DNA of 64,000 nucleotides, from NCBI RefSeq assembly GCF_041468085.1, contig NZ_CP121014.1, forward strand, positions 62,001 to 126,000, given 5' to 3'. Positions 1-64,000 of the stretch are shown here, one piece after another. The notes under the pieces were generated by a model that was not told where the DNA came from, searched no databases, and saw only the letters and a program-made list of their open reading frames with translations. The stretch's first letter is position 1, and the number at the start of each line of letters is the position of its first letter. The position numbers were made by a program, and so were the translations under genes. The stretch comes from Tistrella mobilis. Its GTDB lineage: Bacteria; Pseudomonadota; Alphaproteobacteria; Tistrellales; Tistrellaceae.

Positions 1-1074
1 CGGATGTCGACCGTGGTCCAGGTCGGCAATCTGTGTCTGAACTATATGCTGATCGCCTCGGTCGCGGCGCTGGGCATCTGGCTGTGGACGGTGCAGGCGG
101 TCAGCGTGGGCGAGATTGCGGTGGCGGTGTCGTTCACGCTGCGCCTGATGGGCATGTCGCAGTGGATCATGTGGGAAATGGCCGGGCTGTTCGAGAATAT
201 CGGCACCGTCCAGGACGGCATGAATTCGATCTCGCTGCCCTACGAGGTTGCCGACCGGCCGGACGCCCGCGCGCTCGGCCCGGTGACGGGTGCGATCCGC
301 TTCGATCATGTCGGCTTCAACTATGGCGGCCGCCGGCCGGTGGTGCGCGATTTCGACCTGGTGGTGAAGCCGGGCGAGAAGATCGGGCTGATCGGCCGGT
401 CCGGTGCCGGTAAGTCGACGGTGGTGAACCTGCTGCTGCGCTTCTACGACGTCGAACAGGGCCGGATCACCATCGACGGCACCGATATCGCCGGCGTCAC
501 CCAGGATTCGCTGCGCGCCGCGATCGGCGTGGTGACGCAGGATACCTCGCTGCTGCATCGCTCGGTGCGCGACAACATCGTCTATGGCCGGCCCGATGCC
601 ACGGATGAGGAGATGATCCGCGCCGCCCGCCGGGCCGAGGCCGATGATTTCATCGCCACCCTGGCCGACAGCCATGGCCGCCGCGGTTATGACGCCCATG
701 TCGGCGAGCGCGGGGTAAAGCTTTCGGGCGGTCAGCGCCAGCGGGTCGCCATCGCCCGCGCCATGCTCAAGGATGCACCGATCCTGATCCTCGACGAGGC
801 GACGGCGGCGCTCGATTCCGAGGTCGAGGCCGCGATCCAGGCCAATCTGGACCGGCTGATGGAGGGCAAGACCGTCATCGCCATCGCCCATCGCCTGTCG
901 ACCATCGCCGCCATGGACCGGCTGGTGGTGATGGATCAGGGCCGCATCGTCGAACAGGGCACCCATGACCAGCTGATCGCCGCCGGCGGCCTCTATGCCC
1001 GGCTCTGGCGTCGCCAGTCGGGCGGGTTCATCCAGGCGGATGACGAGGCCGCGGAGGTGTTGCAGGGGGTGTGA
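1..1074 (+). CDS. ABC exporter, fused permease/ATPase (5' truncated by window edge)
   Basis: This is the C-terminal 357 residues of an ABCB/MsbA-type half-transporter; the reading frame is open through the first base of the window, so the start lies upstream. The first ~90 residues hold the last transmembrane helices of the permease domain. The nucleotide-binding domain follows, with Walker A GRSGAGKST, Q-loop region VVTQD, signature LSGGQRQRVAIARA, Walker B ILILDEATAALDSE and the H-loop AHRLST. The family exports lipids, drugs or peptides from the inner membrane using ATP. The substrate cannot be read from this fragment. The protein ends with a short acidic tail, and the next gene is 92 bp downstream. 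Confidence 0.93.
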   Translation, partial: RMSTVVQVGNLCLNYMLIASVAALGIWLWTVQAVSVGEIAVAVSFTLRLMGMSQWIMWEMAGLFENIGTVQDGMNSISLPYEVADRPDARALGPVTGAIRFDHVGFNYGGRRPVVRDFDLVVKPGEKIGLIGRSGAGKSTVVNLLLRFYDVEQGRITIDGTDIAGVTQDSLRAAIGVVTQDTSLLHRSVRDNIVYGRPDATDEEMIRAARRAEADDFIATLADSHGRRGYDAHVGERGVKLSGGQRQRVAIARAMLKDAPILILDEATAALDSEVEAAIQANLDRLMEGKTVIAIAHRLSTIAAMDRLVVMDQGRIVEQGTHDQLIAAGGLYARLWRRQSGGFIQADDEAAEVLQGV

Positions 1075-1122
1075 TACCCCCTGCCGGTTGAACGGCGGAT
1101 GCCTGCCGGGGAAGAACCGGTT

Positions 1123-1157
1123 ACCATGAGGTGATCTTCGGGTGATCACCTCATGGT
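1123..1157. promoter_or_regulatory. Perfect 14-bp inverted repeat abutting the RBS of the KAP NTPase gene
   Basis: The arm ACCATGAGGTGATC (1123-1136) is repeated as its exact reverse complement at 1144-1157, with the 7-nt loop TTCGGGT. No T-run follows, so this is not a classical terminator. The right arm ends directly against the Shine-Dalgarno GGAGG at 1158-1162 that serves the ATG at 1167. It could be an operator for a dimeric repressor or an RNA hairpin controlling translation of the NTPase. Which one applies is inference. Confidence 0.6.
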
Positions 1158-1166
1158 GGAGGCGGC

Positions 1167-4109
1167 ATGGACGACCCTGGCGAATCGGTGGCACCAGCCC
1201 CGTCCATGACCGTTGGGGCGCTTCTGAAGGCGCGCAGGTTCCGGTTGTCGAAGAACCTGAGAGCGCATCTGGACGGCATGGCACCGTCGCCGTTCGAAAC
1301 GCAACAGCCGGTCGCCGATATCGCCAGCTATCTGTCCAGCGCCGCCCGGCACGACAATGACTGGCTGGCGGCCATCGCCGGCGCGGGGAACAGGATCGTT
1401 GCCTGGCTGACGGGGGTCGCCGCGAGACCCGTCGCGATCTCCGATCTGTCACTTTCTGCCGGCCTGCTCGCGGCCCTCGAAGATGCCGTCGACATTCGCA
1501 GGAGGACGGGCGGAAAAGACGCCTATATCGGCGCCCGCCATCTGCTGATGGCGATTCTGACGGCGCCCGACAAGGATGTGCAGGCCGAACTCGGGCGGAT
1601 ACTGCAGCTGACCAGGGGGGCGGACGATCTCGCCGTCTGGGTGACACGCTGTGCCGAACGGGTTTTTGAGGCGAGGGAGCCGGGCGAGGACCTCCGGATA
1701 TGGATGGGGTTGTTGTCTGCCCGTGGCCATCCTGCAGCTGCAGAACGCCTGCAAGCCCTGGTGCGGGACGAGGCCCTCGGCAATGAGCTGCCTCCGGAGG
1801 CGTCAGAGCCTGAAATCTCCGAGACGGCCGATATGCTGCCGGACGCAGTGCCGGCTGGCGCCATCCCACGGGACGCCGTGCCCCGCCTCGCCAACGACGA
1901 CGGCTGGGGTCTCGCCGCCGAGCATCGCGTGGGAGACGACGCCGTCGCTGCGGCGCTCGCGCGGCTGGCAGCCTCAGAGAGTTTCACCCCGCCGCTGGCG
2001 GTCGGCGTCTTCGGGGCCTGGGGGTCGGGCAAGAGCCATTTCCTGCGCCAGGTCCATGATCGGGTGACGGAGCTGACCGCAGCGAAACCTGCCGGCTTTC
2101 ATCACCGGATCGCCCAGATCCGGTTCAATGCCTGGCATTATGTCGACACCGATCTCTGGGCCAGCCTCGCCGGCTGCATCTTCGAAGACCTGGCGGCGCA
2201 GGGGCGGGGCTCTGCGGAAGGCACGCAGCCGGATCTCCTCGGGCGGCTGGCCACTGCGCGCCGGCTGACCCTGGAGGCGGCCGGCGCACTGGTGGTGCAC
2301 CGTCAGGCCGTCGACGAGGCAGAGAGGGCGCGGATCGCGGCTGAAGAAGGGCTTCGCGCGGAACGGCAGCAGCTGCGTCAGGCGCTCCGGCCGCAGATCA
2401 TCGCCGCCGCCGAAGGCATCCGCAGGGCGGCCTCGGGCAAGGAGGTCGGCGCTGCGGTCGAGAGCGCTTTCGGCGAGCCGCTTGAGACCATCGTCGATCG
2501 CTGGCAGGAACCGCGTCAGGCATTTCAGGAGCTGAAGGAAACCCTGCCGCCGATGGCGGGCCTGCTGCGCCAGCTGGCCCGGCCGGACCAGTGGCTGGTG
2601 CTGGGGGGCGCGCTCGCGATCGCCTTCCTGCTGCCGATCGTGCTGGGCGCCGCCGCAGACTGGCTGCGGCCGCTGCATGACGGGCTGCTGGTGGCGGTGG
2701 TGGGGGTGACGACGGTCGCGGCCCGGGCCTCCCGCGCCATGCGGCAGGTGCTGACCGCGCGTGACGCGCTCACCAGAGCGGCCGAGCGCTTCCGTGCCGG
2801 ATGGGAGGTCTCGCTTCCGCCGACGGCCGGGGATGCGGCTGCGGAAGCCGCGCGGCGCCGGGTCGCCGAGGCAGAAACCCGGGTGGCGCAGGCCACGGAA
2901 GACCTGCACCTGGCACTGCGCCAGCAGGCCGAGGCGGCGCGTGCCTTCCATGACCAGACGGCGGCCGCGCGGCTCAGGGCCTTTCTCCACGACAAGGCGG
3001 CGGCCGATGGGGTCTATCGCAGCCGCCAGGGCCTGATCGGCACCATCCGCCGCGACTTCGCCGACCTCTCGGCCCTGATGAACGTGCAGGCAAGCGCTGA
3101 AGAGCTGCGGCGCTTCGCGGAAGAAAAACAGGCCTATGAGGCCCGGCTCCGGGCCTTCCTCGACGGGCCGGGGCAACGTCTCACCGAGGATGAGAAGGCC
3201 AGTCTGCAACCGGATCTCGGCCGCTCCCCCGATCCGGCCTTCACCCGCATCATCCTCTATATCGACGACCTGGACCGCTGCCCGCCCGAAAAGGTGGTCG
3301 ACGTGCTCCAGGCGGTGCATCTGCTGCTCGCCTTCTCGCTCTTCGTGGTGATCGTGGCGGTGGATCAGCGCTGGCTGAAGGGCGCCCTGGTCAAGGTCTA
3401 TCCCGATCTGCTGGACCGCGAGGGGCAGGCGGCGGCGATCGACTATCTGGAGAAGATCTTCCAGCTGCCGGTCTGGCCGGTGCAGGTGAGGGGGGACGCG
3501 GCCTCGGACTTCGTGCGCCGCAGGCTTGCGGCGGATCTGGAACGGCCGGCGTCGGTGCCGATGGCGGCCATTCCGCCCGCACCGCCCGCACCATCCGTCA
3601 ATGACGGGCTCCGTTCCGATCCGGATGCTCACGATGACGACGATGGGTCGGCTCCGGTCGATGACCTTCCGGAGGATGACATTTCCCTGGCGCCGCTGAC
3701 CCTCACCCGGGCTGAAATCGACTGGCTGGCCGAGATCGCGCCGCTGGCGGCAAGCTCGCCCCGCCGGCTGTTGCGGCTGGTGAACAGCTACCGGCTGGTG
3801 CGGGCCAGTCTGGATGCCGCAGATGCCGGCAGGGTGGCGGCGGGCGGCTATCGGCCGCTCGCTGCCGCTCTGGCGCTGGCGGCGGCTGATCCGGTCGGTT
3901 TTACGGCTGTGCCGGTCCTGGTGCGGCAGGCGCCTGATGGTCAGGCCCTGCTGGAGGCCGTCGGGGCCCGGGCCCCGGACCTCGTCTTTCCGCTCAAAAC
4001 CATGCTGGAGCGGCACCCGGATGTCTGGTCCGGTCTGGCTGTCTGGATGACCGCTGCGCAACGTTTCAGCTTCGGAGGCTTTACCGGCGAACGCGCTTCG
4101 GACGCCTGA
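1167..4109 (+). CDS. KAP-family P-loop NTPase with Clp-N-like N-terminus and membrane insert
   Basis: This 980-residue protein has the hallmarks of KAP (Kidins220/PifA) STAND-like NTPases. Walker A is GAWGSGKS (residues 283-290, Lys289). Walker B is IILYIDDLDRCPPEKV near 695-710, with the family's DDLDRC signature. Two hydrophobic segments (about 475-499 and 506-525) lie between the Walker motifs, as in membrane-anchored KAP proteins, flanked by Ala/Glu/Arg-rich coiled-coil stretches (about 370-420 and 545-600). Upstream, around residues 95-175, YIGARHLLMAIL resembles the Clp N-domain repeat. PifA, a KAP protein, mediates phage exclusion, so a defence role is possible but unproven. The start is supported by GGAGG four bases upstream. 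The gene stands alone on its strand. Confidence 0.85.
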   Translation: MDDPGESVAPAPSMTVGALLKARRFRLSKNLRAHLDGMAPSPFETQQPVADIASYLSSAARHDNDWLAAIAGAGNRIVAWLTGVAARPVAISDLSLSAGLLAALEDAVDIRRRTGGKDAYIGARHLLMAILTAPDKDVQAELGRILQLTRGADDLAVWVTRCAERVFEAREPGEDLRIWMGLLSARGHPAAAERLQALVRDEALGNELPPEASEPEISETADMLPDAVPAGAIPRDAVPRLANDDGWGLAAEHRVGDDAVAAALARLAASESFTPPLAVGVFGAWGSGKSHFLRQVHDRVTELTAAKPAGFHHRIAQIRFNAWHYVDTDLWASLAGCIFEDLAAQGRGSAEGTQPDLLGRLATARRLTLEAAGALVVHRQAVDEAERARIAAEEGLRAERQQLRQALRPQIIAAAEGIRRAASGKEVGAAVESAFGEPLETIVDRWQEPRQAFQELKETLPPMAGLLRQLARPDQWLVLGGALAIAFLLPIVLGAAADWLRPLHDGLLVAVVGVTTVAARASRAMRQVLTARDALTRAAERFRAGWEVSLPPTAGDAAAEAARRRVAEAETRVAQATEDLHLALRQQAEAARAFHDQTAAARLRAFLHDKAAADGVYRSRQGLIGTIRRDFADLSALMNVQASAEELRRFAEEKQAYEARLRAFLDGPGQRLTEDEKASLQPDLGRSPDPAFTRIILYIDDLDRCPPEKVVDVLQAVHLLLAFSLFVVIVAVDQRWLKGALVKVYPDLLDREGQAAAIDYLEKIFQLPVWPVQVRGDAASDFVRRRLAADLERPASVPMAAIPPAPPAPSVNDGLRSDPDAHDDDDGSAPVDDLPEDDISLAPLTLTRAEIDWLAEIAPLAASSPRRLLRLVNSYRLVRASLDAADAGRVAAGGYRPLAAALALAAADPVGFTAVPVLVRQAPDGQALLEAVGARAPDLVFPLKTMLERHPDVWSGLAVWMTAAQRFSFGGFTGERASDA

Positions 4110-4272
4110 ACCGCGGCAGCCACTCCCTCAACCTCTGCGTCATGCGTGCGAATGCTGTCCTGCCCGGCTGGTAGCATGACTTTTCGTCATGCAATGCCCA
4201 ATATTCATGCGTTGTGATGCCGGCTGGATGATCCCATACTCGACCTACAAATAAAAATGAAGGTCAGGAGAC

Positions 4273-5124
4273 ATGCGGGATATGATGAATCGCAGGCGGT
4301 TCAACACCTTCCTCGGCGCGGGCATGGTCTCGGCTGCGGCAGGGCTGTCGATCGGGATGGGGCGGGCCTTTGCGGCCGATGGTTCCTTCCAGCGGGTGAA
4401 GAATTCGGGGGTTCTGCGCATCGGCGGTGTGCCGGATGGTGCCCCCTATTACAAGAAGAGTCTGACCGACGGCAGCTGGCAGGGCTTCTATATCGATATC
4501 TGCAAGAAGCTGGCCGACGATCTCCGTCTTGAACTGTCGGTGCTGGAGACGACCTGGGGCAATTCGGTGCTGGATCTTCAGGCCGACAAGGTCGATGTCT
4601 TCTTCGGCCTGAACCCGACGCCCGAGCGGCAGAAGGTCATCGACTTCTCGGTGCCGGTGTTCAACAACGCCTTTTCGCTGGTCGCGAAAGACGGGCTGGA
4701 GGCGACCAGCTGGGAGGATGTGAACAAGCCGGAGATCCGGATCGCGGTCGATGCCGGCTCGTCGCATGATGCAGCGGTGACGCGCCATGCGCCCAATGCA
4801 ACGGTTGTGCGCCTGAAGAACCAGAGCGACGCCACCGCCGCCCTGCAATCGGGTCGCGCGGATGCGCAATGCCTGGTGCTGGTGCTGGGCCTGTCGCTTC
4901 GGGCCAAGAACCCGAAGATCGGCAAGCTGATCATTCCGACGCCCGCCGACTACACCACCTCCAATGCCGGTTTCCGGCGCGAGGACGACCAATCCTGGCG
5001 GCAGTTCGTCGACGGCTGGATCAAGGCCAACCGTGCGAGCGGCTTCATCAAGGACGCGATCATCCGCAACATGCAGCTGGTGGGCGTGAAACAGTCCGAC
5101 TTCCCGCCCGGTTTCGACGTCTGA
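4273..5124 (+). CDS. Polar amino-acid ABC transporter, periplasmic binding protein
   Basis: A 283-residue SBP_bac_3-type protein. The N-terminus (NRRRFNTFLGAG, then a hydrophobic stretch ending GRAFA) looks like a twin-arginine signal. The mature part starts with the usual sequence for this family, SGVLRIGGVPDGAPYY, followed by GFYIDICKKLADDL and VFFGLNPTPERQKVIDFS, the regions that line an amino-acid site. It would deliver ligand to the permease and ATPase encoded at 5197-6641. ATG codons at 4282 and 4285 are alternative starts, and AGGAG at 4266-4270 is spaced better for these. Ligand unknown; the downstream amine oxidoreductase suggests an amino acid or derivative. Confidence 0.9.
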   Translation: MRDMMNRRRFNTFLGAGMVSAAAGLSIGMGRAFAADGSFQRVKNSGVLRIGGVPDGAPYYKKSLTDGSWQGFYIDICKKLADDLRLELSVLETTWGNSVLDLQADKVDVFFGLNPTPERQKVIDFSVPVFNNAFSLVAKDGLEATSWEDVNKPEIRIAVDAGSSHDAAVTRHAPNATVVRLKNQSDATAALQSGRADAQCLVLVLGLSLRAKNPKIGKLIIPTPADYTTSNAGFRREDDQSWRQFVDGWIKANRASGFIKDAIIRNMQLVGVKQSDFPPGFDV

Positions 5125-5130
5125 TCTCCC

Positions 5131-5170
5131 CGGATCCGCGGCGGGGCCGGCTGTCGCCGCCGCGGATCCG
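5131..5170. repeat. Intergenic 14-bp perfect stem-loop between binding protein and permease genes
   Basis: CGGATCCGCGGCGG at 5131-5144 is repeated as its exact inverse at 5157-5170 with a 12-nt loop. There is no T-run. Stem-loops in this position commonly stabilise the upstream binding-protein mRNA or attenuate read-through, giving excess binding protein over permease. That role is inferred from position only. Confidence 0.6.
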
Positions 5171-5196
5171 CTGCCACCCTGGACCGGGAGATCCGG

Positions 5197-5859
5197 ATGT
5201 ACGAGTGGGATTTCGGCCTGTTGTGGGGCTATCGCTGGCTCTTCCTCGACGGGCTGTGGGTGACGGTCTCGTTCACCGTCGCCATCGTGGCCGGTGGCCT
5301 TGGGGTCGGGCTGGTCGGTGCGCTGGGGCTGCTCTGCCGTTTCGCGCCGCTGCGCCTGGCCAGCCTCGCCTTCATCGAGGTTTTCCGCTGCACGCCGATC
5401 CTGGTGCAGCTGATCTGGTGCTATTACGCCCTGCCGATCCTGGCGGGTATCGAACTCAGTGCCACCAGCGCGGCGCTGATCGCGCTGTCCTGCTATGGCG
5501 GTGCCTTCTATGCCGAGATCATCCGCGGCGGCATCGTCTCGATCGATCCCGGCCAAAGCGAGGCGGGGGCGGCGCTGGGCATGACGCCGGCGCAGACCAT
5601 GCGGCGGATCATCCTGCCCCAGGCGCTTCGGCGCATGATCCCGGCGCTGATGAACCAGTCGATCCTGCAGTTCAAGAACACCTCGCTGGTCTCGGTGCTG
5701 GCGGTGCCCGATCTGGTCTATCAGGGCCAGATGGCCGCCCATGACAGCTTCCGGCCGCTTGAGACCTATACCGCGATCGCGGTCGCCTATTTCGTCATCC
5801 TGTTCCCGCTGACGCTGTTCGTCCGCCATCGGGAGCGCAGGCTGGGGGGCCGGTCATGA
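5197..5859 (+). CDS. Polar amino-acid ABC transporter permease
   Basis: A 220-residue HisM/GlnP-type inner-membrane permease with about five transmembrane helices. The cytoplasmic coupling loop carries the EAA motif, here EAGAALGMTPAQTMRRIILPQALRR split across residues ~125-150, which contacts the ATPase. FRCTPILVQLIWCYYALP in the first third is also typical of the family. Only one permease is present, so the transporter probably works as a homodimer or with an unlinked partner. Its stop codon overlaps the start of the ATPase gene (ATGA), indicating translational coupling. Confidence 0.92.
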   Translation: MYEWDFGLLWGYRWLFLDGLWVTVSFTVAIVAGGLGVGLVGALGLLCRFAPLRLASLAFIEVFRCTPILVQLIWCYYALPILAGIELSATSAALIALSCYGGAFYAEIIRGGIVSIDPGQSEAGAALGMTPAQTMRRIILPQALRRMIPALMNQSILQFKNTSLVSVLAVPDLVYQGQMAAHDSFRPLETYTAIAVAYFVILFPLTLFVRHRERRLGGRS

Positions 5860-6641
5860 CCGCCGCCGAAACCAGGCCGCAAGAGACCAAGATCGAGATC
5901 GCCGGCCTGCAGAAATCCTTCGGATCGCTCGCCGTGCTGCGCGATATCGGCTTCACGGTCCCCGCCGGCGGCGTGGTCTCGCTGATCGGGCCGTCGGGCT
6001 CGGGCAAGTCCACCCTGCTTCGCTGCATGAACCTGCTGGTGACGCCCGATCGCGGCAGCATCCGCGTCGGCGATGCCCGTTTCGTGTTTGGCAGCGGTGC
6101 GCCGCTGCCGTCGCAACGCGAGCTGGCGGGCTTCCGGGCACGCACCGGCATGGTGTTCCAGAACTTCAACCTCTTCCCGCATATGACCGTGCTCCAGAAC
6201 GTGATGGAGGCCCCGGTCCAGGTGCGGCGCCGGTCCAAGGCCGAGGCGCGGGAGATGGCGCTGGCCCAGCTTGAAAAAGTGGGCCTGGCCGACCGGGCCG
6301 GGCAGATGCCCGACACGCTGTCGGGCGGCCAGAAGCAGCGGGTGGCGATCGCCCGGGCGCTCGCCATGGAGCCCGAGGTGATGCTCTTCGACGAGGCGAC
6401 CTCGGCACTCGATCCCGAACTGGTGGGCGAGGTGCTGGCGACGATCCTGAAACTTGCCGCCGACGGCATGACCATGGTGATCGTGACGCACGAGATCGCC
6501 TTCGCGCGCGAGGTCTCCGACCGGGTGGTGTTCATGCGCGACGGGGTGGTGGTCGAAGACGGCCCCGCCGCTCAGGTGATCGGCGCCCCCCGCCAGGAGG
6601 CGACCCGTCAGTTCCTCAGCCATTTCCACAAAGCCATCTAG
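5856..6641 (+). CDS. Polar amino-acid ABC transporter ATP-binding protein
   Basis: A 261-residue GlnQ/HisP-type ATPase. Visible motifs are Walker A GPSGSGKST, Q-loop VFQNFNLFPHMTVLQNV, signature LSGGQKQRVAIARALA, Walker B VMLFDEATSALDPE and switch His in VTHEIAFAREV. It powers import through the permease encoded immediately upstream, with which it overlaps by 4 bp. The next gene begins 9 bp later, so the transporter and catabolic enzymes form one operon. Length and motifs are normal for the family. Confidence 0.94.
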   Translation: MTAAETRPQETKIEIAGLQKSFGSLAVLRDIGFTVPAGGVVSLIGPSGSGKSTLLRCMNLLVTPDRGSIRVGDARFVFGSGAPLPSQRELAGFRARTGMVFQNFNLFPHMTVLQNVMEAPVQVRRRSKAEAREMALAQLEKVGLADRAGQMPDTLSGGQKQRVAIARALAMEPEVMLFDEATSALDPELVGEVLATILKLAADGMTMVIVTHEIAFAREVSDRVVFMRDGVVVEDGPAAQVIGAPRQEATRQFLSHFHKAI

Positions 6642-6650
6642 GACCAAGCC

Positions 6651-7772
6651 ATGGAGCGCATAGAAAGACTGCGCGTCTTCCTGATCGAAAGCCCGATCGC
6701 GATGGCCCGCCTGCAGGGCGTCGGCAACGTCAAGGGCACGGTCAAGCGCGTCCTGGTCGAGGCGACCTCCACCTCGGGCCTTATCGGCTGGGGCGAGGCC
6801 GCCCCCTGGGAGGTGTTCACCGGTACGGCCGAAGGGGCCTTCGCCGCGATCGACGTTTATCTGCGGCCGCTGGTGATCGGCGCGCCGGTCAACCGCATCC
6901 GCGAGCTGACCCGGGCGATGGACAAGGCGCTGGTCGGCCATGGCGAGGCCAAGCTCGCGATCGAGACGGCGCTGTTCGACATTCTGGGCAAGCGGTCGGG
7001 GCTTTCGGTCGCCGACCTGCTCGGCGGCCGGGTGCGGGACGAGATCCCGCTCTCCTTCTCGATCGCCGATCCCGATTTCGCTGCCGATTTCGCCCGCATG
7101 CAGGCCATGGTTCCGGCCGGCAACCGGATCTTCAAGGTCAAGACCGGGGTCAAGCCCCATGCCGAAGACATGGCGCATCTGGAGGCGATCCGCGACGCCT
7201 TCGGAGAGACGGTCGACCTTCGGCTCGACTACAATCAGGCGCTCGATCCTTTCGGGGCCATCACCATCCTGCGCGATGTCGACCGGTTCCGGCCCACCTT
7301 CATCGAGCAGCCGGTGCCGCGCGACTGCCTGGCGGCGATGGCATCCTTCGCCGCGGCCCTGGATACGCCGATCCTGGCCGATGAAAGCTGTTTCGATGCC
7401 CGCGATCTGCTGGAGATCGCCCGGCTGGGTGCGGCCGATGCCGTCTCGGTCAAGCTGATGAAGGCCGGCGGCATCCTGAAGGCGCAGGCGCTGATGGCGG
7501 TTGCCGACGCGCTGCATCTGCCGGGCTATGGCGGCACGCTCTGGGAGGGCGGCATCGCCCTTGCGGCCGGCACCCAGTTCATCGCCGCGACGCCGGGCAT
7601 GTCGCTCGGCTGCGAATTCTATATGCCCCATCACGTGCTGACCGAGGATGTGCTGCTGGAGCGGGTTCCCAACCGCGATGGCAGGGTGATCGTCCCCACC
7701 GGCCCCGGCCTCGGCATCGAGGTGACGGAACAGTCGGTGCGCGGCAATGCCCGCATCCTCGCCGAAGCCTGA
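6651..7772 (+). CDS. Enolase-superfamily enzyme of the muconate cycloisomerase subgroup
   Basis: A 373-residue mandelate racemase/muconate lactonising enzyme homologue. The residues for proton abstraction and metal binding are all present: the KVK pair (Lys162, Lys164), metal ligands Asp193 (LDYNQ), Glu219 (IEQP) and Asp244 (ADES), and the opposite-face Lys268 (SVKLMKAGG). This layout fits racemisation, epimerisation, dehydration or cycloisomerisation of a carboxylate. In an operon with an amino-acid importer and an amine oxidoreductase, an amino-acid epimerase or hydroxyproline-type dehydratase is more likely than aromatic muconate chemistry. The exact reaction cannot be assigned from sequence alone. 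Confidence 0.85.
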   Translation: MERIERLRVFLIESPIAMARLQGVGNVKGTVKRVLVEATSTSGLIGWGEAAPWEVFTGTAEGAFAAIDVYLRPLVIGAPVNRIRELTRAMDKALVGHGEAKLAIETALFDILGKRSGLSVADLLGGRVRDEIPLSFSIADPDFAADFARMQAMVPAGNRIFKVKTGVKPHAEDMAHLEAIRDAFGETVDLRLDYNQALDPFGAITILRDVDRFRPTFIEQPVPRDCLAAMASFAAALDTPILADESCFDARDLLEIARLGAADAVSVKLMKAGGILKAQALMAVADALHLPGYGGTLWEGGIALAAGTQFIAATPGMSLGCEFYMPHHVLTEDVLLERVPNRDGRVIVPTGPGLGIEVTEQSVRGNARILAEA

Positions 7773-7829
7773 CATGCCGCCGCTGCGGGCCTGACGACGG
7801 CTCCGCGGCGGCGCCCCCAGGAAGCAGAG

Positions 7830-9101
7830 ATGTCCAAGACGAACGAGACGCAGGCCGTCGTCATCGGCGCCGGCATCGTCGGCGTGTGCGCGGCGCTGGC
7901 CCTTCGCCAGGCCGGCCTGGCCGTCACCCTGGTCGACCCGGACGAGCCCGGCGGCGAACAGGCGGCGAGCTATGGCAATGGCGCCTTCATCACCCCGGCC
8001 TCGATCATCCCCATGTCGGTGCCGGGCCTCTGGCGCAAGGTGCCGGGCTATCTGCTGGATCGCGACGGGCCGCTGACGATCCGCTGGCGGCATCTGCCGC
8101 GGCTCACCCCCTGGCTGCTGCGGTTTCTGGCCGCCGGCATGACCACGGCCCGGGTGGAGCGCACCGCCGCCATCCTGTCCGGCCTGCTGCACGACGCGCC
8201 GGACCGCCATGCCGCCCTGGCCGAGGCGGCAGGCGTGCCCGGGCTGATCGAGCGGCGCGGCGTGCTCTATGTCTATCCCGATCGCGCCGGCTTCGCGGTC
8301 GAGGCCCTGTCCTGGCGCCTGCGGCGTGCGGCCGGGGTGGTGTGGCGCGAGCTGGATGCCGCCGCCCTGCGTGCCTTCGAGCCGGCGCTGTCGCCGGCCT
8401 ATGGTTTCGGCGTGCATGTGCCGGCGGCGGCGAACTGCGCGGATCCCGGCGCCTATGTCGCGGCGCTGGCGGCGCATGCTGCGCGCCTGGGCGTGCGCCG
8501 GGTGACGGCGCAGGCCACCGGTTTCGCCTTCGAGGGCGACCGCCTGCGGGCAGTCGAGACCGATCATGGGCCGATCGCCTGCAACCGGGCGGTGGTGGCG
8601 GCGGGCATGGCCTCGGCCCGCCTGGCCGCCGCGGCGGGTGATCGCATCCCGCTGGAGGCCGAGCGCGGCTATCACGTCCAGCTGACCGGCGGTGCCCTGG
8701 GCGGGCCGCATCTGCCGGTGATGCCGAGCGACGGCAAGATGGCCAATACGGTGACCCGCGAAGGGCTGCGTGCGGCGGGGCAGGTGGAGCTGGCGGGGCC
8801 CGGGGCGCCGCCCGACTGGCGCCGGGCCGAGATCCTGCTGCGCCACCTCTACGCCACCTGGCCGGGGCTTGCCCGCGATCTGCCGGTGCGCCGCTGGATG
8901 GGCAACCGGCCCTCCACCCCCGACGGGCTGCCGGTGATTTCGGCCGCCCGTCGCAGCCCCGATGTCTTCTACGCCTTCGGCCATGGCCATGTCGGCCTGG
9001 CGGCCGGCCCCAAAAGCGCGGCGCTGGTCGCCGCCCTGGTCACGGGATCCACGCCCCCCCTGCCGCCCGAGCCGTTCGCTGCGGCGCGCTTCCGGTGGTG
9101 A
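7830..9101 (+). CDS. FAD-dependent amine oxidoreductase (D-amino-acid dehydrogenase type)
   Basis: A 423-residue DAO-family flavoprotein. The N-terminal Rossmann motif VIGAGIVGVCAALALRQAG binds FAD, followed by the acidic-ended strand VTLVDPD. The C-terminal half has the family's substrate-domain signatures ERGYH near residue 275 and GHGHVGLAAGPKSA near the end. Such enzymes oxidise D-amino acids or secondary amines to imino acids and pass electrons to the respiratory chain. It lies 57 bp after the enolase-superfamily gene, so it may act on that enzyme's product. It is a paralogue in type of the gene at 37993. Confidence 0.88.
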   Translation: MSKTNETQAVVIGAGIVGVCAALALRQAGLAVTLVDPDEPGGEQAASYGNGAFITPASIIPMSVPGLWRKVPGYLLDRDGPLTIRWRHLPRLTPWLLRFLAAGMTTARVERTAAILSGLLHDAPDRHAALAEAAGVPGLIERRGVLYVYPDRAGFAVEALSWRLRRAAGVVWRELDAAALRAFEPALSPAYGFGVHVPAAANCADPGAYVAALAAHAARLGVRRVTAQATGFAFEGDRLRAVETDHGPIACNRAVVAAGMASARLAAAAGDRIPLEAERGYHVQLTGGALGGPHLPVMPSDGKMANTVTREGLRAAGQVELAGPGAPPDWRRAEILLRHLYATWPGLARDLPVRRWMGNRPSTPDGLPVISAARRSPDVFYAFGHGHVGLAAGPKSAALVAALVTGSTPPLPPEPFAAARFRW

Positions 9102-9138
9102 CCGGTCTTCGGATGACCCCGTTCTGAAAGGATCGACG

Positions 9139-10890
9139 ATGCGTGGTGCAGACATTCTGGTCGAGATGCTGATCGGTTACGGCGTCGACACCATCTTCGG
9201 CGTGCCCGGCGACACCAATGTGCCGTTCTACGAGGCGCTGCAACTGCGCGCCGACGAGATCCGCCATGTGATGGCGCGCGACGAACGTTCCGCCGGCTTC
9301 ATGGCCGATGCCTATGGCCGCTTCACCAACCGTCCCGGCGTGTTCGAATGCCCCTCGGGTGCCGGGGCGATGTATTCGTTGCCGCCGGTCGCCGAGAGCA
9401 ACGGGTCGTCGGTGCCGGTGATCCTGCTGACCATCGACATCCCGCTGCCCGGCGAGGGCCGCGGCGTGCTGACCGAGCTGGACTGCGCAAAGCTGTTCGA
9501 GCCGGTGACCAAGCTGTCGGTGCAGGTGAAATCGCCGGAAAAGCTGCCCGAAATCATCCGCCGGGCCTTCCGCGCCGCCTGTTCGGGCAAGCCCGGTGCC
9601 GTGCATCTCCAGATCCCCGAGGACATGCTGCTGGCCGAGGTCGATCCGGCCCGGATTTCGCTCCATGTCGAAGAGGAATGCCGGACCTTCCCGGCCTATC
9701 CGACCCTGCCGCCCGAGGCCAAGCTGACCCGGCTGCTGGAGCTGATCGCCCGCGCCGAACGGCCGCTGATCATCGCCGGCGGCGGCGTCAACCGTGCCGA
9801 TGCGGGCGATGTGATCACCAGCTTCGCCGAGTGCCACGATATCCCGATCTGCACCACGATGACCGGCCAGGGCTCGATCCCCGACGATCATCGCCTGGCC
9901 ATCGGGGTGATCGGCGACAACGGCTATCATCCCCATGCCAATCTGGCGCTGGAGAAATCCGACCTCGCGATCTTCGTGGGCTCGCGCATCGGATCGGTGG
10001 TCACCATCGGCTGGACCTTCCCGCAGGTGACGCTGAACCGCCGGCTGGTCCAGATCGACATCTCGCCCGAGGTGATGGCCAATAATTACGAGAACCTGCT
10101 CTCGGTGCAGGGGGATGCGAAACTGGTCTTTCAGCGCCTGTTGCAGATCGGGACCGACACCAGACCCGCCCGGCGCGGCGGCTGGGTGGACGAACTGAAC
10201 GCCGATCGCGCGCATTTCTGGAAGGCTGCGGCGCCGCTTCTGACCGACGAGCGGGTGCCGCTGCGGCCCGAACGGGCGGTGCATGCCTTCAATCGTGCGC
10301 TGGAAGCTTCGGGCAGGCCGGCGCTGATCTATTCCGATGCCGGCACGCCGACGCCCTATATGACCCGGTTTCTGAAGATCAACGACCGCGAGACCCGCTT
10401 TGCCATCCCGCGCGCCTTCGGCGGGCTGGGTTCGGCCCTGCCGGCGACGGTGGGTGCCTGGGCGGCCGATCCCGCCAAGCGGCCGATCGGCCTGTTCGGC
10501 GACGGCTCGTTCGGCATGAGCGTGGGCGAGCTTGAAACCCTGGTCCGCCTTCAGGTGCCGGCGATCCTGATCCTGTTCAACAACGGCACCTATGGCTGGA
10601 TCAAGGGCCTGCACCGGTTGAAGGGCCACAACCAGTGCTTCGGCGTCGATTTCCTGCCGCCGGAGGGCCAGGCGATCGCCGAGGCCTTCGGACTGAAGGC
10701 CTGGACGGCGCGCACGGGGGCCGAACTCGACGAGGCGCTGGCCCAGGCCTTCGCCTGGAAGGCCGGCCCGTGCTTCATCGACCTCAGGATCGAATCCCTG
10801 GCGGAGCGGGTGCCGCCGGTCTATTCCTGGCTGCGCAAGCGCGGCGAGGATCCGATGGCGCTGGACAGCGTCGATCACGGCTATCGCTGA
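9139..10890 (+). CDS. Thiamine-diphosphate enzyme, acetolactate synthase-like
   Basis: This 583-residue protein has the three ThDP-enzyme domains in order. The N-terminal Pyr domain includes GVPGDTNVPFYEAL and the catalytic-type Glu in ARDERSAGFMADAYGR. The central domain carries PLIIAGGGVNRA. The C-terminal PP domain has the cofactor motif GDGSFGMSVGELETL...FNNGTYG. The family includes acetolactate synthases, 2-oxo-acid decarboxylases and sulfoacetaldehyde acetyltransferase-like enzymes. As last gene of the operon it may process a 2-oxo acid released by the preceding amine oxidoreductase. I chose ATG 9139, preceded by GAAAGGA, over upstream starts that overlap the previous gene. Confidence 0.88.
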   Translation: MRGADILVEMLIGYGVDTIFGVPGDTNVPFYEALQLRADEIRHVMARDERSAGFMADAYGRFTNRPGVFECPSGAGAMYSLPPVAESNGSSVPVILLTIDIPLPGEGRGVLTELDCAKLFEPVTKLSVQVKSPEKLPEIIRRAFRAACSGKPGAVHLQIPEDMLLAEVDPARISLHVEEECRTFPAYPTLPPEAKLTRLLELIARAERPLIIAGGGVNRADAGDVITSFAECHDIPICTTMTGQGSIPDDHRLAIGVIGDNGYHPHANLALEKSDLAIFVGSRIGSVVTIGWTFPQVTLNRRLVQIDISPEVMANNYENLLSVQGDAKLVFQRLLQIGTDTRPARRGGWVDELNADRAHFWKAAAPLLTDERVPLRPERAVHAFNRALEASGRPALIYSDAGTPTPYMTRFLKINDRETRFAIPRAFGGLGSALPATVGAWAADPAKRPIGLFGDGSFGMSVGELETLVRLQVPAILILFNNGTYGWIKGLHRLKGHNQCFGVDFLPPEGQAIAEAFGLKAWTARTGAELDEALAQAFAWKAGPCFIDLRIESLAERVPPVYSWLRKRGEDPMALDSVDHGYR

Positions 10891-10918
10891 GGCCGGCGCA
10901 TCCCTGCGGTGCGTGTGA

Positions 10919-11857
10919 TCACGCGGCCGGATCATCTCGGGCGGTGGGGCGCGGCGCGGGCAGCAGGTTCCGCCGCCGCGCCTCGGCCAGGAACCAGCGG
11001 CGGAAGGCGGCGACGCCGTTCTGGCTCATGAAGGCTTCGGGGCAGCACATGTAAAAGCCTTCGCCCGACGAGCAGCGCTGGGCGAAGGCCGGTTTCAGCC
11101 GGCCGTCGGCCAGTTCAGCCAGAACATAGCTTTCCGGCACCACCGCCAGCCCCATGCCGCTGATCGCCGCCTCGATGATCATGTCGGTGACCGAAAAGCG
11201 CGGCCCCAGGATCGGGCCGGTGAAGGGGATGTCCGCCGCCCGCAGCCAGTGCATCCAGAGGCTGGGCCGCGACACGTTCTGAATCAGGGTGATCCGCCGC
11301 AGATCCTCTTCGGGCAGGAAGCCCTGATCCGGCAGCAGGGCCGGGGCGCCGACCACCACCAGGTCTTCCTCGAACAGCAGATGGCTGCGGCAGGCGGCCC
11401 AGTTGCCGACCCCGCGCAGGAAGAACAGATTGGCGTCGAAATCCGTCGGATCCTGGGTGTTGGGGCAGGCGACCACCTCGAACAGGATTTCGGGCTCGGC
11501 GCGGGCGAAATGTTTCAGCACCGGCAGGGCCCAGCGCCGGGCAAGCGTCGGCGACATGCCGATGCGCAGAAAATCCTCGGTGGTCCGGCCACGCACGGCA
11601 TCGATGGAGACTTCTTCCATCCGGTCCAGCAGATGCGAAATCTCGTCGTAATAGGCGCGGCCGGCGGCGGTCAGGATGATTCGCGGGCCGGCGCGTTCGA
11701 ACAGGGTGACGCCCAGAAACTCTTCCAGATTGCGGATCTGGCGGCTGATGCCGCTCTGGGTGACGCACAGATCTTCGGCCGCCTTGGTGAAGCTCAGATA
11801 GCGCACCGCCGCATCGAAGGCGTGGAGGGCAGAGAGGCTGGGCAGGAAGCGGCGCAA
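10919..11857 (-). CDS. LysR-family transcriptional regulator (GcvA-like)
   Basis: A 312-residue LysR regulator. The N-terminal winged helix-turn-helix reads LHAFDAAVRYLSFTKAAEDL, then CVTQSGISRQIRNLEEFLG, typical of the GcvA branch, followed by the effector-binding domain with ALPVLKHFARAEPE. It is convergent with the ABC/ThDP operon and could regulate that operon or the minus-strand genes. The start is a TTG preceded at good spacing by a GGAG; no better ATG keeps the full DNA-binding domain. The effector is unknown. Confidence 0.9.
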   Translation of the reverse strand: MRRFLPSLSALHAFDAAVRYLSFTKAAEDLCVTQSGISRQIRNLEEFLGVTLFERAGPRIILTAAGRAYYDEISHLLDRMEEVSIDAVRGRTTEDFLRIGMSPTLARRWALPVLKHFARAEPEILFEVVACPNTQDPTDFDANLFFLRGVGNWAACRSHLLFEEDLVVVGAPALLPDQGFLPEEDLRRITLIQNVSRPSLWMHWLRAADIPFTGPILGPRFSVTDMIIEAAISGMGLAVVPESYVLAELADGRLKPAFAQRCSSGEGFYMCCPEAFMSQNGVAAFRRWFLAEARRRNLLPAPRPTARDDPAA

Positions 11858-11872
11858 TCTCGTCTCCGGAGG

Positions 11873-12274
11873 TCAGAACCCGGCGGTGCCGGATGGCGGT
11901 GCGGCGACCGGTGCCACTACCAGCCTGCTGATGCCGTCGGCCACCAGGGTGAAGCGCAGCAGGATGATCACCGGGTCGGGCAGGCCGGCCGGGTCGAAAT
12001 CGCCCGCCACCGCCACTCTGACCGCGACCTCCGCCCCGGTCTCCTGCCAGTCGACCGGTGTGAGGCGCAGGCGCATGGCGAAAATCTCATGCGCCGCCCA
12101 GGCGCCGATCGACGGCCGGCCCCGGATCTGCCGGTCGCCCCTGACAACCTCGGCATTATCGGTGAACAGCTGGCGCAGCGTGTCGAAATCATCCTCGTTC
12201 ACGGCGTCGATCCAGTCGAGGACCAGCGGCGCGGCCAGGTTCGACAGGCGGGACATCAGCGGAGCATCTGGCAT
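11873..12274 (-). CDS. SnoaL/NTF2-like small protein
   Basis: A 133-residue protein from the ATG at 12274, with an upstream-extended reading of 163 residues possible. The pattern VLDWIDAVNEDDFDTLRQLFTDNAEVV is typical of the SnoaL/ketosteroid-isomerase-like alpha+beta barrel, which forms a pocket for small hydrophobic ligands. The C-terminal half alternates beta strands (RLRLTPVDWQ, EVAVRVAVAGD, PVIILLRFTLV). These proteins may be isomerases, hydratases or non-catalytic binders. No catalytic residues can be assigned with confidence. It is 15 bp upstream of the LysR gene on the same strand, so probably co-transcribed with it. Confidence 0.7.
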   Translation of the reverse strand: MPDAPLMSRLSNLAAPLVLDWIDAVNEDDFDTLRQLFTDNAEVVRGDRQIRGRPSIGAWAAHEIFAMRLRLTPVDWQETGAEVAVRVAVAGDFDPAGLPDPVIILLRFTLVADGISRLVVAPVAAPPSGTAGF

Positions 12275-12351
12275 GGCGGTCGGTCCGGGCAGCGGTCGGT
12301 TTCGTGGCATGGTCACATCGGTTGGACGTGGAACGACATGATAGCGGTCAC

Positions 12352-12375
12352 CTCCTGACGACATTCCGTCAGGAG
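12352..12375. promoter_or_regulatory. 9-bp perfect inverted repeat upstream of the SnoaL-like gene
   Basis: CTCCTGACG (12352-12360) and CGTCAGGAG (12367-12375) are exact inverse repeats with the 6-bp spacer ACATTC. The element lies about 80 bp upstream of the SnoaL-like start, where the LysR regulator or another dimeric factor could bind. Operator function is inference. Confidence 0.4.
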
Positions 12376-12513
12376 CCGGACAGAAAAACCGCGATCCGTC
12401 CCTGCATGACGCTGCATCGGCCGGCCGGCGGTGCTCAGGTGATTGGTTGTCTCCCCCCAGCCGGTAAGCCTGCGCCCGTGTGGGTGATCACGTCAAGACC
12501 GGTCTGCGATGTT

Positions 12514-13548
12514 TCACATGGTGGTGGCGATGATCTGCGCCACCAGCCCGTGCAACTCGTCGACATAGCCGGTGCGCCCCGACGGCGTATCGGGATCCGA
12601 GGTGATCACGACCACCAGGTCGATGCCCGGCACCAGATAGAGCAGCTGGCCGCCATAGCCCCAGCCATAGACCGCCGGCCGGCCACCCGTCTCGCGCAGG
12701 AACCAGCCATAGCCATAGGAATCGCCGGTGAAGGGCGATCTGGTACGGGGCGTCCACATCTCGCGGATCCAGCCCTCCGACACCACCCGTGTTCCGTCTG
12801 CCGCAACACCGCCCCGCCGGAGCATGTCGCCGATCGCAAGCAGGGCGCGGGGCGACAGCGCCATCTGGTTGCCGCCCATATAGATGCCCTGCGGGTCGCG
12901 GGTCCAGGGCGGGATGGTGATGTCGAGCGGATCCCCCAGCCAGTCGCGGGCCAGCGCCAGCGTGCTCTTGCCGCTGGTGCGGGTCAGGATCGCCGACAAG
13001 AGATGCGAATTGCCGGTGGAATAGAGCATCCGCCCGCCGGGTTCCGCCACGAAGGGGCGGGCGAGTGCCGTGCGCACCCAGTTCCGGCTTTCGACCCAGG
13101 CGCCGTAATAGGGGCCGGAGGTCCGTTCCAGCCCGGCCTGCATCGACAGCAGATGGCCGATCGTCAGCCGGTTCAGCCGGGGATCGGGATCGTCCGGCAG
13201 GCTGTCCGGCAGCAGCTCCGCCACTCTCCGGTCGGTGCCGGTCAGCACGCCGCGATCGATCGCGATGCCGGTCAGCAGGGCGATGATGCTTTTCGACAGC
13301 GATTTGACGTTCACGGGCCGCGTGGCCGGCGGGCCGCGATAGATCCGTTCGGCCAGCACCTCGCCCGCCCGCGCCACGATCAGCGCGTGCAGCCCCGTGA
13401 AGCGCCGGGCATCGTCGAGCAGACGGGCGAGCGCCGGCGCCTGCGCCAGCCCCGCATGCGGGGCGAGGGCGGTCAGGGCGGCTGTGGCGAGGCCGCCGGC
13501 CAGCAGCCGGCGGCGGGACAGGGCGTGTCTGATCATGGGGCTGGACAT
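12514..13548 (-). CDS. Serine hydrolase of the beta-lactamase (class C/esterase) family
   Basis: A 344-residue exported hydrolase. The N-terminus MIRHALSRRRLLAGGLATAA is a twin-arginine signal (SRRRLL). The catalytic Ser-x-x-Lys is in VKSLSKSIIALLTG (SKSI). A YSTGNSH motif supplies the Tyr-x-Asn equivalent. The late Gly-rich GWGYGGQLLYLVP strand matches the third box of the family. Homologues cleave esters, amides or D-peptides in the periplasm and are usually not resistance determinants. The start at 13548 (or 13536) avoids overlap with the acetyltransferase gene; the longer open frame has no signal-peptide logic. Confidence 0.85.
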   Translation of the reverse strand: MSSPMIRHALSRRRLLAGGLATAALTALAPHAGLAQAPALARLLDDARRFTGLHALIVARAGEVLAERIYRGPPATRPVNVKSLSKSIIALLTGIAIDRGVLTGTDRRVAELLPDSLPDDPDPRLNRLTIGHLLSMQAGLERTSGPYYGAWVESRNWVRTALARPFVAEPGGRMLYSTGNSHLLSAILTRTSGKSTLALARDWLGDPLDITIPPWTRDPQGIYMGGNQMALSPRALLAIGDMLRRGGVAADGTRVVSEGWIREMWTPRTRSPFTGDSYGYGWFLRETGGRPAVYGWGYGGQLLYLVPGIDLVVVITSDPDTPSGRTGYVDELHGLVAQIIATTM

Positions 13549-13589
13549 GGGGCGCTGCCCGGCCGGATCAACGGCCGGACAGCTTGCGG

Positions 13590-14240
13590 TCACGCCCGGC
13601 GTGCGTTTCGCCACAAGCCGTACAGCCCCGCCACATCGCCCGAGCACAGCAGCGGCATGGCCTGCCGGATCTCGTCCAGCGGCCAGTCCCACCACGCCAT
13701 CTCAAGCAGCATGGCGACGGCATCGTCGTCGAAGCGCTGCCGCACCGGCCGGGCCGGATTGCCGGCGACGATGGTGTAGGGGGCGACGTCGCGGGTCACC
13801 ACCGCGCGGGTGGCGATCACGGCGCCATGGCCGATGGTGATGCCCGGCATGATCACCGCTTCCGCGCCGATCCAGACATCGCTGCCGACCACCGTATCCC
13901 CTGCCGGCCGGTAGCCGTTCTCCGCCCCGGCAAAGGCGGGTTCCTCCGTCCACCAGAAGAAGGGGAAGGTGGAGATCCAGTCGGCGCGATGGCCCTGATT
14001 GCCGGCCATGATGAAGGCGGCGCCGGTGCCGATGGAGCAGAACGAGCCGATGATCAGCCGGTCGACATCATCGCGGTCGGGCATCAGATAGCGGGCACAG
14101 TGGTCGAAACCATGGCCGTGATACCAGCCGGAATAATAGCTGAACCGGCCGGCGATGATGTTGGGGTTGGTGATCTGGTCGCGGATTTCGCGGCCCTTAT
14201 ACGGGCTGTCGAAGGCATTGGTCAGAAAGGGTGTGGTCAT
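13590..14240 (-). CDS. CatB/Vat-type O-acetyltransferase
   Basis: A 216-residue left-handed beta-helix (hexapeptide repeat) acetyltransferase of the xenobiotic acetyltransferase family. Diagnostic stretches are [36 protein letters not shown], and the repeats [17 protein letters not shown] and [17 protein letters not shown], followed by [13 protein letters not shown]. The family uses acetyl-CoA to acetylate hydroxyls on streptogramins, chloramphenicol or sugars; many chromosomal copies have no known resistance role. An ATG at 14282 would add 14 residues. It is 41 bp upstream of the serine hydrolase gene on the same strand, so the two may be co-transcribed. Confidence 0.9.
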
Positions 14241-14420
14241 TGATCGAGCATTCCGCTGTGCGTCGTCCTGTGGTTCCGTCATGCTCAGGGCATGACGGTA
14301 CGACAGCCTCGAACGATGGGTTCAGGCTGGAAACAGGTTCGCGCTGGGTCTGGCGGCCATGATGCTCATGGGGCGGGATGTTAGGTCAGCGGCCATGCCG
14401 GGGCAAGGCTTTCCCGCCCG

Positions 14421-15842
14421 TCAGACCAGCCGCCGGATCGGCCGCTTCTTCCACACCAGGTGATAGAGCGCCGACTGCCCCGCCGCCAGCAGGCAGAAGG
14501 CGACCGGATATGACATCCACACCCCCTCGATGCCGATCCGCGCCGACAGCGCCCAGCCGACCGGCAGGCCGATGGCGAGAATGGCCGTGGCGGAGACCAC
14601 GGTCGGCAGCAGCACCATGCCGCTGGCCCGCATCAGGCTGGAGGTCGCCATGCCCATGCCATAGATCACCAGCGCCCAGACCACAATGTGCAACAGGGTG
14701 CGGGCCTCCGCGACCACGGCCGGATCGGCCAGGAACAGGCCGAGCAGGGGCCCTGAGAACGCATAGACCAGCACCACCAGGCTGCCGGTCAGCACCAGAT
14801 TGAAGGCGAGCGCGGTGCGCAGGATTTCCGACAGCCGGTCGATCCGCCCGGCGCCGATCGCCTGGGCGCCGAAAATCGAGGCGGTGATGCCGATCGAGAT
14901 CGCCGGGAACTGGACATAGTTCACGATCTGGGTGATGGCGCCGTAAGAGGCGGTGGCGTCGGACCCGAAGGGATTGACCAGCGACAGGATCAGGATTTCG
15001 GAAAGCGAGATCAGCACCAGCATGATGCCGGTGGGCAGGCCGATGCGCAGCACCTTGGCGAGCAGGGTGCGGTTGAAGCCCAGCGCGCGCAGGAACACCC
15101 CGTCCGGTGCCAGCGGGTGGTTGCGGCGGCGCAGATGGATCACCATCCAGGTGGTGGCGATGGTCATCGAGATGATCGAGGCCCAGGCGGGTGCGGTGAC
15201 CCCCATCTGCGGCAGCCCCGCCCAGCCGCGGATCAGCGCCGGGGTGAGCACCATGCCGATCAGCGTGGCGAGGCCCAGCGTGAAGAGCGGTGTGACCGTA
15301 TCCCCCACGCCGCGCAGCATCGAGGTTGCGAGCAGATAGATGAAGATGCCCGGTGTGGCGATCAGCATGATCCGCGCATAGGCCACCGCCTGCGGCAGCA
15401 CATCGGGCGGCGTGCCGAGCAGCCCCAGGATGGAGGTGGTGGCGCTGCCCCCGAAAACCGCCACCAGCACACCCGCCGCGGCCACCACGCTCAGCGTCGT
15501 GGCCGCGATCGCCTTGATCTGCCCGGTCTGGCCGGCACCGAAGGCCTGCCCGATCAACACCGCCGCGCCGGCACCCAACCCGATGATCAGCGAGATCATG
15601 AAGAACATCAGCGGAAAATACGACGTCACCGCCGCCAGCGCCGACACGCCCAGCATCTGCCCGACATAGATGTTGTTGAGACTGCCCGAGGCCGCCTGCA
15701 GCAGATTGCTGCCGATCATCGGCACCAGAAACGCCAGATAGGGCTTCCACAACGGCTGCACCGGCGCCGCAGGCGAGAAGGGCGACACCCGCGGCTTGCC
15801 ACGGCCGGCCGGCGCCGGAGAACGGGGGGAGGGGGCGGACAT
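14421..15842 (-). CDS. MATE-family multidrug/cation efflux transporter
   Basis: A 473-residue inner-membrane protein with twelve predicted transmembrane helices arranged as two repeats of six. PYLAFLVPMIGSNLLQAASGSLNNIYVGQMLG opens the first half. The proton- or sodium-coupled antiport family exports cationic drugs and metabolites. It runs opposite to the small gene at 16164 and leaves a 321-bp divergent spacer. Nothing in the sequence identifies its substrate. The start at 15842 gives a 37-residue cytoplasmic N-terminal tail rich in Ser, Pro and Arg. Confidence 0.92.
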   Translation of the reverse strand: MSAPSPRSPAPAGRGKPRVSPFSPAAPVQPLWKPYLAFLVPMIGSNLLQAASGSLNNIYVGQMLGVSALAAVTSYFPLMFFMISLIIGLGAGAAVLIGQAFGAGQTGQIKAIAATTLSVVAAAGVLVAVFGGSATTSILGLLGTPPDVLPQAVAYARIMLIATPGIFIYLLATSMLRGVGDTVTPLFTLGLATLIGMVLTPALIRGWAGLPQMGVTAPAWASIISMTIATTWMVIHLRRRNHPLAPDGVFLRALGFNRTLLAKVLRIGLPTGIMLVLISLSEILILSLVNPFGSDATASYGAITQIVNYVQFPAISIGITASIFGAQAIGAGRIDRLSEILRTALAFNLVLTGSLVVLVYAFSGPLLGLFLADPAVVAEARTLLHIVVWALVIYGMGMATSSLMRASGMVLLPTVVSATAILAIGLPVGWALSARIGIEGVWMSYPVAFCLLAAGQSALYHLVWKKRPIRRLV

Positions 15843-16163
15843 CGGGACGGCTCCGGGGCAGGCGTGCGGGATGGGGCTGGCACTCTAGCAGGGGGCGGGG
15901 TGGGGGGCTATGGGGAGAGCGGGGCGGGCCGCAGCATGATTTGAGATCCGTGCGCATCGGAGCAAAACCGGCGCCAGATGACCGGTTATCTGCGCGCCAA
16001 GCCAACACGCTATCTTCCCTTTTGGATGGGCGAGACATCACCCCTCAGGATCTGAAGTCGCAACAAAAGCCCCCGGAGGTTGACGAGGTGCTCCTTAGTT
16101 GATAATGATTCTCATTATCAAAAAAGGGCGGCGAATGTCTGATAACCATCTGGAGCAAAGCGG
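15843..16163. other. 321-bp divergent spacer with Fur box and a possible 50-codon ORF
   Basis: This spacer lies between the MATE gene and the small membrane-protein gene at 16164. It contains the Fur-like palindrome described separately. On the plus strand a frame is open from GTG 15950 to the stop at 16102 (50 codons, ending PPEVDEVLLS), whose codons look reasonably coding-like. I do not recognise it, it lacks a good ribosome binding site, and its stop overlaps the Fur box, so it is more likely a relic or chance frame than a gene. Confidence 0.35.
16099..16121. promoter_or_regulatory. Fur box (ferric uptake regulator operator)
   Basis: GATAATGATTCTCATTATC at 16101-16119 matches the classical 19-bp Fur consensus at 17 positions, differing only at the two central bases. 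It sits in a perfect 10-bp inverted repeat with a 3-nt centre (16099-16121). It is 45 bp upstream of the ATG at 16164, a normal position for an iron-repressed promoter. Fur with iron should repress the small membrane-protein gene. The MATE gene starts about 260 bp away on the other side and is a less likely target. Confidence 0.8.
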
Positions 16164-16382
16164 ATGAAACCCGGCACAGCCGAGGCGGCACTGCGCGTCT
16201 GCATGATCGGGCTCCCCGCCACCTGCGCCGTTTTCGGCGGCAGCATCATCCTTGACCATCTGGCTGATCTTGGCAGGCCCGAATGGCAGCAGGCGCTCGT
16301 CTCCATCACTGCAGGGGCTGTAATCGGTGGAGTCGTGGGGTTCCTGTTGGTGATTGTGAAGAAATTTATGATCAAGGACTAA
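16164..16382 (+). CDS. Small two-helix membrane protein downstream of a Fur box
   Basis: A 72-residue protein I do not recognise. Two hydrophobic segments are clear: VCMIGLPATCAVFGGSII (about 12-29) and a glycine-rich ITAGAVIGGVVGFLLVIV (about 48-65). A charged loop (DHLADLGRPEWQQ) lies between them, and the C-terminus is basic (KKFMIKD). GGAG lies 8 bp before the ATG. The Fur palindrome just upstream argues for iron-regulated expression. A second small membrane ORF starts 4 bp after the stop and is broken by an IS element, so this is probably the first gene of a small damaged operon. Function unknown. Confidence 0.65.
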   Translation: MKPGTAEAALRVCMIGLPATCAVFGGSIILDHLADLGRPEWQQALVSITAGAVIGGVVGFLLVIVKKFMIKD

Positions 16383-16386
16383 TCGT

Positions 16387-16476
16387 ATGATCACCAGAGA
16401 TTATGGGCCATATCGACTTCATATTTGTATGGCATTATTATTGGTGGCGATATTCATATCAATTGTCAATTCATCT
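16387..16476 (+). pseudogene. Small membrane-protein ORF truncated by IS insertion
   Basis: Starting 4 bp after the previous stop, the frame reads MITRDYGPYRLHICMALLLV followed by AIFISIVNSS, then runs straight into the left end of the IS element at 16477. Within the IS it continues to a stop at 16519-16521. The first 30 residues contain one clear transmembrane helix. Its base composition is AT-richer than the surrounding genes. Beyond the IS, the bases from 17422 are open for a short way before the second IS fragment, so the original 3' end may be lost. Interpretation as a disrupted gene rather than a chance ORF is inference. Confidence 0.5.
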
Positions 16477-17421
16477 GAGAGCCCGCCCGGGAGTTTATCT
16501 ATGATTTCCGGCTCCTTGTGATTCTGCGCATCATGATCCGGATCATGGCGAGGCGGAGGAATGCCAGAGCCATCCGTGAGAGGTTCTCGAAGTCCTTGGC
16601 CAGCCTGCGGCAGCGGCCGAGCCATCCGAAGGCCCGTTCGACGATCCAGCGTTTGGGCAGGACCTGAAAGCCCTTGGCGGTATCGGAACGCTTGACGATT
16701 TCCAGGTGCCAGACGCCGAGTTCACGTACGGCGGCAGCCGTGGCGGCCCCCTGATAGCCACCATCGGCGACGATGCGCTCGATGAACGGGAACAGGCGGC
16801 GGACCTCTTTCAGCACCGGCAACGCACCGTCCCGATCCTGGATGTCGGCAGGCTGGATCTACGCTTCCAGCATCATGCCGAGCGTGTCGACGACGATATG
16901 CCGCTTCTTGCCTTTGACCTTTTTGCCCGCGTCATAGCCCGACGGATCGATCCGCGCCCCCCTTTTTCCGCGCTTTTGACGCTCTGGCTGTCGATGATTG
17001 CCGCGCTCGCTCCGGCCTCTTTCCCGGCCAACTCGCCAACATCCACGAACAGGGCATGGTGGATGCGCGCCAGCGTGCCATCCCATTCCCACAGACCCAG
17101 ATACTCATGCACCGTACTCCGGGGCGGCAGATCCTTGGGCAGAGCCCGCCATTGGCAGCCGGTCATCAGCACATAGAATACATCGTTGAGAACTTCGCGG
17201 ACATCGACCGTGCGCTGTCGACCACCCCGCTTCGCAGGCGGGATCAGCGGCTCGACAAGCGACCATTCTTCATCCGTCAGGTCGCTCGGATATCTCAGGC
17301 CAGGCCGTTCATAAACCCGGCGGACTTCCGTCGTCCACATTCTGTCCGCTCCCGTTTCCTCTGGCGCGGCAGAGAATCACAACGGATTCACCGGATTCAA
17401 TAACCTTCCGGACGGGCTCTC
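16477..17421. mobile_element. IS5-family insertion sequence, about 945 bp
   Basis: The ends carry imperfect inverted repeats. The left end reads GAGAGCCCGCCCGG (16477-16490) and the right end (17408-17421) is the inverse of GAGAGCCCGTCCGG, one mismatch in 14. Including flanking bases the match extends to CTGAG on both sides. The single transposase gene lies on the minus strand and is typical of the IS427-like subgroup. No unambiguous longer target duplication is visible. The insertion interrupts a small membrane ORF. Because the transposase carries an in-frame amber codon, the copy is probably no longer autonomous. Confidence 0.85.
16499..17340 (-). pseudogene. IS5-family transposase with a -1 slip site and an amber stop
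   Basis: The protein begins MWTTEVRRVYERPGLRYPSD and is recognisable through GCQWRALPKDLPPRSTVHEY and AAIIDSQSVKSAEKGG. At about 16962-16972 (minus strand A5 then G6) the reading frame must move by -1 to continue as ARIDPSGYDAGKKVKGKKRH. A slip at this A/G run is a known way for IS5-group elements to make full-length transposase. Further on, a TAG at 16859-16861 replaces the residue before QPADIQDRDG. The frame then continues without change through IVADGGYQG, KRWIVERAFGWLGRCRRLAKDF and the end. The amber codon should inactivate this copy. Confidence 0.85.
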
Positions 17422-17430
17422 AGGCTCATG

Positions 17431-17935
17431 GAGTCTGATTATTGCAGATTGGTATTAGGCTCCAGACTCAATCACACCCAGAACGCGATGATGGCCGCAA
17501 GGGCGACGGCTGACAGGAAATTGGCGGCGAGCTTGTCATAGCGGGTCGCGACACGCCTGAAGTCCTTGAGGCGACAGAAAGCGTTCTCAACGAGATGGCG
17601 ATTGCGATAACGCTTCCGGTCGTACGCCACCTTCCGTTTTCGGTTGGTCCTCCCCGGGATCACCGGAACGGTACCGCGGTCGCGCAGGGACGCGCGGAGC
17701 CTGTCGGCGTCATAGCCCTTGTCCGCGATGAGGTAACGAGTTTTCCGCATCCTGGACAGCAGCAGATCCGCTCCTGTCATGTCGGACGCATTTCCAGGCG
17801 TGAGCACGAGCGTATGAGGTCGTCCAAGAGTATCCGTCAGGAGGTGGACTTTGGTTGTCTGCCCGCCGCGCGATTTGCCGATCGCCTGAGATTTTGCCCC
17901 CATTTTCCCCAATGTGCTGACCGATGAGCTTTCAC
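17431..17935. mobile_element. Fragment of a second IS5-family element
   Basis: An orfB-type DDE transposase occupies the minus strand, but the expected orfA is missing: sequence beyond 17935 is unrelated. At the left end GAGTCTG (17431-17437) and its inverse CAGACTC (17463-17469) frame an AT-rich terminal region, which is probably the 3' end of the element. The fragment begins only 9 bp after the first IS, so the two elements are adjacent or one inserted beside the other. The right boundary is approximate. Confidence 0.65.
17472..17912 (-). pseudogene. IS5-family transposase orfB (orfA missing)
   Basis: This 146-residue product contains the catalytic half of an ISL2/IS1031-type transposase: GKSRGGQTTKVHLLTDTLGR, LTPGNASDMTGADLL, then YLIADKGYDADRLR carrying a DDE aspartate, and finally RNRHLVENAFCRLKDFRRVATRYDK with the Glu of the Y-(2)-R-(3)-E-(6)-K-like region. 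In intact elements it is made as an orfA-orfB fusion by frameshifting. Here no orfA precedes it, so it is likely non-functional even though the frame itself is intact. Confidence 0.8.
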
Positions 17936-17943
17936 ATCGTGCC

Positions 17944-17978
17944 TGTTACCCATGTCAGCGGGCTGAACTGTTACCTAT
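17944..17978. repeat. Two direct TGTTACCYAT repeats, possible end of another transposon
   Basis: TGTTACCCAT (17944-17953) and TGTTACCTAT (17969-17978) are 25 bp apart, directly next to the IS5 fragment. Multiple short direct repeats near a terminus are a feature of IS21- and IS481-like ends, so this may be a scar of a third element. The assignment is weak and based on only two copies. Confidence 0.3.
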
Positions 17979-18011
17979 CTAAGCAGTCTGGACCGACCGG
18001 TCTGGCCCCCC

Positions 18012-18470
18012 TCACAACCACCTCTCCATCACCACCCGCGGCACCGCGTTATACCCCACCTTTTCATAAAACGCCTTCACCGCCGTATTCGTCTCGCGGA
18101 TCATCAGCAGTACCTTGCGCACGCCGTGGCGGCGCAGCCAGTCTTCGCCGGCGGTGACGATGTCGGCGCCCAGGCCCTGGTGGCGGCAGGCGGGGTCGAC
18201 GGCGACGTAATAGAGCCAGCCGCGGTGGCCGTCATGGCCGGCCATGACCGAGGCGACCGGCCGGCCGTCCAGCCGCCCGACCAGCACCTCGGAATGGGAG
18301 CGGCCGCGGGCGAAGGCGATGTCGTCCAGCGGGTCGTTATAGGGCATCACCAGATTGCAGGCCTGCCAGAGCGCCACCAGCGCCGGCAGTTCGGCATCCA
18401 GGACCGGGCCGACGGTCAGGCGGGGCCGGTCGGGCTGGTTGCCGGGATCGGTGGCATCGGTGCTGTCCAT
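18012..18470 (-). CDS. GNAT-family N-acetyltransferase (YpeA-like)
   Basis: A 152-residue GNAT protein. The acetyl-CoA pyrophosphate loop is RHQGLGADIV (about residues 96-105), preceded by the beta-4 strand GWLYYVAVDP and followed by VLLMIRETNTAVKAFYEKVGY, the usual fourth motif. Closest in style to the YpeA/YjaB group, whose substrates are unknown. The ATG at 18470 has AAAGGA at 8-bp spacing; the ATG at 18476 is possible but too close. It is isolated next to the IS scars and points toward them. Confidence 0.9.
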   Translation of the reverse strand: MDSTDATDPGNQPDRPRLTVGPVLDAELPALVALWQACNLVMPYNDPLDDIAFARGRSHSEVLVGRLDGRPVASVMAGHDGHRGWLYYVAVDPACRHQGLGADIVTAGEDWLRRHGVRKVLLMIRETNTAVKAFYEKVGYNAVPRVVMERWL

Positions 18471-18783
18471 CGGCATGATCCTTTCATTCCGGGGCGGCGT
18501 GCGGGCCATGCGCCGCCGTGGCCGCAGATCACCAGAGATCCATGACCACAGAATGACAAAACCGCCGGTCACAGGGCCAGCCTGCGGACCCGCCGCTTGA
18601 CTCAGGGGTAACCAGATATTACGGATGGAAAACCCACGGGTTTTCATTTCTGCCGATATGGTTTCCGTTTGCGTCATCCCGTGTCGTCGGGGCGCGGCAG
18701 CGGGGCCGGAACGGGGCGGAGCGGAAACCGGGGCAAGCCCGGCGACGGAACCAGACCGGGCGGAACCGAACGGGAGGAAGCCC
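18471..18783. other. Spacer before the TRAP operon, with an 8-bp palindrome
   Basis: This 313-bp divergent spacer separates the GNAT gene from the TRAP operon. It holds the inverted repeat GAAAACCC / GGGTTTTC at 18628-18645 (2-bp centre) about 180 bp before the first TRAP gene, a candidate operator. Open frames here are G-rich and Pro/Ala/Arg-biased and look non-coding. No regulator gene is nearby on the same side. Confidence 0.4.
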
Positions 18784-18831
18784 ATGTCGATGGATGTCGC
18801 GGGCCCCGCCATCAGGGCGGTGCCGGCATGA
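18784..18831 (+). CDS. 15-codon leader ORF coupled to the TRAP small permease gene
   Basis: A strong Shine-Dalgarno (GGGAGGA, about 18770-18777) precedes ATG 18784, which opens the short frame MSMDVAGPAIRAVPA. Its TGA overlaps the ATG of the DctQ gene at 18828 as ATGA. The DctQ start itself has only a weak ribosome binding site, so translation may be delivered by the leader. The ribosome binding site and overlap are seen directly; coupling is inference. Confidence 0.4.
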   Translation: MSMDVAGPAIRAVPA

Positions 18832-19394
18832 CGGGCGAGGTGCGCGCACCGGCCGGGGCCGTATCGCCCGGCACGCCCGGGGCGCCGGGTGGGGGCCTGC
18901 TTCGCCTGGCCGATCTGCTGAACACGGCCGTCGCCCGGGTCGTGGTCTGGCTGGTGCCGGTGATGGTGGTGGTGACCATCATGGATGTGGCGCTGCGCCT
19001 GTTCGCCGGGCGGGCGACCCTCTGGGCCTTCGATGCCACGGTGCAGTTCTACGCCGCCCATTTCCTGCTGCTCGGCGGCTTCACCCTGCTGCGCGGCGGC
19101 CATGTCGGCGTCGACATCCTGCGAGAGCGGGCGGGGCCGCGCACCGGGCTTGCGATGGATGCCGTCTCGTGGCTGGCCTTCTTTTTCCCCTTCGCCATCG
19201 TGATGGTGTTGTGGAGCTGGGATTTCATGCTGGCCTCCTGGGCCATTCTGGAAACCTCGCCCGGCGTGGCGGCGCTGCCGGTTTATCCCGTCAAGACCCT
19301 GTTCTTCGCCGGCAATCTGCTGCTGCTGATCCAGGGCGTGGCGGAGTTCCTGCGGGTGCTCGCCGGCGGTGCCGCCCGGCTGAAGGGGGCGTGA
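18828..19394 (+). CDS. TRAP transporter small permease (DctQ type)
   Basis: A 188-residue four-helix inner-membrane protein. After a Pro/Gly-rich N-terminus come the helices VVWLVPVMVVVTIMDVALRL, FYAAHFLLLGGFTLLRGGHV with the charged VDILRERAG that is well conserved in DctQ, WLAFFFPFAIVMVLWSW, and LFFAGNLLLLIQGVAEFLRV. It pairs with the large permease encoded 4 bp downstream to import an organic acid using the sodium gradient. The binding protein follows third. The start at 18828 overlaps the stop of a short leader ORF. Confidence 0.88.
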   Translation: MTGEVRAPAGAVSPGTPGAPGGGLLRLADLLNTAVARVVVWLVPVMVVVTIMDVALRLFAGRATLWAFDATVQFYAAHFLLLGGFTLLRGGHVGVDILRERAGPRTGLAMDAVSWLAFFFPFAIVMVLWSWDFMLASWAILETSPGVAALPVYPVKTLFFAGNLLLLIQGVAEFLRVLAGGAARLKGA

Positions 19395-19398
19395 GGCC

Positions 19399-20724
19399 AT
19401 GCATCTCTCCCCCGAACTCTTCACCCTTCTGATGTTTGCAGGGCTTCTGGTCGGGCTGCTGCTGGGCCATCCGCTCGCCTTCGTGCTGGGCGGGTTGTCG
19501 GTGATTTTCGCGATGCTCGGCCCCGGCATTCCCGCCTTCGGCATCGTCATCAACCGGGTCTGGGGCCTGGCCGACAATTACGTCATGGTCGCGATCCCGA
19601 TCTTCGTGTTCATGGCCCGGCTGCTCAGCGACAGCGGCATCACCGACCGGCTGTTCCACACGCTGCGCCTGCTGTTCGGCCCGGTGCCGGGCGGGCTGAA
19701 TTTTGCGGTGATCATCATTTCGGTGCTGCTCGCCGCCACCACCGGCATGGTCGGCGCCTCGCTCGCCGTGATGGGTGTGCTGGCCCTGCCGGCGATGATC
19801 GCCTATGGCTATCGCAAGGAAACCAGCACCGGTGCCATCGCCGCCGGCGGCAGCCTGGGCATTCTGATCCCGCCCAGCATCATGCTGGTGGTGATGGGCG
19901 GCTATGCCCAGCTGTCGGTGGGCAAGCTGTTCGCGGCGGCACTGGTGCCGGGCCTCCTGCTCGCGGTGTGCTATGCGCTCTATACCGGCATCCTGTGCTG
20001 GATGAAGCCGCAATACGGCCCCCCGGTCACCGCCGAGGAACGCGCGCAGACGTCTACCGGCGCCCTGCTGCTGATGCTGCTGAAAGAGGTGGCCCCCACC
20101 CTCGCGCTGATCCTGGGGGTGCTGGGCTCCATCTTCACCGGCATCGCGACCGTCACCGAGGCGGCCTCGATCGGTGCCGCCATCGCCTTCCTGATCATCC
20201 TGGCCTATCGCCGCTTCTCGTGGGCGATGCTGCGCACGGCGGTGATCGAGACCGGCATCACCACCGCCATGGTCATGTTCGTGGCGATCGGCGCCACTGC
20301 CTTCACCGGCATCTTCGTGGCCGGCGGTGGCATGGGGGTGGTGCAGTCCTTCTTCACCGGGCTGGAGATCGGCCGCTGGGGCACCTTCGCCCTGCTGATG
20401 TTCGCGGTGTTCGTCGCCGGCATGTTCCTCGACTGGCTCGGCGTGATCATGATCTGCTTCCCGATCTTCCTGCCGATCGCCGCCGCCCTCGGTTTCGACA
20501 AGCTGTGGTTCGTGATGATGATCGCGGTCTGCCTTCAGACCTCGTTCCTCACGCCGCCGGTCGGCTATGCCCTGTTCTATCTGAAGGGCGTCGCGCCCAA
20601 GGGCGTGACCACCATGCACATCTATCGCGGCGTCGTGCCCTTCGTGCTCATCATCCTGGGCGTGATCGGGCTGTGCGCGCTGTTCCCCGGCATCGTCACC
20701 TGGCTGCCCTCTCGCGTGGGCTGA
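19399..20724 (+). CDS. TRAP transporter large permease (DctM type)
   Basis: A 441-residue protein with about twelve transmembrane helices that forms the transport channel of the TRAP system. Typical DctM features include GHPLAFVLGGLSVIFAMLG near the N-terminus, LLAATTGMVGASLAVMGVLALPAM, the substrate-region AIAAGGSLGILIPPSIMLVV (about 145-165), and the C-terminal FLTPPVGYALFYLKGVAP. Together with the small permease and the binding protein encoded at 20797 it makes a complete importer. The neighbouring CoA ligase suggests that the substrate is a carboxylate. Confidence 0.94.
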   Translation: MHLSPELFTLLMFAGLLVGLLLGHPLAFVLGGLSVIFAMLGPGIPAFGIVINRVWGLADNYVMVAIPIFVFMARLLSDSGITDRLFHTLRLLFGPVPGGLNFAVIIISVLLAATTGMVGASLAVMGVLALPAMIAYGYRKETSTGAIAAGGSLGILIPPSIMLVVMGGYAQLSVGKLFAAALVPGLLLAVCYALYTGILCWMKPQYGPPVTAEERAQTSTGALLLMLLKEVAPTLALILGVLGSIFTGIATVTEAASIGAAIAFLIILAYRRFSWAMLRTAVIETGITTAMVMFVAIGATAFTGIFVAGGGMGVVQSFFTGLEIGRWGTFALLMFAVFVAGMFLDWLGVIMICFPIFLPIAAALGFDKLWFVMMIAVCLQTSFLTPPVGYALFYLKGVAPKGVTTMHIYRGVVPFVLIILGVIGLCALFPGIVTWLPSRVG

Positions 20725-20796
20725 TACCGGCCAGGCCGAAGAAACATCCCAACGACCAGACACGTCCGCATGAACGGACGGCGCGGAGGAGACACC

Positions 20797-21909
20797 ATGC
20801 CCAGTATCGCCATATCCGGGATCGCCAGGGTCGCCGGTCTCGCGGCCGGCCTGACGCTCGCAGCCGGTACGGCCCTTGCGGCCGATGCCACCATGCGCAT
20901 GACCACCACCTGGACCAGCGGCATCAACCTGATGGAGGGCGACAAGAAATTCGTCGAGATCGCCAATGCGATCACCGGTGATGCGCTCAAGATCGAGTTC
21001 TTCGAGGGCGGCACGCTGGTGCCGCCGACCCAGGTCTTCGATGCGGTGCAGAGCAACACCGTCCAGGCCTCGGCCGACTGGCCGGGCTATTGGGCGGGCA
21101 AGAATTCGGCCTTCGGCCTGCTCGGCAGCTATCCCATGCTGTTCACCGCCGCCGATTACATCCTCTGGACCAAGCAGTGGGGCGGGTTCGAGGCCTTCCA
21201 GGAGGCCTATGGCCAGTTCGGCATGGTCTATCTGCCCTATGCCGTGGTCTCGATGGAATCGGGGCTGCGCGGCCGCAATCCGATCCCGACGCTCGCCGAT
21301 ATGGACGGCAAGCGCATCCGCATGTCCGGCCGCGCCCAGGGCGAGATCCTGAAGCGGCTGGGCGCCGCCCAGACCCAGATCGCCGGCGGCGAGGTCTATC
21401 AGGCGCTGGAGCGCGGCGTGGTGGATGCCGCCGAATTCTCCGGCCCCGGCGTCGACTGGGGCATGGGGCTGCAGGAGGTCTCCAAATACTGGATGACCCC
21501 GGGCTGGCACCAGCCGGGCTCGATGAGCGGGGTGATGATCAACAAGAAATTCTGGGACGAACTGCCCGAAGAGGTGCAGACCAGGCTGAAGATCGCCGCC
21601 GATGCCACGCTCTCGTGGTCGATCGCCTATTACGAGCATGATGCGGTCGAGGCGGTGCGCAGGTTCAAGGAGGCCGGCACCGAAGTCGTTCAGCTGCCGG
21701 CCGAGGACGTGGCGAAGCTGCAGGAGATTTCCAACCAGGCCCTGGTCGACGAGGCCTGCGCCAACCCGCTCTTTGCGAAGATCGCCGCCTCTCAGGTCGA
21801 ATACATGGCAGACTATGCCGAATGGCGCGGCATGGCCGGGGATTTCGCCATGGGGCGCAATCTCTCCAAACTGCCCGATGTCGCGAAGCTGAAATCCTGC
21901 GCCGGCTGA
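20797..21909 (+). CDS. TRAP transporter periplasmic binding protein (DctP type)
   Basis: A 370-residue secreted binding protein. The signal peptide ends GTALAADA. The mature chain shows the DctP pattern MRMTTTWTSG, ...FFEGGTLVPPTQVFDAVQ..., GKRIRMSGRAQGEILKRLGA with the conserved Arg that binds the substrate carboxylate, and EVYQALERGVVDAAEFSGP. It resembles the TakP-like branch that often carries 2-oxo acids or aromatic acids, but the ligand cannot be fixed. GGAGGA just upstream of ATG 20797 decides the start over the ATG at 20770. Confidence 0.93.
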   Translation: MPSIAISGIARVAGLAAGLTLAAGTALAADATMRMTTTWTSGINLMEGDKKFVEIANAITGDALKIEFFEGGTLVPPTQVFDAVQSNTVQASADWPGYWAGKNSAFGLLGSYPMLFTAADYILWTKQWGGFEAFQEAYGQFGMVYLPYAVVSMESGLRGRNPIPTLADMDGKRIRMSGRAQGEILKRLGAAQTQIAGGEVYQALERGVVDAAEFSGPGVDWGMGLQEVSKYWMTPGWHQPGSMSGVMINKKFWDELPEEVQTRLKIAADATLSWSIAYYEHDAVEAVRRFKEAGTEVVQLPAEDVAKLQEISNQALVDEACANPLFAKIAASQVEYMADYAEWRGMAGDFAMGRNLSKLPDVAKLKSCAG

Positions 21910-21932
21910 CATCGCCCCCCGGAGGCTGCCCG

Positions 21933-23516
21933 ATGACCACCGACACGCCGTCCTCTCCCGTCCTGCCGGAGGTGACCGCCGCGGGCGGCCTCACCATCGA
22001 CCTGCTGTTCGCGCGCCAGGCCCGCGCCACCCCCCAGGCACCGGCGCTTGCCGATGCCGGCGGGGCGGTGGCGTTCAGCTATGGCGAGCTGTTCGCCCGG
22101 GTGTCGCGCCTTGCCTTCTGGCTGACCGGTCCGGCCGGGCTGAAGCCGGGCGACCGTTTCGCGGTGCTGGCCGAAAACCGCACCGAATACGTCGAACTGC
22201 TGCTCGCAGCCGCGATGAGCGGCACGATCCTGGCCGCGATCAACTGGCGTCTGGCACCGCCCGAGGTCGCCCATTGCCTGCGGCTGGTCGAACCCGGGCT
22301 GATCGTGGCGAGCCCGCGCCATACCGGCCTGCTGGATGCCGCCGGGGTCGACGATCTGCCGCAACTGCGCTTCGGTCCGGAATTCGAGGCGATTGCCACC
22401 ACCGGGCCGGTGCCGGATCTGCCCGCGGTCACCGGGCCCGAAAGCGGGCTGGTCATCCTTTATACCAGCGGCACCACCGGCCTGCCCAAGGGCGCGCTGA
22501 TCAGCCATCGCGCCGAGATCGCCCGGGCGCAGGTGATGGCGATCGACCACGCCATCCCGCCCGGGCGCGGCTTCGTCGCCTGGGCGCCGCTCTTCCACAT
22601 GGTCTCGGCCGATCAGGTTCTGGGCACGCTGATCCGCGGCGGCAAGGTGACGGTGGTCGACGGCTACGATCCGGAGGCGATCATCCGGGTGGTGGCGCGT
22701 GAAAAGATCGGCTGGCTGGTGCTGATGCCCGGCATGATCGAGGATTTCCTGCGCCATCTGGCGGCGGCGGGCCCGATCGCGCCCGATGTGATGGTGATGG
22801 GCTGCATGGCCGATCTGGTTCCGCTCGCCCAGATCCAGGCGGTGACCCAGGCCCTGAACGCGCCCTATCTCAACAGTTTCGGATCGACGGAAACCGGGGC
22901 CGCCCCCGCCTCGGCCGCGGTGATCGGGGTGGGGGAATGGCCCGCCGGGCTCTCCAAGCGTCAGAGCGCCGGCTGTGCCGTGCGGCTGGTCGACTGGAAC
23001 GATGCCGAAGTGCCCGACGGCACGCCGGGCGAGGCGACCATCCGCTCCCCCTCGCTGTTCTCGGGCTATTGGAACAATCCCGACGCCACCGCCGAGGATT
23101 TCCGCGGCGGCTGGTTCCATATGGGCGACATGTTCGTCCGCAACCCAGACGGCAGCCTGGATTTCGTCGACCGGCGCAAATACCTGATCAAGTCGGGGGG
23201 CGAGAACGTCTATCCGGCCGAGATCGAACGGCTGATCCTGGCCGGGTCCGACATCCGCGAGGCGGTGGTGGTGCGCGCGCCCGATGCGCGCTGGGGCGAA
23301 GTGCCGGTCGCCGTGGTCGCGGCCGCCCCCCACGTGACGCGCGAAGACGTGCTCGGCCGCTTGCATGGCCGGCTCGCCCGGTACAAGCTGCCGAAAGCGG
23401 TGGTCTTCCTGGACTATGACGATTTCCCCCGGTCGACCACCGGCAAGATCAAGCGCCATGATGTCGAAGCCCTGCTCAACAGTCGCGGCCAGCTCAAAGG
23501 AGATCCCGCCCCATGA
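21933..23516 (+). CDS. AMP-forming acyl-CoA synthetase
   Basis: A 527-residue ANL-superfamily ligase. Core motifs are visible: ATP loop LYTSGTTGLPKGAL (A3), NSFGSTETG (A5), YLIKSGGENVYPAEIE (A8) and the C-terminal STTGKIKR with the catalytic Lys (A10). One oddity is MGDMF where most members have TGD. It activates a carboxylic acid with ATP and CoA, most likely the acid imported by the TRAP system encoded directly upstream (23 bp gap). GGAGG precedes ATG 21933. The substrate is not assigned; both aryl and fatty acid ligases share this form. Confidence 0.92.
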   Translation: MTTDTPSSPVLPEVTAAGGLTIDLLFARQARATPQAPALADAGGAVAFSYGELFARVSRLAFWLTGPAGLKPGDRFAVLAENRTEYVELLLAAAMSGTILAAINWRLAPPEVAHCLRLVEPGLIVASPRHTGLLDAAGVDDLPQLRFGPEFEAIATTGPVPDLPAVTGPESGLVILYTSGTTGLPKGALISHRAEIARAQVMAIDHAIPPGRGFVAWAPLFHMVSADQVLGTLIRGGKVTVVDGYDPEAIIRVVAREKIGWLVLMPGMIEDFLRHLAAAGPIAPDVMVMGCMADLVPLAQIQAVTQALNAPYLNSFGSTETGAAPASAAVIGVGEWPAGLSKRQSAGCAVRLVDWNDAEVPDGTPGEATIRSPSLFSGYWNNPDATAEDFRGGWFHMGDMFVRNPDGSLDFVDRRKYLIKSGGENVYPAEIERLILAGSDIREAVVVRAPDARWGEVPVAVVAAAPHVTREDVLGRLHGRLARYKLPKAVVFLDYDDFPRSTTGKIKRHDVEALLNSRGQLKGDPAP

Positions 23517-24421
23517 CCACCGCATCCGGACCCGCGACCGACGTCTCAACCAATGGTTATGTCGGCGGTTTCGCCGAAGGCGCCGTGCTGCTGGAGCGCC
23601 GCGGGCCGGTTGCCTGGGTGCGGATGAACATGGCCGGGAAGCGCAACGCCATGTCGGAAGCGCTGGTCCAGGGTCTTGCCCGTGCCATCGACGCCGTGGA
23701 GGCCGATCCGGGGTTCCGGGTGATGGTCATCACCGGCTCCGGGCCGGCCTTTTCGGCCGGTGGCGATCTGGCGTTGTTCCAGCGGCTGGTGGGCAGCGGC
23801 ACGCTCGATACCTTCGACACCTATCTGGAACGCGGCCGGGCGCTGTTCACCAGGATCGAGCAGTTCCGCCGTCCGGTGATCGCAGCCGTCAACGGCGTCA
23901 CCGTCGCCGGCGGGCTGGAGCTGATGCTGACCGCCGATCTGGTCTATGCGGCGGAAAGCGCGCGGATCGGCGACGGCCATGTGAAGTTCGGCGTGATGCC
24001 CGGCGGCGGCTCCACCGCCCGGCTGTCGCGGCGGCTGCCCTTCAATGTGGCGAGCGAACTGCTGCTGACCGGCCGTCTTGCCGATCCGCGCGAACTCGCC
24101 GCCCATGGCCTGGTCAACGCCGTGCTCGCCGACGATGCGCTGGAGACCCATGTCCAGCAGGTGGCCGAAACCATCGCCCGCCACAGCGCCGACGGCATCG
24201 CCCGGATCAAGGCCCTGCATGCCCGCGCCCGCGATCGCAGCCTGGACGACGCGCTGGCGACCGAGGTCCGCGCCCTGCTGGACTATGCCCGCGGCCCCGA
24301 TCTGCTCGAAGGGCTGACCGCGTTCGTCGAAAAGCGGGCGCCGCGGTTTACACAGGCCGCGACGCCCGGAAACGGCCTCATGCCCGATGATGTTTCGGCG
24401 GCAGGCCGTAGGTCTTCTTGA
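23513..24421 (+). CDS. Enoyl-CoA hydratase/isomerase family protein
   Basis: A 302-residue crotonase-fold protein that overlaps the ligase gene by 4 bp (ATGA). The oxyanion-hole segments are MAGKRNAMSEALV with VMVITGSGPAFSAGGDLALF, and VIAAVNGVTVAGGLELMLTADLVYA. It should act on the CoA thioester made by the ligase. At the second catalytic position the sequence is VKFGVMPGGGSTARLSRRLP, as in many non-canonical hydratases. Its last 44 bp overlap the convergent AraC gene, so the two 3' ends are transcribed toward each other. Confidence 0.9.
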   Translation: MTTASGPATDVSTNGYVGGFAEGAVLLERRGPVAWVRMNMAGKRNAMSEALVQGLARAIDAVEADPGFRVMVITGSGPAFSAGGDLALFQRLVGSGTLDTFDTYLERGRALFTRIEQFRRPVIAAVNGVTVAGGLELMLTADLVYAAESARIGDGHVKFGVMPGGGSTARLSRRLPFNVASELLLTGRLADPRELAAHGLVNAVLADDALETHVQQVAETIARHSADGIARIKALHARARDRSLDDALATEVRALLDYARGPDLLEGLTAFVEKRAPRFTQAATPGNGLMPDDVSAAGRRSS

Positions 24422-25259
24422 ACGCGGCGGTGAAGCTGGTCGGGCTGGTATAGCCGGCAATCCAGGCCGCCTGGGCGATCGGCACGCCGTCGCGTTCAAG
24501 CGCGGCCCGGGCGGCTTCCAGCCGTTTCAGGCGGATGAATTCATAGACCGTCATCCCCAGATGTTCCTTGAAATGGCGCTGGATCGACGAGGTGCTGAGG
24601 CCCATTTCGCGGGCGATCCCCTCGACGGTCAGCGGCCGGGCCAGATTCTCAAGAATATGGTCGTGGATGCGGGCGATCTGGCGGCGGTTCATTTCCACCG
24701 GCTTCGGCGCTTCCGTGTCGGTCGTGTCCAGCATGTGCAGGCAGGCTTCGCACATCAGCTGGAGCGCGTTCGACTTGCGATAGAGCGTGCGCAATTCGCC
24801 CTGCATCGCCGCCGGCGGCTCCAGGATACGCTCCGCCAACTGGATCAGCGCCCGGCCGGGTTCGAAGCTGAACCGGTTCAGATGGCCGGCGAAAAAGCGG
24901 CGCAGCGCCGGCATGCCGTCTTCGGGGCAGCTGCGCATCAGATCCTGCACCCAGGGCAGGGGTGCTGAGACCATCACCTTGCGCATCGCCACATCGCTGT
25001 CGTTCACGAAGCGGACCAGGCAGGGCCGGGCGACGTTGAGCATGAAGAGCTGCGGCACCGAGATGTCGGCATCGCCGGCATCCAGGCGGAAATGCTCGCC
25101 GTCCATCACGAAATGCTGCGCGCCCTGCAACAGCACGATCACCATGAATTTCGGCCAGACCTGATGCAGCTCCTCGTCGGGCGTGCAGGTCGCAAGGCCG
25201 GTCATCGTGCCGACGAACAGATCGTTGGGAATGCCCAGGGCGGGCACGGTTTCCTGCAT
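24378..25259 (-). CDS. AraC-family regulator, siderophore-response type
   Basis: A 293-residue protein. The N-terminal half is a cupin-like sensor (WPKFMVIVLLQGAQHFVMDG) and the C-terminus has two helix-turn-helix motifs, LTVEGIAREMGLSTSSIQRHFK and PIAQAAWIAGYTSPTSFTAAFKKTYGLPP. Regulators of this build (PchR-like) bind a ferric siderophore and activate the adjacent receptor gene. The divergent TonB receptor at 25455 and the esterase behind it fit that role well. The 3' end overlaps the enoyl-CoA hydratase gene by 44 bp. Confidence 0.88.
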   Translation of the reverse strand: MQETVPALGIPNDLFVGTMTGLATCTPDEELHQVWPKFMVIVLLQGAQHFVMDGEHFRLDAGDADISVPQLFMLNVARPCLVRFVNDSDVAMRKVMVSAPLPWVQDLMRSCPEDGMPALRRFFAGHLNRFSFEPGRALIQLAERILEPPAAMQGELRTLYRKSNALQLMCEACLHMLDTTDTEAPKPVEMNRRQIARIHDHILENLARPLTVEGIAREMGLSTSSIQRHFKEHLGMTVYEFIRLKRLEAARAALERDGVPIAQAAWIAGYTSPTSFTAAFKKTYGLPPKHHRA

Positions 25260-25384
25260 GTGAACACCTTGATCACGGTCGGTTCAGGTGTCCTCACGAC
25301 GCTGCCATCGTGCCCGCGCAGATCTTTGCCGCTTTTGAAGAGGTCATGTCGCACGACAGCTCCGACACCCTAGCCCTAAACATC

Positions 25385-25403
25385 GGAAAGTCAATGGACT
25401 TCC
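25385..25403. promoter_or_regulatory. Inverted repeat in the AraC-TonB receptor divergent promoter
   Basis: GGAAAGTC and GACTTCC face each other around the 4-bp centre AATG (AAGTC/GACTT is exact). It lies 52 bp upstream of the receptor gene start, where an activator of the PchR type would bind. No convincing Fur box is seen in this 195-bp spacer. The operator role is inferred. Confidence 0.35.
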
Positions 25404-25454
25404 ACCGCCCTGGCAGGGGGCGGAAGGGCGTTCGCGTATGTCGGAGAAAAACGG

Positions 25455-27647
25455 ATGGCACGCATGGCGTATCGGGCACTGGCGGGAAAATGGGCGTTTT
25501 CCGTGTCCTGGGCAGCACTTCTGGCCGCAGGGCCGGCCGCGGCGGAAGACGCGGTTCCGCTCGATGCCCTGAGGGTGGAAGAGCGCGGGACCGAGAACGG
25601 CACCGGCCCGGTCGGCGGCTATGTCGCCCGGCAGAGCCGCACCGGCACCAAGACCGACAGCCCGATCGCAAAGACGCCGCAGAGCGTGTCGGTCGTCAGC
25701 CGGGAACAGATGCAGGACCAGAAGGTCGAAAGCGTCGCCGAGGCGCTGCGCTACACCCCCGGCGTCTTCGCCGAGTATCGCGGAGCTTCCAACCTGCGCG
25801 ACGAGATTTTCGTTCGCGGCTTCTATTACGCACCAAAATATCTCGACGGGCTGTTCCTGGGCGGCGATCTCTCTTACGCCAAGATCGAGCCCTATCTGCT
25901 GGAACGGGTGGAACTGCTGGGCGGCCCGTCCTCGGTACTCTACGGCCAGGCCAATCCGGGCGGGCTGGTCAACATGGTCAGCAAGACGCCGACCGACATG
26001 CCCCTCTACGAAACCGAGGTCTCGATCGGCACCGGCAATCACTATGGCGCCGCCTTCGACCTGTCGGACCGGCTGACGACCGATGGCCGCTGGGCCGGCC
26101 GGCTGGCCGTCACCGGGGTCAATCGCGATCTTCAGGAAGACGGCGCCGAACGCCGCGCCTTCGCGGTGGCACCCTCGCTGCGCTGGACCGATCACGAGGC
26201 CACCAGCCTCACCATCCTCGGCGGCTATCAGAACGAGCCCGATGCCGGCTATCGCAACTTCCTGGATGCGGCCGGTACCATCACGCCGATCCCGGGCTAT
26301 GGCTATGTCCCGCGCGATTTCTTCGTCTCGGACACCGGGTTCGAGAAATTCGAGCGCGAACAGATCTGGATCGGCTATCAGCTGGAGCATGCGGTCTCGG
26401 ATGCGCTGACCCTGCGCCAGAACGCCCGCTATCATCAGGTTGAGGTGACGCACCATAGCCTGATCTATGGCAGCGCCAGTGCCAGCCCGACCACCGGGGC
26501 CGACACCATCTTCAGCCGCAGCCTGACCGGCGGTACTGATGACTGGCGGCAGATCACGGTCGACAACCAGGCCGAATACCGCGTCGCCACCGGCCTTGCC
26601 GCGCATACCCTGCTCGCCGGGCTGGATTATCGTCACCGCACCCGCGACTACACCTGGGGCCGCAACCGCAATGTGCCGTCGATCGACGTCGCCAACCCGG
26701 TCTATGGCGGTTTCGATTTCTCGTCCCTCGATCTCACCACCACCGACGATCAGGATCTGACGGCGGAGCAGTTCGGGCTTTATCTGCAGGACCAGATCGA
26801 TATCGGCGGCTTCAGCCTGCTGGCCGGTCTGCGGTATGATCGCGCCTCGACCGATATCGATGACAATTTCAACGATCTGTCCTATGCCTACGACGACAAT
26901 GCGCTCACCTGGCGCGTGGGTGCGCTCTACACTTTCGCCAACGGCATCGCGCCTTACGTCTCGTATTCCACCTCGTTCGAGCCGTCGCTTTACGCCCCCG
27001 AAGCGGGTGCGCCTGCCTTCGACCCCACCACCGCCCGGCAGGTCGAACTCGGCGTCAAATACGCGCCCGAGGGCACCGGCCTGCTGCTGACTGCCGCGGT
27101 CTATGATCTGCGCCAGAAGGACGTGGTGATGAGTGCCTGGGATTCCAATCTCGGCCGGTCGGTCTATTCCCAGGTCGGCGAGGTTCATAATCAGGGGCTG
27201 GAGCTGTCGGCCAAGGCCGAGCTGGACGAGAATCTCTCGATGGTGGCGAGCTATTCCTATATCGACTCGACCATCGAGGATTCGGTGACCGCGGCCGAGA
27301 TCGGCCGGACGCCCGCGCGGGTGCCCGCCCATACCGCGTCGCTCTGGGCCGATTACCGCTTCACGGAGGGCGCCGTGCAGGGGCTCGGTCTCGGCGCAGG
27401 CGCGCGCTATATCGGCACAAGCCAGGGCAACAACACCAATAGTTTCGAGGTGCCGGCCGTGACCCTGTTCGACGCCTCGGCCAGCTACGATTTTTCGGCC
27501 CTGGGTGGCAGCTGGCAGGGCGTGTCGGTGCAGGTCAATGCCAAGAACCTGACCGACGAGACCTATGTCGCCTCCTGCGCCAGCGCTTATGCCTGCTTCT
27601 ACGGCGAGGGGCGGACCGTGGTCGCCACCCTGAAGAAGCGCTGGTGA
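25455..27647 (+). CDS. TonB-dependent siderophore receptor
   Basis: A 730-residue outer-membrane receptor. The signal peptide ends at GPAAAED. The plug domain follows with SPIAKTPQSVSVVSREQM, VRGFYYAPKYLDGLFLGGD and LLGGPSSVLYGQANPGGLVN, the last being highly characteristic of FhuA-type hydroxamate/ferrichrome receptors. A 22-strand barrel makes up the rest, ending with VNAKNLTDETYVASC and the terminal aromatic LKKRW. It takes up a ferric siderophore with energy from TonB-ExbBD. The divergent AraC gene probably controls it, and the esterase gene overlaps its end. Confidence 0.95.
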   Translation: MARMAYRALAGKWAFSVSWAALLAAGPAAAEDAVPLDALRVEERGTENGTGPVGGYVARQSRTGTKTDSPIAKTPQSVSVVSREQMQDQKVESVAEALRYTPGVFAEYRGASNLRDEIFVRGFYYAPKYLDGLFLGGDLSYAKIEPYLLERVELLGGPSSVLYGQANPGGLVNMVSKTPTDMPLYETEVSIGTGNHYGAAFDLSDRLTTDGRWAGRLAVTGVNRDLQEDGAERRAFAVAPSLRWTDHEATSLTILGGYQNEPDAGYRNFLDAAGTITPIPGYGYVPRDFFVSDTGFEKFEREQIWIGYQLEHAVSDALTLRQNARYHQVEVTHHSLIYGSASASPTTGADTIFSRSLTGGTDDWRQITVDNQAEYRVATGLAAHTLLAGLDYRHRTRDYTWGRNRNVPSIDVANPVYGGFDFSSLDLTTTDDQDLTAEQFGLYLQDQIDIGGFSLLAGLRYDRASTDIDDNFNDLSYAYDDNALTWRVGALYTFANGIAPYVSYSTSFEPSLYAPEAGAPAFDPTTARQVELGVKYAPEGTGLLLTAAVYDLRQKDVVMSAWDSNLGRSVYSQVGEVHNQGLELSAKAELDENLSMVASYSYIDSTIEDSVTAAEIGRTPARVPAHTASLWADYRFTEGAVQGLGLGAGARYIGTSQGNNTNSFEVPAVTLFDASASYDFSALGGSWQGVSVQVNAKNLTDETYVASCASAYACFYGEGRTVVATLKKRW

Positions 27648-29266
27648 GCCGGCCGATGATCCGTCGGGCACTCACCCTCATGCTTCCCCTTCTGGTTCTG
27701 CTCGCCACCCCGGCCGCCGATGCGGCCGGGATGCGCGAGACCGGGGCGCGCGAGACCGGCGGCACGCTCGCCACCGGCGGGACCGCGCTGGTCCACCTCG
27801 GGGCGGCGCCGGGCGATTATCTCCGCGGTCGTCTGACCGTCGAAAGCGGCCGCTTCGATCTCGATCTGGTCGATGGCGCGGGCGTCCCCCTCCGCCATCT
27901 CGGCAGCAGCATCCCGACCGCCGGCAGCTTCCACCATGTCGTGGGGGCTGCGGATGAACGGCTGCGGCTCCGTGCGGTCGAGGCCGGACGCTGGCGGATC
28001 GACCTGGACCCGCCGATCCCGGCCGCCCTGCAACGGGCGCCCGAACCGGAACTGCCGAGCCCGACCATTGCAGCCCTTGCCCGCGATCTCGCCCGCGGCG
28101 GCGATACCGCCGGCTTCTGGGCCGAAATGGCCCGGCGCGGCACGCCGCTGGTCGAGCCCGCCGACCGCCCCGACCGGCGGATCGTGACCTTCCTCGCCCG
28201 CGGTGCCCGCCGCAATGTCCGCCTGTTCGGCGGCCCCGGCACCGGTCATGACGAGCTGGAGCGTCTGGGTCTCTCCGATGTCTGGTACCGAAGCTATCTC
28301 CTGCCCTCGGAGACGCGGCTCGCCTATCAGCTGGCGCCGGATGTGCCCGAATTCGACGGCACGGCGCGCGAACGCCGGGTGGCGGTGCTGGCGACGGCGG
28401 CGGCCGATCCGCTCAACCGCCATCCCTGGCCGGCGGATGCCCCCGATATCTGGGCGCGCGAGTCCCTGCTGGTGCTGGATGATGCGCCGGCCCAGCCCTG
28501 GGCCGATGCCGACGCCTCCGTGCCGCATGGCCGGCTGGATCGCCTGCGGCTGGCCAGCCGCAGGCTCGGCAATACCCGCGACATCACCCTCTACCGTCCG
28601 GCCGGGTTTGATCCGGCGCGGGCCGATACCGTGCTGCTGATCCTGTTCGACGGCCGCGAGTATCAGCGGAAGGTGCCGGTGCCGCGGATCCTGGATGCGA
28701 TGATCGCCGCCGGGGTGATCCCGCCGGTGGTGGCGGTGCTGGTCGACAGCCTGGACCAGGACACCCGCGGCCGCGAACTGCCGGGCAATCCGGATTTCGC
28801 CGACATGCTCGCCGAAGAGCTGTTGCCCATGCTGCGCAGCACGGCCGGTTTCACCCCCCACCCGGCCCGCACCGTACTCTCGGGATCGAGCTTCGGAGGC
28901 CTGGCCGCGATGACCGCGGCACTCCGCCATCCGGAGGCGTTCGGCAATGTGCTGGCCATGTCCGGCTCGTTCTGGTGGAGCCCTCCCGGCACGCCCGAGA
29001 CCGGGCGGGAATGGGTGGCCGGGCGGGTTGCGGCGGCGACCATGCCGCCGCCGCTCCGCGTCTTTCTTGCCGCCGGGATCTACGAGACCTCCGGCGACGG
29101 GGTGACGGCCTCGATCCTCGACACCAACCGCCATCTGCGCGATGTGCTGATGGCGAAGGGCGTCTGGGTGCGCCATCGCGAATACGCCACCGGCCATGAC
29201 TACGTCGCCTGGCAGGGGGTGCTTTCCGACGGGCTGGTGGCGCTGTTCGGGCGCGACCAGCCCTGA
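27644..29266 (+). CDS. Siderophore esterase (Fes/IroD-like alpha/beta hydrolase)
   Basis: A 540-residue exported hydrolase. The N-terminal third is a beta-rich domain as in enterochelin esterases; the C-terminal part is the esterase D fold with DTVLLILFDGREY, nucleophile elbow LSGSSFGGLAA and a His in ATGHDYVAWQG. Such enzymes cleave ester siderophores so that iron is released. The signal peptide (MIRRALTLMLPLLVLLATPA) suggests periplasmic action. A GTG at 27644 overlaps the receptor stop; the ATG at 27656 is the alternative start. Co-transcription with the receptor points to one uptake-and-release module, likely for a foreign siderophore. Confidence 0.88.
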   Translation: MSRPMIRRALTLMLPLLVLLATPAADAAGMRETGARETGGTLATGGTALVHLGAAPGDYLRGRLTVESGRFDLDLVDGAGVPLRHLGSSIPTAGSFHHVVGAADERLRLRAVEAGRWRIDLDPPIPAALQRAPEPELPSPTIAALARDLARGGDTAGFWAEMARRGTPLVEPADRPDRRIVTFLARGARRNVRLFGGPGTGHDELERLGLSDVWYRSYLLPSETRLAYQLAPDVPEFDGTARERRVAVLATAAADPLNRHPWPADAPDIWARESLLVLDDAPAQPWADADASVPHGRLDRLRLASRRLGNTRDITLYRPAGFDPARADTVLLILFDGREYQRKVPVPRILDAMIAAGVIPPVVAVLVDSLDQDTRGRELPGNPDFADMLAEELLPMLRSTAGFTPHPARTVLSGSSFGGLAAMTAALRHPEAFGNVLAMSGSFWWSPPGTPETGREWVAGRVAAATMPPPLRVFLAAGIYETSGDGVTASILDTNRHLRDVLMAKGVWVRHREYATGHDYVAWQGVLSDGLVALFGRDQP

Positions 29267-29271
29267 CCGGT

Positions 29272-30219
29272 TCAGCGGCCGACCGGCTCCCAGCCATAGG
29301 CCGCACCGTCGCTGCCCGGCGTCACCCGGCCGATGCCGGGGAAGGTGATATGGGCGCCGGCCACCAGATAGCCCTTGGCGGCGGCGTCTTCCATCGCCGC
29401 CAGGCGGCTCTGGCGGGCGGCGTCCTGGTCGACGTCGAAGTCGATGGTGACCTCGGGCTCGGCGAACTGGACGAATTCGCCATGGGTGATGTCGCCCCAG
29501 ACCACCAGCTTTTCGCCCTGATCGCTGACCACGATCGAGGAATGGCCCGGGGTATGGCCGGCGCGCAGGATCGACTGCAGCCCCGGCACCGGGTCGGCGC
29601 CGTCGGCGAAGGTTGTGAAGCGCCCGGTCTCGCGATAGGGGGCCGTCATGGCGATCGCTTCGTCGAAGCCGCGCCGGGCGGCCTCGGGGGCGGCGGCGCG
29701 GGCCTCGTCGCTCAGCCAATAGGCGGCGTCGCGCTCCGCCACATGCAGCCGCGCCTTCGGGAACACCGCCTTGCCGTTGCGGGTCAGCCCGCCCGAATGG
29801 TCGGCATGGATATGGGTCAACACGATGTCGTCGATCTCGTCCGGCGTGTGGCCGGCGGCCTTCAGGCTTTCGGCCAGATGGCCGAGGCGCGGCCCCAGCA
29901 GATCGCCAGTGCCGGTGTCGATCAGCACCAGCCGGCCATCGGGCATGGCGACCAGATAGGTATTCACCGCCAGCGTCACCGGCGACCGTTTACCGGCGCG
30001 GGCCAGCGCCGCTTCGATCTGCGGCCTGGGTTCGCCGCGCATGATGTCGGCCAGCGGCACCGGGATCTGACCATCGGACAGGGCGGTGACACTGATCCGG
30101 CCGATATCGAGCTGATAGGGGGCGGGCAGGGCCTCGTCCGCCGCGGCCGGACCGGCAAGGATCGAGAGGCCGAGCAGGCCGGCGAAAGCGAGGGAGGCGG
30201 CAAGGGGGGTCTTCGACAT
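29272..30219 (-). CDS. Exported metallo-beta-lactamase-fold hydrolase
   Basis: A 315-residue protein with a cleavable signal peptide (ends GPAAADEALP). The metal-binding motif is THIHADHSGG (HxHxDH), with later His residues in RAGHTPGHSS and a further Asp/His in VVWGDITHGE. These ligands fit a di-zinc hydrolase. The branch includes quorum-quenching lactonases and many uncharacterised periplasmic enzymes. It is divergent from the LysR gene at 30303, which probably regulates it; the stop is only 6 bp from that of the convergent esterase. Confidence 0.9.
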   Translation of the reverse strand: MSKTPLAASLAFAGLLGLSILAGPAAADEALPAPYQLDIGRISVTALSDGQIPVPLADIMRGEPRPQIEAALARAGKRSPVTLAVNTYLVAMPDGRLVLIDTGTGDLLGPRLGHLAESLKAAGHTPDEIDDIVLTHIHADHSGGLTRNGKAVFPKARLHVAERDAAYWLSDEARAAAPEAARRGFDEAIAMTAPYRETGRFTTFADGADPVPGLQSILRAGHTPGHSSIVVSDQGEKLVVWGDITHGEFVQFAEPEVTIDFDVDQDAARQSRLAAMEDAAAKGYLVAGAHITFPGIGRVTPGSDGAAYGWEPVGR

Positions 30220-30302
30220 GGGAAGAGGTCTCCGTGATCATCGGGACAGGCTTGCCCCGGACGCCGCTTCAGGTATCTATGGTCAGGTCAGCAATCAAAT
30301 CG

Positions 30303-31256
30303 ATGCGGATCATGGAGAGTATCGACCATTTCAATCTGCGCGCCTTCGACCTCAACCTTCTGGTCGCCTTCGACGCCCTGATGGAAGAGGGCAGCGTCAC
30401 CCGCGCCGCCCGGCGGCTGAAGATCGGCCAGCCGGCGATGAGCCACGCGCTTTCTACCCTGCGCATGCTTTTGCAGGACGAGCTGTTCGTGCGGGTGGGA
30501 CAGGTGATGCAGCCCACGGCCCGTGCCATCGCCGTGGCCGCACCGGTGCGTGCGGCCCTGACCCAGGCCCAGGCGGCGCTGGGCGCGCGCGAAAGTTTCC
30601 GCCCCGAAACCGAACGCCGCATCTTCCGCCTCGGCATGTCCAGCGAGCTGGAACTGCTGCTTCTTCCCGCGCTCACCGCCCGCCTGACGGCGGAGGCACC
30701 CGGCATCCGCCTGCATGCCCGCATGGCCCCCTCCACCCAGGTCGAGGCGATGATCGACACCGGGGTGATCGATCTTGCGGTCGGCTGCTCGCTGGAACCG
30801 GCCAGCCGGCATCGCGGGCTCGACCTCTTCCCCGCGGGCGTGTCGTGCTGCTTCAATCCGCGGCTGCTGGCGCTGACCGTGCCGGTCGGGCTGGATGCCT
30901 ATCTGGCCGGCCGGCATGCCGTGGTTTCGCAGAGCGAGAGCCTGCACGGCTGCGTGCAGGATGCGCTGGAGCGGATCCGCACCGATCTGGACGTCGTGAT
31001 GGCGGCGCCGGATTTCCTGACCGTGCTGTCGGCTGCGGTCGAGGCGCCGGTGATCGCCACCATCTCGACCCGCGTCGCCCGGCGATTCGCGCCGGCGCTT
31101 GGCCTGACCGTGTCGCCGGTGCCGCTGGATCTGGTTTTCCCGCCGGTGCGCATGGTCTGGCCGGTGCGGCTGGATCGCGACCCGGCGGCGGCCTGGCTGC
31201 GCGACCGGATCATCGAGACGCTGGGCCTTGAACGGGTGCATGATCAGGCGGCGTGA
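30303..31256 (+). CDS. LysR-family transcriptional regulator (NodD/LinR branch)
   Basis: A 317-residue regulator. The DNA-binding domain reads FDLNLLVAFDALMEEGSV, then TRAARRLKIGQPAMSHALSTLR. The effector domain contains FRLGMSSELELLLLPALTARL. This is the style of the NodD/LinR/SyrM group. The divergent arrangement with the metallo-hydrolase gene (83 bp between starts) suggests it controls that gene. Upstream in-frame starts at 30234 and 30279 exist but add residues with no family counterpart; ATG 30312 is another possible start. Confidence 0.88.
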   Translation: MRIMESIDHFNLRAFDLNLLVAFDALMEEGSVTRAARRLKIGQPAMSHALSTLRMLLQDELFVRVGQVMQPTARAIAVAAPVRAALTQAQAALGARESFRPETERRIFRLGMSSELELLLLPALTARLTAEAPGIRLHARMAPSTQVEAMIDTGVIDLAVGCSLEPASRHRGLDLFPAGVSCCFNPRLLALTVPVGLDAYLAGRHAVVSQSESLHGCVQDALERIRTDLDVVMAAPDFLTVLSAAVEAPVIATISTRVARRFAPALGLTVSPVPLDLVFPPVRMVWPVRLDRDPAAAWLRDRIIETLGLERVHDQAA

Positions 31257-31281
31257 CGACGACATCCATCCGGAGGACGCC

Positions 31282-31962
31282 ATGACATCTTTCGCCGGGG
31301 TGCTGGACCGCGCCGCCCGCCATCATGGCGGGGCGGAAGCGCTGGAGGCCCGCCTTGCCGCCACCCCCTGGACGGCGCGCACCCCAGACGAGCTGCGCGC
31401 CGTGCCCGACGACCGCTTCCTGGCCGAGGCGACCCGGGTGATCTTCCAGGCCGGGTTCGACTGGGCGGCGATCGATCGCCGCTGGCCGGATTTCGAGGCG
31501 GCCTTCGAGGGCTTCGATCCCGGCCGCTGATCGCTGATGTCGGATGACGATCTCGACCGGCTGATGGCGGCGCCCGGTATCGTGCGCAACGCCGCCAAGC
31601 TGCGCTCGGTCGGCGGCAATGCCGCCTTCTTCTCAGACCTCGCCCGCAGCCATGGCTCGGTCGCGGCCTGGATCCTGACCTTCCCGGCCGGGCGCTATAT
31701 GGAGCTGGTGCGCGAACTGAAGATGCGCGGCGACCGTCTGGGCGGCAAGACCGGCCAGCTGCTGCTGCGCCGGATGGGCGTGCCGTCGCTGATCTGTTCC
31801 GATGACGTGGTCAAGGCGCTGATCGCCGCCGATGTCGTTTCGAAAGCCCCGTCTTCGGCCAGGGATTTCGCCGCGGTCCAGGCCGCCCTGGACCGCTGGC
31901 AGGCGGAAACCGGCTTCGATCTCACCCGGATCAGCCGCATTCTGGCGTTGTCGGTGGGCTGA
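31282..31962 (+). pseudogene. DNA-3-methyladenine glycosylase I-like gene split by an in-frame TGA
   Basis: Two consecutive frames, 31282-31530 and 31537-31962, are in the same register and together match a full TagI-type glycosylase: RVIFQAGFDWAAIDRRWPDF plus EAAFEGFDPGR, then a TGA at 31528-31530 in place of one residue, then LMSDDDLDRLMAAPGIVRNAAK and KTGQLLLRRMGVPS. TagI removes 3-methyladenine from alkylated DNA. The 5' part starts at ATG 31282 behind CGGAGGA. The opal codon could be a real mutation, a read-through site or an assembly error. If real, the gene is probably inactive unless both halves are made and assemble. Confidence 0.8.
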
Positions 31963-31974
31963 TGTTCCGGCGCC

Positions 31975-32802
31975 TCATCTGCCGCCGCCCACGATCACCG
32001 GCCGGACCAGCGCTGCCAGCGCCGATCGCATCGCCTGGGGGTCGGTCACCCGGCGGGGGAAGCGGATGCGCAGATCGCCTTGGGGAGAGGTGAGGTCGAT
32101 GCCCTCGGGGTCGATGCCAGCCGCCCGCCAGCGTCCGGCATCGCTGCCGCCATGCAGCCGGGCCAGCCGCCCGGGCAGATCCTCGCCCCAGGGGCCGTTC
32201 AGGCGCTCGACCTCTTCGGCCTCGGCGGCGAGCAGGGCTTCGGCCCCTGAGAGATCGGTCAGGAAATGCGCCACCTGCGGCTCGCCCGCATTGCGGCGGG
32301 GGCCGCCGGACACGCGCAGATCCGCCATCTCCAGCCGGTAGAGGCCGATATCGGGCAGGGTCATGTACAGCTTCGTCTTCGGGTGCCGGGCCAGATAGCG
32401 CCGACGGACGGCCTCCAGCCGGGCCGTCTCGGTCACCGGCACCACCCGGCCGACGATGGTCATCCGCACGCCCCCCAGCACATCGGCAAGCCCGGGCTCG
32501 ATCAGGGTCAGCGCGGCGCGCGGATCGGCCGCCAGATTGCGCGCATGCAGCGCCAGCCCGGCCATGATGAAGACCGGGCTGCCGTCGTGATCGGTCGCCA
32601 GATTGGTGGCCGCGCCATAGGGATAGCCGCTTTCCGGGTCGAGCGTCGACAGCGTGCCGAACCGCGCGGTGCGCAGCAGCCGCCGGCCATGATCTTCGGC
32701 ATCGAAGGGCAGGGCGGCATCCAGGCGCAGCTCCCGGCCGCGCGGGGTGATGACGGGGGCGCCGTCGGACGGTGTGTCGACAGAGGGGGCGGGCGTGGTC
32801 AT
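31975..32802 (-). CDS. hugZ: HugZ-like haem utilisation protein (PNPOx fold plus DUF2470)
   Basis: A 275-residue protein. The N-terminal split-barrel domain has RTARFGTLSTLDPESGYPYGA followed by PVFIMAGLALHARNLAADPRAALTL, typical of HugZ/HutZ and related flavin or haem-binding proteins. The C-terminal domain (GIDPEGIDLTSPQGDLRIRFPRRV) is of the DUF2470 type, which contacts haem in this family. It is likely cytoplasmic and helps to degrade or handle haem for iron. An imperfect iron-box-like sequence lies upstream (32856-32874). Other PNPOx-fold oxidoreductases cannot be excluded. Confidence 0.8.
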   Translation of the reverse strand: MTTPAPSVDTPSDGAPVITPRGRELRLDAALPFDAEDHGRRLLRTARFGTLSTLDPESGYPYGAATNLATDHDGSPVFIMAGLALHARNLAADPRAALTLIEPGLADVLGGVRMTIVGRVVPVTETARLEAVRRRYLARHPKTKLYMTLPDIGLYRLEMADLRVSGGPRRNAGEPQVAHFLTDLSGAEALLAAEAEEVERLNGPWGEDLPGRLARLHGGSDAGRWRAAGIDPEGIDLTSPQGDLRIRFPRRVTDPQAMRSALAALVRPVIVGGGR

Positions 32803-32855
32803 GGCGGTCTCTCCGGGCTGGCGGTCGCGCAGCCGAAGGATGGGCTTCCTGTTGT

Positions 32856-32874
32856 GAGAATGCAAGTCAGTCGC
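32856..32874. promoter_or_regulatory. Degenerate Fur/iron-box-like site
   Basis: GAGAATGCAAGTCAGTCGC matches the 19-bp Fur consensus at 12 positions, and the segment TGCAAGTCAGTCGCA is close to an inverted repeat. It lies 54 bp upstream of the HugZ-like gene on the minus strand and 136 bp before the GntR gene on the other strand. A haem-iron protein is a natural iron-regulated target, but the match is too weak to be sure. Confidence 0.3.
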
Positions 32875-33009
32875 AATAAAGAGGCGGTGCGGGGCTGGCG
32901 CATCTTTTCCGCCACCCGGTCTTTCCAGCCGGGGGGCCGTACCGTAGCATCCAATCCCGAAAACAGGCCCCTCGCGGCCGTCTCTTATGTGCCAGCACGG
33001 GGAAGATCG

Positions 33010-33714
33010 ATGGCCGACCCGAAGCCCACTGCACTGCCCGAACGCCGACGCGGCTCCGGCGTCAAGATGGTCTATGACCTTCTGCGCGATGAAATTCTCG
33101 ATCTGAAACTTGCGCCGGGCAGCCCGGTGGACGAGGTGCAGCTGGCGGAGCGGTTCAAGATGTCGCGCACGCCGATCCGCGAGGCGCTTGTCCGCCTGGC
33201 CGGCGAGGGGTTGATCGAGACGCTTCCGAATCGGTCGACCATGGTGTCGAACATCGATTTTCTCAACCTCAGCACCTTCTTCGATGCCCTGGTGCTGATG
33301 TATCGGGTGACGACGCGGCTGGCCGCACAGAACCATCGGCCGGAAGATCTGCCCGCCATCCGCCGTCATCACCAGGAATACGCGGCGGCCGTGGAGGCGC
33401 GCGACGCCCTGGCGATGATCGCCACCAATGCCGCCTTCCACGCCGCCATCGCCGAAGCCGGCCGCAACCCGTATTTCACCGGCCTGTTCCGCAAGCTGCT
33501 CGACGAGGGGCGGCGCATCCTGCGTCTCTACTACCGGTCCTATGAAGAGCAGTTTCCGCAGCGCTTCGTGGATGAGCATGCCGAGATGATCGCCACGATC
33601 GAAGCGCGTGACGTCGAGCGGGCCGACCAGCTGGGCCGGGCCCATGCCGAGCAGATCGTGGCCCAGGTGCAGAAGCTGTTCAGCCGCAATGGCGGGCTCG
33701 ATATCCCGCTCTGA
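33010..33714 (+). CDS. GntR-family regulator (FadR/FCD subfamily) of hydroxyproline locus
   Basis: A 234-residue regulator. The winged helix-turn-helix spans YDLLRDEILDLKLAPG, then VDEVQLAERFKMSRTPIREALVRLAGEGLIE. The C-terminal all-helical FCD ligand domain includes the metal-ligand His residues in FHAAIAEAGRN and the late VDEHAEMIATIEARD. FCD regulators usually bind palindromes of the TTGT-N-ACAA type; such a site, TTGTCGACAA, lies 15 bp after this gene, in front of the deaminase gene. It is therefore the probable local regulator of 33835-40249, responding to hydroxyproline or an intermediate. Confidence 0.88.
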   Translation: MADPKPTALPERRRGSGVKMVYDLLRDEILDLKLAPGSPVDEVQLAERFKMSRTPIREALVRLAGEGLIETLPNRSTMVSNIDFLNLSTFFDALVLMYRVTTRLAAQNHRPEDLPAIRRHHQEYAAAVEARDALAMIATNAAFHAAIAEAGRNPYFTGLFRKLLDEGRRILRLYYRSYEEQFPQRFVDEHAEMIATIEARDVERADQLGRAHAEQIVAQVQKLFSRNGGLDIPL

Positions 33715-33717
33715 TAT

Positions 33718-33738
33718 TTGTATTTTGTTTGTCGACAA
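33718..33738. promoter_or_regulatory. Candidate GntR operator before the deaminase gene
   Basis: The palindrome TTGTCGACAA (33729-33738) fits the FCD-GntR operator form. It is preceded by TTGTAT at 33718-33723, so two TTGTNN steps lie exactly 11 bp apart. The same TTGTAT-N5-TTGTNN arrangement occurs at 34958-34974 upstream of the ABC importer. The site is 96 bp before the GTG start of the deaminase gene. Binding by the adjacent GntR protein is inference. Confidence 0.55.
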
Positions 33739-33834
33739 GAAAAATGCAAACTGCTATCACGGTGATGGCAGAGGGGGAGGACAGCTGCGTCCTGCCGGCG
33801 GACTGCCCGACCGAACGGCTGGAAGGAGACGAAG

Positions 33835-34797
33835 GTGAAGGCGACGATTTTCTCCGGTGTGATCCCCGCCCTGATGACCCCCTGCACGCCCGCCCGGACG
33901 CCGGATTTCGACGGGCTGGTGCGCAAGGCCCGGGAGCTGATCGATGCCGGCATGTCCGCCGTGGTCTATTGCGGCTCCATGGGCGACTGGCCGCTTCTGA
34001 CGGATGCGCAGCGCATGGAAGGCGTCGAGCGCCTGGTTCAGGCCGGGATCCCGGTCATTGCCGGCACCGGCGCGGTGAACACCGCCTCTGCGGTGGCGCA
34101 TGCCGCCCATGCGCAGAGGGTGGGCGCGCAGGGGCTGATGGTCATTCCGCGCGTGCTTTCACGCGGCACGGTCGTCGCGGCGCAGCGGAACCACTTCAAG
34201 GCCATTCTGTCCGCGGCCCCTGATCTGCCGGCGGTGATCTATAACAGCCCCTATTACGGCTTCGCCACGCGCGCCGATCTGTTCTTCGCCCTGCGGGCCG
34301 AACATCCCAATCTCGTCGGCTTCAAGGAATTCGGTGGCCCCGACGACATGCGCTATGCGGCCGAGACCATCACCAGCTGCGACGACGACGTTTCGCTGAT
34401 GATCGGCGTCGATACCTGCGTGTTCCATGGCTTCGTGAACTGCGGCGCCACCGGTGCCATTACCGGCATCGGCTGCGTCCTGCCCAAGGAAGTGCTGCAC
34501 CTCAGCAATCTTGCCCAGGCCGCCGCCAAAGGCGATCCCGATGCCCGGCAGCGCGCGCTGGAGCTGGAATCGGCACTCGGCGTGCTGTCCTCGTTCGACG
34601 AGGGGCCGGATCTGGTTCTGTACTTCAAGTATATGATGGTTCTGAAGGGCAATCCGGAATACGCGCTGCACTTCAACGAAACCGATGAACTCACCGAAAG
34701 CCAGCGCCGCTACGTCACCACCCAGCTGAAACTGTTCGACACCTGGTATGCGGCGTGGAGCCGGCTTCCGGGTGCCGTACAGACATACAAGGCGTAA
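33835..34797 (+). CDS. DHDPS-family aldolase/deaminase, probably pyrroline-4-hydroxy-2-carboxylate deaminase
   Basis: A 320-residue (beta/alpha)8 protein of the dihydrodipicolinate synthase/N-acetylneuraminate lyase family. The Schiff-base Lys is in VGFKEFGGPDD and the catalytic Tyr in IYNSPYYG; GVIPALMTP near the N-terminus is also family typical. Next to a hydroxyproline epimerase and a D-hydroxyproline dehydrogenase it most likely removes ammonia and water from 1-pyrroline-4-hydroxy-2-carboxylate, giving 2-oxoglutarate semialdehyde. It starts at GTG behind GGAAGGAG. A strong terminator follows the stop codon, so it forms its own transcription unit. Confidence 0.88.
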   Translation: MKATIFSGVIPALMTPCTPARTPDFDGLVRKARELIDAGMSAVVYCGSMGDWPLLTDAQRMEGVERLVQAGIPVIAGTGAVNTASAVAHAAHAQRVGAQGLMVIPRVLSRGTVVAAQRNHFKAILSAAPDLPAVIYNSPYYGFATRADLFFALRAEHPNLVGFKEFGGPDDMRYAAETITSCDDDVSLMIGVDTCVFHGFVNCGATGAITGIGCVLPKEVLHLSNLAQAAAKGDPDARQRALELESALGVLSSFDEGPDLVLYFKYMMVLKGNPEYALHFNETDELTESQRRYVTTQLKLFDTWYAAWSRLPGAVQTYKA

Positions 34798-34821
34798 GGC
34801 GGAGCCGCCCTGCCTGCGAAC

Positions 34822-34847
34822 GGCCCTCCCTCCGGAGGGCCTTTTTT
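34822..34847 (+). terminator. Rho-independent terminator after the deaminase gene
   Basis: GGCCCTCC (34822-34829) pairs exactly with GGAGGGCC (34834-34841) around the tetraloop CTCC, followed by six T residues. It lies 25 bp after the deaminase stop codon, separating that gene from the importer operon that starts at 35051. Confidence 0.9.
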
Positions 34848-34957
34848 GTGGGCATGTCGCAGCCGGGGCGGGGTGGCGCGGACGCGCCGTCTATCCGGCG
34901 ATGCGGGACAAGTGCCTGTTCTGCCAGCCGGATTTTTTCTCGAAGCATATATATTTT

Positions 34958-34974
34958 TTGTATTTTTCTTGTAT
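34958..34974. promoter_or_regulatory. Phased TTGTAT repeat upstream of the hydroxyproline importer
   Basis: TTGTAT occurs at 34958-34963 and again at 34969-34974, one helical turn apart, within an AT-rich stretch unusual for this genome. The longer match TTTGTATTTT-NN-TTGT is shared with the region before the deaminase gene (33717-33732). It lies 77 bp upstream of the importer's start, so it is a candidate binding site or promoter for the GntR regulon. Confidence 0.5.
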
Positions 34975-35050
34975 CCTGAATAGGGGGTTTTCGCCGTTCG
35001 GCGTGGGAGGGGCCTTCGCCGGCGAGGATCACTGCTGATGGGAGACAACA

Positions 35051-35860
35051 GTGAACAAGGCTTCAATTTTCGCTCTCGGACTGATGGCCGCGACCGCCCT
35101 GGGGGGCACGGCGCAGGCGGACAAGCTGGATGACATCATCGGCTCGGGTACGCTGCGCTGCGCGGTGGTGCTGGACTTCCCGCCGATGGGTGCGCGCGAT
35201 GCGAACAACACGCCGATCGGCTTCGATGTCGACTATTGCAAGGATCTGGCGAAGGCCCTGGGCGTGGAGGCCGAGATCGTCGAGACGCCCTTTCCCGAGC
35301 GGATTCCGGCCCTGATGTCGGGCCGCGTCGATGTTGGTGTCGCCTCGACCTCGGACACGCTGGAACGGGCGAAGACCGTGGGCATGACCATCCCCTATTT
35401 CGCCTTCGAGATGGTGGTCACGGCGAATGCCGGATCGGGTGTGACGTCGTTCGAGGGCATGAAGGGCAAGGTGGTGGGGGCCACCGCCGGCACTTACGAG
35501 GCCATCGCTCTGGAGAACCAGGTGAAGGCCTGGGGCAGCGGGTCCTTCCGCCCCTATCAGACGCAGGCCGACGTTTTCCTGGCGCTGGCCCAGGGCCAGA
35601 TCGACGCCACGGTCTCCACCTCGACCGTGGCACAGGCCAATGTGAAGTCGGGCAGGTTCGCCGGGCTGTCGGTGGTGGGCAGCGCGCCCTTCGACACCGA
35701 TTACGTCGCGCTGTTCACCAACCGCGAGGAATACGGCCTGATCAACTATCTGAACCTGTTCATCAATCAGCAGGTCCGCACCGGTCGCTATGCCGAACTC
35801 TACGAAAAATGGGTGGGCGGTGCGGCGCCGGATCTTACCGTCGGCAGCGTCTATCGCTGA
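35051..35860 (+). CDS. Amino-acid ABC transporter binding protein (probable hydroxyproline uptake)
   Basis: A 269-residue SBP_bac_3 protein. The signal peptide ends GGTAQADK. Mature features are GTLRCAVVLDFPPMGARDA, GFDVDYCKDLAKAL, ETPFPERIPALMSGRVDVGVA and GKVVGATAGTYEA, all on the amino-acid binding fold. It would bind trans-4-hydroxy-L-proline or an isomer in the periplasm, as the rest of the operon encodes catabolism of that compound; this is by context. The start is a GTG at 35051 behind GGGAGA. An 87-bp gap separates it from the first permease gene. Confidence 0.9.
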   Translation: MNKASIFALGLMAATALGGTAQADKLDDIIGSGTLRCAVVLDFPPMGARDANNTPIGFDVDYCKDLAKALGVEAEIVETPFPERIPALMSGRVDVGVASTSDTLERAKTVGMTIPYFAFEMVVTANAGSGVTSFEGMKGKVVGATAGTYEAIALENQVKAWGSGSFRPYQTQADVFLALAQGQIDATVSTSTVAQANVKSGRFAGLSVVGSAPFDTDYVALFTNREEYGLINYLNLFINQQVRTGRYAELYEKWVGGAAPDLTVGSVYR

Positions 35861-35947
35861 CGGACCCGTTTCCGGTACGGCGCCGGCCAGGGCCGGCGCC
35901 GCCGCTTCCTTCAGGAAGATGACCTGCTTCTGGAACGGGAGACGGGC

Positions 35948-36613
35948 ATGTTCACCTATACTTTCCATTGGAATCAGGCGCTCAAGGCGCTGCCGCAGAT
36001 GCTCGACGGCGCGCTGGTCACGCTTCAGATCGCCGTGCTGTCGATGGCGATCGGTCTGGTCTGTGCCATCGCGTTGACGGCCTTTCGCCTGTCCGGCAAC
36101 CGGCTGCTGTCGGCGGTGGCGGCGGTCTGGGTCGAAATCGCCCGTAACACGCCGGCGCTGTTTCAGATCTATATGGCGCATTTCGGCCTGGGCAATTTCG
36201 GCATCCATCTCAGCCCCTATGCGGCCCTTCTGGCCGGCATCGCCTTCAACAATGCAGGCTATCTGGCCGAGAATTTCCGCGGGGCGCTGAAGGCGATCCC
36301 GGAGACACAGACGCGCACCGGCCGTTCTCTCGGCATGACCCCGGTGCAGACCTTCCTGTTCATCGTGCTGCCGCAGATGCTGCGCATCGGCTACCTTCCC
36401 GCGACCAATCAGATGATCTGGGCGATTCTGATGACGTCGCTGGGCGTGACGGTCGGGATGAACATGGACCTGGCCGGGGTGACGCAGGAGCTGAACGCGC
36501 GATCCTTCCGGACCTTCGAATTCTTCGCGATCGCCGCGGTGATCTACTACCTGATCGCCAAATTCGTGACCCTGGCCGCCCGGGCGCTCGCCTGGCGCCT
36601 GTTCCGGTATTAG
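35948..36613 (+). CDS. Amino-acid ABC transporter permease 1
   Basis: A 221-residue HisQ/HisM-type permease with about five helices. The EAA loop reads ETQTRTGRSLGMTPVQTFLFIVLPQ in two parts (about 119-143). AVWVEIARNTPALFQIYMAHFG corresponds to the conserved region before it. It pairs with the second permease encoded 11 bp downstream to form the channel of the importer. No unusual features are seen. Confidence 0.92.
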   Translation: MFTYTFHWNQALKALPQMLDGALVTLQIAVLSMAIGLVCAIALTAFRLSGNRLLSAVAAVWVEIARNTPALFQIYMAHFGLGNFGIHLSPYAALLAGIAFNNAGYLAENFRGALKAIPETQTRTGRSLGMTPVQTFLFIVLPQMLRIGYLPATNQMIWAILMTSLGVTVGMNMDLAGVTQELNARSFRTFEFFAIAAVIYYLIAKFVTLAARALAWRLFRY

Positions 36614-36624
36614 GAGGGCAGGGC

Positions 36625-37278
36625 ATGTTCGATACCGCCCTCACCTGGGGCGACCTGGCCTTCCTCGGCCAGGGGGCCCTTATGACCCTGGCCGTGACCG
36701 GCGTCTCGGTGGCGGCCGGAACGGTCATGGGCATTGTCTTCGGTGTGATCCGCTTTCAGGCCGGGCCCGTCTGGTCCATACCCCTGATGGTCTTCCTGGA
36801 CATCTTCAGATCGGTTCCGCTGCTGATCCAGCTGGTGCTGGGCAATGCCCTGCAGTCGATCGCGAAGCTGGGCTGGCCGCCTTTCACCACCTCCTGCGTG
36901 GTGCTGTCCCTCTACACCGCCGCCTGTTGCGCCGAAATCGTCCGCGGCGGCATCGATGCCGTGCCGGCCACCACCCGTCGCGCCAGCCGCTCGCTGGGGA
37001 TGACCTGGTGGCAGGATATGCGCCATATCGTGGCACCGCTGGCGGTACGGGTGTCGCTTCCGGCCTGGATCGGCCTGACGCTGGGGGTGATGAAGGATTC
37101 GGCGCTGGTGTTGTGGCTCGGCCTGATCGAGCTGCTGCGCGCCTCGCAGATCCTGGTAACCCGCCTGCAGGAACCGCTGTTCATTCTGCTGATCTGCGGC
37201 GTCATCTATTTCATCATCAGCTTCCCGATCGCCCGGCTCGGCGGCTATCTCGAAAGACGGTGGTCCCCCCATGATTGA
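36625..37278 (+). CDS. Amino-acid ABC transporter permease 2
   Basis: A 217-residue permease homologous to the preceding one. The coupling loop is ATTRRASRSLGMTWWQDMRH, followed by IVAPLAVRVSLPAW. FLDIFRSVPLLIQLVLGNAL is the typical upstream segment. The two permeases should form a heterodimer. The stop overlaps the ATPase gene by 8 bp, so the two are translationally coupled. Confidence 0.92.
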   Translation: MFDTALTWGDLAFLGQGALMTLAVTGVSVAAGTVMGIVFGVIRFQAGPVWSIPLMVFLDIFRSVPLLIQLVLGNALQSIAKLGWPPFTTSCVVLSLYTAACCAEIVRGGIDAVPATTRRASRSLGMTWWQDMRHIVAPLAVRVSLPAWIGLTLGVMKDSALVLWLGLIELLRASQILVTRLQEPLFILLICGVIYFIISFPIARLGGYLERRWSPHD

Positions 37279-37993
37279 GATAAAGAACGTCCGGAAGTCT
37301 TTCGGCAGTCTGGAGGTGCTGAAGGGCATCGACCTCGCCGTCGACAAGGGCGAGGTGGTGACGATCATCGGCGGGTCGGGCTCGGGCAAATCCACGCTTC
37401 TGACCTGCATCAACGGTCTGGAGCCGATCAATGCGGGCGTGATCCGCATCGACGGCACCGAGGTTCATGCCCGGACGACGGATCTGAACCGGCTGCGCCG
37501 CAAGGTCGGGATCGTCTTCCAGCAATGGAATGCCTTCCCGCATCTGACGGTGCTGGAGAATGTGATGCTGGCGCCGCGCAAGGTTCTGGGTCTCTCCCGG
37601 CAGCAGGCGGAGGAGATTGCGGTGCGGCAGCTCACCCATGTGGGCCTCGGGGAGAAGCTGTCGGTCTATCCGAACCGCATGTCCGGGGGGCAGCAGCAGC
37701 GCATGGCCATCGCCCGCGCACTCGCCATGTCGCCTGAATACATGCTGTTCGACGAGGTCACCTCGGCGCTCGATCCCATGCTGGTGGGGGAGGTGCTCGA
37801 CACCCTCAGGATGCTGGCCGAAGAGGGGATGACGATGATCTGCGTCACCCATGAAATGGCCTTCGCGCGTGACGTCTCGGACCGGGTGGCCTTCTTTCAT
37901 CAGGGCGTATTGGCAGAGATCGGCGCCCCGGATCAGATCTTCGGCGCCCCCCGGCGGCCGGAGACGCAGGCCTTTCTGGGGAGTGTGCGCTGA
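37271..37993 (+). CDS. Amino-acid ABC transporter ATP-binding protein
   Basis: A 240-residue GlnQ-type ATPase with Walker A GGSGSGKST, Q-loop VFQQWNAFPHLTVLENV, signature MSGGQQQRMAIARALA, Walker B YMLFDEVTSALDPM and switch His VTHEMAFARDV. It energises the two permeases encoded just upstream. Its TGA overlaps the next ATG by one base (TGATG), linking transport to the D-hydroxyproline dehydrogenase. Confidence 0.94.
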   Translation: MIEIKNVRKSFGSLEVLKGIDLAVDKGEVVTIIGGSGSGKSTLLTCINGLEPINAGVIRIDGTEVHARTTDLNRLRRKVGIVFQQWNAFPHLTVLENVMLAPRKVLGLSRQQAEEIAVRQLTHVGLGEKLSVYPNRMSGGQQQRMAIARALAMSPEYMLFDEVTSALDPMLVGEVLDTLRMLAEEGMTMICVTHEMAFARDVSDRVAFFHQGVLAEIGAPDQIFGAPRRPETQAFLGSVR

Positions 37994-39234
37994 TGACGGC
38001 GCCGGAGGTCGTCGTCATCGGGGCGGGGGTGATCGGCCTCTCTGCGGCGATTGCCATTCAGGCACGGGGCTTTGCGGTCACGGTGCTCGACCGCGAGGGG
38101 CCGGCGGCCGGTGCCTCGGCCGGCAATGCCGGCGCCTTCGCCTTCACCGATATTCTCCCGCTCGCCTCGCCCGGCATCCTGCGCAAGGCGCCCCGATGGC
38201 TGCTCGATCCGCTTGGGCCGCTCTCGGTGCCGCCGGCCTATGCGCTCAAGATCGCGCCCTGGATGTACCGTTTCTGGCGGGCCTGTGCGCCCGCGCGCGT
38301 CGCCGCCGCCACCGATGCGCAGGCGGCCCTGATGGATCTGTCCAGGGCCGAGCTGGAACCTTTCCTGCAACAGACCGGCACGCGCGCCATGTTGCGCAAG
38401 GACGGCAACCTTCAGGTCTATGAAGGCCGGGCGGAATTCGAAGCCGCGCGGCCCGGCTGGGCGGCACGCGAGCGCCATGGCATCGACTTCCACCATCTCG
38501 ATGCGGCGGGGATGGCGGCGATCCAGCCGGGGCTCTCGTCGCGCTTCACCCATGGAACCTTCACCCCCGGCTGGTACTCCATCGCCGACCCCAGGCTCTA
38601 CACCCTGGCGCTTGCCGATCATGTCCGGGAGCGGGGTGGCCGGATCGAGCGGGCAGAGGTTACGGCACTCCGGCCCGATGCGGCGGGTATCGGGATCGTG
38701 ACGGCCGACGGGGCGTCGCGGCCCGCGGCCCGGGTGGTGCTTGCCGCGGGTGCCTTCTCGCACCGCATCGCCCGCACCCTCGGCGACGTCGTCCCGCTTG
38801 AAACCGAGCGCGGCTACAACACCACCCTGCCGCCCGGCGCCTTTGATCTCAGAACCCAGATCACCTTCGGCGGGCATGGCTTCGTGGTCAGCCGCCTGTC
38901 CACCGGCATCCGCGTCGGCGGCGCGGTCGAACTCGGCGGGCTGGACCTGCCGCCCGACTACCGGCGCTCGCGGGCCATGCTCATGAAGGCGCAGGCCTTT
39001 CTGCCCGGGCTTGCCGCCCGGGGGGGCGTGGAATGGATGGGCTTCCGGCCGTCCCTGCCCGACAGCCTGCCGGCGATCGGCCGGGCGGGCAGCCAACCGC
39101 GCGTGATCTATGCCTTCGGCCACGGCCATCTCGGCCTCACCCAATCGGCCGGGACCGCGCGGCTGGTCGCCGACCTGCTGACCGATGAACGACCGCCGAT
39201 CGACCTCACGCCCTTTTCGCCCCACCGCTTCTGA
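37993..39234 (+). CDS. FAD-dependent D-hydroxyproline dehydrogenase (DadA type)
   Basis: A 413-residue DAO-family flavoprotein. VVIGAGVIGLSAAIAIQARG is the FAD Rossmann motif, and ETERGYNTTLPPGA and the C-terminal YAFGHGHLGLTQSAGTARL are the usual substrate-domain signatures. In this operon it should oxidise cis-4-hydroxy-D-proline, the product of the epimerase encoded downstream, to 1-pyrroline-4-hydroxy-2-carboxylate. It is the single-subunit type, unlike the multi-subunit dehydrogenases of some pseudomonads. A gene of the same type occurs at 7830. Confidence 0.88.
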   Translation: MTAPEVVVIGAGVIGLSAAIAIQARGFAVTVLDREGPAAGASAGNAGAFAFTDILPLASPGILRKAPRWLLDPLGPLSVPPAYALKIAPWMYRFWRACAPARVAAATDAQAALMDLSRAELEPFLQQTGTRAMLRKDGNLQVYEGRAEFEAARPGWAARERHGIDFHHLDAAGMAAIQPGLSSRFTHGTFTPGWYSIADPRLYTLALADHVRERGGRIERAEVTALRPDAAGIGIVTADGASRPAARVVLAAGAFSHRIARTLGDVVPLETERGYNTTLPPGAFDLRTQITFGGHGFVVSRLSTGIRVGGAVELGGLDLPPDYRRSRAMLMKAQAFLPGLAARGGVEWMGFRPSLPDSLPAIGRAGSQPRVIYAFGHGHLGLTQSAGTARLVADLLTDERPPIDLTPFSPHRF

Positions 39235-39247
39235 CAGAGTGAACGCC

Positions 39248-40249
39248 ATGGCCTGTTTCACCTTCTCCTGCATCGACGGGCATACCTGCGGCAATCCCGT
39301 CCGCCTCGTCTCCGGCGGCGGCCCGCGTCTTGAGGGCGCGACCATGCTTGAAAAGCGCGCGCATTTCGTCAGGGAGTACGACTGGATCCGCACCGGGCTG
39401 ATGTACGAGCCGCGCGGCCACGACATGATGTCGGGCGCGATCCTCTATCCGCCGACCCGGCCCGATTGTGATGTCGCGATCCTGTTCATCGAGACCTCCG
39501 GCTGCCTGCCCATGTGCGGCCATGGCACCATCGGCACCATCACCATGGGTGTAGAGAACGGCCTGATCACCCCGCGGGAGCCGGGCCGGCTGTCGGTCGA
39601 CGCGCCGGCCGGCAAGGTCGACATCACCTACCGGCAGGAGGGGCGCTTCGTGGAAGAGGTACGCCTCACCAACGTGCCCGCTTTTCTCTACGCCGAAGGT
39701 CTGACCGTCGAGGTCGAGGGGCTGGGCGAGGTTGTCGTCGACATCGCCTATGGCGGCAATTTCTACGCCATCGTCGAGCCGCAGAAAGCCTTCCGCGACA
39801 TGGCCGACCACACCGCCGGAGAGCTGATCGGCTGGAGCCCGAAGCTCAGGGCCGCGCTCAATGAAAAATACGAGGTCGTCCATCCGGAGCATGCCGGGAT
39901 CCGCGGCCTCAGCCACATCCTGTGGACAGGGGCGCCGACCCGGCCGGAGGCCCATGCGCGCAATGCCGTCTTCTATGGCGAGAAGGCGATCGACCGCTCG
40001 CCCTGCGGCACCGGTACGTCGGCGCGCATGGCGCAGCTCGTCGCGAAGGGCAGGCTGAAGGTCGGCGATGATTTCGTCCATGAATCGATCATCGGCTCGC
40101 TGTTCAACGGCCGGGTGGAAGCGGCGGCCACGGTTACCGGGCGTGATGCCATCATCCCCTCGATCGCCGGCTGGGCGCGCATGACCGGCATCAACACGAT
40201 CTTCATCGACGACCGCGATCCCTTCGCCCATGGCTTCGTCGTCGGATGA
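39248..40249 (+). CDS. 4-hydroxyproline 2-epimerase (proline racemase family)
   Basis: A 333-residue enzyme with both catalytic cysteines of the family: Cys90 in LPMCGHGTIG and Cys253 in DRSPCGTGTSAR. Presence of two Cys residues points to a racemase/epimerase rather than the Ser/Thr-type 3-hydroxyproline dehydratase. It inverts C2 of trans-4-hydroxy-L-proline to give cis-4-hydroxy-D-proline, feeding the dehydrogenase encoded upstream. ATG 39248 places the family's MACFTFSCIDGHTCGNPVR start correctly; the longer frame overlaps the previous gene. It is the last gene of the operon. Confidence 0.93.
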   Translation: MACFTFSCIDGHTCGNPVRLVSGGGPRLEGATMLEKRAHFVREYDWIRTGLMYEPRGHDMMSGAILYPPTRPDCDVAILFIETSGCLPMCGHGTIGTITMGVENGLITPREPGRLSVDAPAGKVDITYRQEGRFVEEVRLTNVPAFLYAEGLTVEVEGLGEVVVDIAYGGNFYAIVEPQKAFRDMADHTAGELIGWSPKLRAALNEKYEVVHPEHAGIRGLSHILWTGAPTRPEAHARNAVFYGEKAIDRSPCGTGTSARMAQLVAKGRLKVGDDFVHESIIGSLFNGRVEAAATVTGRDAIIPSIAGWARMTGINTIFIDDRDPFAHGFVVG

Positions 40250-40264
40250 CCAGGCATTGACCCG

Positions 40265-40296
40265 AAAAAAGGGGGCCACCCCTCCGGATGGCCCCC
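40265..40296 (-). terminator. Terminator for the minus-strand glycerol operon
   Basis: GGGGGCCA (40271-40278) pairs with TGGCCCCC (40289-40296). Read on the minus strand the stem is followed by six U residues (AAAAAA at 40265-40270 on plus). It lies 59 bp after the stop of the glycerol binding-protein gene. On the plus strand there is no T-run, but the stem could still help end the hydroxyproline transcript. Confidence 0.85.
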
Positions 40297-40354
40297 TCTC
40301 CGTCACACCCCCTTCCCCCGAAGGCGATGCATCGGTCCGGCGGTCACGCGCGCA

Positions 40355-42094
<1,740 letters not shown>

Positions 42095-42220
42095 AAGCTA
42101 CCTCCCTCTTGATCAGCCGCGGATGCCGACACGGGGCATCCGTCGTTCGAAGCAAGCCTCGATTGGTCTCAGGTCGATTGGTCTTGGATCATCCGCCGTG
42201 CAGGACCCCGGGCAGCGGGG

Positions 42221-42508
42221 TCAGGCGAAGCGGAACACCAGGAATGCGTAGATCACCGACAGCCCCGTCGCCCACCACAGGCTGGCATCGGCAAGTCCCA
42301 GCCAGCCCAGATGGATGAAGGCGCTGCCCAGCAGCGAGATGAACAGGCGGTCGCCGCGCGTGGTTTCGAAGCGCAGCACGCCGACCTTCGGCGCCCCCCC
42401 GGGGCGGGCGTATTCCCACACACCCATGCCCAGCAGCAGACAGGCGATGACGACGAAGAAGATGATCGTGGGCCAGGTCCAGGCCATCCACGAGAAGTCG
42501 AACGACAT
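42221..42508 (-). CDS. glpU: Small membrane protein GlpU (DUF2160)
   Basis: A 95-residue membrane protein with three hydrophobic segments: WTWPTIIFFVVIACLLLGMG, FISLLGSAFIHLGWLGLA and WWATGLSVIYAFLVFRF. The basic loop KVGVLRFETTRGDRLF is characteristic of DUF2160 proteins that always accompany this glycerol importer. Its role in the transporter is not known; it may be an accessory subunit. It lies 14 bp after glpQ. The start at 42508 keeps the family N-terminus. Confidence 0.88.
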   Translation of the reverse strand: MSFDFSWMAWTWPTIIFFVVIACLLLGMGVWEYARPGGAPKVGVLRFETTRGDRLFISLLGSAFIHLGWLGLADASLWWATGLSVIYAFLVFRFA

Positions 42509-42522
42509 CGGTGCGGCCTCCC

Positions 42523-43404
<882 letters not shown>

Positions 43405-43405
43405 G

Positions 43406-44272
<867 letters not shown>

Positions 44273-44276
44273 GGGC

Positions 44277-45347
<1,071 letters not shown>

Positions 45348-45368
45348 GTCGCGTGTCCTCTCCCCGGC

Positions 45369-46460
45369 TCAGACCGCTTGCGCCCGGGTGGCGGCGGCAA
45401 GGTGTACCGCGCGGCCCGTGGCGTCGAAGAACATCAGGTGGCGCGGCTCCAGATACACATCCAGCGCCGTGCCGATGTCGTGGTCATGGACGCCCGGGGC
45501 GATCATCACCCAGCGGGCGCCGGCGAAATCGAGGTGCACGAAGCTCTCTGAGCCGTTGAACTCGGTCACGAAGCTGCGGGCGGCGAAGTGGATCGCGCCG
45601 GCGGCGGCGGGCGTGGTCGTCAGGTGATGCGGCCGGAAGCCGGCCGTATAGGCGCCGTCGGGCAGGCGGGTCATGTCGCCCGGCACCGCCAGCGTCTGGC
45701 CGTCGGCCAGGCGGAACGCCGCGCCCGTCTTGGTCATGGTCAGCGTGTTCAGCGGCGGGTCCGAGAAGGTGGTGGCGGTGATCAGGTCGGCGGGCCGGCG
45801 GAACACCTCGATCGTGGGGCCGAACTGGGTGATGCGGCCCTCGTGCAGGGTGGCGGTGTTGCCGCCCAGCAGCAGCGCCTCCGACGGTTCGGTGGTCGCA
45901 TAGACGAAGATCGCGCCCGATTCCTGGAAGATCTTCGGCAGTTCGGTGCGCAGCTCCTCGCGCAGCTTGTAGTCCAGATTGGCCAGCGGCTCGTCCAGCA
46001 GCACCAGCCCCGCCTTCTTCACGATCGCGCGGGCCAGCGCCGTGCGCTGCTGCTGGCCGCCCGACAGGTTCAGCGGCTGGCGGTCCAGATAGGGCGTCAG
46101 CTTCAGCAGTTCGGCGGCCTGGCGGACCTCGCGGTCGATGGTCGCGCGGTCGGCACCGGCCAGACGCATCGGCGAGGCGATGTTGTCGTAGACCGTCATC
46201 ATCGGATAGTTGATGAACTGCTGATAGACCATCGCGATGTTGCGCTTCTGCACGGGTACGCCGGTGACGTCGCGGCCGTCGAACCAGAGCGAGCCGCGGG
46301 TCGGGCGGTCCAGCCCGGCCATCAGCCGCATCAGCGTGGTCTTGCCCGAGAGGGTGGGGCCGAGAAGCACGTTCAGCGTGCCGCGCTCCAGGGTGAGCGT
46401 GACCTCGCCGATGTGGGTCTCGTCGCCCACCTGTTTGGAAACGCCTTTGAGTTCAAGCAT
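45369..46460 (-). CDS. glpS: Glycerol ABC transporter ATPase GlpS
   Basis: A 363-residue MalK-type ATPase. The signature LSGGQQQRTALARAIV is canonical, and Walker B is LVLLDEPLANLDYK. Walker A is GPTLSGKTT. The switch-His position reads VYATTEPSEALLL, where most ABC ATPases have a His; here Thr/Glu replaces it. With GlpT (degenerate signature) this looks like complementary active sites split over two subunits. It lies 21 bp upstream of glpT and 63 bp after glpD. Confidence 0.9.
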   Translation of the reverse strand: MLELKGVSKQVGDETHIGEVTLTLERGTLNVLLGPTLSGKTTLMRLMAGLDRPTRGSLWFDGRDVTGVPVQKRNIAMVYQQFINYPMMTVYDNIASPMRLAGADRATIDREVRQAAELLKLTPYLDRQPLNLSGGQQQRTALARAIVKKAGLVLLDEPLANLDYKLREELRTELPKIFQESGAIFVYATTEPSEALLLGGNTATLHEGRITQFGPTIEVFRRPADLITATTFSDPPLNTLTMTKTGAAFRLADGQTLAVPGDMTRLPDGAYTAGFRPHHLTTTPAAAGAIHFAARSFVTEFNGSESFVHLDFAGARWVMIAPGVHDHDIGTALDVYLEPRHLMFFDATGRAVHLAAATRAQAV

Positions 46461-46523
46461 CGCGGTGTTCCATATCTCGCGGTCGGCTCGCTTTCGGGAC
46501 GGGGTGGGTGTGTCCTGCGACGG

Positions 46524-48098
46524 TCATTCGGCGGCCGCCGTGCCGGCGGCGGGCAGGCTTTGCATGAAGTCGTCGACGGCGGCCCGCTGGTCTTCCGACA
46601 GATGCAGGCCGTGTTTGGTGCGTCGCCAGAGCACATCCTCCGCCGTCCGCGCCCATTCGTGGGTGACCAGATAGCGGATTTCGTTTTCGGTCAGATCCGC
46701 ACCGAAATCGCGCCCCAGATCCGCCTTGCTTCGCGCGGATCCAAGGATCATCCGCGCCCGTGTGCCATACAGTCTCACCAGTCTGCGGCCAAAACCGTCG
46801 TCCAGGAAGCCGTATTCGGCACGCAGCCGGGCGACCTCGGCCTCGAAACCCGTGGCCGGGAAGTCACCGCCGGGCAGGGTGGCGGTGGCGGTCCAGGCCG
46901 GTCCGCGCGCGCCCAGTTCGGCCTCGATCTTCTCCAGCGCCGATTCGGCCAGACGCCGGTAGGTGGTGATCTTGCCGCCGAACACGTTCAGCATGGGCGC
47001 GCCGGTGCCGGGCGCACCGGGCAGCATCGGCGCACCGCTGCCGGGCGTACCGGGGCCGCGCTCCACCTTCAGCACATAATCGCGTGTGGCTTCCTGTGCC
47101 TTGGATGCGCCGTCGTCATAGAGCGGCCGCACGCCGGAATAGGTCCAGACGATGTCCTCGCGCCGCACCGGCTCGGCGAAATACTCGCTGGCCGCGGCAC
47201 ACAGGTAATCGATCTCGCCTTCGGTGATCCGGATATCTTTCGGATCGCCCTTGAAGTCCTGGTCGGTGGTGCCGATCAGGGTGAAATCGTCTTCATAGGG
47301 AATGGCGAAGATGATCCGGCCGTCGGAATTCTGGAAGAAGAAGGCCCGCGGATCGTCGAACTTCGCCCGCACCACGATATGGCTGCCCTGAACCAGGCGG
47401 ACATTGTGGACGTCGTTGCGCGCCAGCGTGCCCTGCAGCACCTGATCAACCCAGGGGCCGGCGGCATTGATCAACATGCGCGCACTGAAGCTGCGGGTCA
47501 CCTCCGGGTGGTCGACGCTCTGCACGGTCACCGCCCAAAGCTCACCCTCGCGCCGCGCCGAGGTCACGCGGGTGCGGACCATCAGCTCCACGCCGCGGGC
47601 GGCGGCATCCATGGCGTTCAGCACCACCAGCCGGGCATCGTTCACCCAGCAGTCGGAATATTCGAAAGCGGTTCGGAACAGCGGCTTCAGCGGTTTCGCG
47701 GCCGGATCGCGGCGAAGATCCAGCGTGCGTGTCGCCGGCAGCAGCTTGCGCCCGCCGATATGATCGTAGAGGAACAGGCCCAGCCGCAGCAGCCAGCGCG
47801 GCCGCAACCCCTTGTGATGGGGCAGCACGAAGCGCATCGGCCAGATGATGTGCGGGGCGTTGTGCCACAGCACCTCGCGCTCCATCAGCGCCTCGCGCAC
47901 CAGCCGGAATTCATAGTGTTCCAGATAGCGCAGGCCGCCATGGATCAGCTTGGTGGACCCGGAAGAGGTGCCCGAGGCGAGGTCGTTCATCTCGGCCAGC
48001 GCGACCGAATAGCCGCGCCCGGCGGCATCGCGCGCGATGCCGCAGCCGTTTATGCCGCCGCCGATGACGAAAATGTCATGGACCGGATCGCCCGTCAC
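46524..48098 (-). CDS. glpD: Glycerol-3-phosphate dehydrogenase, aerobic (GlpD)
   Basis: A 524-residue FAD enzyme of the inner-membrane surface. FVIGGGINGCGIARDAAGRG is the FAD-binding motif, DLASGTSSGSTKLIHGGLRYLE is a strong GlpD signature in two adjacent parts, and SGVRPLYDDG lies in the substrate region. It oxidises glycerol-3-phosphate to dihydroxyacetone phosphate, donating electrons to quinone. I place the start at GTG 48098 because GGGGAGGG stands 7 bp upstream; the ATG at 48125 lacks a site. It heads the glycerol operon. No glycerol kinase is present in the window. Confidence 0.95.
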   Translation of the reverse strand: MTGDPVHDIFVIGGGINGCGIARDAAGRGYSVALAEMNDLASGTSSGSTKLIHGGLRYLEHYEFRLVREALMEREVLWHNAPHIIWPMRFVLPHHKGLRPRWLLRLGLFLYDHIGGRKLLPATRTLDLRRDPAAKPLKPLFRTAFEYSDCWVNDARLVVLNAMDAAARGVELMVRTRVTSARREGELWAVTVQSVDHPEVTRSFSARMLINAAGPWVDQVLQGTLARNDVHNVRLVQGSHIVVRAKFDDPRAFFFQNSDGRIIFAIPYEDDFTLIGTTDQDFKGDPKDIRITEGEIDYLCAAASEYFAEPVRREDIVWTYSGVRPLYDDGASKAQEATRDYVLKVERGPGTPGSGAPMLPGAPGTGAPMLNVFGGKITTYRRLAESALEKIEAELGARGPAWTATATLPGGDFPATGFEAEVARLRAEYGFLDDGFGRRLVRLYGTRARMILGSARSKADLGRDFGADLTENEIRYLVTHEWARTAEDVLWRRTKHGLHLSEDQRAAVDDFMQSLPAAGTAAAE

Positions 48099-48146
48099 CC
48101 GTCTTCCCTCCCCAGGCTTTCGCAACGCAGCATTCTTTGTACTGCT

Positions 48147-48199
48147 CGAAAGTCAGGGAAGCGTAATGTGAAGGTAATACGAATGTCAAACGAAACTCA
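48147..48199 (-). promoter_or_regulatory. Promoter of the glycerol operon with flanking TTTCG half-sites
   Basis: On the minus strand a perfect -35 hexamer TTGACA (plus 48184-48189) and TACGCT (plus 48160-48165) are separated by 18 bp. Just outside the promoter lie two TTTCG half-sites, seen on plus as CGAAACTCA (48191-48199) and CGAAAGTCA (48147-48155), exactly 44 bp apart. TTTCG-type half-sites are typical of DeoR-family GlpR repressors. Repression by GlpR is inference, and no glpR gene is in the window. Confidence 0.5.
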
Positions 48200-48342
48200 C
48201 ATTCCTGCGGCTGCGGGTGCAACCCGGCGCAATATGCGCGTTGGTGATGACAGGCGGCAAAACCCGTGCAACCATCTGGCATGTGTCATGTCATTCTCGG
48301 GCGATAGCGGCCCGGAAATTGCCTTTGAACGGGAAGTCGTCC

Positions 48343-49548
48343 ATGTCCGTCGCCTTCAGACCGTCCGACGTCATCACTGCCCGTTTCGAACTCTCGGCGC
48401 CGATGTTCTCGGGCCAGGAGGGCGACAAGGGCCCGGCCGAGATCCGCCCGACCGAAATCAAGGCCGCGCTGCGCTTCTGGTGGCGCGCGCTCGCCTGGGG
48501 GCGCGGCGTGCGCACGCCTCAGGCGCTGAAGGAGCAGGAAGACATCCTGTTCGGCGCGGCGGCGGATGAGGGCCGGAACGGCGCCGGCGGGCGGGGGCAG
48601 GGGGCGTTTCTGTTGCGGGTGCGGACGGATCGGCTGCTCCCCCTGCCGAAGGGAACCGGGCTGGGGACGTTCTTTCCTCAAAAGGATGGGCGCCAGCGGC
48701 AAAGGCGAGAGGCGATGGCGGGGGCACAGTATGCGGGGTACGGGCTGATTGCCACGGGTGACGCGCCAACAACCGTGCGCCCTGGCCTTGATAAGGGCAG
48801 CACCTTCGACGTCACTTTTCTGCCCCGCCTCACGCTTTCGCCCGTGCAGAAAGCAGAATTGCTGCAGGCTGTGAGGCTCTTCGGCCTCCTGGGTGGTCTT
48901 GGCGGACGCGTGCGCCGCGGATTCGGCAGCGTCAGCCTCCAGGCGCTTTCCTTCGACGGGCGACGTGTCGCTGGCCCGACAAGGCGTGTGGACTATGTCC
49001 GCCAGCTACAACAGCTGATGCCCGATACAGACACGACTGGCGAGCCGGACTGGACAGCATTCTTCGGCACATCCTCTGGCATGGGAACCATCTGCGCCAT
49101 CGCCTGGGAGAGGTTTACGTCGCCTCTGGGCGTGATCGGTGCGTTCGGTCACGACCTGAAGTCCTATCGCAAGGATCTGAGAGCCGGCGTACCCCAAAAG
49201 ATCGCGCTCGGCCTGCCGCAACACCACAAAGGATCGAGCGAGTTGTCGACCCTTGAAGCCGGCAACAAACAGGGCCGCCGGGCCAGCCCGGTCATGCTTC
49301 ATGTGCACAGGCTGTCGGACGGGTATGTCGGGGTGGTCACGGTCTTTCCCGGCCGTTTCCTGCCGAATGATGCACGAATTGCCGTCTTCCCCTCCGGAGG
49401 TTCGCCACAGATCCAGCGCTACAGCCGCCTGCACGCATCCGACGCGATCGGCATTCTCGGCGGCCCGGCCCTCCCGGTATCCGCCAGAGGACCGATCAAG
49501 ATCGAGGATCAGGATATGATTTTCGCAGGTCAGGTGACCGATGCCTGA
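48343..49548 (+). CDS. cmr1: Type III-B CRISPR RAMP protein Cmr1
   Basis: A 401-residue RAMP protein at the head of the cmr operon. The N-terminal RAMP domain has the Cmr1 hallmark ELSAPMFSGQ...RPTEIKAALRFWWRAL (about residues 15-46), and the glycine-rich loop LLGGLGGRVRRGFGSV lies near 180-195. Cmr1 sits at the 3' end of the effector filament, near the target-binding region. A longer frame from 48217 exists, but family homology begins at MSVAFRPSD, so ATG 48343 is preferred. The stop overlaps cmr2 by 8 bp. Confidence 0.92.
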   Translation: MSVAFRPSDVITARFELSAPMFSGQEGDKGPAEIRPTEIKAALRFWWRALAWGRGVRTPQALKEQEDILFGAAADEGRNGAGGRGQGAFLLRVRTDRLLPLPKGTGLGTFFPQKDGRQRQRREAMAGAQYAGYGLIATGDAPTTVRPGLDKGSTFDVTFLPRLTLSPVQKAELLQAVRLFGLLGGLGGRVRRGFGSVSLQALSFDGRRVAGPTRRVDYVRQLQQLMPDTDTTGEPDWTAFFGTSSGMGTICAIAWERFTSPLGVIGAFGHDLKSYRKDLRAGVPQKIALGLPQHHKGSSELSTLEAGNKQGRRASPVMLHVHRLSDGYVGVVTVFPGRFLPNDARIAVFPSGGSPQIQRYSRLHASDAIGILGGPALPVSARGPIKIEDQDMIFAGQVTDA

Positions 49549-51568
49549 GCAGACATGGTTCATCCTCTCCATCACCCCCGTCCAGGAATTCGTCGGCCAG
49601 GCGCGCCGCACCCGCGATCTCTGGGCCGGATCCTATCTTCTGTCCTGGCTGTCGGCGCAGGCGATGGCGGCGGTGAAGAAGGCGGGCGGAGAGATCGTCA
49701 TGCCGCAGGTGGACGACGATCCGATGATCAGGCTTCTGATCCACGGCAATGGGGTGACACCGCCGGTCGTCGGATCACTGCCCAACCAGTTCACCGCACG
49801 CCTGCCCGTGGGTGTCGGGCCTGAGATCTGCCGCGAGGCCGTCCAGGGTGCCTGGCGAAAGCTTGCCGAGGCGGTCTGGTGCAAGTTCGTCAAACCGGTC
49901 AAGGAGCTTTCCAACTTCCACGACCTGTCCGCGGTCTGGACGCAGCAGATCGAGGGTTTTTGGGAAATCGCCTGGGTGGTCGTGCCGACGGTCGACGGCG
50001 AGGACGGGCGGCAGACCCTGAAGCGCGCCGGAGACCTGCTGCGTCGGCGCAAGCTCTGGCGCAGGCATCTGCTGCCGGATGAATACGCCACGCTTGGCCG
50101 CGAGGGCGGCGATCACTGCCAGCTGATGCCCGACTGGCGGGAATTGTCGGGTTATGCCCGGGCGAGCCATGCGGACGCGCAGGATGCCTTCTGGGGCAGC
50201 ATCCGCGACCAGATCGGGATGATACTTGGGCACAATGCCATAGAGTTGGCGCAAGGCGAACGTTTGTGCGCACCGGCGCTGGTCAAGCGTCTGTTCCCGA
50301 CCTTGCCAGCCTGTGCGTTGAAAAGCGCCATCGACTGGGTGCCTGGCAACGACAGCGGCAGGATCCGCTCATGGCCTTCTACCCGCTATATGGCGGTGCT
50401 GCCCTGGCTTCGGCGGGTCGCGAACCGGCATGTCGCGAACAAGCCGTTTATCGACCGGCTTAGGGACCTTGTCGGAAATGATTTCCAGACCGAGAGCGGA
50501 TCCGCTGCGCATCTGGCCAGCGATCTGGGGGAGATCGGCAAGCTTGACGGCAACCTCTTCGATCGGGATGCCCTCAGGAACACCAAAGACTTTCCCATCG
50601 CGGACAACAAAGCCGGCGACCGTCGCCGGGACTTGGAGGCTGCCCGCGCCGCTCTCGTAACCGCCGCCGGTATCGGCGAGCCCGCCACCCATTACGCCCT
50701 GCTGCTGATGGATGGCGACCGGATCGGCACGGCGCTGGCGCAGGCGGGGCCGGGCGCGATTGCGACCTTGTTCAAGAGGTTCGGCAAGCAGGTGACCCAG
50801 ACGATCTGGCGGCATGACGGCATCTGCATCTATGCCGGCGGTGATGATGTGCTGGCCCTGCTGTCGGTGCCGGATGCGGTGACCTGCGCGCGTGAGCTGC
50901 GTGAGCACTGGACGAAAGCGGCCGAGGCGGCGATGGGCGAGGGCACCCGACCCACCATCTCTGCCGCCGTGATCTTCGCCGAGGCCACCGTGCCGCTGCG
51001 CCTGGTGCTGGCCCGGGCGCATGAGGTGCTGGACGAGGTGGCAAAGAACGGCAATGGCCGCGACAGCCTGGCCGCCGACATCATTCGCGGTGGCGATTTC
51101 AGCCGCAGCTGGGTGTCGCAATGGGATGCGCCGGGTGTCGAGGCCTTTGCGGGGTTCGCGTCGGGACAGCACGCGCCGCTCGCCGCCTCGTCGGGCCTGC
51201 TGCATGCGATCGGCGGGCGCTTCGGGGCGCCGGTGCTGGACCTTTTTGCCGATGGCGGCCATGACGATGATTTCGAGCGTCTGCTGGCCCAGGCCCATCT
51301 CAGGAATCGCAGCCGGGATCTGCCGGCCATGGATGCGCCCGGGGGCGACCTCTCCGAAGAGGAGAGGCTCAAGATCGCCCGCGAGGAAATCCGGCCGCTC
51401 GTGGCTCTGCTCCGCGAGGTGCCGGGCGGGGCAGGGGCCCGGCGTGGCCGGCCGTGCCTCAACCCGGATGCCGCCCTGTTCCTGCGCTTCTTTGCCCGCC
51501 AGTCGGTCGGCGGTGCCCGGTCGCAGGTGCCGATACCGGATGTGGCCGATACGGGAGACGGCCGATGA
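49541..51568 (+). CDS. cmr2: Type III-B Cas10 (Cmr2), GGDD cyclase, no HD domain
   Basis: A 675-residue large subunit. It starts directly with the first palm-like domain, WFILSITPVQEFVGQARRTR, with no N-terminal HD nuclease domain of the kind many longer Cmr2 proteins carry. The second palm domain keeps the diphosphate-metal site YALLLMDGDRIG (about 386-397) and an intact GGDD (433-436, in YAGGDDVLALL). It should therefore be able to make cyclic oligoadenylate or a related messenger when target RNA binds, but not cut DNA by HD. The C-terminal helical region includes RDLPAMDAPGGDLSEEERLK. It overlaps cmr1 and cmr3. Confidence 0.94.
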   Translation: MPEQTWFILSITPVQEFVGQARRTRDLWAGSYLLSWLSAQAMAAVKKAGGEIVMPQVDDDPMIRLLIHGNGVTPPVVGSLPNQFTARLPVGVGPEICREAVQGAWRKLAEAVWCKFVKPVKELSNFHDLSAVWTQQIEGFWEIAWVVVPTVDGEDGRQTLKRAGDLLRRRKLWRRHLLPDEYATLGREGGDHCQLMPDWRELSGYARASHADAQDAFWGSIRDQIGMILGHNAIELAQGERLCAPALVKRLFPTLPACALKSAIDWVPGNDSGRIRSWPSTRYMAVLPWLRRVANRHVANKPFIDRLRDLVGNDFQTESGSAAHLASDLGEIGKLDGNLFDRDALRNTKDFPIADNKAGDRRRDLEAARAALVTAAGIGEPATHYALLLMDGDRIGTALAQAGPGAIATLFKRFGKQVTQTIWRHDGICIYAGGDDVLALLSVPDAVTCARELREHWTKAAEAAMGEGTRPTISAAVIFAEATVPLRLVLARAHEVLDEVAKNGNGRDSLAADIIRGGDFSRSWVSQWDAPGVEAFAGFASGQHAPLAASSGLLHAIGGRFGAPVLDLFADGGHDDDFERLLAQAHLRNRSRDLPAMDAPGGDLSEEERLKIAREEIRPLVALLREVPGGAGARRGRPCLNPDAALFLRFFARQSVGGARSQVPIPDVADTGDGR

Positions 51569-52629
51569 CCGGGCGCTTCGACCGCATTTTCGCCTTCCGC
51601 CCGGTGGACACGCTGTTCTTCCGCAGCGGCCGGCCGTTCAACCAGAGCGACCCCGGCGCCGCCGAGGCCGAGAGCCTGTTCCCGCCCAACCCGCCGACCC
51701 TCGTCGGCGCCGTGCGCAACGCCCTGGCCCAGGCGCTTGAGGGCCCCCGTGGTGGCCGATGGTCGGAGACGACCGCCGGGCTGCTGAATGGCGGGCATCT
51801 GCGTTTCGGTGCACCCTTCCTGGCGCTGAACGGCGAACGGCTCTACCCGGCCCCGGCCGCCTTGCTGCGCTTGGAGGACGAGAAGCTGGCCCGCGCCCGG
51901 CCGGGCGAGGTGATCGAGACCGATCTGGGCCCGACCTGCCTGCCCGAGCTGCCGGAGAAATCGAAGATGGTCACCGATGCCTGGCTGACCGCCGGTGGCA
52001 TGACCTGCTTCCTGGCGGGCCAGGTGCCCGCGGAGGGCGATCTGCGCCTGACCGCGTGCCTCTGGAAATCCGAACCGCGCATCGGCATCGGCCGCGACGT
52101 GGCGACACGGCGGGTGGAGGAGGGCGCGCTCTACGCCCCGGTCCATATCCGTCCGGCCGAGGGGCTGGAGATCTGCGTGCGGGTGCAGGCGACCGATCCA
52201 CAGGTCGCCGCGCGGCTGGCCGGGCTGGATGGCCTGCCGGGCACCGTCGCCCTGGGCGGCGAGCATCGCGCAGCCGGGCTCCGCGATGTGGCGCCGGATG
52301 GGATCACCGAGGCCACCGAGCCGCCGGGTGCCGGGGCCGTCGTGGTCGCGACCGGCCCGGTGATCGCCACACCGGCCCTGTTGACCCCCGGCGGAGCGCT
52401 CGGCCGCGGCGGCGGCAGCATTCGCATGGTCTGCGCCAGGAAGCCCGGCATGATCGGCGGCTGGGATGATCTGGGCCGACGCCCGCACCCCATGCGGCCG
52501 GTGCTGACCGCCGGCACCACCTGGTTTCTCGATGGCGCGACCGGCACGCCCGGCCCTCTGGGGCCCCGGCATCGCTGGGGCTTCGGCGATTGCCTCTCTG
52601 GTATTCTGCACGACGATAAGGCGAGTTGA
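51565..52629 (+). CDS. cmr3: Type III-B RAMP protein Cmr3
   Basis: A 354-residue RAMP protein. The Cmr3 signature is RPVDTLFFRSGRPF near the N-terminus, then PPTLVGAVRNALAQ, and in the middle EPRIGIGRDVATRRVEEGAL followed by YAPVHIRP. Cmr3 caps the crRNA 5' tag together with Cmr2. ATG 51565 overlaps the cmr2 stop as ATGA, and the next gene begins 2 bp after its own stop. An ORF opening at 51454 is in the same frame but overlaps cmr2. Confidence 0.92.
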   Translation: MTGRFDRIFAFRPVDTLFFRSGRPFNQSDPGAAEAESLFPPNPPTLVGAVRNALAQALEGPRGGRWSETTAGLLNGGHLRFGAPFLALNGERLYPAPAALLRLEDEKLARARPGEVIETDLGPTCLPELPEKSKMVTDAWLTAGGMTCFLAGQVPAEGDLRLTACLWKSEPRIGIGRDVATRRVEEGALYAPVHIRPAEGLEICVRVQATDPQVAARLAGLDGLPGTVALGGEHRAAGLRDVAPDGITEATEPPGAGAVVVATGPVIATPALLTPGGALGRGGGSIRMVCARKPGMIGGWDDLGRRPHPMRPVLTAGTTWFLDGATGTPGPLGPRHRWGFGDCLSGILHDDKAS

Positions 52630-52631
52630 TC

Positions 52632-53474
52632 ATGAGCGACGTGATGTTCGGTCTTCTGGCCGAAACCTTCCTCCACCCCGGCAGTGGCCAGAGCGATGGC
52701 GCGATCGATCTCAAGGTGGCGCGCGAGGCGGTGACCGGCTATCCCTACATCCCCGGCTCGGCGGTGAAGGGCGCCCTGCGTGCCGCCATGTGCGACGGCG
52801 GCGGCGAGCACAAAGGGCATGTCGATGCGGCGTTCGGCCAGGTGGATGGGGCCGGCAGCGTGCTGGTGTCGGATGCCCGCCTGCTGCTGCTGCCGGTACG
52901 CTCGCTCACCCGGGCCTATCTCTGGCTGACCTGCCCGCTGATCCTGGAGCGACTGCGGCGGGATCTGGAGCGGGCCGGTTTGAAGGGCGGTGATGTGCCG
53001 ACTCTCACGGTCGATCGCGGCAAGGCGCTGACCGGGATCACCGGCCGGATCTTCCTGGAAGACCGGCTGTTCGAGGCCGATATATCCAAGCTGCCGCCGG
53101 CCATTCCGGAGGTGATCGGCCAGCTGATCGCCGATGACGGCGCCCGCGGGCGGTTGAGCGACCAGCTCTGCATCATCTCCAATCATGATTTCCGCTGGTT
53201 CGCCGAAAATGCCCTGCCGGTGCAGGCGCGCAATGTGCTGGACCCCGCCACCAAGGCCAGCAACAACCTCTGGTACGAGGAAAGCCTGCCGCCCGACACG
53301 CTGCTCTACATGACCCTGACAGCCCGCGGCTCGGCGGACGAGACGGGACGAACAGCGGTGGCGGGTTTCGTCGAGGGCCAGAAATTTCTCCAGTTCGGCG
53401 GCAATGAAACCGTCGGTCAGGGCTGGGTGCGGGCGGGCCGATATCCGCAGCCTGCGCCGGAGGGCGGCCGATGA
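52632..53474 (+). CDS. cmr4: Type III-B backbone RNase subunit Cmr4
   Basis: A 280-residue RAMP protein that forms the filament backbone and cuts target RNA. From ATG 52632 the catalytic Asp candidate is Asp26 in SDGAIDLKVARE, matching the known active-site Asp of Cmr4 proteins. YPYIPGSAVKGALRAAM follows, and the C-terminal Gly-rich loop is FGGNETVGQGWVR. A TTG at 52626 would add two residues. The gene overlaps cmr5 by 4 bp. With the catalytic Asp present, RNA cleavage at 6-nt intervals is expected. Confidence 0.92.
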   Translation: MSDVMFGLLAETFLHPGSGQSDGAIDLKVAREAVTGYPYIPGSAVKGALRAAMCDGGGEHKGHVDAAFGQVDGAGSVLVSDARLLLLPVRSLTRAYLWLTCPLILERLRRDLERAGLKGGDVPTLTVDRGKALTGITGRIFLEDRLFEADISKLPPAIPEVIGQLIADDGARGRLSDQLCIISNHDFRWFAENALPVQARNVLDPATKASNNLWYEESLPPDTLLYMTLTARGSADETGRTAVAGFVEGQKFLQFGGNETVGQGWVRAGRYPQPAPEGGR

Positions 53475-53881
53475 CCACGACGCCATCCCTCGACATGCTG
53501 CGGGCGAAGCATGCCTATGCGGCCGTCAAGACGGTGACCGGCGCGCAGCTGGTGGACTATAAGCGGGCGGCCCGGCAGATGCCGGCGCGGGTGCTGACCA
53601 ACGGCATCGGTCAGGCCCTGGCGATGCTGATGCGCGATGGGAGTTCCGACGCGGAGAGCCAACGTCTCTGCGGCCATCTCACGGCGTGGCTGACGGACGG
53701 GACCACACCTCATCCCTTCCCTCTCGCCGCGAACAAGACGCTGATCGAGCAGCTGGTCCTGGGCGACCAGGAGCTGTTCGTCTGGATGCAGCGCGAGACG
53801 CTGGCTTATCTGGGCTGGCTGAAGACCTTTGCCGAGGCCGGCATCTCCGCCGGGGAAGGAGGTGCGGATGACGGGAAATGA
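53471..53881 (+). CDS. cmr5: Type III-B small subunit Cmr5
   Basis: A 136-residue all-helical protein. RAKHAYAAVKTV near the N-terminus and the repeating helices AARQMPARVLTNGIGQALAM and ETLAYLGWLKTFAEAG are typical of Cmr5, which forms the minor filament beside Cmr4. Its 3' end overlaps cmr6 by 14 bp, and its start overlaps cmr4 as ATGA. Sequence conservation in this family is low, so assignment rests on operon position plus the KHAY and YLGWLK patterns. Confidence 0.88.
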   Translation: MTTTPSLDMLRAKHAYAAVKTVTGAQLVDYKRAARQMPARVLTNGIGQALAMLMRDGSSDAESQRLCGHLTAWLTDGTTPHPFPLAANKTLIEQLVLGDQELFVWMQRETLAYLGWLKTFAEAGISAGEGGADDGK

Positions 53882-54770
53882 CCGGCGGAAACCCGGTGGC
53901 GGGAAGCCGGCGCGCCATCCCGACCGACCACTGCCGTCCCGGCCGCTCTTCCGGCTGCCAAGTTTCACGGAAGCGGTTGAGGCATTCGGGCAGCTGCGCT
54001 CGACGCCGGATGACAGGTGGCCTGAGGGTATGCGCCCGAATCCCGGCCTCTATTTCGATCGCTTCTATGATGGCTGGCCGGACAGGTGGGGAACCAAAGA
54101 AGACCCCGCCGCGAAGGCGGGTTTCCTCGATCGCGTCATCACATGTGCAAAGGCGGCGAAGACCGGCGATGCCCTGAACGCCATGCTCGCCCGACGCTCT
54201 GATCTGGTCCGGAGCCGCAGCGGCCGGTCTGCCCGGTTCACGAGCGACTGGCGCTGGACTGCCGGTCTGGGCCGCAGCAGCCCGGTCGAGAACGGCTTCA
54301 ACTGGCATCACAGCCTGGGCGTGCCCTATCTGCCCGGCTCGTCGGTCAAGGGCATGCTGCGCAGCTGGTACGAGACCTGGGGCGGCAGCGATGATGACGT
54401 CACGGCCCTGTTCGGCCCCAGGCCCGGCAAGGGGGTCGACCTCACGGCCGGCCGCCTTATCGTCCTCGACGCCCTGCCGGTGCCGGAGGTGAAGCTGGTC
54501 CGCGACGTGATGACGCCCCATTACGGCCCCTATTACGCCGGCGGCGACAACCCGCCGGCCCCGGGCGACTGGTACAGCCCGATCCCCATCCCCTTCCTGA
54601 CCCTGGCCCCGGGCCAGGTTTTCGACTTCGCGATCCTGCCGCGCCGGCCCCGGGATCAGGACATCCTGGACGAGGTGATGGCTCAGCTGGCGGCGGCGCT
54701 GGACTGGATCGGCACCGGCGCGAAGACGGCGGTGGGGTATGGGCGGTTCAGCCCGGAAGTGAAATCATGA
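53868..54770 (+). CDS. cmr6: Type III-B RAMP protein Cmr6
   Basis: A 300-residue RAMP protein. A Pro/Arg-rich N-terminal tail precedes the conserved core: FNWHHSLGVPYLPGSSVKGM, then LRSWYETWG, and late GAKTAVGYGRFSPE. The metal-like HYGPYYAGGDNPPAPGDW segment is also characteristic. Cmr6 sits next to Cmr1 at the filament end. A strong GGAAGGAGG precedes ATG 53868. The start at 53829 in the same frame is less likely. Confidence 0.92.
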   Translation: MTGNDRRKPGGGKPARHPDRPLPSRPLFRLPSFTEAVEAFGQLRSTPDDRWPEGMRPNPGLYFDRFYDGWPDRWGTKEDPAAKAGFLDRVITCAKAAKTGDALNAMLARRSDLVRSRSGRSARFTSDWRWTAGLGRSSPVENGFNWHHSLGVPYLPGSSVKGMLRSWYETWGGSDDDVTALFGPRPGKGVDLTAGRLIVLDALPVPEVKLVRDVMTPHYGPYYAGGDNPPAPGDWYSPIPIPFLTLAPGQVFDFAILPRRPRDQDILDEVMAQLAAALDWIGTGAKTAVGYGRFSPEVKS

Positions 54771-54783
54771 GGCGGCTGTTCGG

Positions 54784-55500
54784 ATGACAAAGCAATCGCT
54801 CCCAGATCTGTTTAAATCACTTCATGACAGAGTTCATGTTAAACTAAAAAGCGCCGGCATTGTCGGGCACTCTGTCGCCCAAGGTGATACATCTGAAACG
54901 GTGTGGTGTGATCTTCTATCTGAATATCTCCCCAAGAGATATCAGGTCGCACGGGCTTTCGTCATCGATAGCGCCGGAGAGGTCAGTGATCAGATAGACG
55001 TCGTGATTTTTGACCGGCAGTACACACCCTTTATCTTTCGCAATGAAGGCGCGATTTATGTGCCTGCGGAGAGTGTGTATGCCGTCTTCGAAGCCAAGCA
55101 GACAATCAACGCGAGCATGATCCGCTACGGTGGCAAAAAGATCGAAAGTGTCAGGCGCCTGCACAGGACGAGCCTGCCAATACCGCATGCTGGTGGGTGC
55201 CATCCTCCCAAGCCTCTGCATCACATCCTGGGGGGCATCCTCGCACTCCGGAGCGATTGGAACCCGTCTCTGGGCAAGTCGCTCCTGAAGAATCTGCAAA
55301 TGCAGCAAGGTTTGTCGCAGATAGACATGGGATGCATTGCATCCCATGGCTATTTCACTGTGGATCCATCGACAGCGCAGGTTAACGCCGTCCCCCATGA
55401 GAAAGCGGCCACCGCTTTTCTGCTCAAACTCATCTCATGTTTGCAGGCATTCGGCTCGGTGCCCATGGTCGATATGGATGCCTATGCGAAGTGGCTTTAA
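54784..55500 (+). CDS. Putative PD-(D/E)XK nuclease (DUF6602-like) following cmr6
   Basis: A 238-residue protein resembling DUF6602 by memory. The core has the order expected for a PD-(D/E)XK nuclease: helix Glu candidates (Glu38, Glu46), then SDQIDVVIFDRQ with Asp72, then VYAVFEAKQT with Glu103 and Lys105. No CARF, SAVED or other ligand domain is visible and no membrane helix. It begins 13 bp after cmr6 on the same strand, so it is likely co-transcribed. The gene is distinctly richer in A and T than the cmr genes, suggesting separate acquisition. A role as a CRISPR-associated effector is a hypothesis; it could equally be an unlinked defence nuclease. Confidence 0.6.
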   Translation: MTKQSLPDLFKSLHDRVHVKLKSAGIVGHSVAQGDTSETVWCDLLSEYLPKRYQVARAFVIDSAGEVSDQIDVVIFDRQYTPFIFRNEGAIYVPAESVYAVFEAKQTINASMIRYGGKKIESVRRLHRTSLPIPHAGGCHPPKPLHHILGGILALRSDWNPSLGKSLLKNLQMQQGLSQIDMGCIASHGYFTVDPSTAQVNAVPHEKAATAFLLKLISCLQAFGSVPMVDMDAYAKWL

Positions 55501-55515
55501 TCGGCCGGCGCCCCA

Positions 55516-55656
55516 TCACTGCCCCAACCAAAGCTTGATCACCAGCCCCACCGCCCCTGTCACCGCCACCCCCGCGACCCAGAGGCCCAGGAACCACAGC
55601 CACTGGCGCGGGCGGGGCAGGTGGTGATGGTGGCGGGGCTTGTCCTGCTCTGCCAT
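55516..55656 (-). CDS. Small cyd-associated membrane peptide (DUF2474)
   Basis: A 46-residue protein, MAEQDKPRHHHHLPRPRQWL then one transmembrane helix WFLGLWVAGVAVTGAVGLVI. Such peptides of the DUF2474 type are encoded directly after bd-oxidase genes, like CydX in E. coli, and probably stabilise the oxidase. It starts 1 bp after the cioB stop. The His run is seen in many members. A longer frame to 55707 overlaps cioB and is not favoured. Confidence 0.75.
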   Translation of the reverse strand: MAEQDKPRHHHHLPRPRQWLWFLGLWVAGVAVTGAVGLVIKLWLGQ

Positions 55657-55657
55657 G

Positions 55658-56665
55658 TCAATGATACCCCTCATGGCCGGTCTTGCCGCGGAACACCCAA
55701 TAGGCATAGGCGGTATAGCCCAGGATGATCGGGATCAGCACCGCGGCGCCGACCAGCATGAAGCTGAGGCTCGCATCGGGGGCGGCCGCGTCCCAGATCG
55801 TCACCGCCTGCGGGACCACATGCGGGAAGATGCTGACCCCGAGCCCCGCGAGGCCGAGGGCGAACAGGGCCAGGGCCATCAGGAAGGGGGTGTAGTCGTG
55901 GTCGCGGCGAAGCCCGTGGAAGAAGGCGGCGGCACAGATCAGCACCAGCAGCGGCACCTGCGCCGTGAACAGCACCCGCGGCCAGGCGAACCAGGCCTCG
56001 TAATAGGCGCCCGACAGGAAGGGCGTCGCCGCGCTCACCGCCGCCATGCAGACGAGCGTGGCGATGCCCAGCCGGAAGGCCAGGCTGCGGCATTGCAGCT
56101 GCAGCACGCCGTCGGTCTTCATCACCAGCCAGGTGGCGCCCAGAAGCGCATAGCCGATCACCAGGCTGACACCGACCAGCAGGCTGAAGGGGGTGAGCCA
56201 GTCCCACCAGCCGCCGGCATAGCTGCGTCCCTCGACCGCGATGCCCTGAAGCAGGGCGCCGAGGGTGATGCCCTGGGCCAGCGTCGCCACGATCGATCCG
56301 GCGGTGAAGGCGAAATCCCAGGCGCGGCGGTGACGGGCGTCGCGCCAGCGGAATTCGAAGGCGACGCCGCGGAAGATCAGCGCCAGCAGCATGGCGATGA
56401 TCGGGGCATAAAGCGCCGGCAGGATGATGGCGTAGGCGAGCGGGAAGGCCGCCATCAGCCCGCCGCCGCCCAGCACCAGCCAGGTCTCGTTGCCGTCCCA
56501 GACGGGGGCCACGGAATTCATCACCCGGTCGCGATGGGGGCCCGGCGCAAAGGCCGGAAACAGGATGCCGAGCCCCAGATCGAAGCCGTCCATGACCACA
56601 TAGGCGAAGACGGCGAAGGCGATGACGAAGGCCCAGATGGTTGGCAGGTCGAAGAAGCTTGTCAT
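55658..56665 (-). CDS. cioB: Cytochrome bd-type quinol oxidase subunit II (CioB)
   Basis: A 335-residue inner-membrane protein with about eight helices. The N-terminus FDLPTIWAFVIAFAVFAYVVMDGFDLGLGIL is highly typical of CydB, followed by NSVAPVWDGNETWLVLGGG. It forms the oxidase core with subunit I, encoded 4 bp upstream. The start at ATG 56665 matches the family; the longer frame to 56740 overlaps cioA in another phase. Confidence 0.94.
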   Translation of the reverse strand: MTSFFDLPTIWAFVIAFAVFAYVVMDGFDLGLGILFPAFAPGPHRDRVMNSVAPVWDGNETWLVLGGGGLMAAFPLAYAIILPALYAPIIAMLLALIFRGVAFEFRWRDARHRRAWDFAFTAGSIVATLAQGITLGALLQGIAVEGRSYAGGWWDWLTPFSLLVGVSLVIGYALLGATWLVMKTDGVLQLQCRSLAFRLGIATLVCMAAVSAATPFLSGAYYEAWFAWPRVLFTAQVPLLVLICAAAFFHGLRRDHDYTPFLMALALFALGLAGLGVSIFPHVVPQAVTIWDAAAPDASLSFMLVGAAVLIPIILGYTAYAYWVFRGKTGHEGYH

Positions 56666-56669
56666 CGGA

Positions 56670-58145
56670 TCACCTCTCCTCGCGGGTGGGTGAGGCATGG
56701 GTGCCGGGGCCGTGGCGGCCGCCGATCGTGCGGCCGGCATGAACCGCGGGTGCCGGCGTGATGCCGGCGGCGCGCACCGGCTGGTGTTCCTCCGCCTCGT
56801 CGTCGCGGGTCTGGTCGGGGGTGGTCGTCTGCGGGGCCTTGTGCATCAGCTTCAGGATGTAGAGCGTGCCGGTGCCGAAGACGATGAAGTAGACGATGAT
56901 GAAGATCAGCAGCGAGGTTGCGACCGCAGGTGCTTCCAGAGGCGAGGCGGATTGTGCCGTGCGCAGCAGGCCATAGACCGTGAAGGGCTGGCGGCCGACT
57001 TCGGTGGTCACCCAGCCGGCGATCACCGCCACGAAGCCCGACGGCCCCATCGCCAGCGCAAAGCGGTGCAGCGCACGCGACGTATGCAGCCGGCCGCGCA
57101 GCCGCTGGACCAGGGCGAAACCGCCCAGCGCCAGCATCAGGAAGCCCAGGGCGACCATGATCCGGAACGACCAGAAGACGATCGGCACATAGGGCCAGTC
57201 CTCGCGCGGGACCGTCTCCAGCCCGTCGAGCGGCGCATTCAGGTCGTGCTTCAGGATCAGGGAAGAGGCTTTGGGGATGGCGATCTGATAGCGCACCTCC
57301 CCCGCCTCCTGATCCGGAATGCCGAACAGGATCAGCGGTGCGCCGTCGGGATGGCTCTCGAAATGGCCCTCCATGGCCATCACCTTGGCGGGCTGATGCT
57401 CCAGCGTGTTCAGCCCGTGCAGGTCGCCGGCGAAGATCTGCACGGGGGCCGCCACCATCACCAGCCCGGTCGCCATCGAGAACATCACCCGCGCCGCCTC
57501 GTTGCGGCGGTCGCGCAGCAGATGCCAGGCACCCACGGCGCCCACCACCAGCGCGGTGGTCAGATAGGCGGCAAGCACGGTATGGGCCAGCCGGTAGGGG
57601 AAGGAGGGGTTGAAGATGATCTCCAGCCAGCTTTCCGGCACGAACTGGCCGACCTCGTTGATCGAGAAGCCCGCCGGGGTCTGCATCCAGCTGTTGGCCG
57701 ACAGGATCCAGAAGGCCGAGATGAAGGTGCCGATCGCGACCATCAGGGTTGCCGCGAAATGCAGCCCGCGGCCGACGCGGTTCATGCCGAACAGCATCAC
57801 GCCCAGGAAGCCGGCTTCAAGGAAGAAGGCGGTCATCACCTCATAGGCCATCAGCGGCCCGATCACCGGCCCGGCCTTGTCCGAGAACACCGACCAGTTG
57901 GTGCCGAACTGATAGGACATCACGATGCCCGACACCACGCCCATGCCGAAGGCGAGGGCGAAGATCTTGAGCCAGTATTTGAACAGGGTGAGATAGACCG
58001 TGCGCCCGGTTTTCAGCCACAGCGCCTCCAGAACCGCCAGATAGCTGGCGAGGCCGATGGACAGGGCCGGAAAGATGAAGTGGAACGACACGGTGAAGGC
58101 GAACTGGATGCGTGCCAGGAGGATGGCGTCGGCCTGATCAAACAT
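56670..58145 (-). CDS. cioA: Cytochrome bd-type quinol oxidase subunit I (CioA, cyanide-insensitive type)
   Basis: A 491-residue subunit. FHFIFPALSIGLA has the haem-ligand His, and GVVSGIVMSYQFGTNW, EAGFLGVMLFG and RQPFTVYGLLRTAQS are conserved CydA segments. The Q-loop between them is short, as in the cyanide-insensitive (Cio) branch. It oxidises ubiquinol and reduces oxygen to water without proton pumping. I choose the start at 58145 (MFDQADAI), since GGAGG lies 6 bp before it; the ATG at 58157 is the alternative. A perfect FNR box lies in the upstream spacer. Confidence 0.94.
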   Translation of the reverse strand: MFDQADAILLARIQFAFTVSFHFIFPALSIGLASYLAVLEALWLKTGRTVYLTLFKYWLKIFALAFGMGVVSGIVMSYQFGTNWSVFSDKAGPVIGPLMAYEVMTAFFLEAGFLGVMLFGMNRVGRGLHFAATLMVAIGTFISAFWILSANSWMQTPAGFSINEVGQFVPESWLEIIFNPSFPYRLAHTVLAAYLTTALVVGAVGAWHLLRDRRNEAARVMFSMATGLVMVAAPVQIFAGDLHGLNTLEHQPAKVMAMEGHFESHPDGAPLILFGIPDQEAGEVRYQIAIPKASSLILKHDLNAPLDGLETVPREDWPYVPIVFWSFRIMVALGFLMLALGGFALVQRLRGRLHTSRALHRFALAMGPSGFVAVIAGWVTTEVGRQPFTVYGLLRTAQSASPLEAPAVATSLLIFIIVYFIVFGTGTLYILKLMHKAPQTTTPDQTRDDEAEEHQPVRAAGITPAPAVHAGRTIGGRHGPGTHASPTREER

Positions 58146-58600
58146 GGCCGCCTCCATCGGGTGACCCCTGGCCCCGGGCGGTGGGCCGGCGGCGCGGCGG
58201 GCGGGTCGATGCCATGACACTCCTCCTCGGAAGATGGTCCCGGGCTCGAACGGGCGGTACGACGTCGTCGCAACGGCGTCTGGATCATAAGGTTGCCCGC
58301 GACACGGTTCCGGCAAGGCAGGGCGAGGCGGTGTGTCGCGGCAGCGCCATCCAAGACCTGCCGGCGGCCATGCCTCAACCGCAACAATGTCGCAGACCTG
58401 TCGCAGGGGCGCGCTACCGGAAATAGAGGACGGCGCCCGGCCGGCAGCTGCGTCATCCGGTCGCGCAGCCGGGTAACATCTTGAGACAGCGCAGCGAATT
58501 CTTCCGCCACCCCGCCGCCGATCTGTCCGCGCTGCCCCTGCAGCCACTGCCGCAGCCGGTTTAACCAAACGCGCATTTGCGACGTCAGGCCGCGATATTT

Positions 58601-58614
58601 TTGATCTGGATCAA
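58601..58614. promoter_or_regulatory. FNR/ANR/FixK-type box
   Basis: TTGATCTGGATCAA is a perfect TTGAT-N4-ATCAA site for an oxygen-responsive FNR/FixK regulator. bd-type oxidases are common targets under low oxygen. The site is 456 bp upstream of the cioA start and 114 bp upstream of the acyl-CoA synthetase start, so it could serve either strand. Confidence 0.75.
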
Positions 58615-58651
58615 AGCGCGGCGCCCGATTCCGTGAGAGGCTGGCCATTCC

Positions 58652-58667
58652 ATACCAAGAGGTATTG
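58652..58667. promoter_or_regulatory. Operator copy 1 of ATACC-N4-RGTAYTG
   Basis: ATACCAAGAGGTATTG contains the exact inverted repeat ATACC / GGTAT with a 4-bp centre. It lies 60 bp before the acyl-CoA synthetase start. Similar sites stand at 60359 and 63346, before the other two transcription units of this catabolic group. The regulator is not encoded in the window. Confidence 0.6.
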
Positions 58668-58727
58668 ACTCAACGGCGACGTCACGGTACTTCCTTGTCC
58701 AACGAATAGCGACGCAGGGAGGACGAA

Positions 58728-60302
58728 ATGACGTCGCAGGCTCCGGCCGTTCACGGCCGTGGCGAGCCCCGGCCGGCCTTCGGGTCCGTGCTGGCGGCCT
58801 TCGACCACGCCGTCACCCAACATCCTGAAACCACGGCACTCGTCCATCGCGGCCGCAGCCTGGATTATGCGGCCGAGGGTCGCGCGGTGGCTGAACTCGC
58901 GGCCTGGATCGGATCCGGCGGCTTTGCCGGCCGCACCGTGGTTCTGCTGATCCCGAACGGGATCGAGTATCATCTGGCATACTTTGCGGTCTTGTACGCC
59001 GGCGCGACGCCGGTGCTGCTGAACCCGCTCTACCCCGCGCCGGCGCTGGAACCGCTGTTTGCCGATGCCGAACCGGCACTGGTGCTGACGGTGCCCGAAA
59101 CGGCAGAGGCCGCCCGCGCGCTGATGCCCCGTTTCGGCCACCAGGTGCTGGTGCTGGGCAAGGGGGATTTCACGCCCGAGGCCCTGGCTGCCCGCGGGCC
59201 GGCGGTCTGGACGCCGCGCGAGGTCTCGCCCGAGGCGCCGGCCGCGCTGATGTTCACCGGCGGCACCACCGGCATCTCCAAGGCGATCATCCACAGCCAT
59301 CGGGCGATGATGGATGCGATCCTGCGCATCGACTGGGGTTGGCCGACCCGCGCCCATGGCGAGATCTGGCTGCCGGTCGCGCCGATGTTCCACATCTATG
59401 GCTGGCTGTTCGGGGTGGGCAATCCCGTCCATGCCTGTGCGACGCTGGTGATCCCCGATCGTTTCCAGCCGGATCACGTCGTCGATCTGATCGCGCATCA
59501 CCGGGTCACGGTGTTCGGCGGCGGCCCCCCGGCCATCTATCAGGGGCTGATGGCGGCGCAGCAGTTCGAGACCGCCGATCTCTCTTCGCTCGCCGTCTGC
59601 GGCGGCGGCGGCGCGCCCTTCCCGGTGGAGGTGCTGAAGCGCTGGAAGGACCGGACCGGGGTCGACATCGCCGAAGGCTATGGCATGACCGAGATTGCGC
59701 CGATCGCGGTCAACACCGACAGTTTCGGCCGCAAGGCCGGGTCGGTCGGCAAGCCGGTGCCGGATGTCGCGATCCGCATCGCCGATCTGAACGACTGGTC
59801 GCGGGAATTGCCGACGGGTGAGGCGGGGGAGGTCTGCGTGCGCGGGCCGCACGCCCTGACCGAATACCGCAACCGGCCCGACGAGACCGCCGCCACCATC
59901 CGCGATGGCTGGGTGCTGACCGGCGATATCGGTTTCGTCGATGCCGAAGGCTTCCTGACCATCACCGACCGCAAGAAGGACGTGATCCTGGTCAAGGGGT
60001 TCAACGTCTTCCCGCGCGAGGTTGAAGAGGTCATCCACCAGCATCCGGATGTCCGCGGCGTGGGCGTGGTGAGCCTGCCCGATGCGCGCGCCGGCGAACG
60101 GATCATCGCCTTCGTGGTCGTCGACCCCTATGCCGGGACCGGTGTGGCGGAGCTGACGGCCCATTGCAAGGCCCGGCTCGTCGCCTACAAGGTGCCGGCC
60201 GAGATCCGCCTGATCGAGGATCTGCCGCTGACCCCGGCCCGCAAGCTGGACCGGATCGCGCTGCGCCGCCAGGCGGCAGAGGCGGCAGAGGCTGCGGCCT
60301 GA
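58728..60302 (+). CDS. AMP-forming acyl-CoA synthetase
   Basis: A 524-residue ANL-superfamily ligase. Core motifs: ALMFTGGTTGISKAIIHSH (A3 P-loop), EGYGMTEIAP (A5), TGDIGFVD (A7), DRKKDVILVKGFNVFPREVE (A8) and the C-terminal LPLTPARKLDRIAL with the catalytic Lys (A10). It converts a carboxylate to its CoA thioester. A terminator follows immediately, so it is a separate unit from the TRAP genes, but all share one operator sequence. The meta-cleavage-type hydrolase gene downstream hints at an aromatic acid, but the substrate is not determined. Confidence 0.92.
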   Translation: MTSQAPAVHGRGEPRPAFGSVLAAFDHAVTQHPETTALVHRGRSLDYAAEGRAVAELAAWIGSGGFAGRTVVLLIPNGIEYHLAYFAVLYAGATPVLLNPLYPAPALEPLFADAEPALVLTVPETAEAARALMPRFGHQVLVLGKGDFTPEALAARGPAVWTPREVSPEAPAALMFTGGTTGISKAIIHSHRAMMDAILRIDWGWPTRAHGEIWLPVAPMFHIYGWLFGVGNPVHACATLVIPDRFQPDHVVDLIAHHRVTVFGGGPPAIYQGLMAAQQFETADLSSLAVCGGGGAPFPVEVLKRWKDRTGVDIAEGYGMTEIAPIAVNTDSFGRKAGSVGKPVPDVAIRIADLNDWSRELPTGEAGEVCVRGPHALTEYRNRPDETAATIRDGWVLTGDIGFVDAEGFLTITDRKKDVILVKGFNVFPREVEEVIHQHPDVRGVGVVSLPDARAGERIIAFVVVDPYAGTGVAELTAHCKARLVAYKVPAEIRLIEDLPLTPARKLDRIALRRQAAEAAEAAA

Positions 60303-60320
60303 ACGCCGACCGACGGCCAT

Positions 60321-60349
60321 GGCGCGCCCTGTGTGGCGCGCCGCTTTTT
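60321..60349 (+). terminator. Rho-independent terminator after the acyl-CoA synthetase gene
   Basis: GGCGCGCC (60321-60328) pairs with a second GGCGCGCC (60335-60342), an 8-bp G+C-only stem with the loop CTGTGT, followed by GC and five T residues. It begins 19 bp after the synthetase stop. Confidence 0.8.
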
Positions 60350-60358
60350 GCCCTCAAC

Positions 60359-60374
60359 ATACCAAAGAGTACTG
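60359..60374. promoter_or_regulatory. Operator copy 2 of ATACC-N4-RGTAYTG
   Basis: ATACCAAAGAGTACTG matches copies 1 and 3 at ATACC, GTA and TG with the same 4-bp spacing. It lies 29 bp upstream of the TRAP binding-protein start and just after the terminator of the previous gene, so it marks a separate promoter. Confidence 0.55.
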
Positions 60375-60403
60375 CAGGGCGTCAGCAGAAGGGGGGATTG
60401 TCC

Positions 60404-61483
60404 ATGAAGATGCAAGGCCTGAGGCTCGCCGGCCTCAAACTCGCCGGCCTCAAACTCGGCGGCCTCAAACTCGGTCTGGCGACAGCCGGCGCCGTGTTCG
60501 CGATGACCGCGGCGGCCATGGCCGAGCCGGTGGTGCTGCGCTACAACCAGTGGTTCCCGACCGGCCATTGGTCGCAGACCGAGGGTCTGTATCCCTGGTT
60601 CGCCGAGATCGAGAAGGCGACCGAAGGCCGGGTGAAGGTGGAGCCGTCGGCCAAGCCGATCGCGCCGCCGAACCGCAATTATCAGGCGGTGGTCGACGGT
60701 GTCGCCGATCTCGCCTGGGGGCCTCATGGCTATACCCCCGGCGTGTTTCCGCTGACCGAAATGGTGGAACTGCCCTTCATCACCGAGGATGCCGGCAAAA
60801 GCTCGGTCGCCTTCTGGCGGCTGTGGGAGAATTATTTCGCGCCCACCGGCATGCAGGGCGATGTGGTGACACTGGCGATGCACGTCACCTCGGGCGGCAA
60901 CATCCATATGCGTGAGACCGCGGTCGAAAGCCTTGCCGACCTGAAGGCGCAGAAGATCCGCGTGCCCACCCCCACCGTCGGCCGGGTGCTGAAGGATGTG
61001 GGCGCGGTGCCGGTTTCGGGGTCGCTGGGTGAACTGCGCGAGATGCTCTCTCGCGGCATCATCGACGGCACGGCGATTTCCGACGAACTGGTCACCGGCT
61101 TCAAGGTCGAACAGTATGTGAAGCACGTTACCCGCATCCCCGGCGGGCTCTATTCCAACGCCGCCTTCGTGATCGTCAACAAGGCGAAGTGGGACAAGAT
61201 CTCGGAAGCCGACCGTGCCGCCATCCTGAAGCTGTCGGGCGAGACGCTCTCGGAAAAGATGGGCGCCCTCTGGCACAGACACGACCTGATCGCGCGTGAG
61301 GCCATCAAGGCCGAACTGGGCGATGCCTATCGTGATGCCAGCCCGGCCTTCGTGGCCGAATTGAAGGCTGCCTTCCAGCCGGCCGAGGTGGCATGGCTGG
61401 AACAGGCCGCGAAGCTCGGTGTCGACGGCGGCGGCGCGCTCGATTTCTACCGCGCCGAACTGGCCCGCAGCGGGGGCAAGTAA
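60404..61483 (+). CDS. TRAP transporter periplasmic binding protein (DctP type)
   Basis: A 359-residue secreted binding protein. The signal peptide is unusual: after the initiator come repeats of a five-residue unit (LAGLK, LAGLK, LGGLK) encoded by a 15-bp tandem repeat, then a normal hydrophobic core and MAEPV cleavage region. The mature chain has VVLRYNQWFPTGHW, LADLKAQKIRVPTPTVGRVL with the substrate-carboxylate Arg, and SRGIIDGTAISDELV. The permease genes follow at 61488 and 62006. ATG 60404 is preceded by AAGGGGGG. Confidence 0.92.
   Translation: MKMQGLRLAGLKLAGLKLGGLKLGLATAGAVFAMTAAAMAEPVVLRYNQWFPTGHWSQTEGLYPWFAEIEKATEGRVKVEPSAKPIAPPNRNYQAVVDGVADLAWGPHGYTPGVFPLTEMVELPFITEDAGKSSVAFWRLWENYFAPTGMQGDVVTLAMHVTSGGNIHMRETAVESLADLKAQKIRVPTPTVGRVLKDVGAVPVSGSLGELREMLSRGIIDGTAISDELVTGFKVEQYVKHVTRIPGGLYSNAAFVIVNKAKWDKISEADRAAILKLSGETLSEKMGALWHRHDLIAREAIKAELGDAYRDASPAFVAELKAAFQPAEVAWLEQAAKLGVDGGGALDFYRAELARSGGK
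60425..60469 (+). repeat. Three 15-bp tandem repeats inside the signal-peptide region
   Basis: CTCGCCGGCCTCAAA occurs twice exactly (60425-60439, 60440-60454) and once with one change (60455-60469). Units are in frame, so gain or loss of a copy would change signal-peptide length by five residues without a frameshift. A fourth, diverged unit begins at 60470. Confidence 0.85.
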
Positions 61484-61487
61484 GGCC

Positions 61488-62009
61488 ATGATCGCCCTGA
61501 TCCGCATGGTGCGCGGCCTGACCGACCGGATCGCCATGGGCACGCTGATGCTCATGGCCCTGGTCACCTTCGTCGACGTCGCCGGCCGGGTGCTGTTCAA
61601 CGCGCCGCTGGGCTTCGCCTACGAGATGATCGGCGTGCTGCTGGGCCTTGCCACCTATGCCGGGCTCTATGCCACCCAGCTGCATCGCGGTCATATCGCG
61701 ATCGACCTGCTGGAAGATCGCTACCGGCGCTGGCCACGGTTCGATGCGGCCCGGGGCGGCCTGGTCTGGCTGGTGGAGGCTCTGTTCTGGGGGCTGGTCG
61801 CCGCCTGGATCACCCGCCAGGCCGGCACCTCCATGGCCTATGGCGAGACCTTTCTCTTCCTGCCGGTTCCGAAGCATGTGCCGCTCTATGCCATCGCGGT
61901 GCTTGCCTGGGTGGCGCTGGCCGGCCACCTGGCCCGGGGCTGGCTGTCGCTGACCGGCCGTGACATCACGCCCCCCGCCGGGGCCGGCAAAGCGGAGCAG
62001 GTCGGATGA
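61488..62009 (+). CDS. TRAP transporter small permease (DctQ type)
   Basis: A 173-residue four-helix membrane protein. IAMGTLMLMALVTFVDVAGRV is the first helix with the conserved Asp-Val-x-x-Arg, and HRGHIAIDLLEDRYRRWP is the charged loop that identifies DctQ. It starts 4 bp after the binding-protein stop and overlaps the large permease gene by 4 bp (ATGA). A longer frame from 61419 overlaps the binding-protein gene and is not needed. Confidence 0.9.
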   Translation: MIALIRMVRGLTDRIAMGTLMLMALVTFVDVAGRVLFNAPLGFAYEMIGVLLGLATYAGLYATQLHRGHIAIDLLEDRYRRWPRFDAARGGLVWLVEALFWGLVAAWITRQAGTSMAYGETFLFLPVPKHVPLYAIAVLAWVALAGHLARGWLSLTGRDITPPAGAGKAEQVG

Positions 62010-63295
62010 TCGTCACCATCGCTTTCCTGATCCTGTTCGCGCTGCTGCTGCTGCGCACACCGATCGCGGCCGCCACCGGCCTGGTCGGCATCGGCGGGCT
62101 TGCGGTCTATCAGGGCATCGGCCCGGCGCTGTCGCAGATCGGCATCATCGCCACCGAGACGGTGCTCACCTATGAATTCGCGGTCATCCCGCTGTTCATC
62201 CTGATGGGCGCCTTCATCAGCCGGTCGGGCATCGCCGAGGAGCTCTACCGGGCCTGCCATGCCCTGGTCGGCCATCGCCGGGGCGGGCTCGCGGTCGCCA
62301 CCGTCGTCGCCTGCGGCGGCTTCGGGGCGGTCTGCGGCTCCAGCCTCGCCACCGCGGCCACCATGTCGCGGGTCGCCTATCCGCCGATGAAAAAATACGG
62401 CTACAGCGATGCGCTGGCCTCGGGCTCGATCGCGGCCGGCGGCACGCTCGGCATCCTGATCCCGCCTTCGATCGCGCTGGTCTTCTACGGCATCCTGACC
62501 GAGACCGATATCGGCCAGCTGTTCATCGCCGGGCTTCTGCCGGGTGTGGTCGGCATCCTGTTCTATGCCGCGGCGGTGGTGGCGGTCACCACGTTCGACC
62601 GCACCGCCGGGCCGGCGGCGGACCGGATGCCGCTGGCTGAACGGCTGAGGGCGCTGCGCGATGTCTGGGCCACGGGTCTGCTGTTCTTCATCGTGATGGG
62701 CGGCATCTATGGCGGGTTCTTCTCGCCCACCGAAAGCGCCGGCATCGGCGCGGTCGGCGCCCTGCTCATCACCGCCGCCCGTGGCCGGGCGACGTTCTCC
62801 ATGATCCGCGATGCGCTGACCGATGCCGCCCATACCACCGTCGCCCTGATCGCGATCCTGATCGGCGCCTTCCTCTTCGCCAATCTGATCAATGTGGCAA
62901 GCGTCCCCCAGGCGCTGGTCGCCTGGATCGGGGCTCTGGACGTGCCGCCGCTGGTGGTGATCCTGGCGATCATCGGCGTCTATCTGGTGCTGGGCTGCGT
63001 GCTGGAAAGCATGTCGATGATGCTGCTGACCGTGCCGGTGTTCTATCCGCTGGTCGCGAGCCTGGGCTACGACCTGATCTGGTTCGGCATCGTGGTGGTG
63101 GTGGTGACCGAGATCAGCCTGATCACCCCGCCGATCGGCCTCAACGTCTTCGTGCTGCGCGCGGTGCTGCCCGATGTCCGGCTGGCCTCGGTGTTCCGCG
63201 GGGTCATGCCCTTCATCGCCGCCGATATCGTCCGGCTTGCCCTCATCCTGTTCGTGCCCTGGCTGTCGCTGGCCCTGCCGCAGCTGATGCGCTAG
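62006..63295 (+). CDS. TRAP transporter large permease (DctM type)
   Basis: A 429-residue protein with about twelve helices. EFAVIPLFILMGAFISRSGIA and GGFGAVCGSSLATAATMSRVAYPPMKKYGY match the conserved DctM regions, with SIAAGGTLGILIPPSIALVFYG (about 145-166) and LITPPIGLNVFVLRAVLPDV near the C-terminus. It completes the importer. The following hydrolase gene is preceded by its own operator copy, so it may also be transcribed separately. Confidence 0.94.
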   Translation: MIVTIAFLILFALLLLRTPIAAATGLVGIGGLAVYQGIGPALSQIGIIATETVLTYEFAVIPLFILMGAFISRSGIAEELYRACHALVGHRRGGLAVATVVACGGFGAVCGSSLATAATMSRVAYPPMKKYGYSDALASGSIAAGGTLGILIPPSIALVFYGILTETDIGQLFIAGLLPGVVGILFYAAAVVAVTTFDRTAGPAADRMPLAERLRALRDVWATGLLFFIVMGGIYGGFFSPTESAGIGAVGALLITAARGRATFSMIRDALTDAAHTTVALIAILIGAFLFANLINVASVPQALVAWIGALDVPPLVVILAIIGVYLVLGCVLESMSMMLLTVPVFYPLVASLGYDLIWFGIVVVVVTEISLITPPIGLNVFVLRAVLPDVRLASVFRGVMPFIAADIVRLALILFVPWLSLALPQLMR

Positions 63296-63345
63296 CCGAT
63301 CCTGCCCTTTGTCATGTCCCCGACCATGGGGTTGCGTCTCTTCCA

Positions 63346-63361
63346 TACCTTCAGGTACTGA
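63346..63361. promoter_or_regulatory. Operator copy 3 of ATACC-N4-RGTAYTG
   Basis: ATACCTTCAGGTACTG is the third copy of the shared motif. It is 15 bp before the hydrolase start, upstream of its AAAAGGAA ribosome binding site. A regulator bound here could block initiation or early elongation. Confidence 0.55.
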
Positions 63362-63376
63362 AAAGGAACTGCACAG

Positions 63377-64000
63377 ATGAATGCTCAGGCCCCTGCCGCC
63401 ATCCAGGTCGTGACCCGCACCATCCAGGCCCATGATCACCGCACCAATCTGCACGAGGCCGGCCAGGGCCGCCCGGTGGTGCTGCTCCACGGTTCCGGCG
63501 CCGGTGTCTCGGCCGCGGCCAACTGGTCGAAGGTGATCCCGGATCTCGCCCGGCATTTCCACGTCATCGCCCCCGATATCGCCGGTTTCGGCATGACCGA
63601 ACTCAAGCCCGATGCGCGCTACGACATCAAGCTCTGGGTTGCGCATTTCATCGGCATCCTGGATGCGCTGGGCCTTGAGAAGGTGAGCGTGGTGGGCAAT
63701 TCCTTCGGCGGCGCGCTGGGGCTTGCGACCGCGCTGTCGCATCCCGCCCGTATCGACCGGCTGGTCCTGCTCGGCACCCCCTGCGGCGAATTCCCGATGA
63801 CCGACGGCCTGCGGGCGCAGCTGGAATTCGACGGCACGATCGAGGGCATGCGCCGCGCGGTCAGCTTCTTCCCCTATGACGACAGCATCATCACCGAAGA
63901 GCTGATCCAGCGCCGGTTCGAGGCGGCCACCCAGCCGGGGGCGCTTGAAGCCTTCCGCAAGCTGATGCCGGCCCCCACCGGCGACGAGCGGCCGACGGTG
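63377..64000 (+). CDS. Alpha/beta hydrolase, meta-cleavage product hydrolase-like (3' truncated by window edge)
   Basis: The first 208 residues of an alpha/beta hydrolase. The oxyanion-hole segment VVLLHGSGAGVSAAANWSKV is typical of C-C bond hydrolases of the DmpD/XylF/BphD group, and the nucleophile elbow is VVGNSFGGALGLA with Ser. PDIAGFGMTE and RLVLLGTPCGEFP also fit. These enzymes cut 2-hydroxy-6-oxo-dienoates in aromatic ring degradation. The His and the C-terminal part are outside the window. AAAAGGAA precedes the ATG. Other esterases share the fold, so substrate remains open. Confidence 0.88.
   Translation, partial: MNAQAPAAIQVVTRTIQAHDHRTNLHEAGQGRPVVLLHGSGAGVSAAANWSKVIPDLARHFHVIAPDIAGFGMTELKPDARYDIKLWVAHFIGILDALGLEKVSVVGNSFGGALGLATALSHPARIDRLVLLGTPCGEFPMTDGLRAQLEFDGTIEGMRRAVSFFPYDDSIITEELIQRRFEAATQPGALEAFRKLMPAPTGDERPTV

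What the first reader, a model, noticed from the sequence alone, without database searches (positions are those of the whole stretch)
1167..4109. KAP NTPase with a Clp-N-like N-terminal domain and membrane insert
The Walker motifs and DDLDRC place it in the KAP family, but the N-terminal ~175 residues carry YIGARHLLMAIL, similar to the Clp N-domain that recruits protein substrates. Combined with coiled coils and two hydrophobic segments this could be a membrane-bound sensor or defence NTPase. PifA shows that KAP proteins can exclude phage.
Basis: partly seen in the sequence, partly recalled or inferred. Interest (0 to 1): 0.5.

Follow-up and report, generated by a model that had tools for sequence, protein, structure and literature searches.

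The report
Membrane KAP NTPase with Clp-N-like domain
The gene encodes an intact membrane-anchored KAP-family molecular switch whose front end resembles the protein-docking domain of Clp chaperones; related switches carry swappable immune-type domains in that slot, so it is probably a single-gene conflict or defence protein, but nobody has tested it.

Summary
Window 1167-4109 (+) encodes a 980-aa KAP NTPase (Pfam E 1.3e-25) with intact Walker A and B and a hydrophobic insert between them. Its relatives' N-terminal profile matches ClpA/ClpB N-domains (hhalign E 1.6e-7; best of 200 column shuffles 0.0025). Leave-one-out profiles find the domain in 38 of 81 family N-termini at E<1e-3 (reversed control best 0.086). 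A full-length AlphaFold2 model matches ClpC N-domains (Foldseek probability 0.99, target TM-score 0.68-0.70, although E is 0.4-0.8). The NTPase core resembles RdrA (RADAR), Orc/Cdc6 and resistosome NTPases. Relatives carry TIR, trypsin, SLOG, EAD11, EVE or GcrA domains in the N-terminal slot. The gene is accessory: both same-genus genomes lack it and hold another module at the site. No conserved partner gene was found, and defence genes were not visibly commoner beside it than a few genes away. Most likely it is a single-gene, Tmn-like membrane conflict NTPase with a Clp-N-like docking or switch domain. Function is untested. I call it a new variant of a known kind.

The parts
1167..4109 (+). 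KAP-family NTPase gene, 980 aa
   Evidence: ORF list and translation; Pfam KAP_NTPase E 1.3e-25; keeps 77 of 81 columns that are at least 90% conserved in 34 relatives
1212..1676 (+). Clp-N-like double-repeat domain, residues about 16-170
   Evidence: Helix pattern in the full-length model; Foldseek to ClpC N-domains 2y1q and 4p15, probability 0.99, TMt 0.68 and 0.70. The first repeat (residues 1-95) has no sequence support of its own (hhalign E 0.14, reversed control 0.18)
1449..1676 (+). Second, best-supported Clp-N-like repeat, residues 95-170
   Evidence: hhalign E 1.6e-7 against the ClpA/ClpB profile; reversed control 0.17; best of 200 column shuffles 0.0025; leave-one-out HMM E 5e-13 for the window protein
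1524..1559 (+). YIGARHLLMAIL, signature of the repeat, with R where Clp domains have E
   Evidence: R in 19 of 26 aligned family members; E in 27 of 31 and 24 of 31 of the two Clp repeats
1782..1871 (+). Flexible linker between the Clp-N-like part and the NTPase, residues 206-235
   Evidence: pLDDT about 40-66 over residues 201-240; under 50 at 207-230
2013..2036 (+). Walker A, GAWGSGKS, residues 283-290
   Evidence: columns 283, 285, 286, 288 and 289 invariant in A4
2250..2429 (+). Long helix before the membrane insert, residues 362-421
   Evidence: AlphaFold2 model
2586..2741 (+). Hydrophobic hairpin inside the NTPase domain, residues about 474-525
   Evidence: Hydropathy peaks 2.49 at 477 and 1.47 at 507; 79 of 79 family members with both Walker motifs have at least one such segment
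2829..2954 (+). Long helix after the membrane insert, residues 555-596
   Evidence: AlphaFold2 model
3246..3281 (+). Walker B, RIILYIDDLDRC, residues 694-705
3441..3464 (+). Conserved DYLEKIFQ motif, residues 759-766
   Evidence: Seven of eight columns (759, 760, 762-766) invariant among 35 members, 761 nearly so
3756..3785 (+). SPRRLLRLVN motif in the C-terminal helical part, residues 864-873
   Evidence: P865, R866, R870 and N873 invariant in A4; a role as arginine sensor is inferred
1123..1157 (.). Perfect 14-bp inverted repeat just upstream of the start codon, perhaps an operator or an insulating hairpin
   Evidence: The 13-bp-arm pattern occurs once in the genome, the backwards control none; longest such stem upstream of 79 family genes and longer than any of 237 control stretches
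1084..4164 (.). Strain-variable segment holding only this gene
   Evidence: Flanks match both same-genus genomes at 94-97% DNA identity up to 1069-1083 and from 4165 on; nothing between matches there

Best explanation
It is a single-gene, membrane-anchored conflict (most likely anti-phage) NTPase of the KAP type, working like Tmn and like STAND immune receptors. Shown: an intact KAP P-loop core with a hydrophobic hairpin inside it, a Clp-N-like domain joined to it by a flexible linker, and relatives that swap the N-terminal part. Inferred: at rest the protein is held off at the inner membrane; a trigger (a foreign protein or peptide docked on the Clp-N-like domain, or a signal read by the NTPase or membrane part) lets ATP drive assembly of a ring, as in RdrA, apoptosomes and resistosomes; the assembly then acts either through the membrane hairpin or through an effector protein that docks on the Clp-N-like domain. 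Relatives carry the effector in the same chain (TIR, trypsin) or may dock it through EAD11. The Clp-N-like domain is thus the docking and switch module, as the N-domain of ClpC is for its own ATPase, and not a sign of a chaperone.
For: KAP core with 77 of 81 conserved columns kept. Hydrophobic insert in 79 of 79 members with both Walker motifs. Clp-N-like domain. NTPase model closest to RdrA Z 16.7, Orc/Cdc6 about 15, NRC4 resistosome 13.7, BrxC 13.2, CED-4 about 12. N-terminal slot in relatives: EVE in 8 of 77 N-termini, GcrA 2, trypsin 2, TIR 1, EAD11 1, kinase 1, SLOG 1. L058 is TIR then Clp-N-like then KAP. In L067 the KAP protein carries EAD11 and the two small genes upstream are also EAD11. 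The Clp-N label needs 16 changes on the tree (shuffled mean 26.2), at least 7 forced by starred branches. Accessory, strain-variable site. Tmn, a KAP NTPase with two transmembrane segments, blocks phages, mechanism unexplored (PMC11846954, passages). KAP ATPases replace STAND NTPases in some predicted conflict systems (PMC8195603 section 7). ClpC is activated by ligands bound to its N-domain (PMC12583610, passages).
Against: No functional test exists. No recognised effector domain in the window protein and no effector gene next to it. Defence-gene density near relatives is not visibly above that a few genes away, and many neighbours are housekeeping genes. The module that replaces it in a sister genome has no Pfam match and is not a recognised defence system. 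The Clp likeness of the window protein alone is weak, and Foldseek E-values are not significant (0.38 and 0.80 for the full model; no E<=0.001 hit for the N-terminal model).
Confidence: 0.55

Rival explanations
1. A membrane-linked protein quality-control ATPase: the Clp-N-like domain captures unfolded or tagged proteins and the KAP NTPase remodels them, as ClpB or ClpC would.
For: Clp-N domains bind substrates and adaptors in ClpB, ClpC and Hsp104 (PMC12583610 passages); predicted fold of the whole ClpC N-domain.
Against: The core is KAP/Orc-like rather than a Clp ATPase; the domain was not detected at E<1e-3 in 43 of 81 relatives, some of which carry trypsin or EAD11 instead; sporadic presence, unlike quality-control genes; the pocket glutamate is arginine in 19 of 26.
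Confidence: 0.15
2. A PifA-like exclusion protein of a former mobile element, acting at the membrane without any docking role for the N-terminus.
For: PADLOC PifA matches the KAP core, E 1.9e-12; the gene sits on a variable segment of a 740-kb replicon.
Against: The best PifA stretch covers only residues 692-768; the 3-kb segment holds this gene alone, no mobility gene; 14 of 72,556 plasmid records match, none over 80% of the query, and 0 of 50,697 phage records.
Confidence: 0.14
3. A signalling or scaffolding ATPase serving its neighbours, the ABC exporter upstream or the amino-acid uptake operon downstream.
For: It lies in the same direction between them, 92 bp after the exporter gene.
Against: Both neighbours are kept at 94-97% DNA identity in sister genomes that lack the KAP gene; relatives have quite different neighbours; a perfect inverted repeat separates it from the exporter gene.
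Confidence: 0.08
4. The N-terminus is a generic helical bundle and not a relative of Clp-N; the RHLLMAIL likeness is convergence.
For: No Pfam hit at E<=10; Foldseek E-values 0.38-0.80; top VIA Z for the N-terminal model only 6.0, within the range of helical background.
Against: Two-way profile matches with clean reversed and shuffled controls; one family member, L083, has an unmistakable Pfam Clp_N, E 6.3e-31; 26 of the 50 rows shown by VIA name Clp or Hsp104.
Confidence: 0.08

Closest known systems
Tmn (transmembrane KAP NTPase anti-phage system of E. coli)
   Same: A KAP-family NTPase with two transmembrane segments that protects against phages (PMC11846954, passages)
   Different: Tmn's sequence could not be fetched by name here, so its N-terminus was not compared. 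Its mechanism is described as unexplored.
KAP and STAND NTPases of predicted conflict systems with N-terminal EAD or effector domains (PMC8195603, section 7)
   Same: N-terminal slot with TIR, trypsin, kinase or EAD; NTPase in the middle; KAP named as an alternative to STAND
   Different: Those described there carry a C-terminal FGS lectin-like part; Pfam found none in the window protein. A Clp-N-like domain in the slot is not named in the passages and section that I read.
ClpN repeats in FtsH ternary conflict systems (PMC7159879, passage)
   Same: Clp N-domain used in a predicted conflict system
   Different: There fused to a vWA domain in rare variants, not to a KAP NTPase
ClpA/ClpB/ClpC N-terminal domain (Pfam Clp_N)
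   Same: Fold and repeat pattern of the N-terminal part
   Different: R for E at the start of the EHLL helix in most members; first repeat barely recognisable; attached to a KAP rather than a Clp ATPase
PifA and QatA
   Same: KAP P-loop core
   Different: Match limited to the core; NCBI's QatA cut-off of 600 bits is far from reached (77.9 bits); window neighbours are transporter genes
RdrA of RADAR
   Same: Best solved match to the NTPase core, Z 16.7 over 342 residues, rmsd 6.0
   Different: 10% sequence identity; RADAR also has RdrB (title)

Membership tests
KAP NTPase | Match to the curated KAP_NTPase model above its cut-off | tested here: met
   90.7 bits against 20
KAP NTPase | Walker A and DDLDR-type Walker B | tested here: met
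   Residues 283-290 and 700-704, conserved in 35 members
[quoted passage not shown] paper not held) | tested here: met
   Segments at 477 and 507 between the Walker motifs; 79 of 79 relatives with both motifs have at least one. Membrane insertion itself is untested
Clp N-terminal domain | Pfam Clp_N above its cut-off | tested here: not met
   No hit at E<=10 for the window protein; met by relative L083. So it is called Clp-N-like, not a Clp_N member
Clp N-terminal domain | Homology by profile-profile comparison | tested here: met
   hhalign E 1.6e-7, probability 93.9; reversed 0.17; best of 200 shuffles 0.0025
Clp N-terminal domain | Predicted fold covering a whole Clp N-domain | tested here: met
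   TMt 0.68 and 0.70 to 2y1q and 4p15, probability 0.99, but E 0.38 and 0.80
Clp N-terminal domain | Two recognisable repeats | tested here: inconclusive
   Second repeat clear; residues 1-95 alone give E 0.14, as poor as reversed, yet the full model shows a helix pattern fitting a first repeat
Tmn | Sequence relationship to the experimentally tested E. coli Tmn | not testable with these tools
   The protein could not be fetched by name; no model of that name appeared among PADLOC matches
Tmn | Protection against phages | not testable with these tools
   Needs an experiment
QatABCD | QatA above NCBIfam cut-off | tested here: not met
   77.9 bits against 600
PifA | Match along the protein, not only the NTPase core | tested here: not met
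   Best stretch 692-768 of 980
STAND-type modular conflict NTPases | Exchangeable N-terminal effector or EAD domain | tested here: met
   For the family; the window protein itself carries only the Clp-N-like domain

The most novel reading that the evidence does not exclude
A widespread class of membrane-inserted bacterial immune receptors has recruited the Clp chaperone N-domain as an exchangeable adaptor, doing the job that death-type or EAD domains do elsewhere. The change from glutamate to arginine at its ligand pocket means that it reads a different, probably acidic, foreign or effector peptide. The docking event, relayed through a KAP NTPase ring, opens or perturbs the membrane.
Probability: 0.25. 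Interest if true: 0.72.

Novelty: new variant of a known kind. Interest (0 to 1): 0.45.

Why it matters
Tmn and PifA show that membrane KAP NTPases stop phages, but how they sense and act is open. A recurrent, swappable Clp-N-like domain gives a concrete handle: a domain of known ligand-binding fold that can be deleted, mutated at one residue, or used as bait to find the trigger or the effector. It would also tie the chaperone-adaptor world to bacterial immunity, beyond the rare ClpN-vWA fusions already reported.

Tried and rejected
Pfam, NCBIfam and PADLOC on the whole protein gave the KAP core only; phmmer against the PDB gave nothing at E<=10. Foldseek with the separate N-terminal model (mean pLDDT 71.9, first 90 residues poor) had no hit at E<=0.001 and ranked designed helical repeats first, with the ClpV N-domain at E 3.5. 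VIA on that model put ClpC first, but at Z 6.0, which is within helical background. I rest the fold claim on the full-length model and the sequence profiles.

Neighbour survey: I looked for a conserved partner among 668 neighbour ORFs (crude gene calls that include spurious antisense ORFs) and found none in more than 4 loci. Defence-island enrichment: PADLOC hits at E<=1e-15 in A5 (132 of 213 eligible neighbours at positions 1-2) include HsdS, GajB and MADS proteins; A6 (140 of 181 at positions 4-5) includes PsyrA, GajA, HsdS, PD-T4-6 and MADS proteins. The tool counts families, not loci, and lists only 25, so no rate was computed and no enrichment is claimed.

The survey set is biased. The collection scan used patterns from this protein and kept the best 80 of 152. 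Of 84 N-terminal stretches listed, 77 went into A1; L007, L009, L029 (overlapping or cut copies), L052 (62 aa), L064, L103 and L107 (near-copies) were dropped. The 81 N-termini are 78 of the 80 loci, plus L005, L008 and the window's own copy L004; L110 and L113 gave no Walker A in the ORF. L008 and L106 are identical over the core, so the 81 are 80 distinct at most. The tree holds 78 of the 81 (L055, L071, L088 dropped). For the 26 members used in training, one search is leave-one-out but near relatives stay in (L036 for L070), so those E-values flatter; among the 55 members never used, 13 (with that identical pair) pass E<1e-3.

Rejected: QatA membership (cut-off missed by far) and a role tied to the neighbouring transporters (they persist without it).
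Full report
WHAT IS THERE. The ORF at 1167-4109 (+) is real and intact: 980 aa, ATG start. Pfam gives KAP_NTPase at E 1.3e-25, 90.7 bits against a curated cut-off of 20. Walker A is at residues 283-290, Walker B/DDLDRC ends at 705. The protein keeps 77 of the 81 columns that are at least 90% conserved in 34 relatives. A hydrophobic hairpin lies between the two Walker motifs (peaks 2.49 and 1.47), and 79 of 79 family members with both motifs have at least one such segment (two further members, split ORFs, had no Walker B). Such an insert is the feature named in the title of the founding KAP paper (seen only in a reference list).

IS THE N-TERMINUS CLP-N? Pfam says nothing, and a profile of 31 ClpA/ClpB N-domains, two from the own genome and 29 from other loci, finds the window protein only at E 0.014. 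The same profile finds relatives at 3.4e-27 (L083), 1.3e-8, 2.1e-6, 3.7e-6, 6.3e-5 (L034) and 7e-5 (L070); the best of the 81 reversed sequences is 0.48. A seed of the four closest N-termini (window, L034, L036, L070) finds ClpA/ClpB second repeats (5.3e-6, 6.7e-5) and other family members (7.7e-6 for L079), against 0.0049 for the best reversed sequence. Profile-profile comparison of residues 95-205 (26 members) with the Clp profile gives probability 93.9, E 1.6e-7; reversed 0.17; best of 200 column shuffles 0.0025. With leave-one-out for the training members, 38 of 81 N-termini pass E<1e-3, reversed best 0.086; the domain usually ends about 65-100 residues before Walker A. Residues 1-95 show no sequence likeness of their own.

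PREDICTED STRUCTURE. The full-length model (35 sequences, mean pLDDT 77.2, pTM 0.56) has two groups of helices in residues 16-170. Foldseek lists ClpC N-domains 2y1q and 4p15 with probability 0.99 and TM-scores of 0.68 and 0.70 on the target's length, though E is 0.38 and 0.80. The separate N-terminal model was poorer: no Foldseek hit at E<=0.001, and VIA ranked ClpC first at only Z 6.0 (91 residues, rmsd 3.6), with Clp or Hsp104 named in 26 of the 50 rows shown. Alone this would be inconclusive; with the profiles it is convincing. The core's best solved match is RdrA of RADAR (Z 16.7, 342 residues, rmsd 6.0), then Orc/Cdc6 (about 15), the NRC4 resistosome (13.7), BrxC (13.2) and CED-4 (about 12).

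THE FAMILY. A scan of 84,980 species genomes kept the best 80 of 152 relatives. The NTPase half is conserved, the N-terminal half is not: mean column identity 8% in 77 N-termini. Pfam in those 77 finds EVE in 8, Clp_N, GcrA and trypsin in 2 each, and kinase, EAD11, TIR, SLOG and papain-type peptidase in 1 each, at E<=0.1. Read singly: L058 has TIR (14-133) and, further on, the Clp-N-like domain (325-393); L094 trypsin then SLOG; L083 true Clp_N then leucine-rich repeats; L067 two EAD11 stretches; L101 and L109 GcrA, L062 and L044 EVE above cut-off, L040, L095 and L077 EVE below cut-off. In L067 the two small genes just upstream are also EAD11 (E 4.1e-23 and 6.2e-14), much like the multiple-copy arrangement that PMC8195603 describes for effector-associated domains (section 7 read). 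On a tree of 78 cores the Clp-N label changes 16 times (shuffled mean 26.2), at least 7 forced by starred branches: clustered, yet repeatedly gained or lost. The window row is on a long branch (1.85), so its exact place is unsure.

SETTING. Two same-genus genomes lack the gene. 24 of 387 genomes of the class have any match, most of them to the KAP core alone. The same genes flank the site in all three genomes, but the DNA from 1084 to 4164 is unique to this strain among the three. In its place G001 has a 4.2-kb module of secreted or membrane proteins, one trypsin-like by eye, without Pfam matches at E<=0.01; G002 has the same module plus a large insert. So the site is variable, but not a recognised defence island. 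Relatives have no widely shared neighbour. No phage record matches; 14 of 72,556 plasmid records do, none over 80% of the query.

HOW IT MOST LIKELY WORKS. Shown: intact NTPase motifs, hydrophobic hairpin, Clp-N-like domain on a flexible linker, exchangeable N-terminal slot, accessory gene. Inferred: a single-gene membrane conflict NTPase, Tmn-like, switched on by docking at the Clp-N-like domain or by a signal at the membrane, acting by ring assembly and either membrane damage or a docked effector. The analogy with ClpC is concrete: its N-domain holds the ATPase in a resting state and ligands that bind the N-domain release it (PMC12583610, passages). In most family members the glutamate of the EHLL helix is arginine (19 of 26; E in 27 of 31 and 24 of 31 in Clp repeats). 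In ClpC, glutamates 32 and 106 belong to the phosphoarginine pockets (same passages); that they are the E of EHLL is recalled, not taken from a call. If so, this domain would not read phosphoarginine.

COMPARISON AND NOVELTY. KAP NTPases in immunity are known (Tmn, PMC11846954 passages; PifA's exclusion of phage is recalled; KAP in place of STAND in PMC8195603; KAP among hypermutated sensors in PMC10907252, passage). ClpN repeats in a conflict system are known as rare vWA fusions (PMC7159879, passage). The recurrent KAP plus Clp-N-like architecture did not come up in ten paper searches, of which 20, 24, 25, 68 and 97 bear on it most; the library lacks most subscription papers, including Gao 2020 and Aravind 2004. 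I rate it a new variant of a known kind.

Noticed in passing
window 1123-1157: A perfect 14-bp inverted repeat ends about ten bases before the start codon; its 13-bp-arm core occurs once in the 6.3-Mb genome. It may be an operator or a hairpin that insulates the gene from the exporter upstream.
   Followed up: partly
L156 2776-7042 (G001) and L157/L158 (G002): The module that occupies the same site in sister genomes: secreted or membrane proteins of 236, 293, 266 and 241 aa and a 404-aa protein that looks trypsin-like by eye, none with a Pfam match at E<=0.01. Unknown module alternating with a KAP NTPase.
   Followed up: partly
L048 8942-12103 and L079 9026-12154: In two Acidobacteriota the KAP gene sits, in opposite orientation, between pyrH-like and EF-Ts genes; the two proteins are sisters (support 100). 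Stable residence inside a core operon is odd for a defence gene.
   Followed up: no
L067 2008-2698: Two small EAD11 genes directly upstream of an EAD11-KAP gene in a Saprospiraceae genome, a candidate EAD-KAP system.
   Followed up: partly
L101 and L109 N-termini: GcrA-type DNA-binding domain fused in front of Clp-N-like and KAP domains in two Sphingomonas, hinting at a DNA-linked version.
   Followed up: no
window 3561-3683: A low-confidence acidic, proline-rich insert (residues 799-839) between the NTPase core and the C-terminal helices.
   Followed up: no

Follow-up and report, generated by a model that had tools for sequence, protein, structure and literature searches.

MbdR of Azoarcus sp. 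CIB is the described regulator that comes nearest to the system reported here. It belongs to the TetR family (PDB 4uds) and serves the pathway of 3-methylbenzoate; its operators have the form ATAC-N10-GTAT and overlap promoters, the CoA ligase gene is controlled from a promoter of its own, and the inducer is a CoA thioester (PMC4424350). Residues Thr46-Lys47 of MbdR, eight residues before Phe54, were reported to be disordered (PMC4424350). Searches of the open-access literature for a published TetR protein with an ATAC-N6-GTAT operator, or for the catabolic cluster described here, gave no directly relevant paper other than that on MbdR.

A stretch of 64,000 nucleotides from a Tistrella genome (C1:62001-126000, referred to as the window) contains a short motif, ATACC-N4-RGTAYTG, in front of genes for aromatic degradation. 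On the sequence evidence this motif is very probably the operator of a TetR-family protein encoded at C1:134419-135084, which would act at four sites and whose repression would be released by a pathway metabolite. The aromatic-degradation cluster now has a candidate regulator, operators and limits of its regulon. The circuit itself is of a common kind, while the regulator of this cluster is newly named.

The motif and its copies

Pattern searches, which were also used for the genome-wide scans, found three copies of ATACC-N4-RGTAYTG in the window, at 58652-58667, 60359-60374 and 63345-63360, all on the plus strand, where 0.01 would be expected by chance; none of 100 shuffles reached three. The preliminary description had placed three copies with the same internal spacing, each at the start of a transcription unit, and these positions proved exact. 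Its distances to the start codons were correct for acs (60 bp) and dctP (29 bp), but the last one, given as 15 bp, was measured as 16 bp for the hydrolase gene. The exact inverted repeat claimed for copy 1 is present as a dyad, but it is larger than described and extends, near-perfectly, over 20 bp (TCCATACC-AAGA-GGTATTGA, 58649-58668) with the core ATAC-N6-GTAT. The functional unit is this dyad of 14-20 bp around ATAC-N6-GTAT, not the 16-mer.

The genome-wide scan suggested at the same time gave only four exact matches in the whole 6.3 Mb genome (four contigs), three of them in the window and one in the other 6.2 Mb, so the motif is not frequent. Since the fourth exact match, at C4:1800339, lies within a dctP-like coding region, it is probably due to chance and was set aside. 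Copy 4 of the motif carries one mismatch (ATACCCCAGGGTCTTG, C1:135150-135165) and is found beyond the window end, between the TetR and the ferredoxin reductase genes. Genome-wide searches with the 16-mer at one or two mismatches showed no excess over the reversed-pattern control, thus a wider regulon is not claimed. The dyad pattern MATAC-N6-GTATK has two exact matches in the genome, one being operator 1 and the other lying in the promoter of the gene for a TetR paralogue, on contig C2.

Positions of the putative operators and of the genes of the aromatic-degradation cluster (window coordinates, unless contig C1 is named)
Feature	Position	Strand	Remarks
Operator 1, TCCATACCAAGAGGTATTGA	58649-58668	+	upstream of the acyl-CoA synthetase gene; 20/20 columns conserved in three Tistrella
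acs, AMP-dependent acyl-CoA synthetase gene	58728-60302	+	long-chain acyl-CoA ligase subfamily models, under the curated cut-offs
Terminator-like stem-loop with T-run	60320-60348 (stem-loop 60320-60343)	+	between acs and TRAP genes
Operator 2, AACATACCAAAGAGTACTGC	60356-60375	+	upstream of the TRAP genes; three Tistrella share the same 16-mer
dctP, TRAP transporter solute-binding protein gene	60404-61483	+	
dctQ, TRAP small permease gene	61488-62009	+	annotation of the T. mobilis orthologue
dctM, TRAP large permease gene	62006-63295	+	annotation of the T. mobilis orthologue
Operator 3, TCCATACCTTCAGGTACTGA	63342-63361	+	upstream of the meta-cleavage hydrolase operon; 20/20 columns conserved, flanks diverge
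Meta-cleavage product hydrolase gene, CumD-like	63377-64000	+	truncated at the window end; opens the operon
Hydrolase operon	C1:125377-134428		hydrolase, LigA-like, LigB-like, ferredoxin, ring-hydroxylating dioxygenase alpha and beta, dihydrodiol dehydrogenase, nitronate-monooxygenase-like, MhpD, MhpF, MhpE
TetR regulator gene	C1:134419-135084	-	directly after the MhpE gene; outside the window
Operator 4	C1:135147-135166		between the TetR gene and the divergent ferredoxin reductase gene; outside the window

The gene assignments in the hydrolase operon agree with the annotation of the orthologous region on the T. mobilis plasmid pTM2, and the LigA-like and LigB-like products are ring-cleavage subunits. 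The strong terminator-like stem-loop between acs and the TRAP genes supports the view that copy 2 precedes a separate TRAP transcription unit.

Further features were seen in the window. The signal-peptide region of dctP (60404-60480) contains tandem repeats, LAGLKLAGLKLGGLKLG. An FNR/Anr-like box, TTGATCTGGATCAA, is situated at 58602-58615 in the gap that separates cydAB from the divergent acs and is conserved in the other Tistrella; it fits oxygen control of cydAB. The genes at 49541-54770 resemble, judged by eye from their translations, a type III (Cmr-like) CRISPR effector module.

The candidate regulator gene

A TetR-family gene was located 8.4 kb beyond the window end, where the aromatic-degradation cluster ends; the preliminary description had stated that the regulator was absent from the window and had directed the search to genes past position 64000. 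Between C1:118000 and 137000 no regulator gene was recognised besides this one. Its product has the TetR_N helix-turn-helix at the N terminus (Pfam 33.6 bits, gathering score 24), and the all-helical TetR fold with a C-terminal ligand and dimer domain is seen in an AlphaFold2 model built for the T. mobilis orthologue (pLDDT 79). A palindromic operator at the regulated promoters, which belongs to the TetR/AcrR picture, is found as well. When the model was submitted to Foldseek, the best matches were mostly annotated as TetR-family or similar regulators. The nearest structures, with TM-scores around 0.6, included the acyl-CoA-sensing TetR proteins FadR of Bacillus and FasR, and also the drug-binding QacR; with such a mixture at this level of similarity the fold does not settle the ligand. 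The recognition helix reads VTKGSFYWHF, the region of this helix includes T59-K60 and F67, and 7/8 core bases are kept before the gene of the regulator itself.

Conservation in Tistrella and other bacteria

Two other Tistrella species carry the entire cluster with all four sites. When the promoter regions of the three were aligned, 79/80 operator columns were identical, compared to 432/612 of the other columns, some of which are coding. In the hydrolase promoter of T. mobilis the operator is unchanged, although the sequence on either side of it has diverged strongly. In one Tistrella (locus L047, about 5490-5590, upstream of dctP) the gap between acs and dctP consists of unrelated sequence without a terminator, and the adjoining operator is intact.

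An alphaproteobacterium of another family (G016) has the orthologous pathway cluster, with a TetR protein about 40% identical. Here MATAC-N6-GTATK occurs at six places in 4.2 Mb, all of them at the cluster, within 25 kb (C1:1385285 to 1409569 of that genome): two before the hydrolase operon, one before the ferredoxin gene, two before a TonB-receptor gene and one between tetR and the ferredoxin reductase gene. The two operator-like sites ahead of the TonB-dependent-receptor-like gene (L071:7287-7352) suggest that the regulon of G016 includes an outer-membrane transporter. On plasmid pBcn842-1 of Burkholderia cenocepacia the orthologous operon is divergent from tetR, and overlapping ATAC-N6-GTAT sites are found in between. 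ATAC-N6-GTAT also stands between tetR and the LigAB-like genes of P. putida S12 plasmid pTTS12. In this latter locus (L088:12684-15606), close to the styrene genes, the TetR gene and the LigAB-like genes are accompanied by a partial match to a dioxygenase, so that the locus resembles what is left of a similar cluster. In a Hyphomicrobiaceae MAG, a 7/8-base site lies between tetR and the ferredoxin reductase gene. Genome G309 has a site flanked by the synthetase gene and a gene for a Rieske-type oxygenase, and the search around the start of tetR detected no site there.

As in a local regulon, the sites are restricted to the cluster and are retained at the promoters of orthologous genes. The dedicated regulon proposed from the three window copies gains support from the few matches in the genome and from the conservation of the motif at the orthologous promoters in other Tistrella, in G016 and on pBcn842-1, the same proposal having advised a look at homologues in related genomes; it is now refined to one cluster on one replicon.

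The TetR subfamily and its operator class

The 57 TetR homologues collected came mostly from alphaproteobacteria, the rest belonging to further classes of the phylum, and 320 bases around their start codons were searched for ATAC-Nk-GTAT. An exact ATAC-N6-GTAT was found around the gene start of 35/57 homologues, while any other spacer from 0 to 15 gave 0-1 loci each and the downstream control region gave 1. Many of the loci have two copies, about 35-47 bp apart. Where the recognition helix starts with T[KR]G, 32/43 homologues had the exact site, and without T[KR]G 0/9 had it (0/24 after the set had been enlarged to 96 distinct proteins), these counts taking in related sequences. A single operator class, ATAC-N6-GTAT, can thus be assigned to a TetR subfamily that is present in many proteobacteria and frequently has acyl-CoA synthetase genes in the neighbourhood. 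The sites, the regulator gene, their conservation and the link of the subfamily to this palindrome can all be read from sequence comparison. Since the palindrome belongs to the subfamily and the matches in G016 are confined to the cluster, the motif is very probably the operator of a dedicated TetR regulon.

The helices differ in the residue that follows the Thr/Ser at their start. At base 5 of the operator, the Lys-type helices go with 127 G, 10 C, 7 T and no A, and the Arg-type ones with 30 A and 2 G. Taking the majority base, the division (G/C for Lys, A for Arg) holds in all 53 proteins with exact sites, and among representatives less than 55% identical it holds in 14/14 vs 9/9. The tree contains no more than 3 independent Lys/Arg pairs, of which 1 is supported and goes in the expected direction, therefore the association is not significant once corrected for descent. 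We consider it somewhat more likely than not that this residue sets base 5, so that Lys would specify ATAC(G/C) and Arg ATACA. Of the two Tistrella proteins, the TetR of the cluster combines a Lys-type helix with ATACC, and the paralogue on C2 an Arg-type helix with ATACA. If the code is true, related TetR repressors within one genome, such as these two, stay insulated from each other, and the target sites of uncharacterised members of the subfamily can be predicted from sequence alone.

The paralogue locus itself (L051, C2:4712-5421) has its own operator, CCATACAGGTCTGTATTG, adjoins genes for an FAD oxidoreductase and a TRAP-type transporter, and is probably a second local regulon.

Alternative explanations

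The motif could be recognised by a different regulator whose gene lies elsewhere, the neighbouring TetR being a bystander. The regulator gene lies about 14 kb from operator 1, and many catabolic clusters do use distant regulators. However, in dozens of genomes members of this subfamily have the dyad, at one fixed spacer, before their genes, it is absent wherever the recognition-helix motif is absent, and the TetR is the sole regulator recognised between C1:118000 and 137000, which together make the bystander case improbable. To the same small degree we allow that the TetR paralogue (C2:4712-5395), or both proteins, bind the motif, because the helix of the paralogue is of the same subfamily and one of the only two genomic MATAC-N6-GTATK sites precedes its gene. 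Its own site, however, is ATACA-N4-TGTAT, in contrast to ATACC-N4-RGTAY in the cluster, and as the Arg-type goes with A at base 5 and the Lys-type with G/C, the two are probably insulated.

It is very improbable that the motif is a promoter element, a recognition site of a sigma factor. The location 16-60 bp before the starts would suit such an element, and the last bases could form part of a -35 or -10 box, but the dyad symmetry, the variable distance to the starts, the confinement to one cluster and the way in which the motif tracks the TetR subfamily across classes argue for an operator. A chance similarity of three short sequences, spotted by eye, can be dismissed in view of the expectation of 0.01 in the window and the conservation in place across species.

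Proposed regulation of the cluster

With the cluster TetR as the preferred regulator, we infer binding, repression and autoregulation as follows. A TetR dimer would bind the ATAC-N6-GTAT dyad at four places, that is, before acs, before the TRAP uptake genes, before the hydrolase/dioxygenase operon and in the intergenic region between tetR and the ferredoxin reductase gene, and the bound protein would block the transcription of all these units, its own gene included. A pathway metabolite would then release it, so that uptake, activation, ring oxidation and ring cleavage would be switched on together.

Operator 1 reaches into a possible -35 box (TTGACT at 58665-58670, followed after 17 bp by TACTTC at 58688-58693, found by eye). 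Operators 2 and 3, from their short distances to the start codons, are probably at or just after the promoter. The promoter scan at the sites returned no good sigma-70 promoter, thus the overlap of operators and promoters was judged by eye. Since the window sites would lie over or just downstream of the promoters, a bound protein should block transcription; activation by the TetR instead of repression is a less likely alternative. Autoregulation may be weak, as only 7/8 core bases are present in operator 4 and likewise in the site next to tetR in the Hyphomicrobiaceae MAG.

As to the inducer, a CoA thioester made by the synthetase is a tentative guess, which could well prove wrong; other guesses are the aromatic acid that is taken up and an intermediate of ring cleavage. 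The separate control of acs in Tistrella and the synthetase genes near several homologues are compatible with the CoA thioester.

Comparison with known systems

The proposed repressor resembles MbdR in being a TetR repressor of an aromatic-acid pathway with ATAC/GTAT half-sites, and in that one regulator would govern several separate promoters, including those of the CoA ligase gene and of its own gene, from operators that would overlap the promoters. They differ in the operator spacer, which is N10 in MbdR and N6 in the cluster and its subfamily. Only residues 19-106, in the N-terminal region with the DNA-binding domain, can be aligned (E 5e-4), so the relationship does not extend over the full length. 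The pathways are also different, since MbdR serves an anaerobic CoA pathway, whereas the Tistrella cluster encodes a dioxygenase and meta-cleavage. By analogy MbdR may share the TK helix, as its Thr46-Lys47 and Phe54 are spaced like T59-K60 and F67 of the cluster TetR.

The acrylate utilization regulator AcuR (NCBIfam NF051457) is likewise a TetR-family protein with a weak N-terminal similarity; membership of the cluster TetR in this family was rejected (score 25.9, cut-off 247).

The enzymes of the cluster resemble those of the Hca/Mhp 3-phenylpropionate and the cumate/biphenyl meta-cleavage pathways, namely HcaE/HcaF/HcaB, the CumD-type hydrolase and MhpD-F-E. Compared to these pathways, the Tistrella cluster has a two-subunit LigAB-type ring-cleavage enzyme, TRAP uptake, an acyl-CoA synthetase and a TetR of its own.
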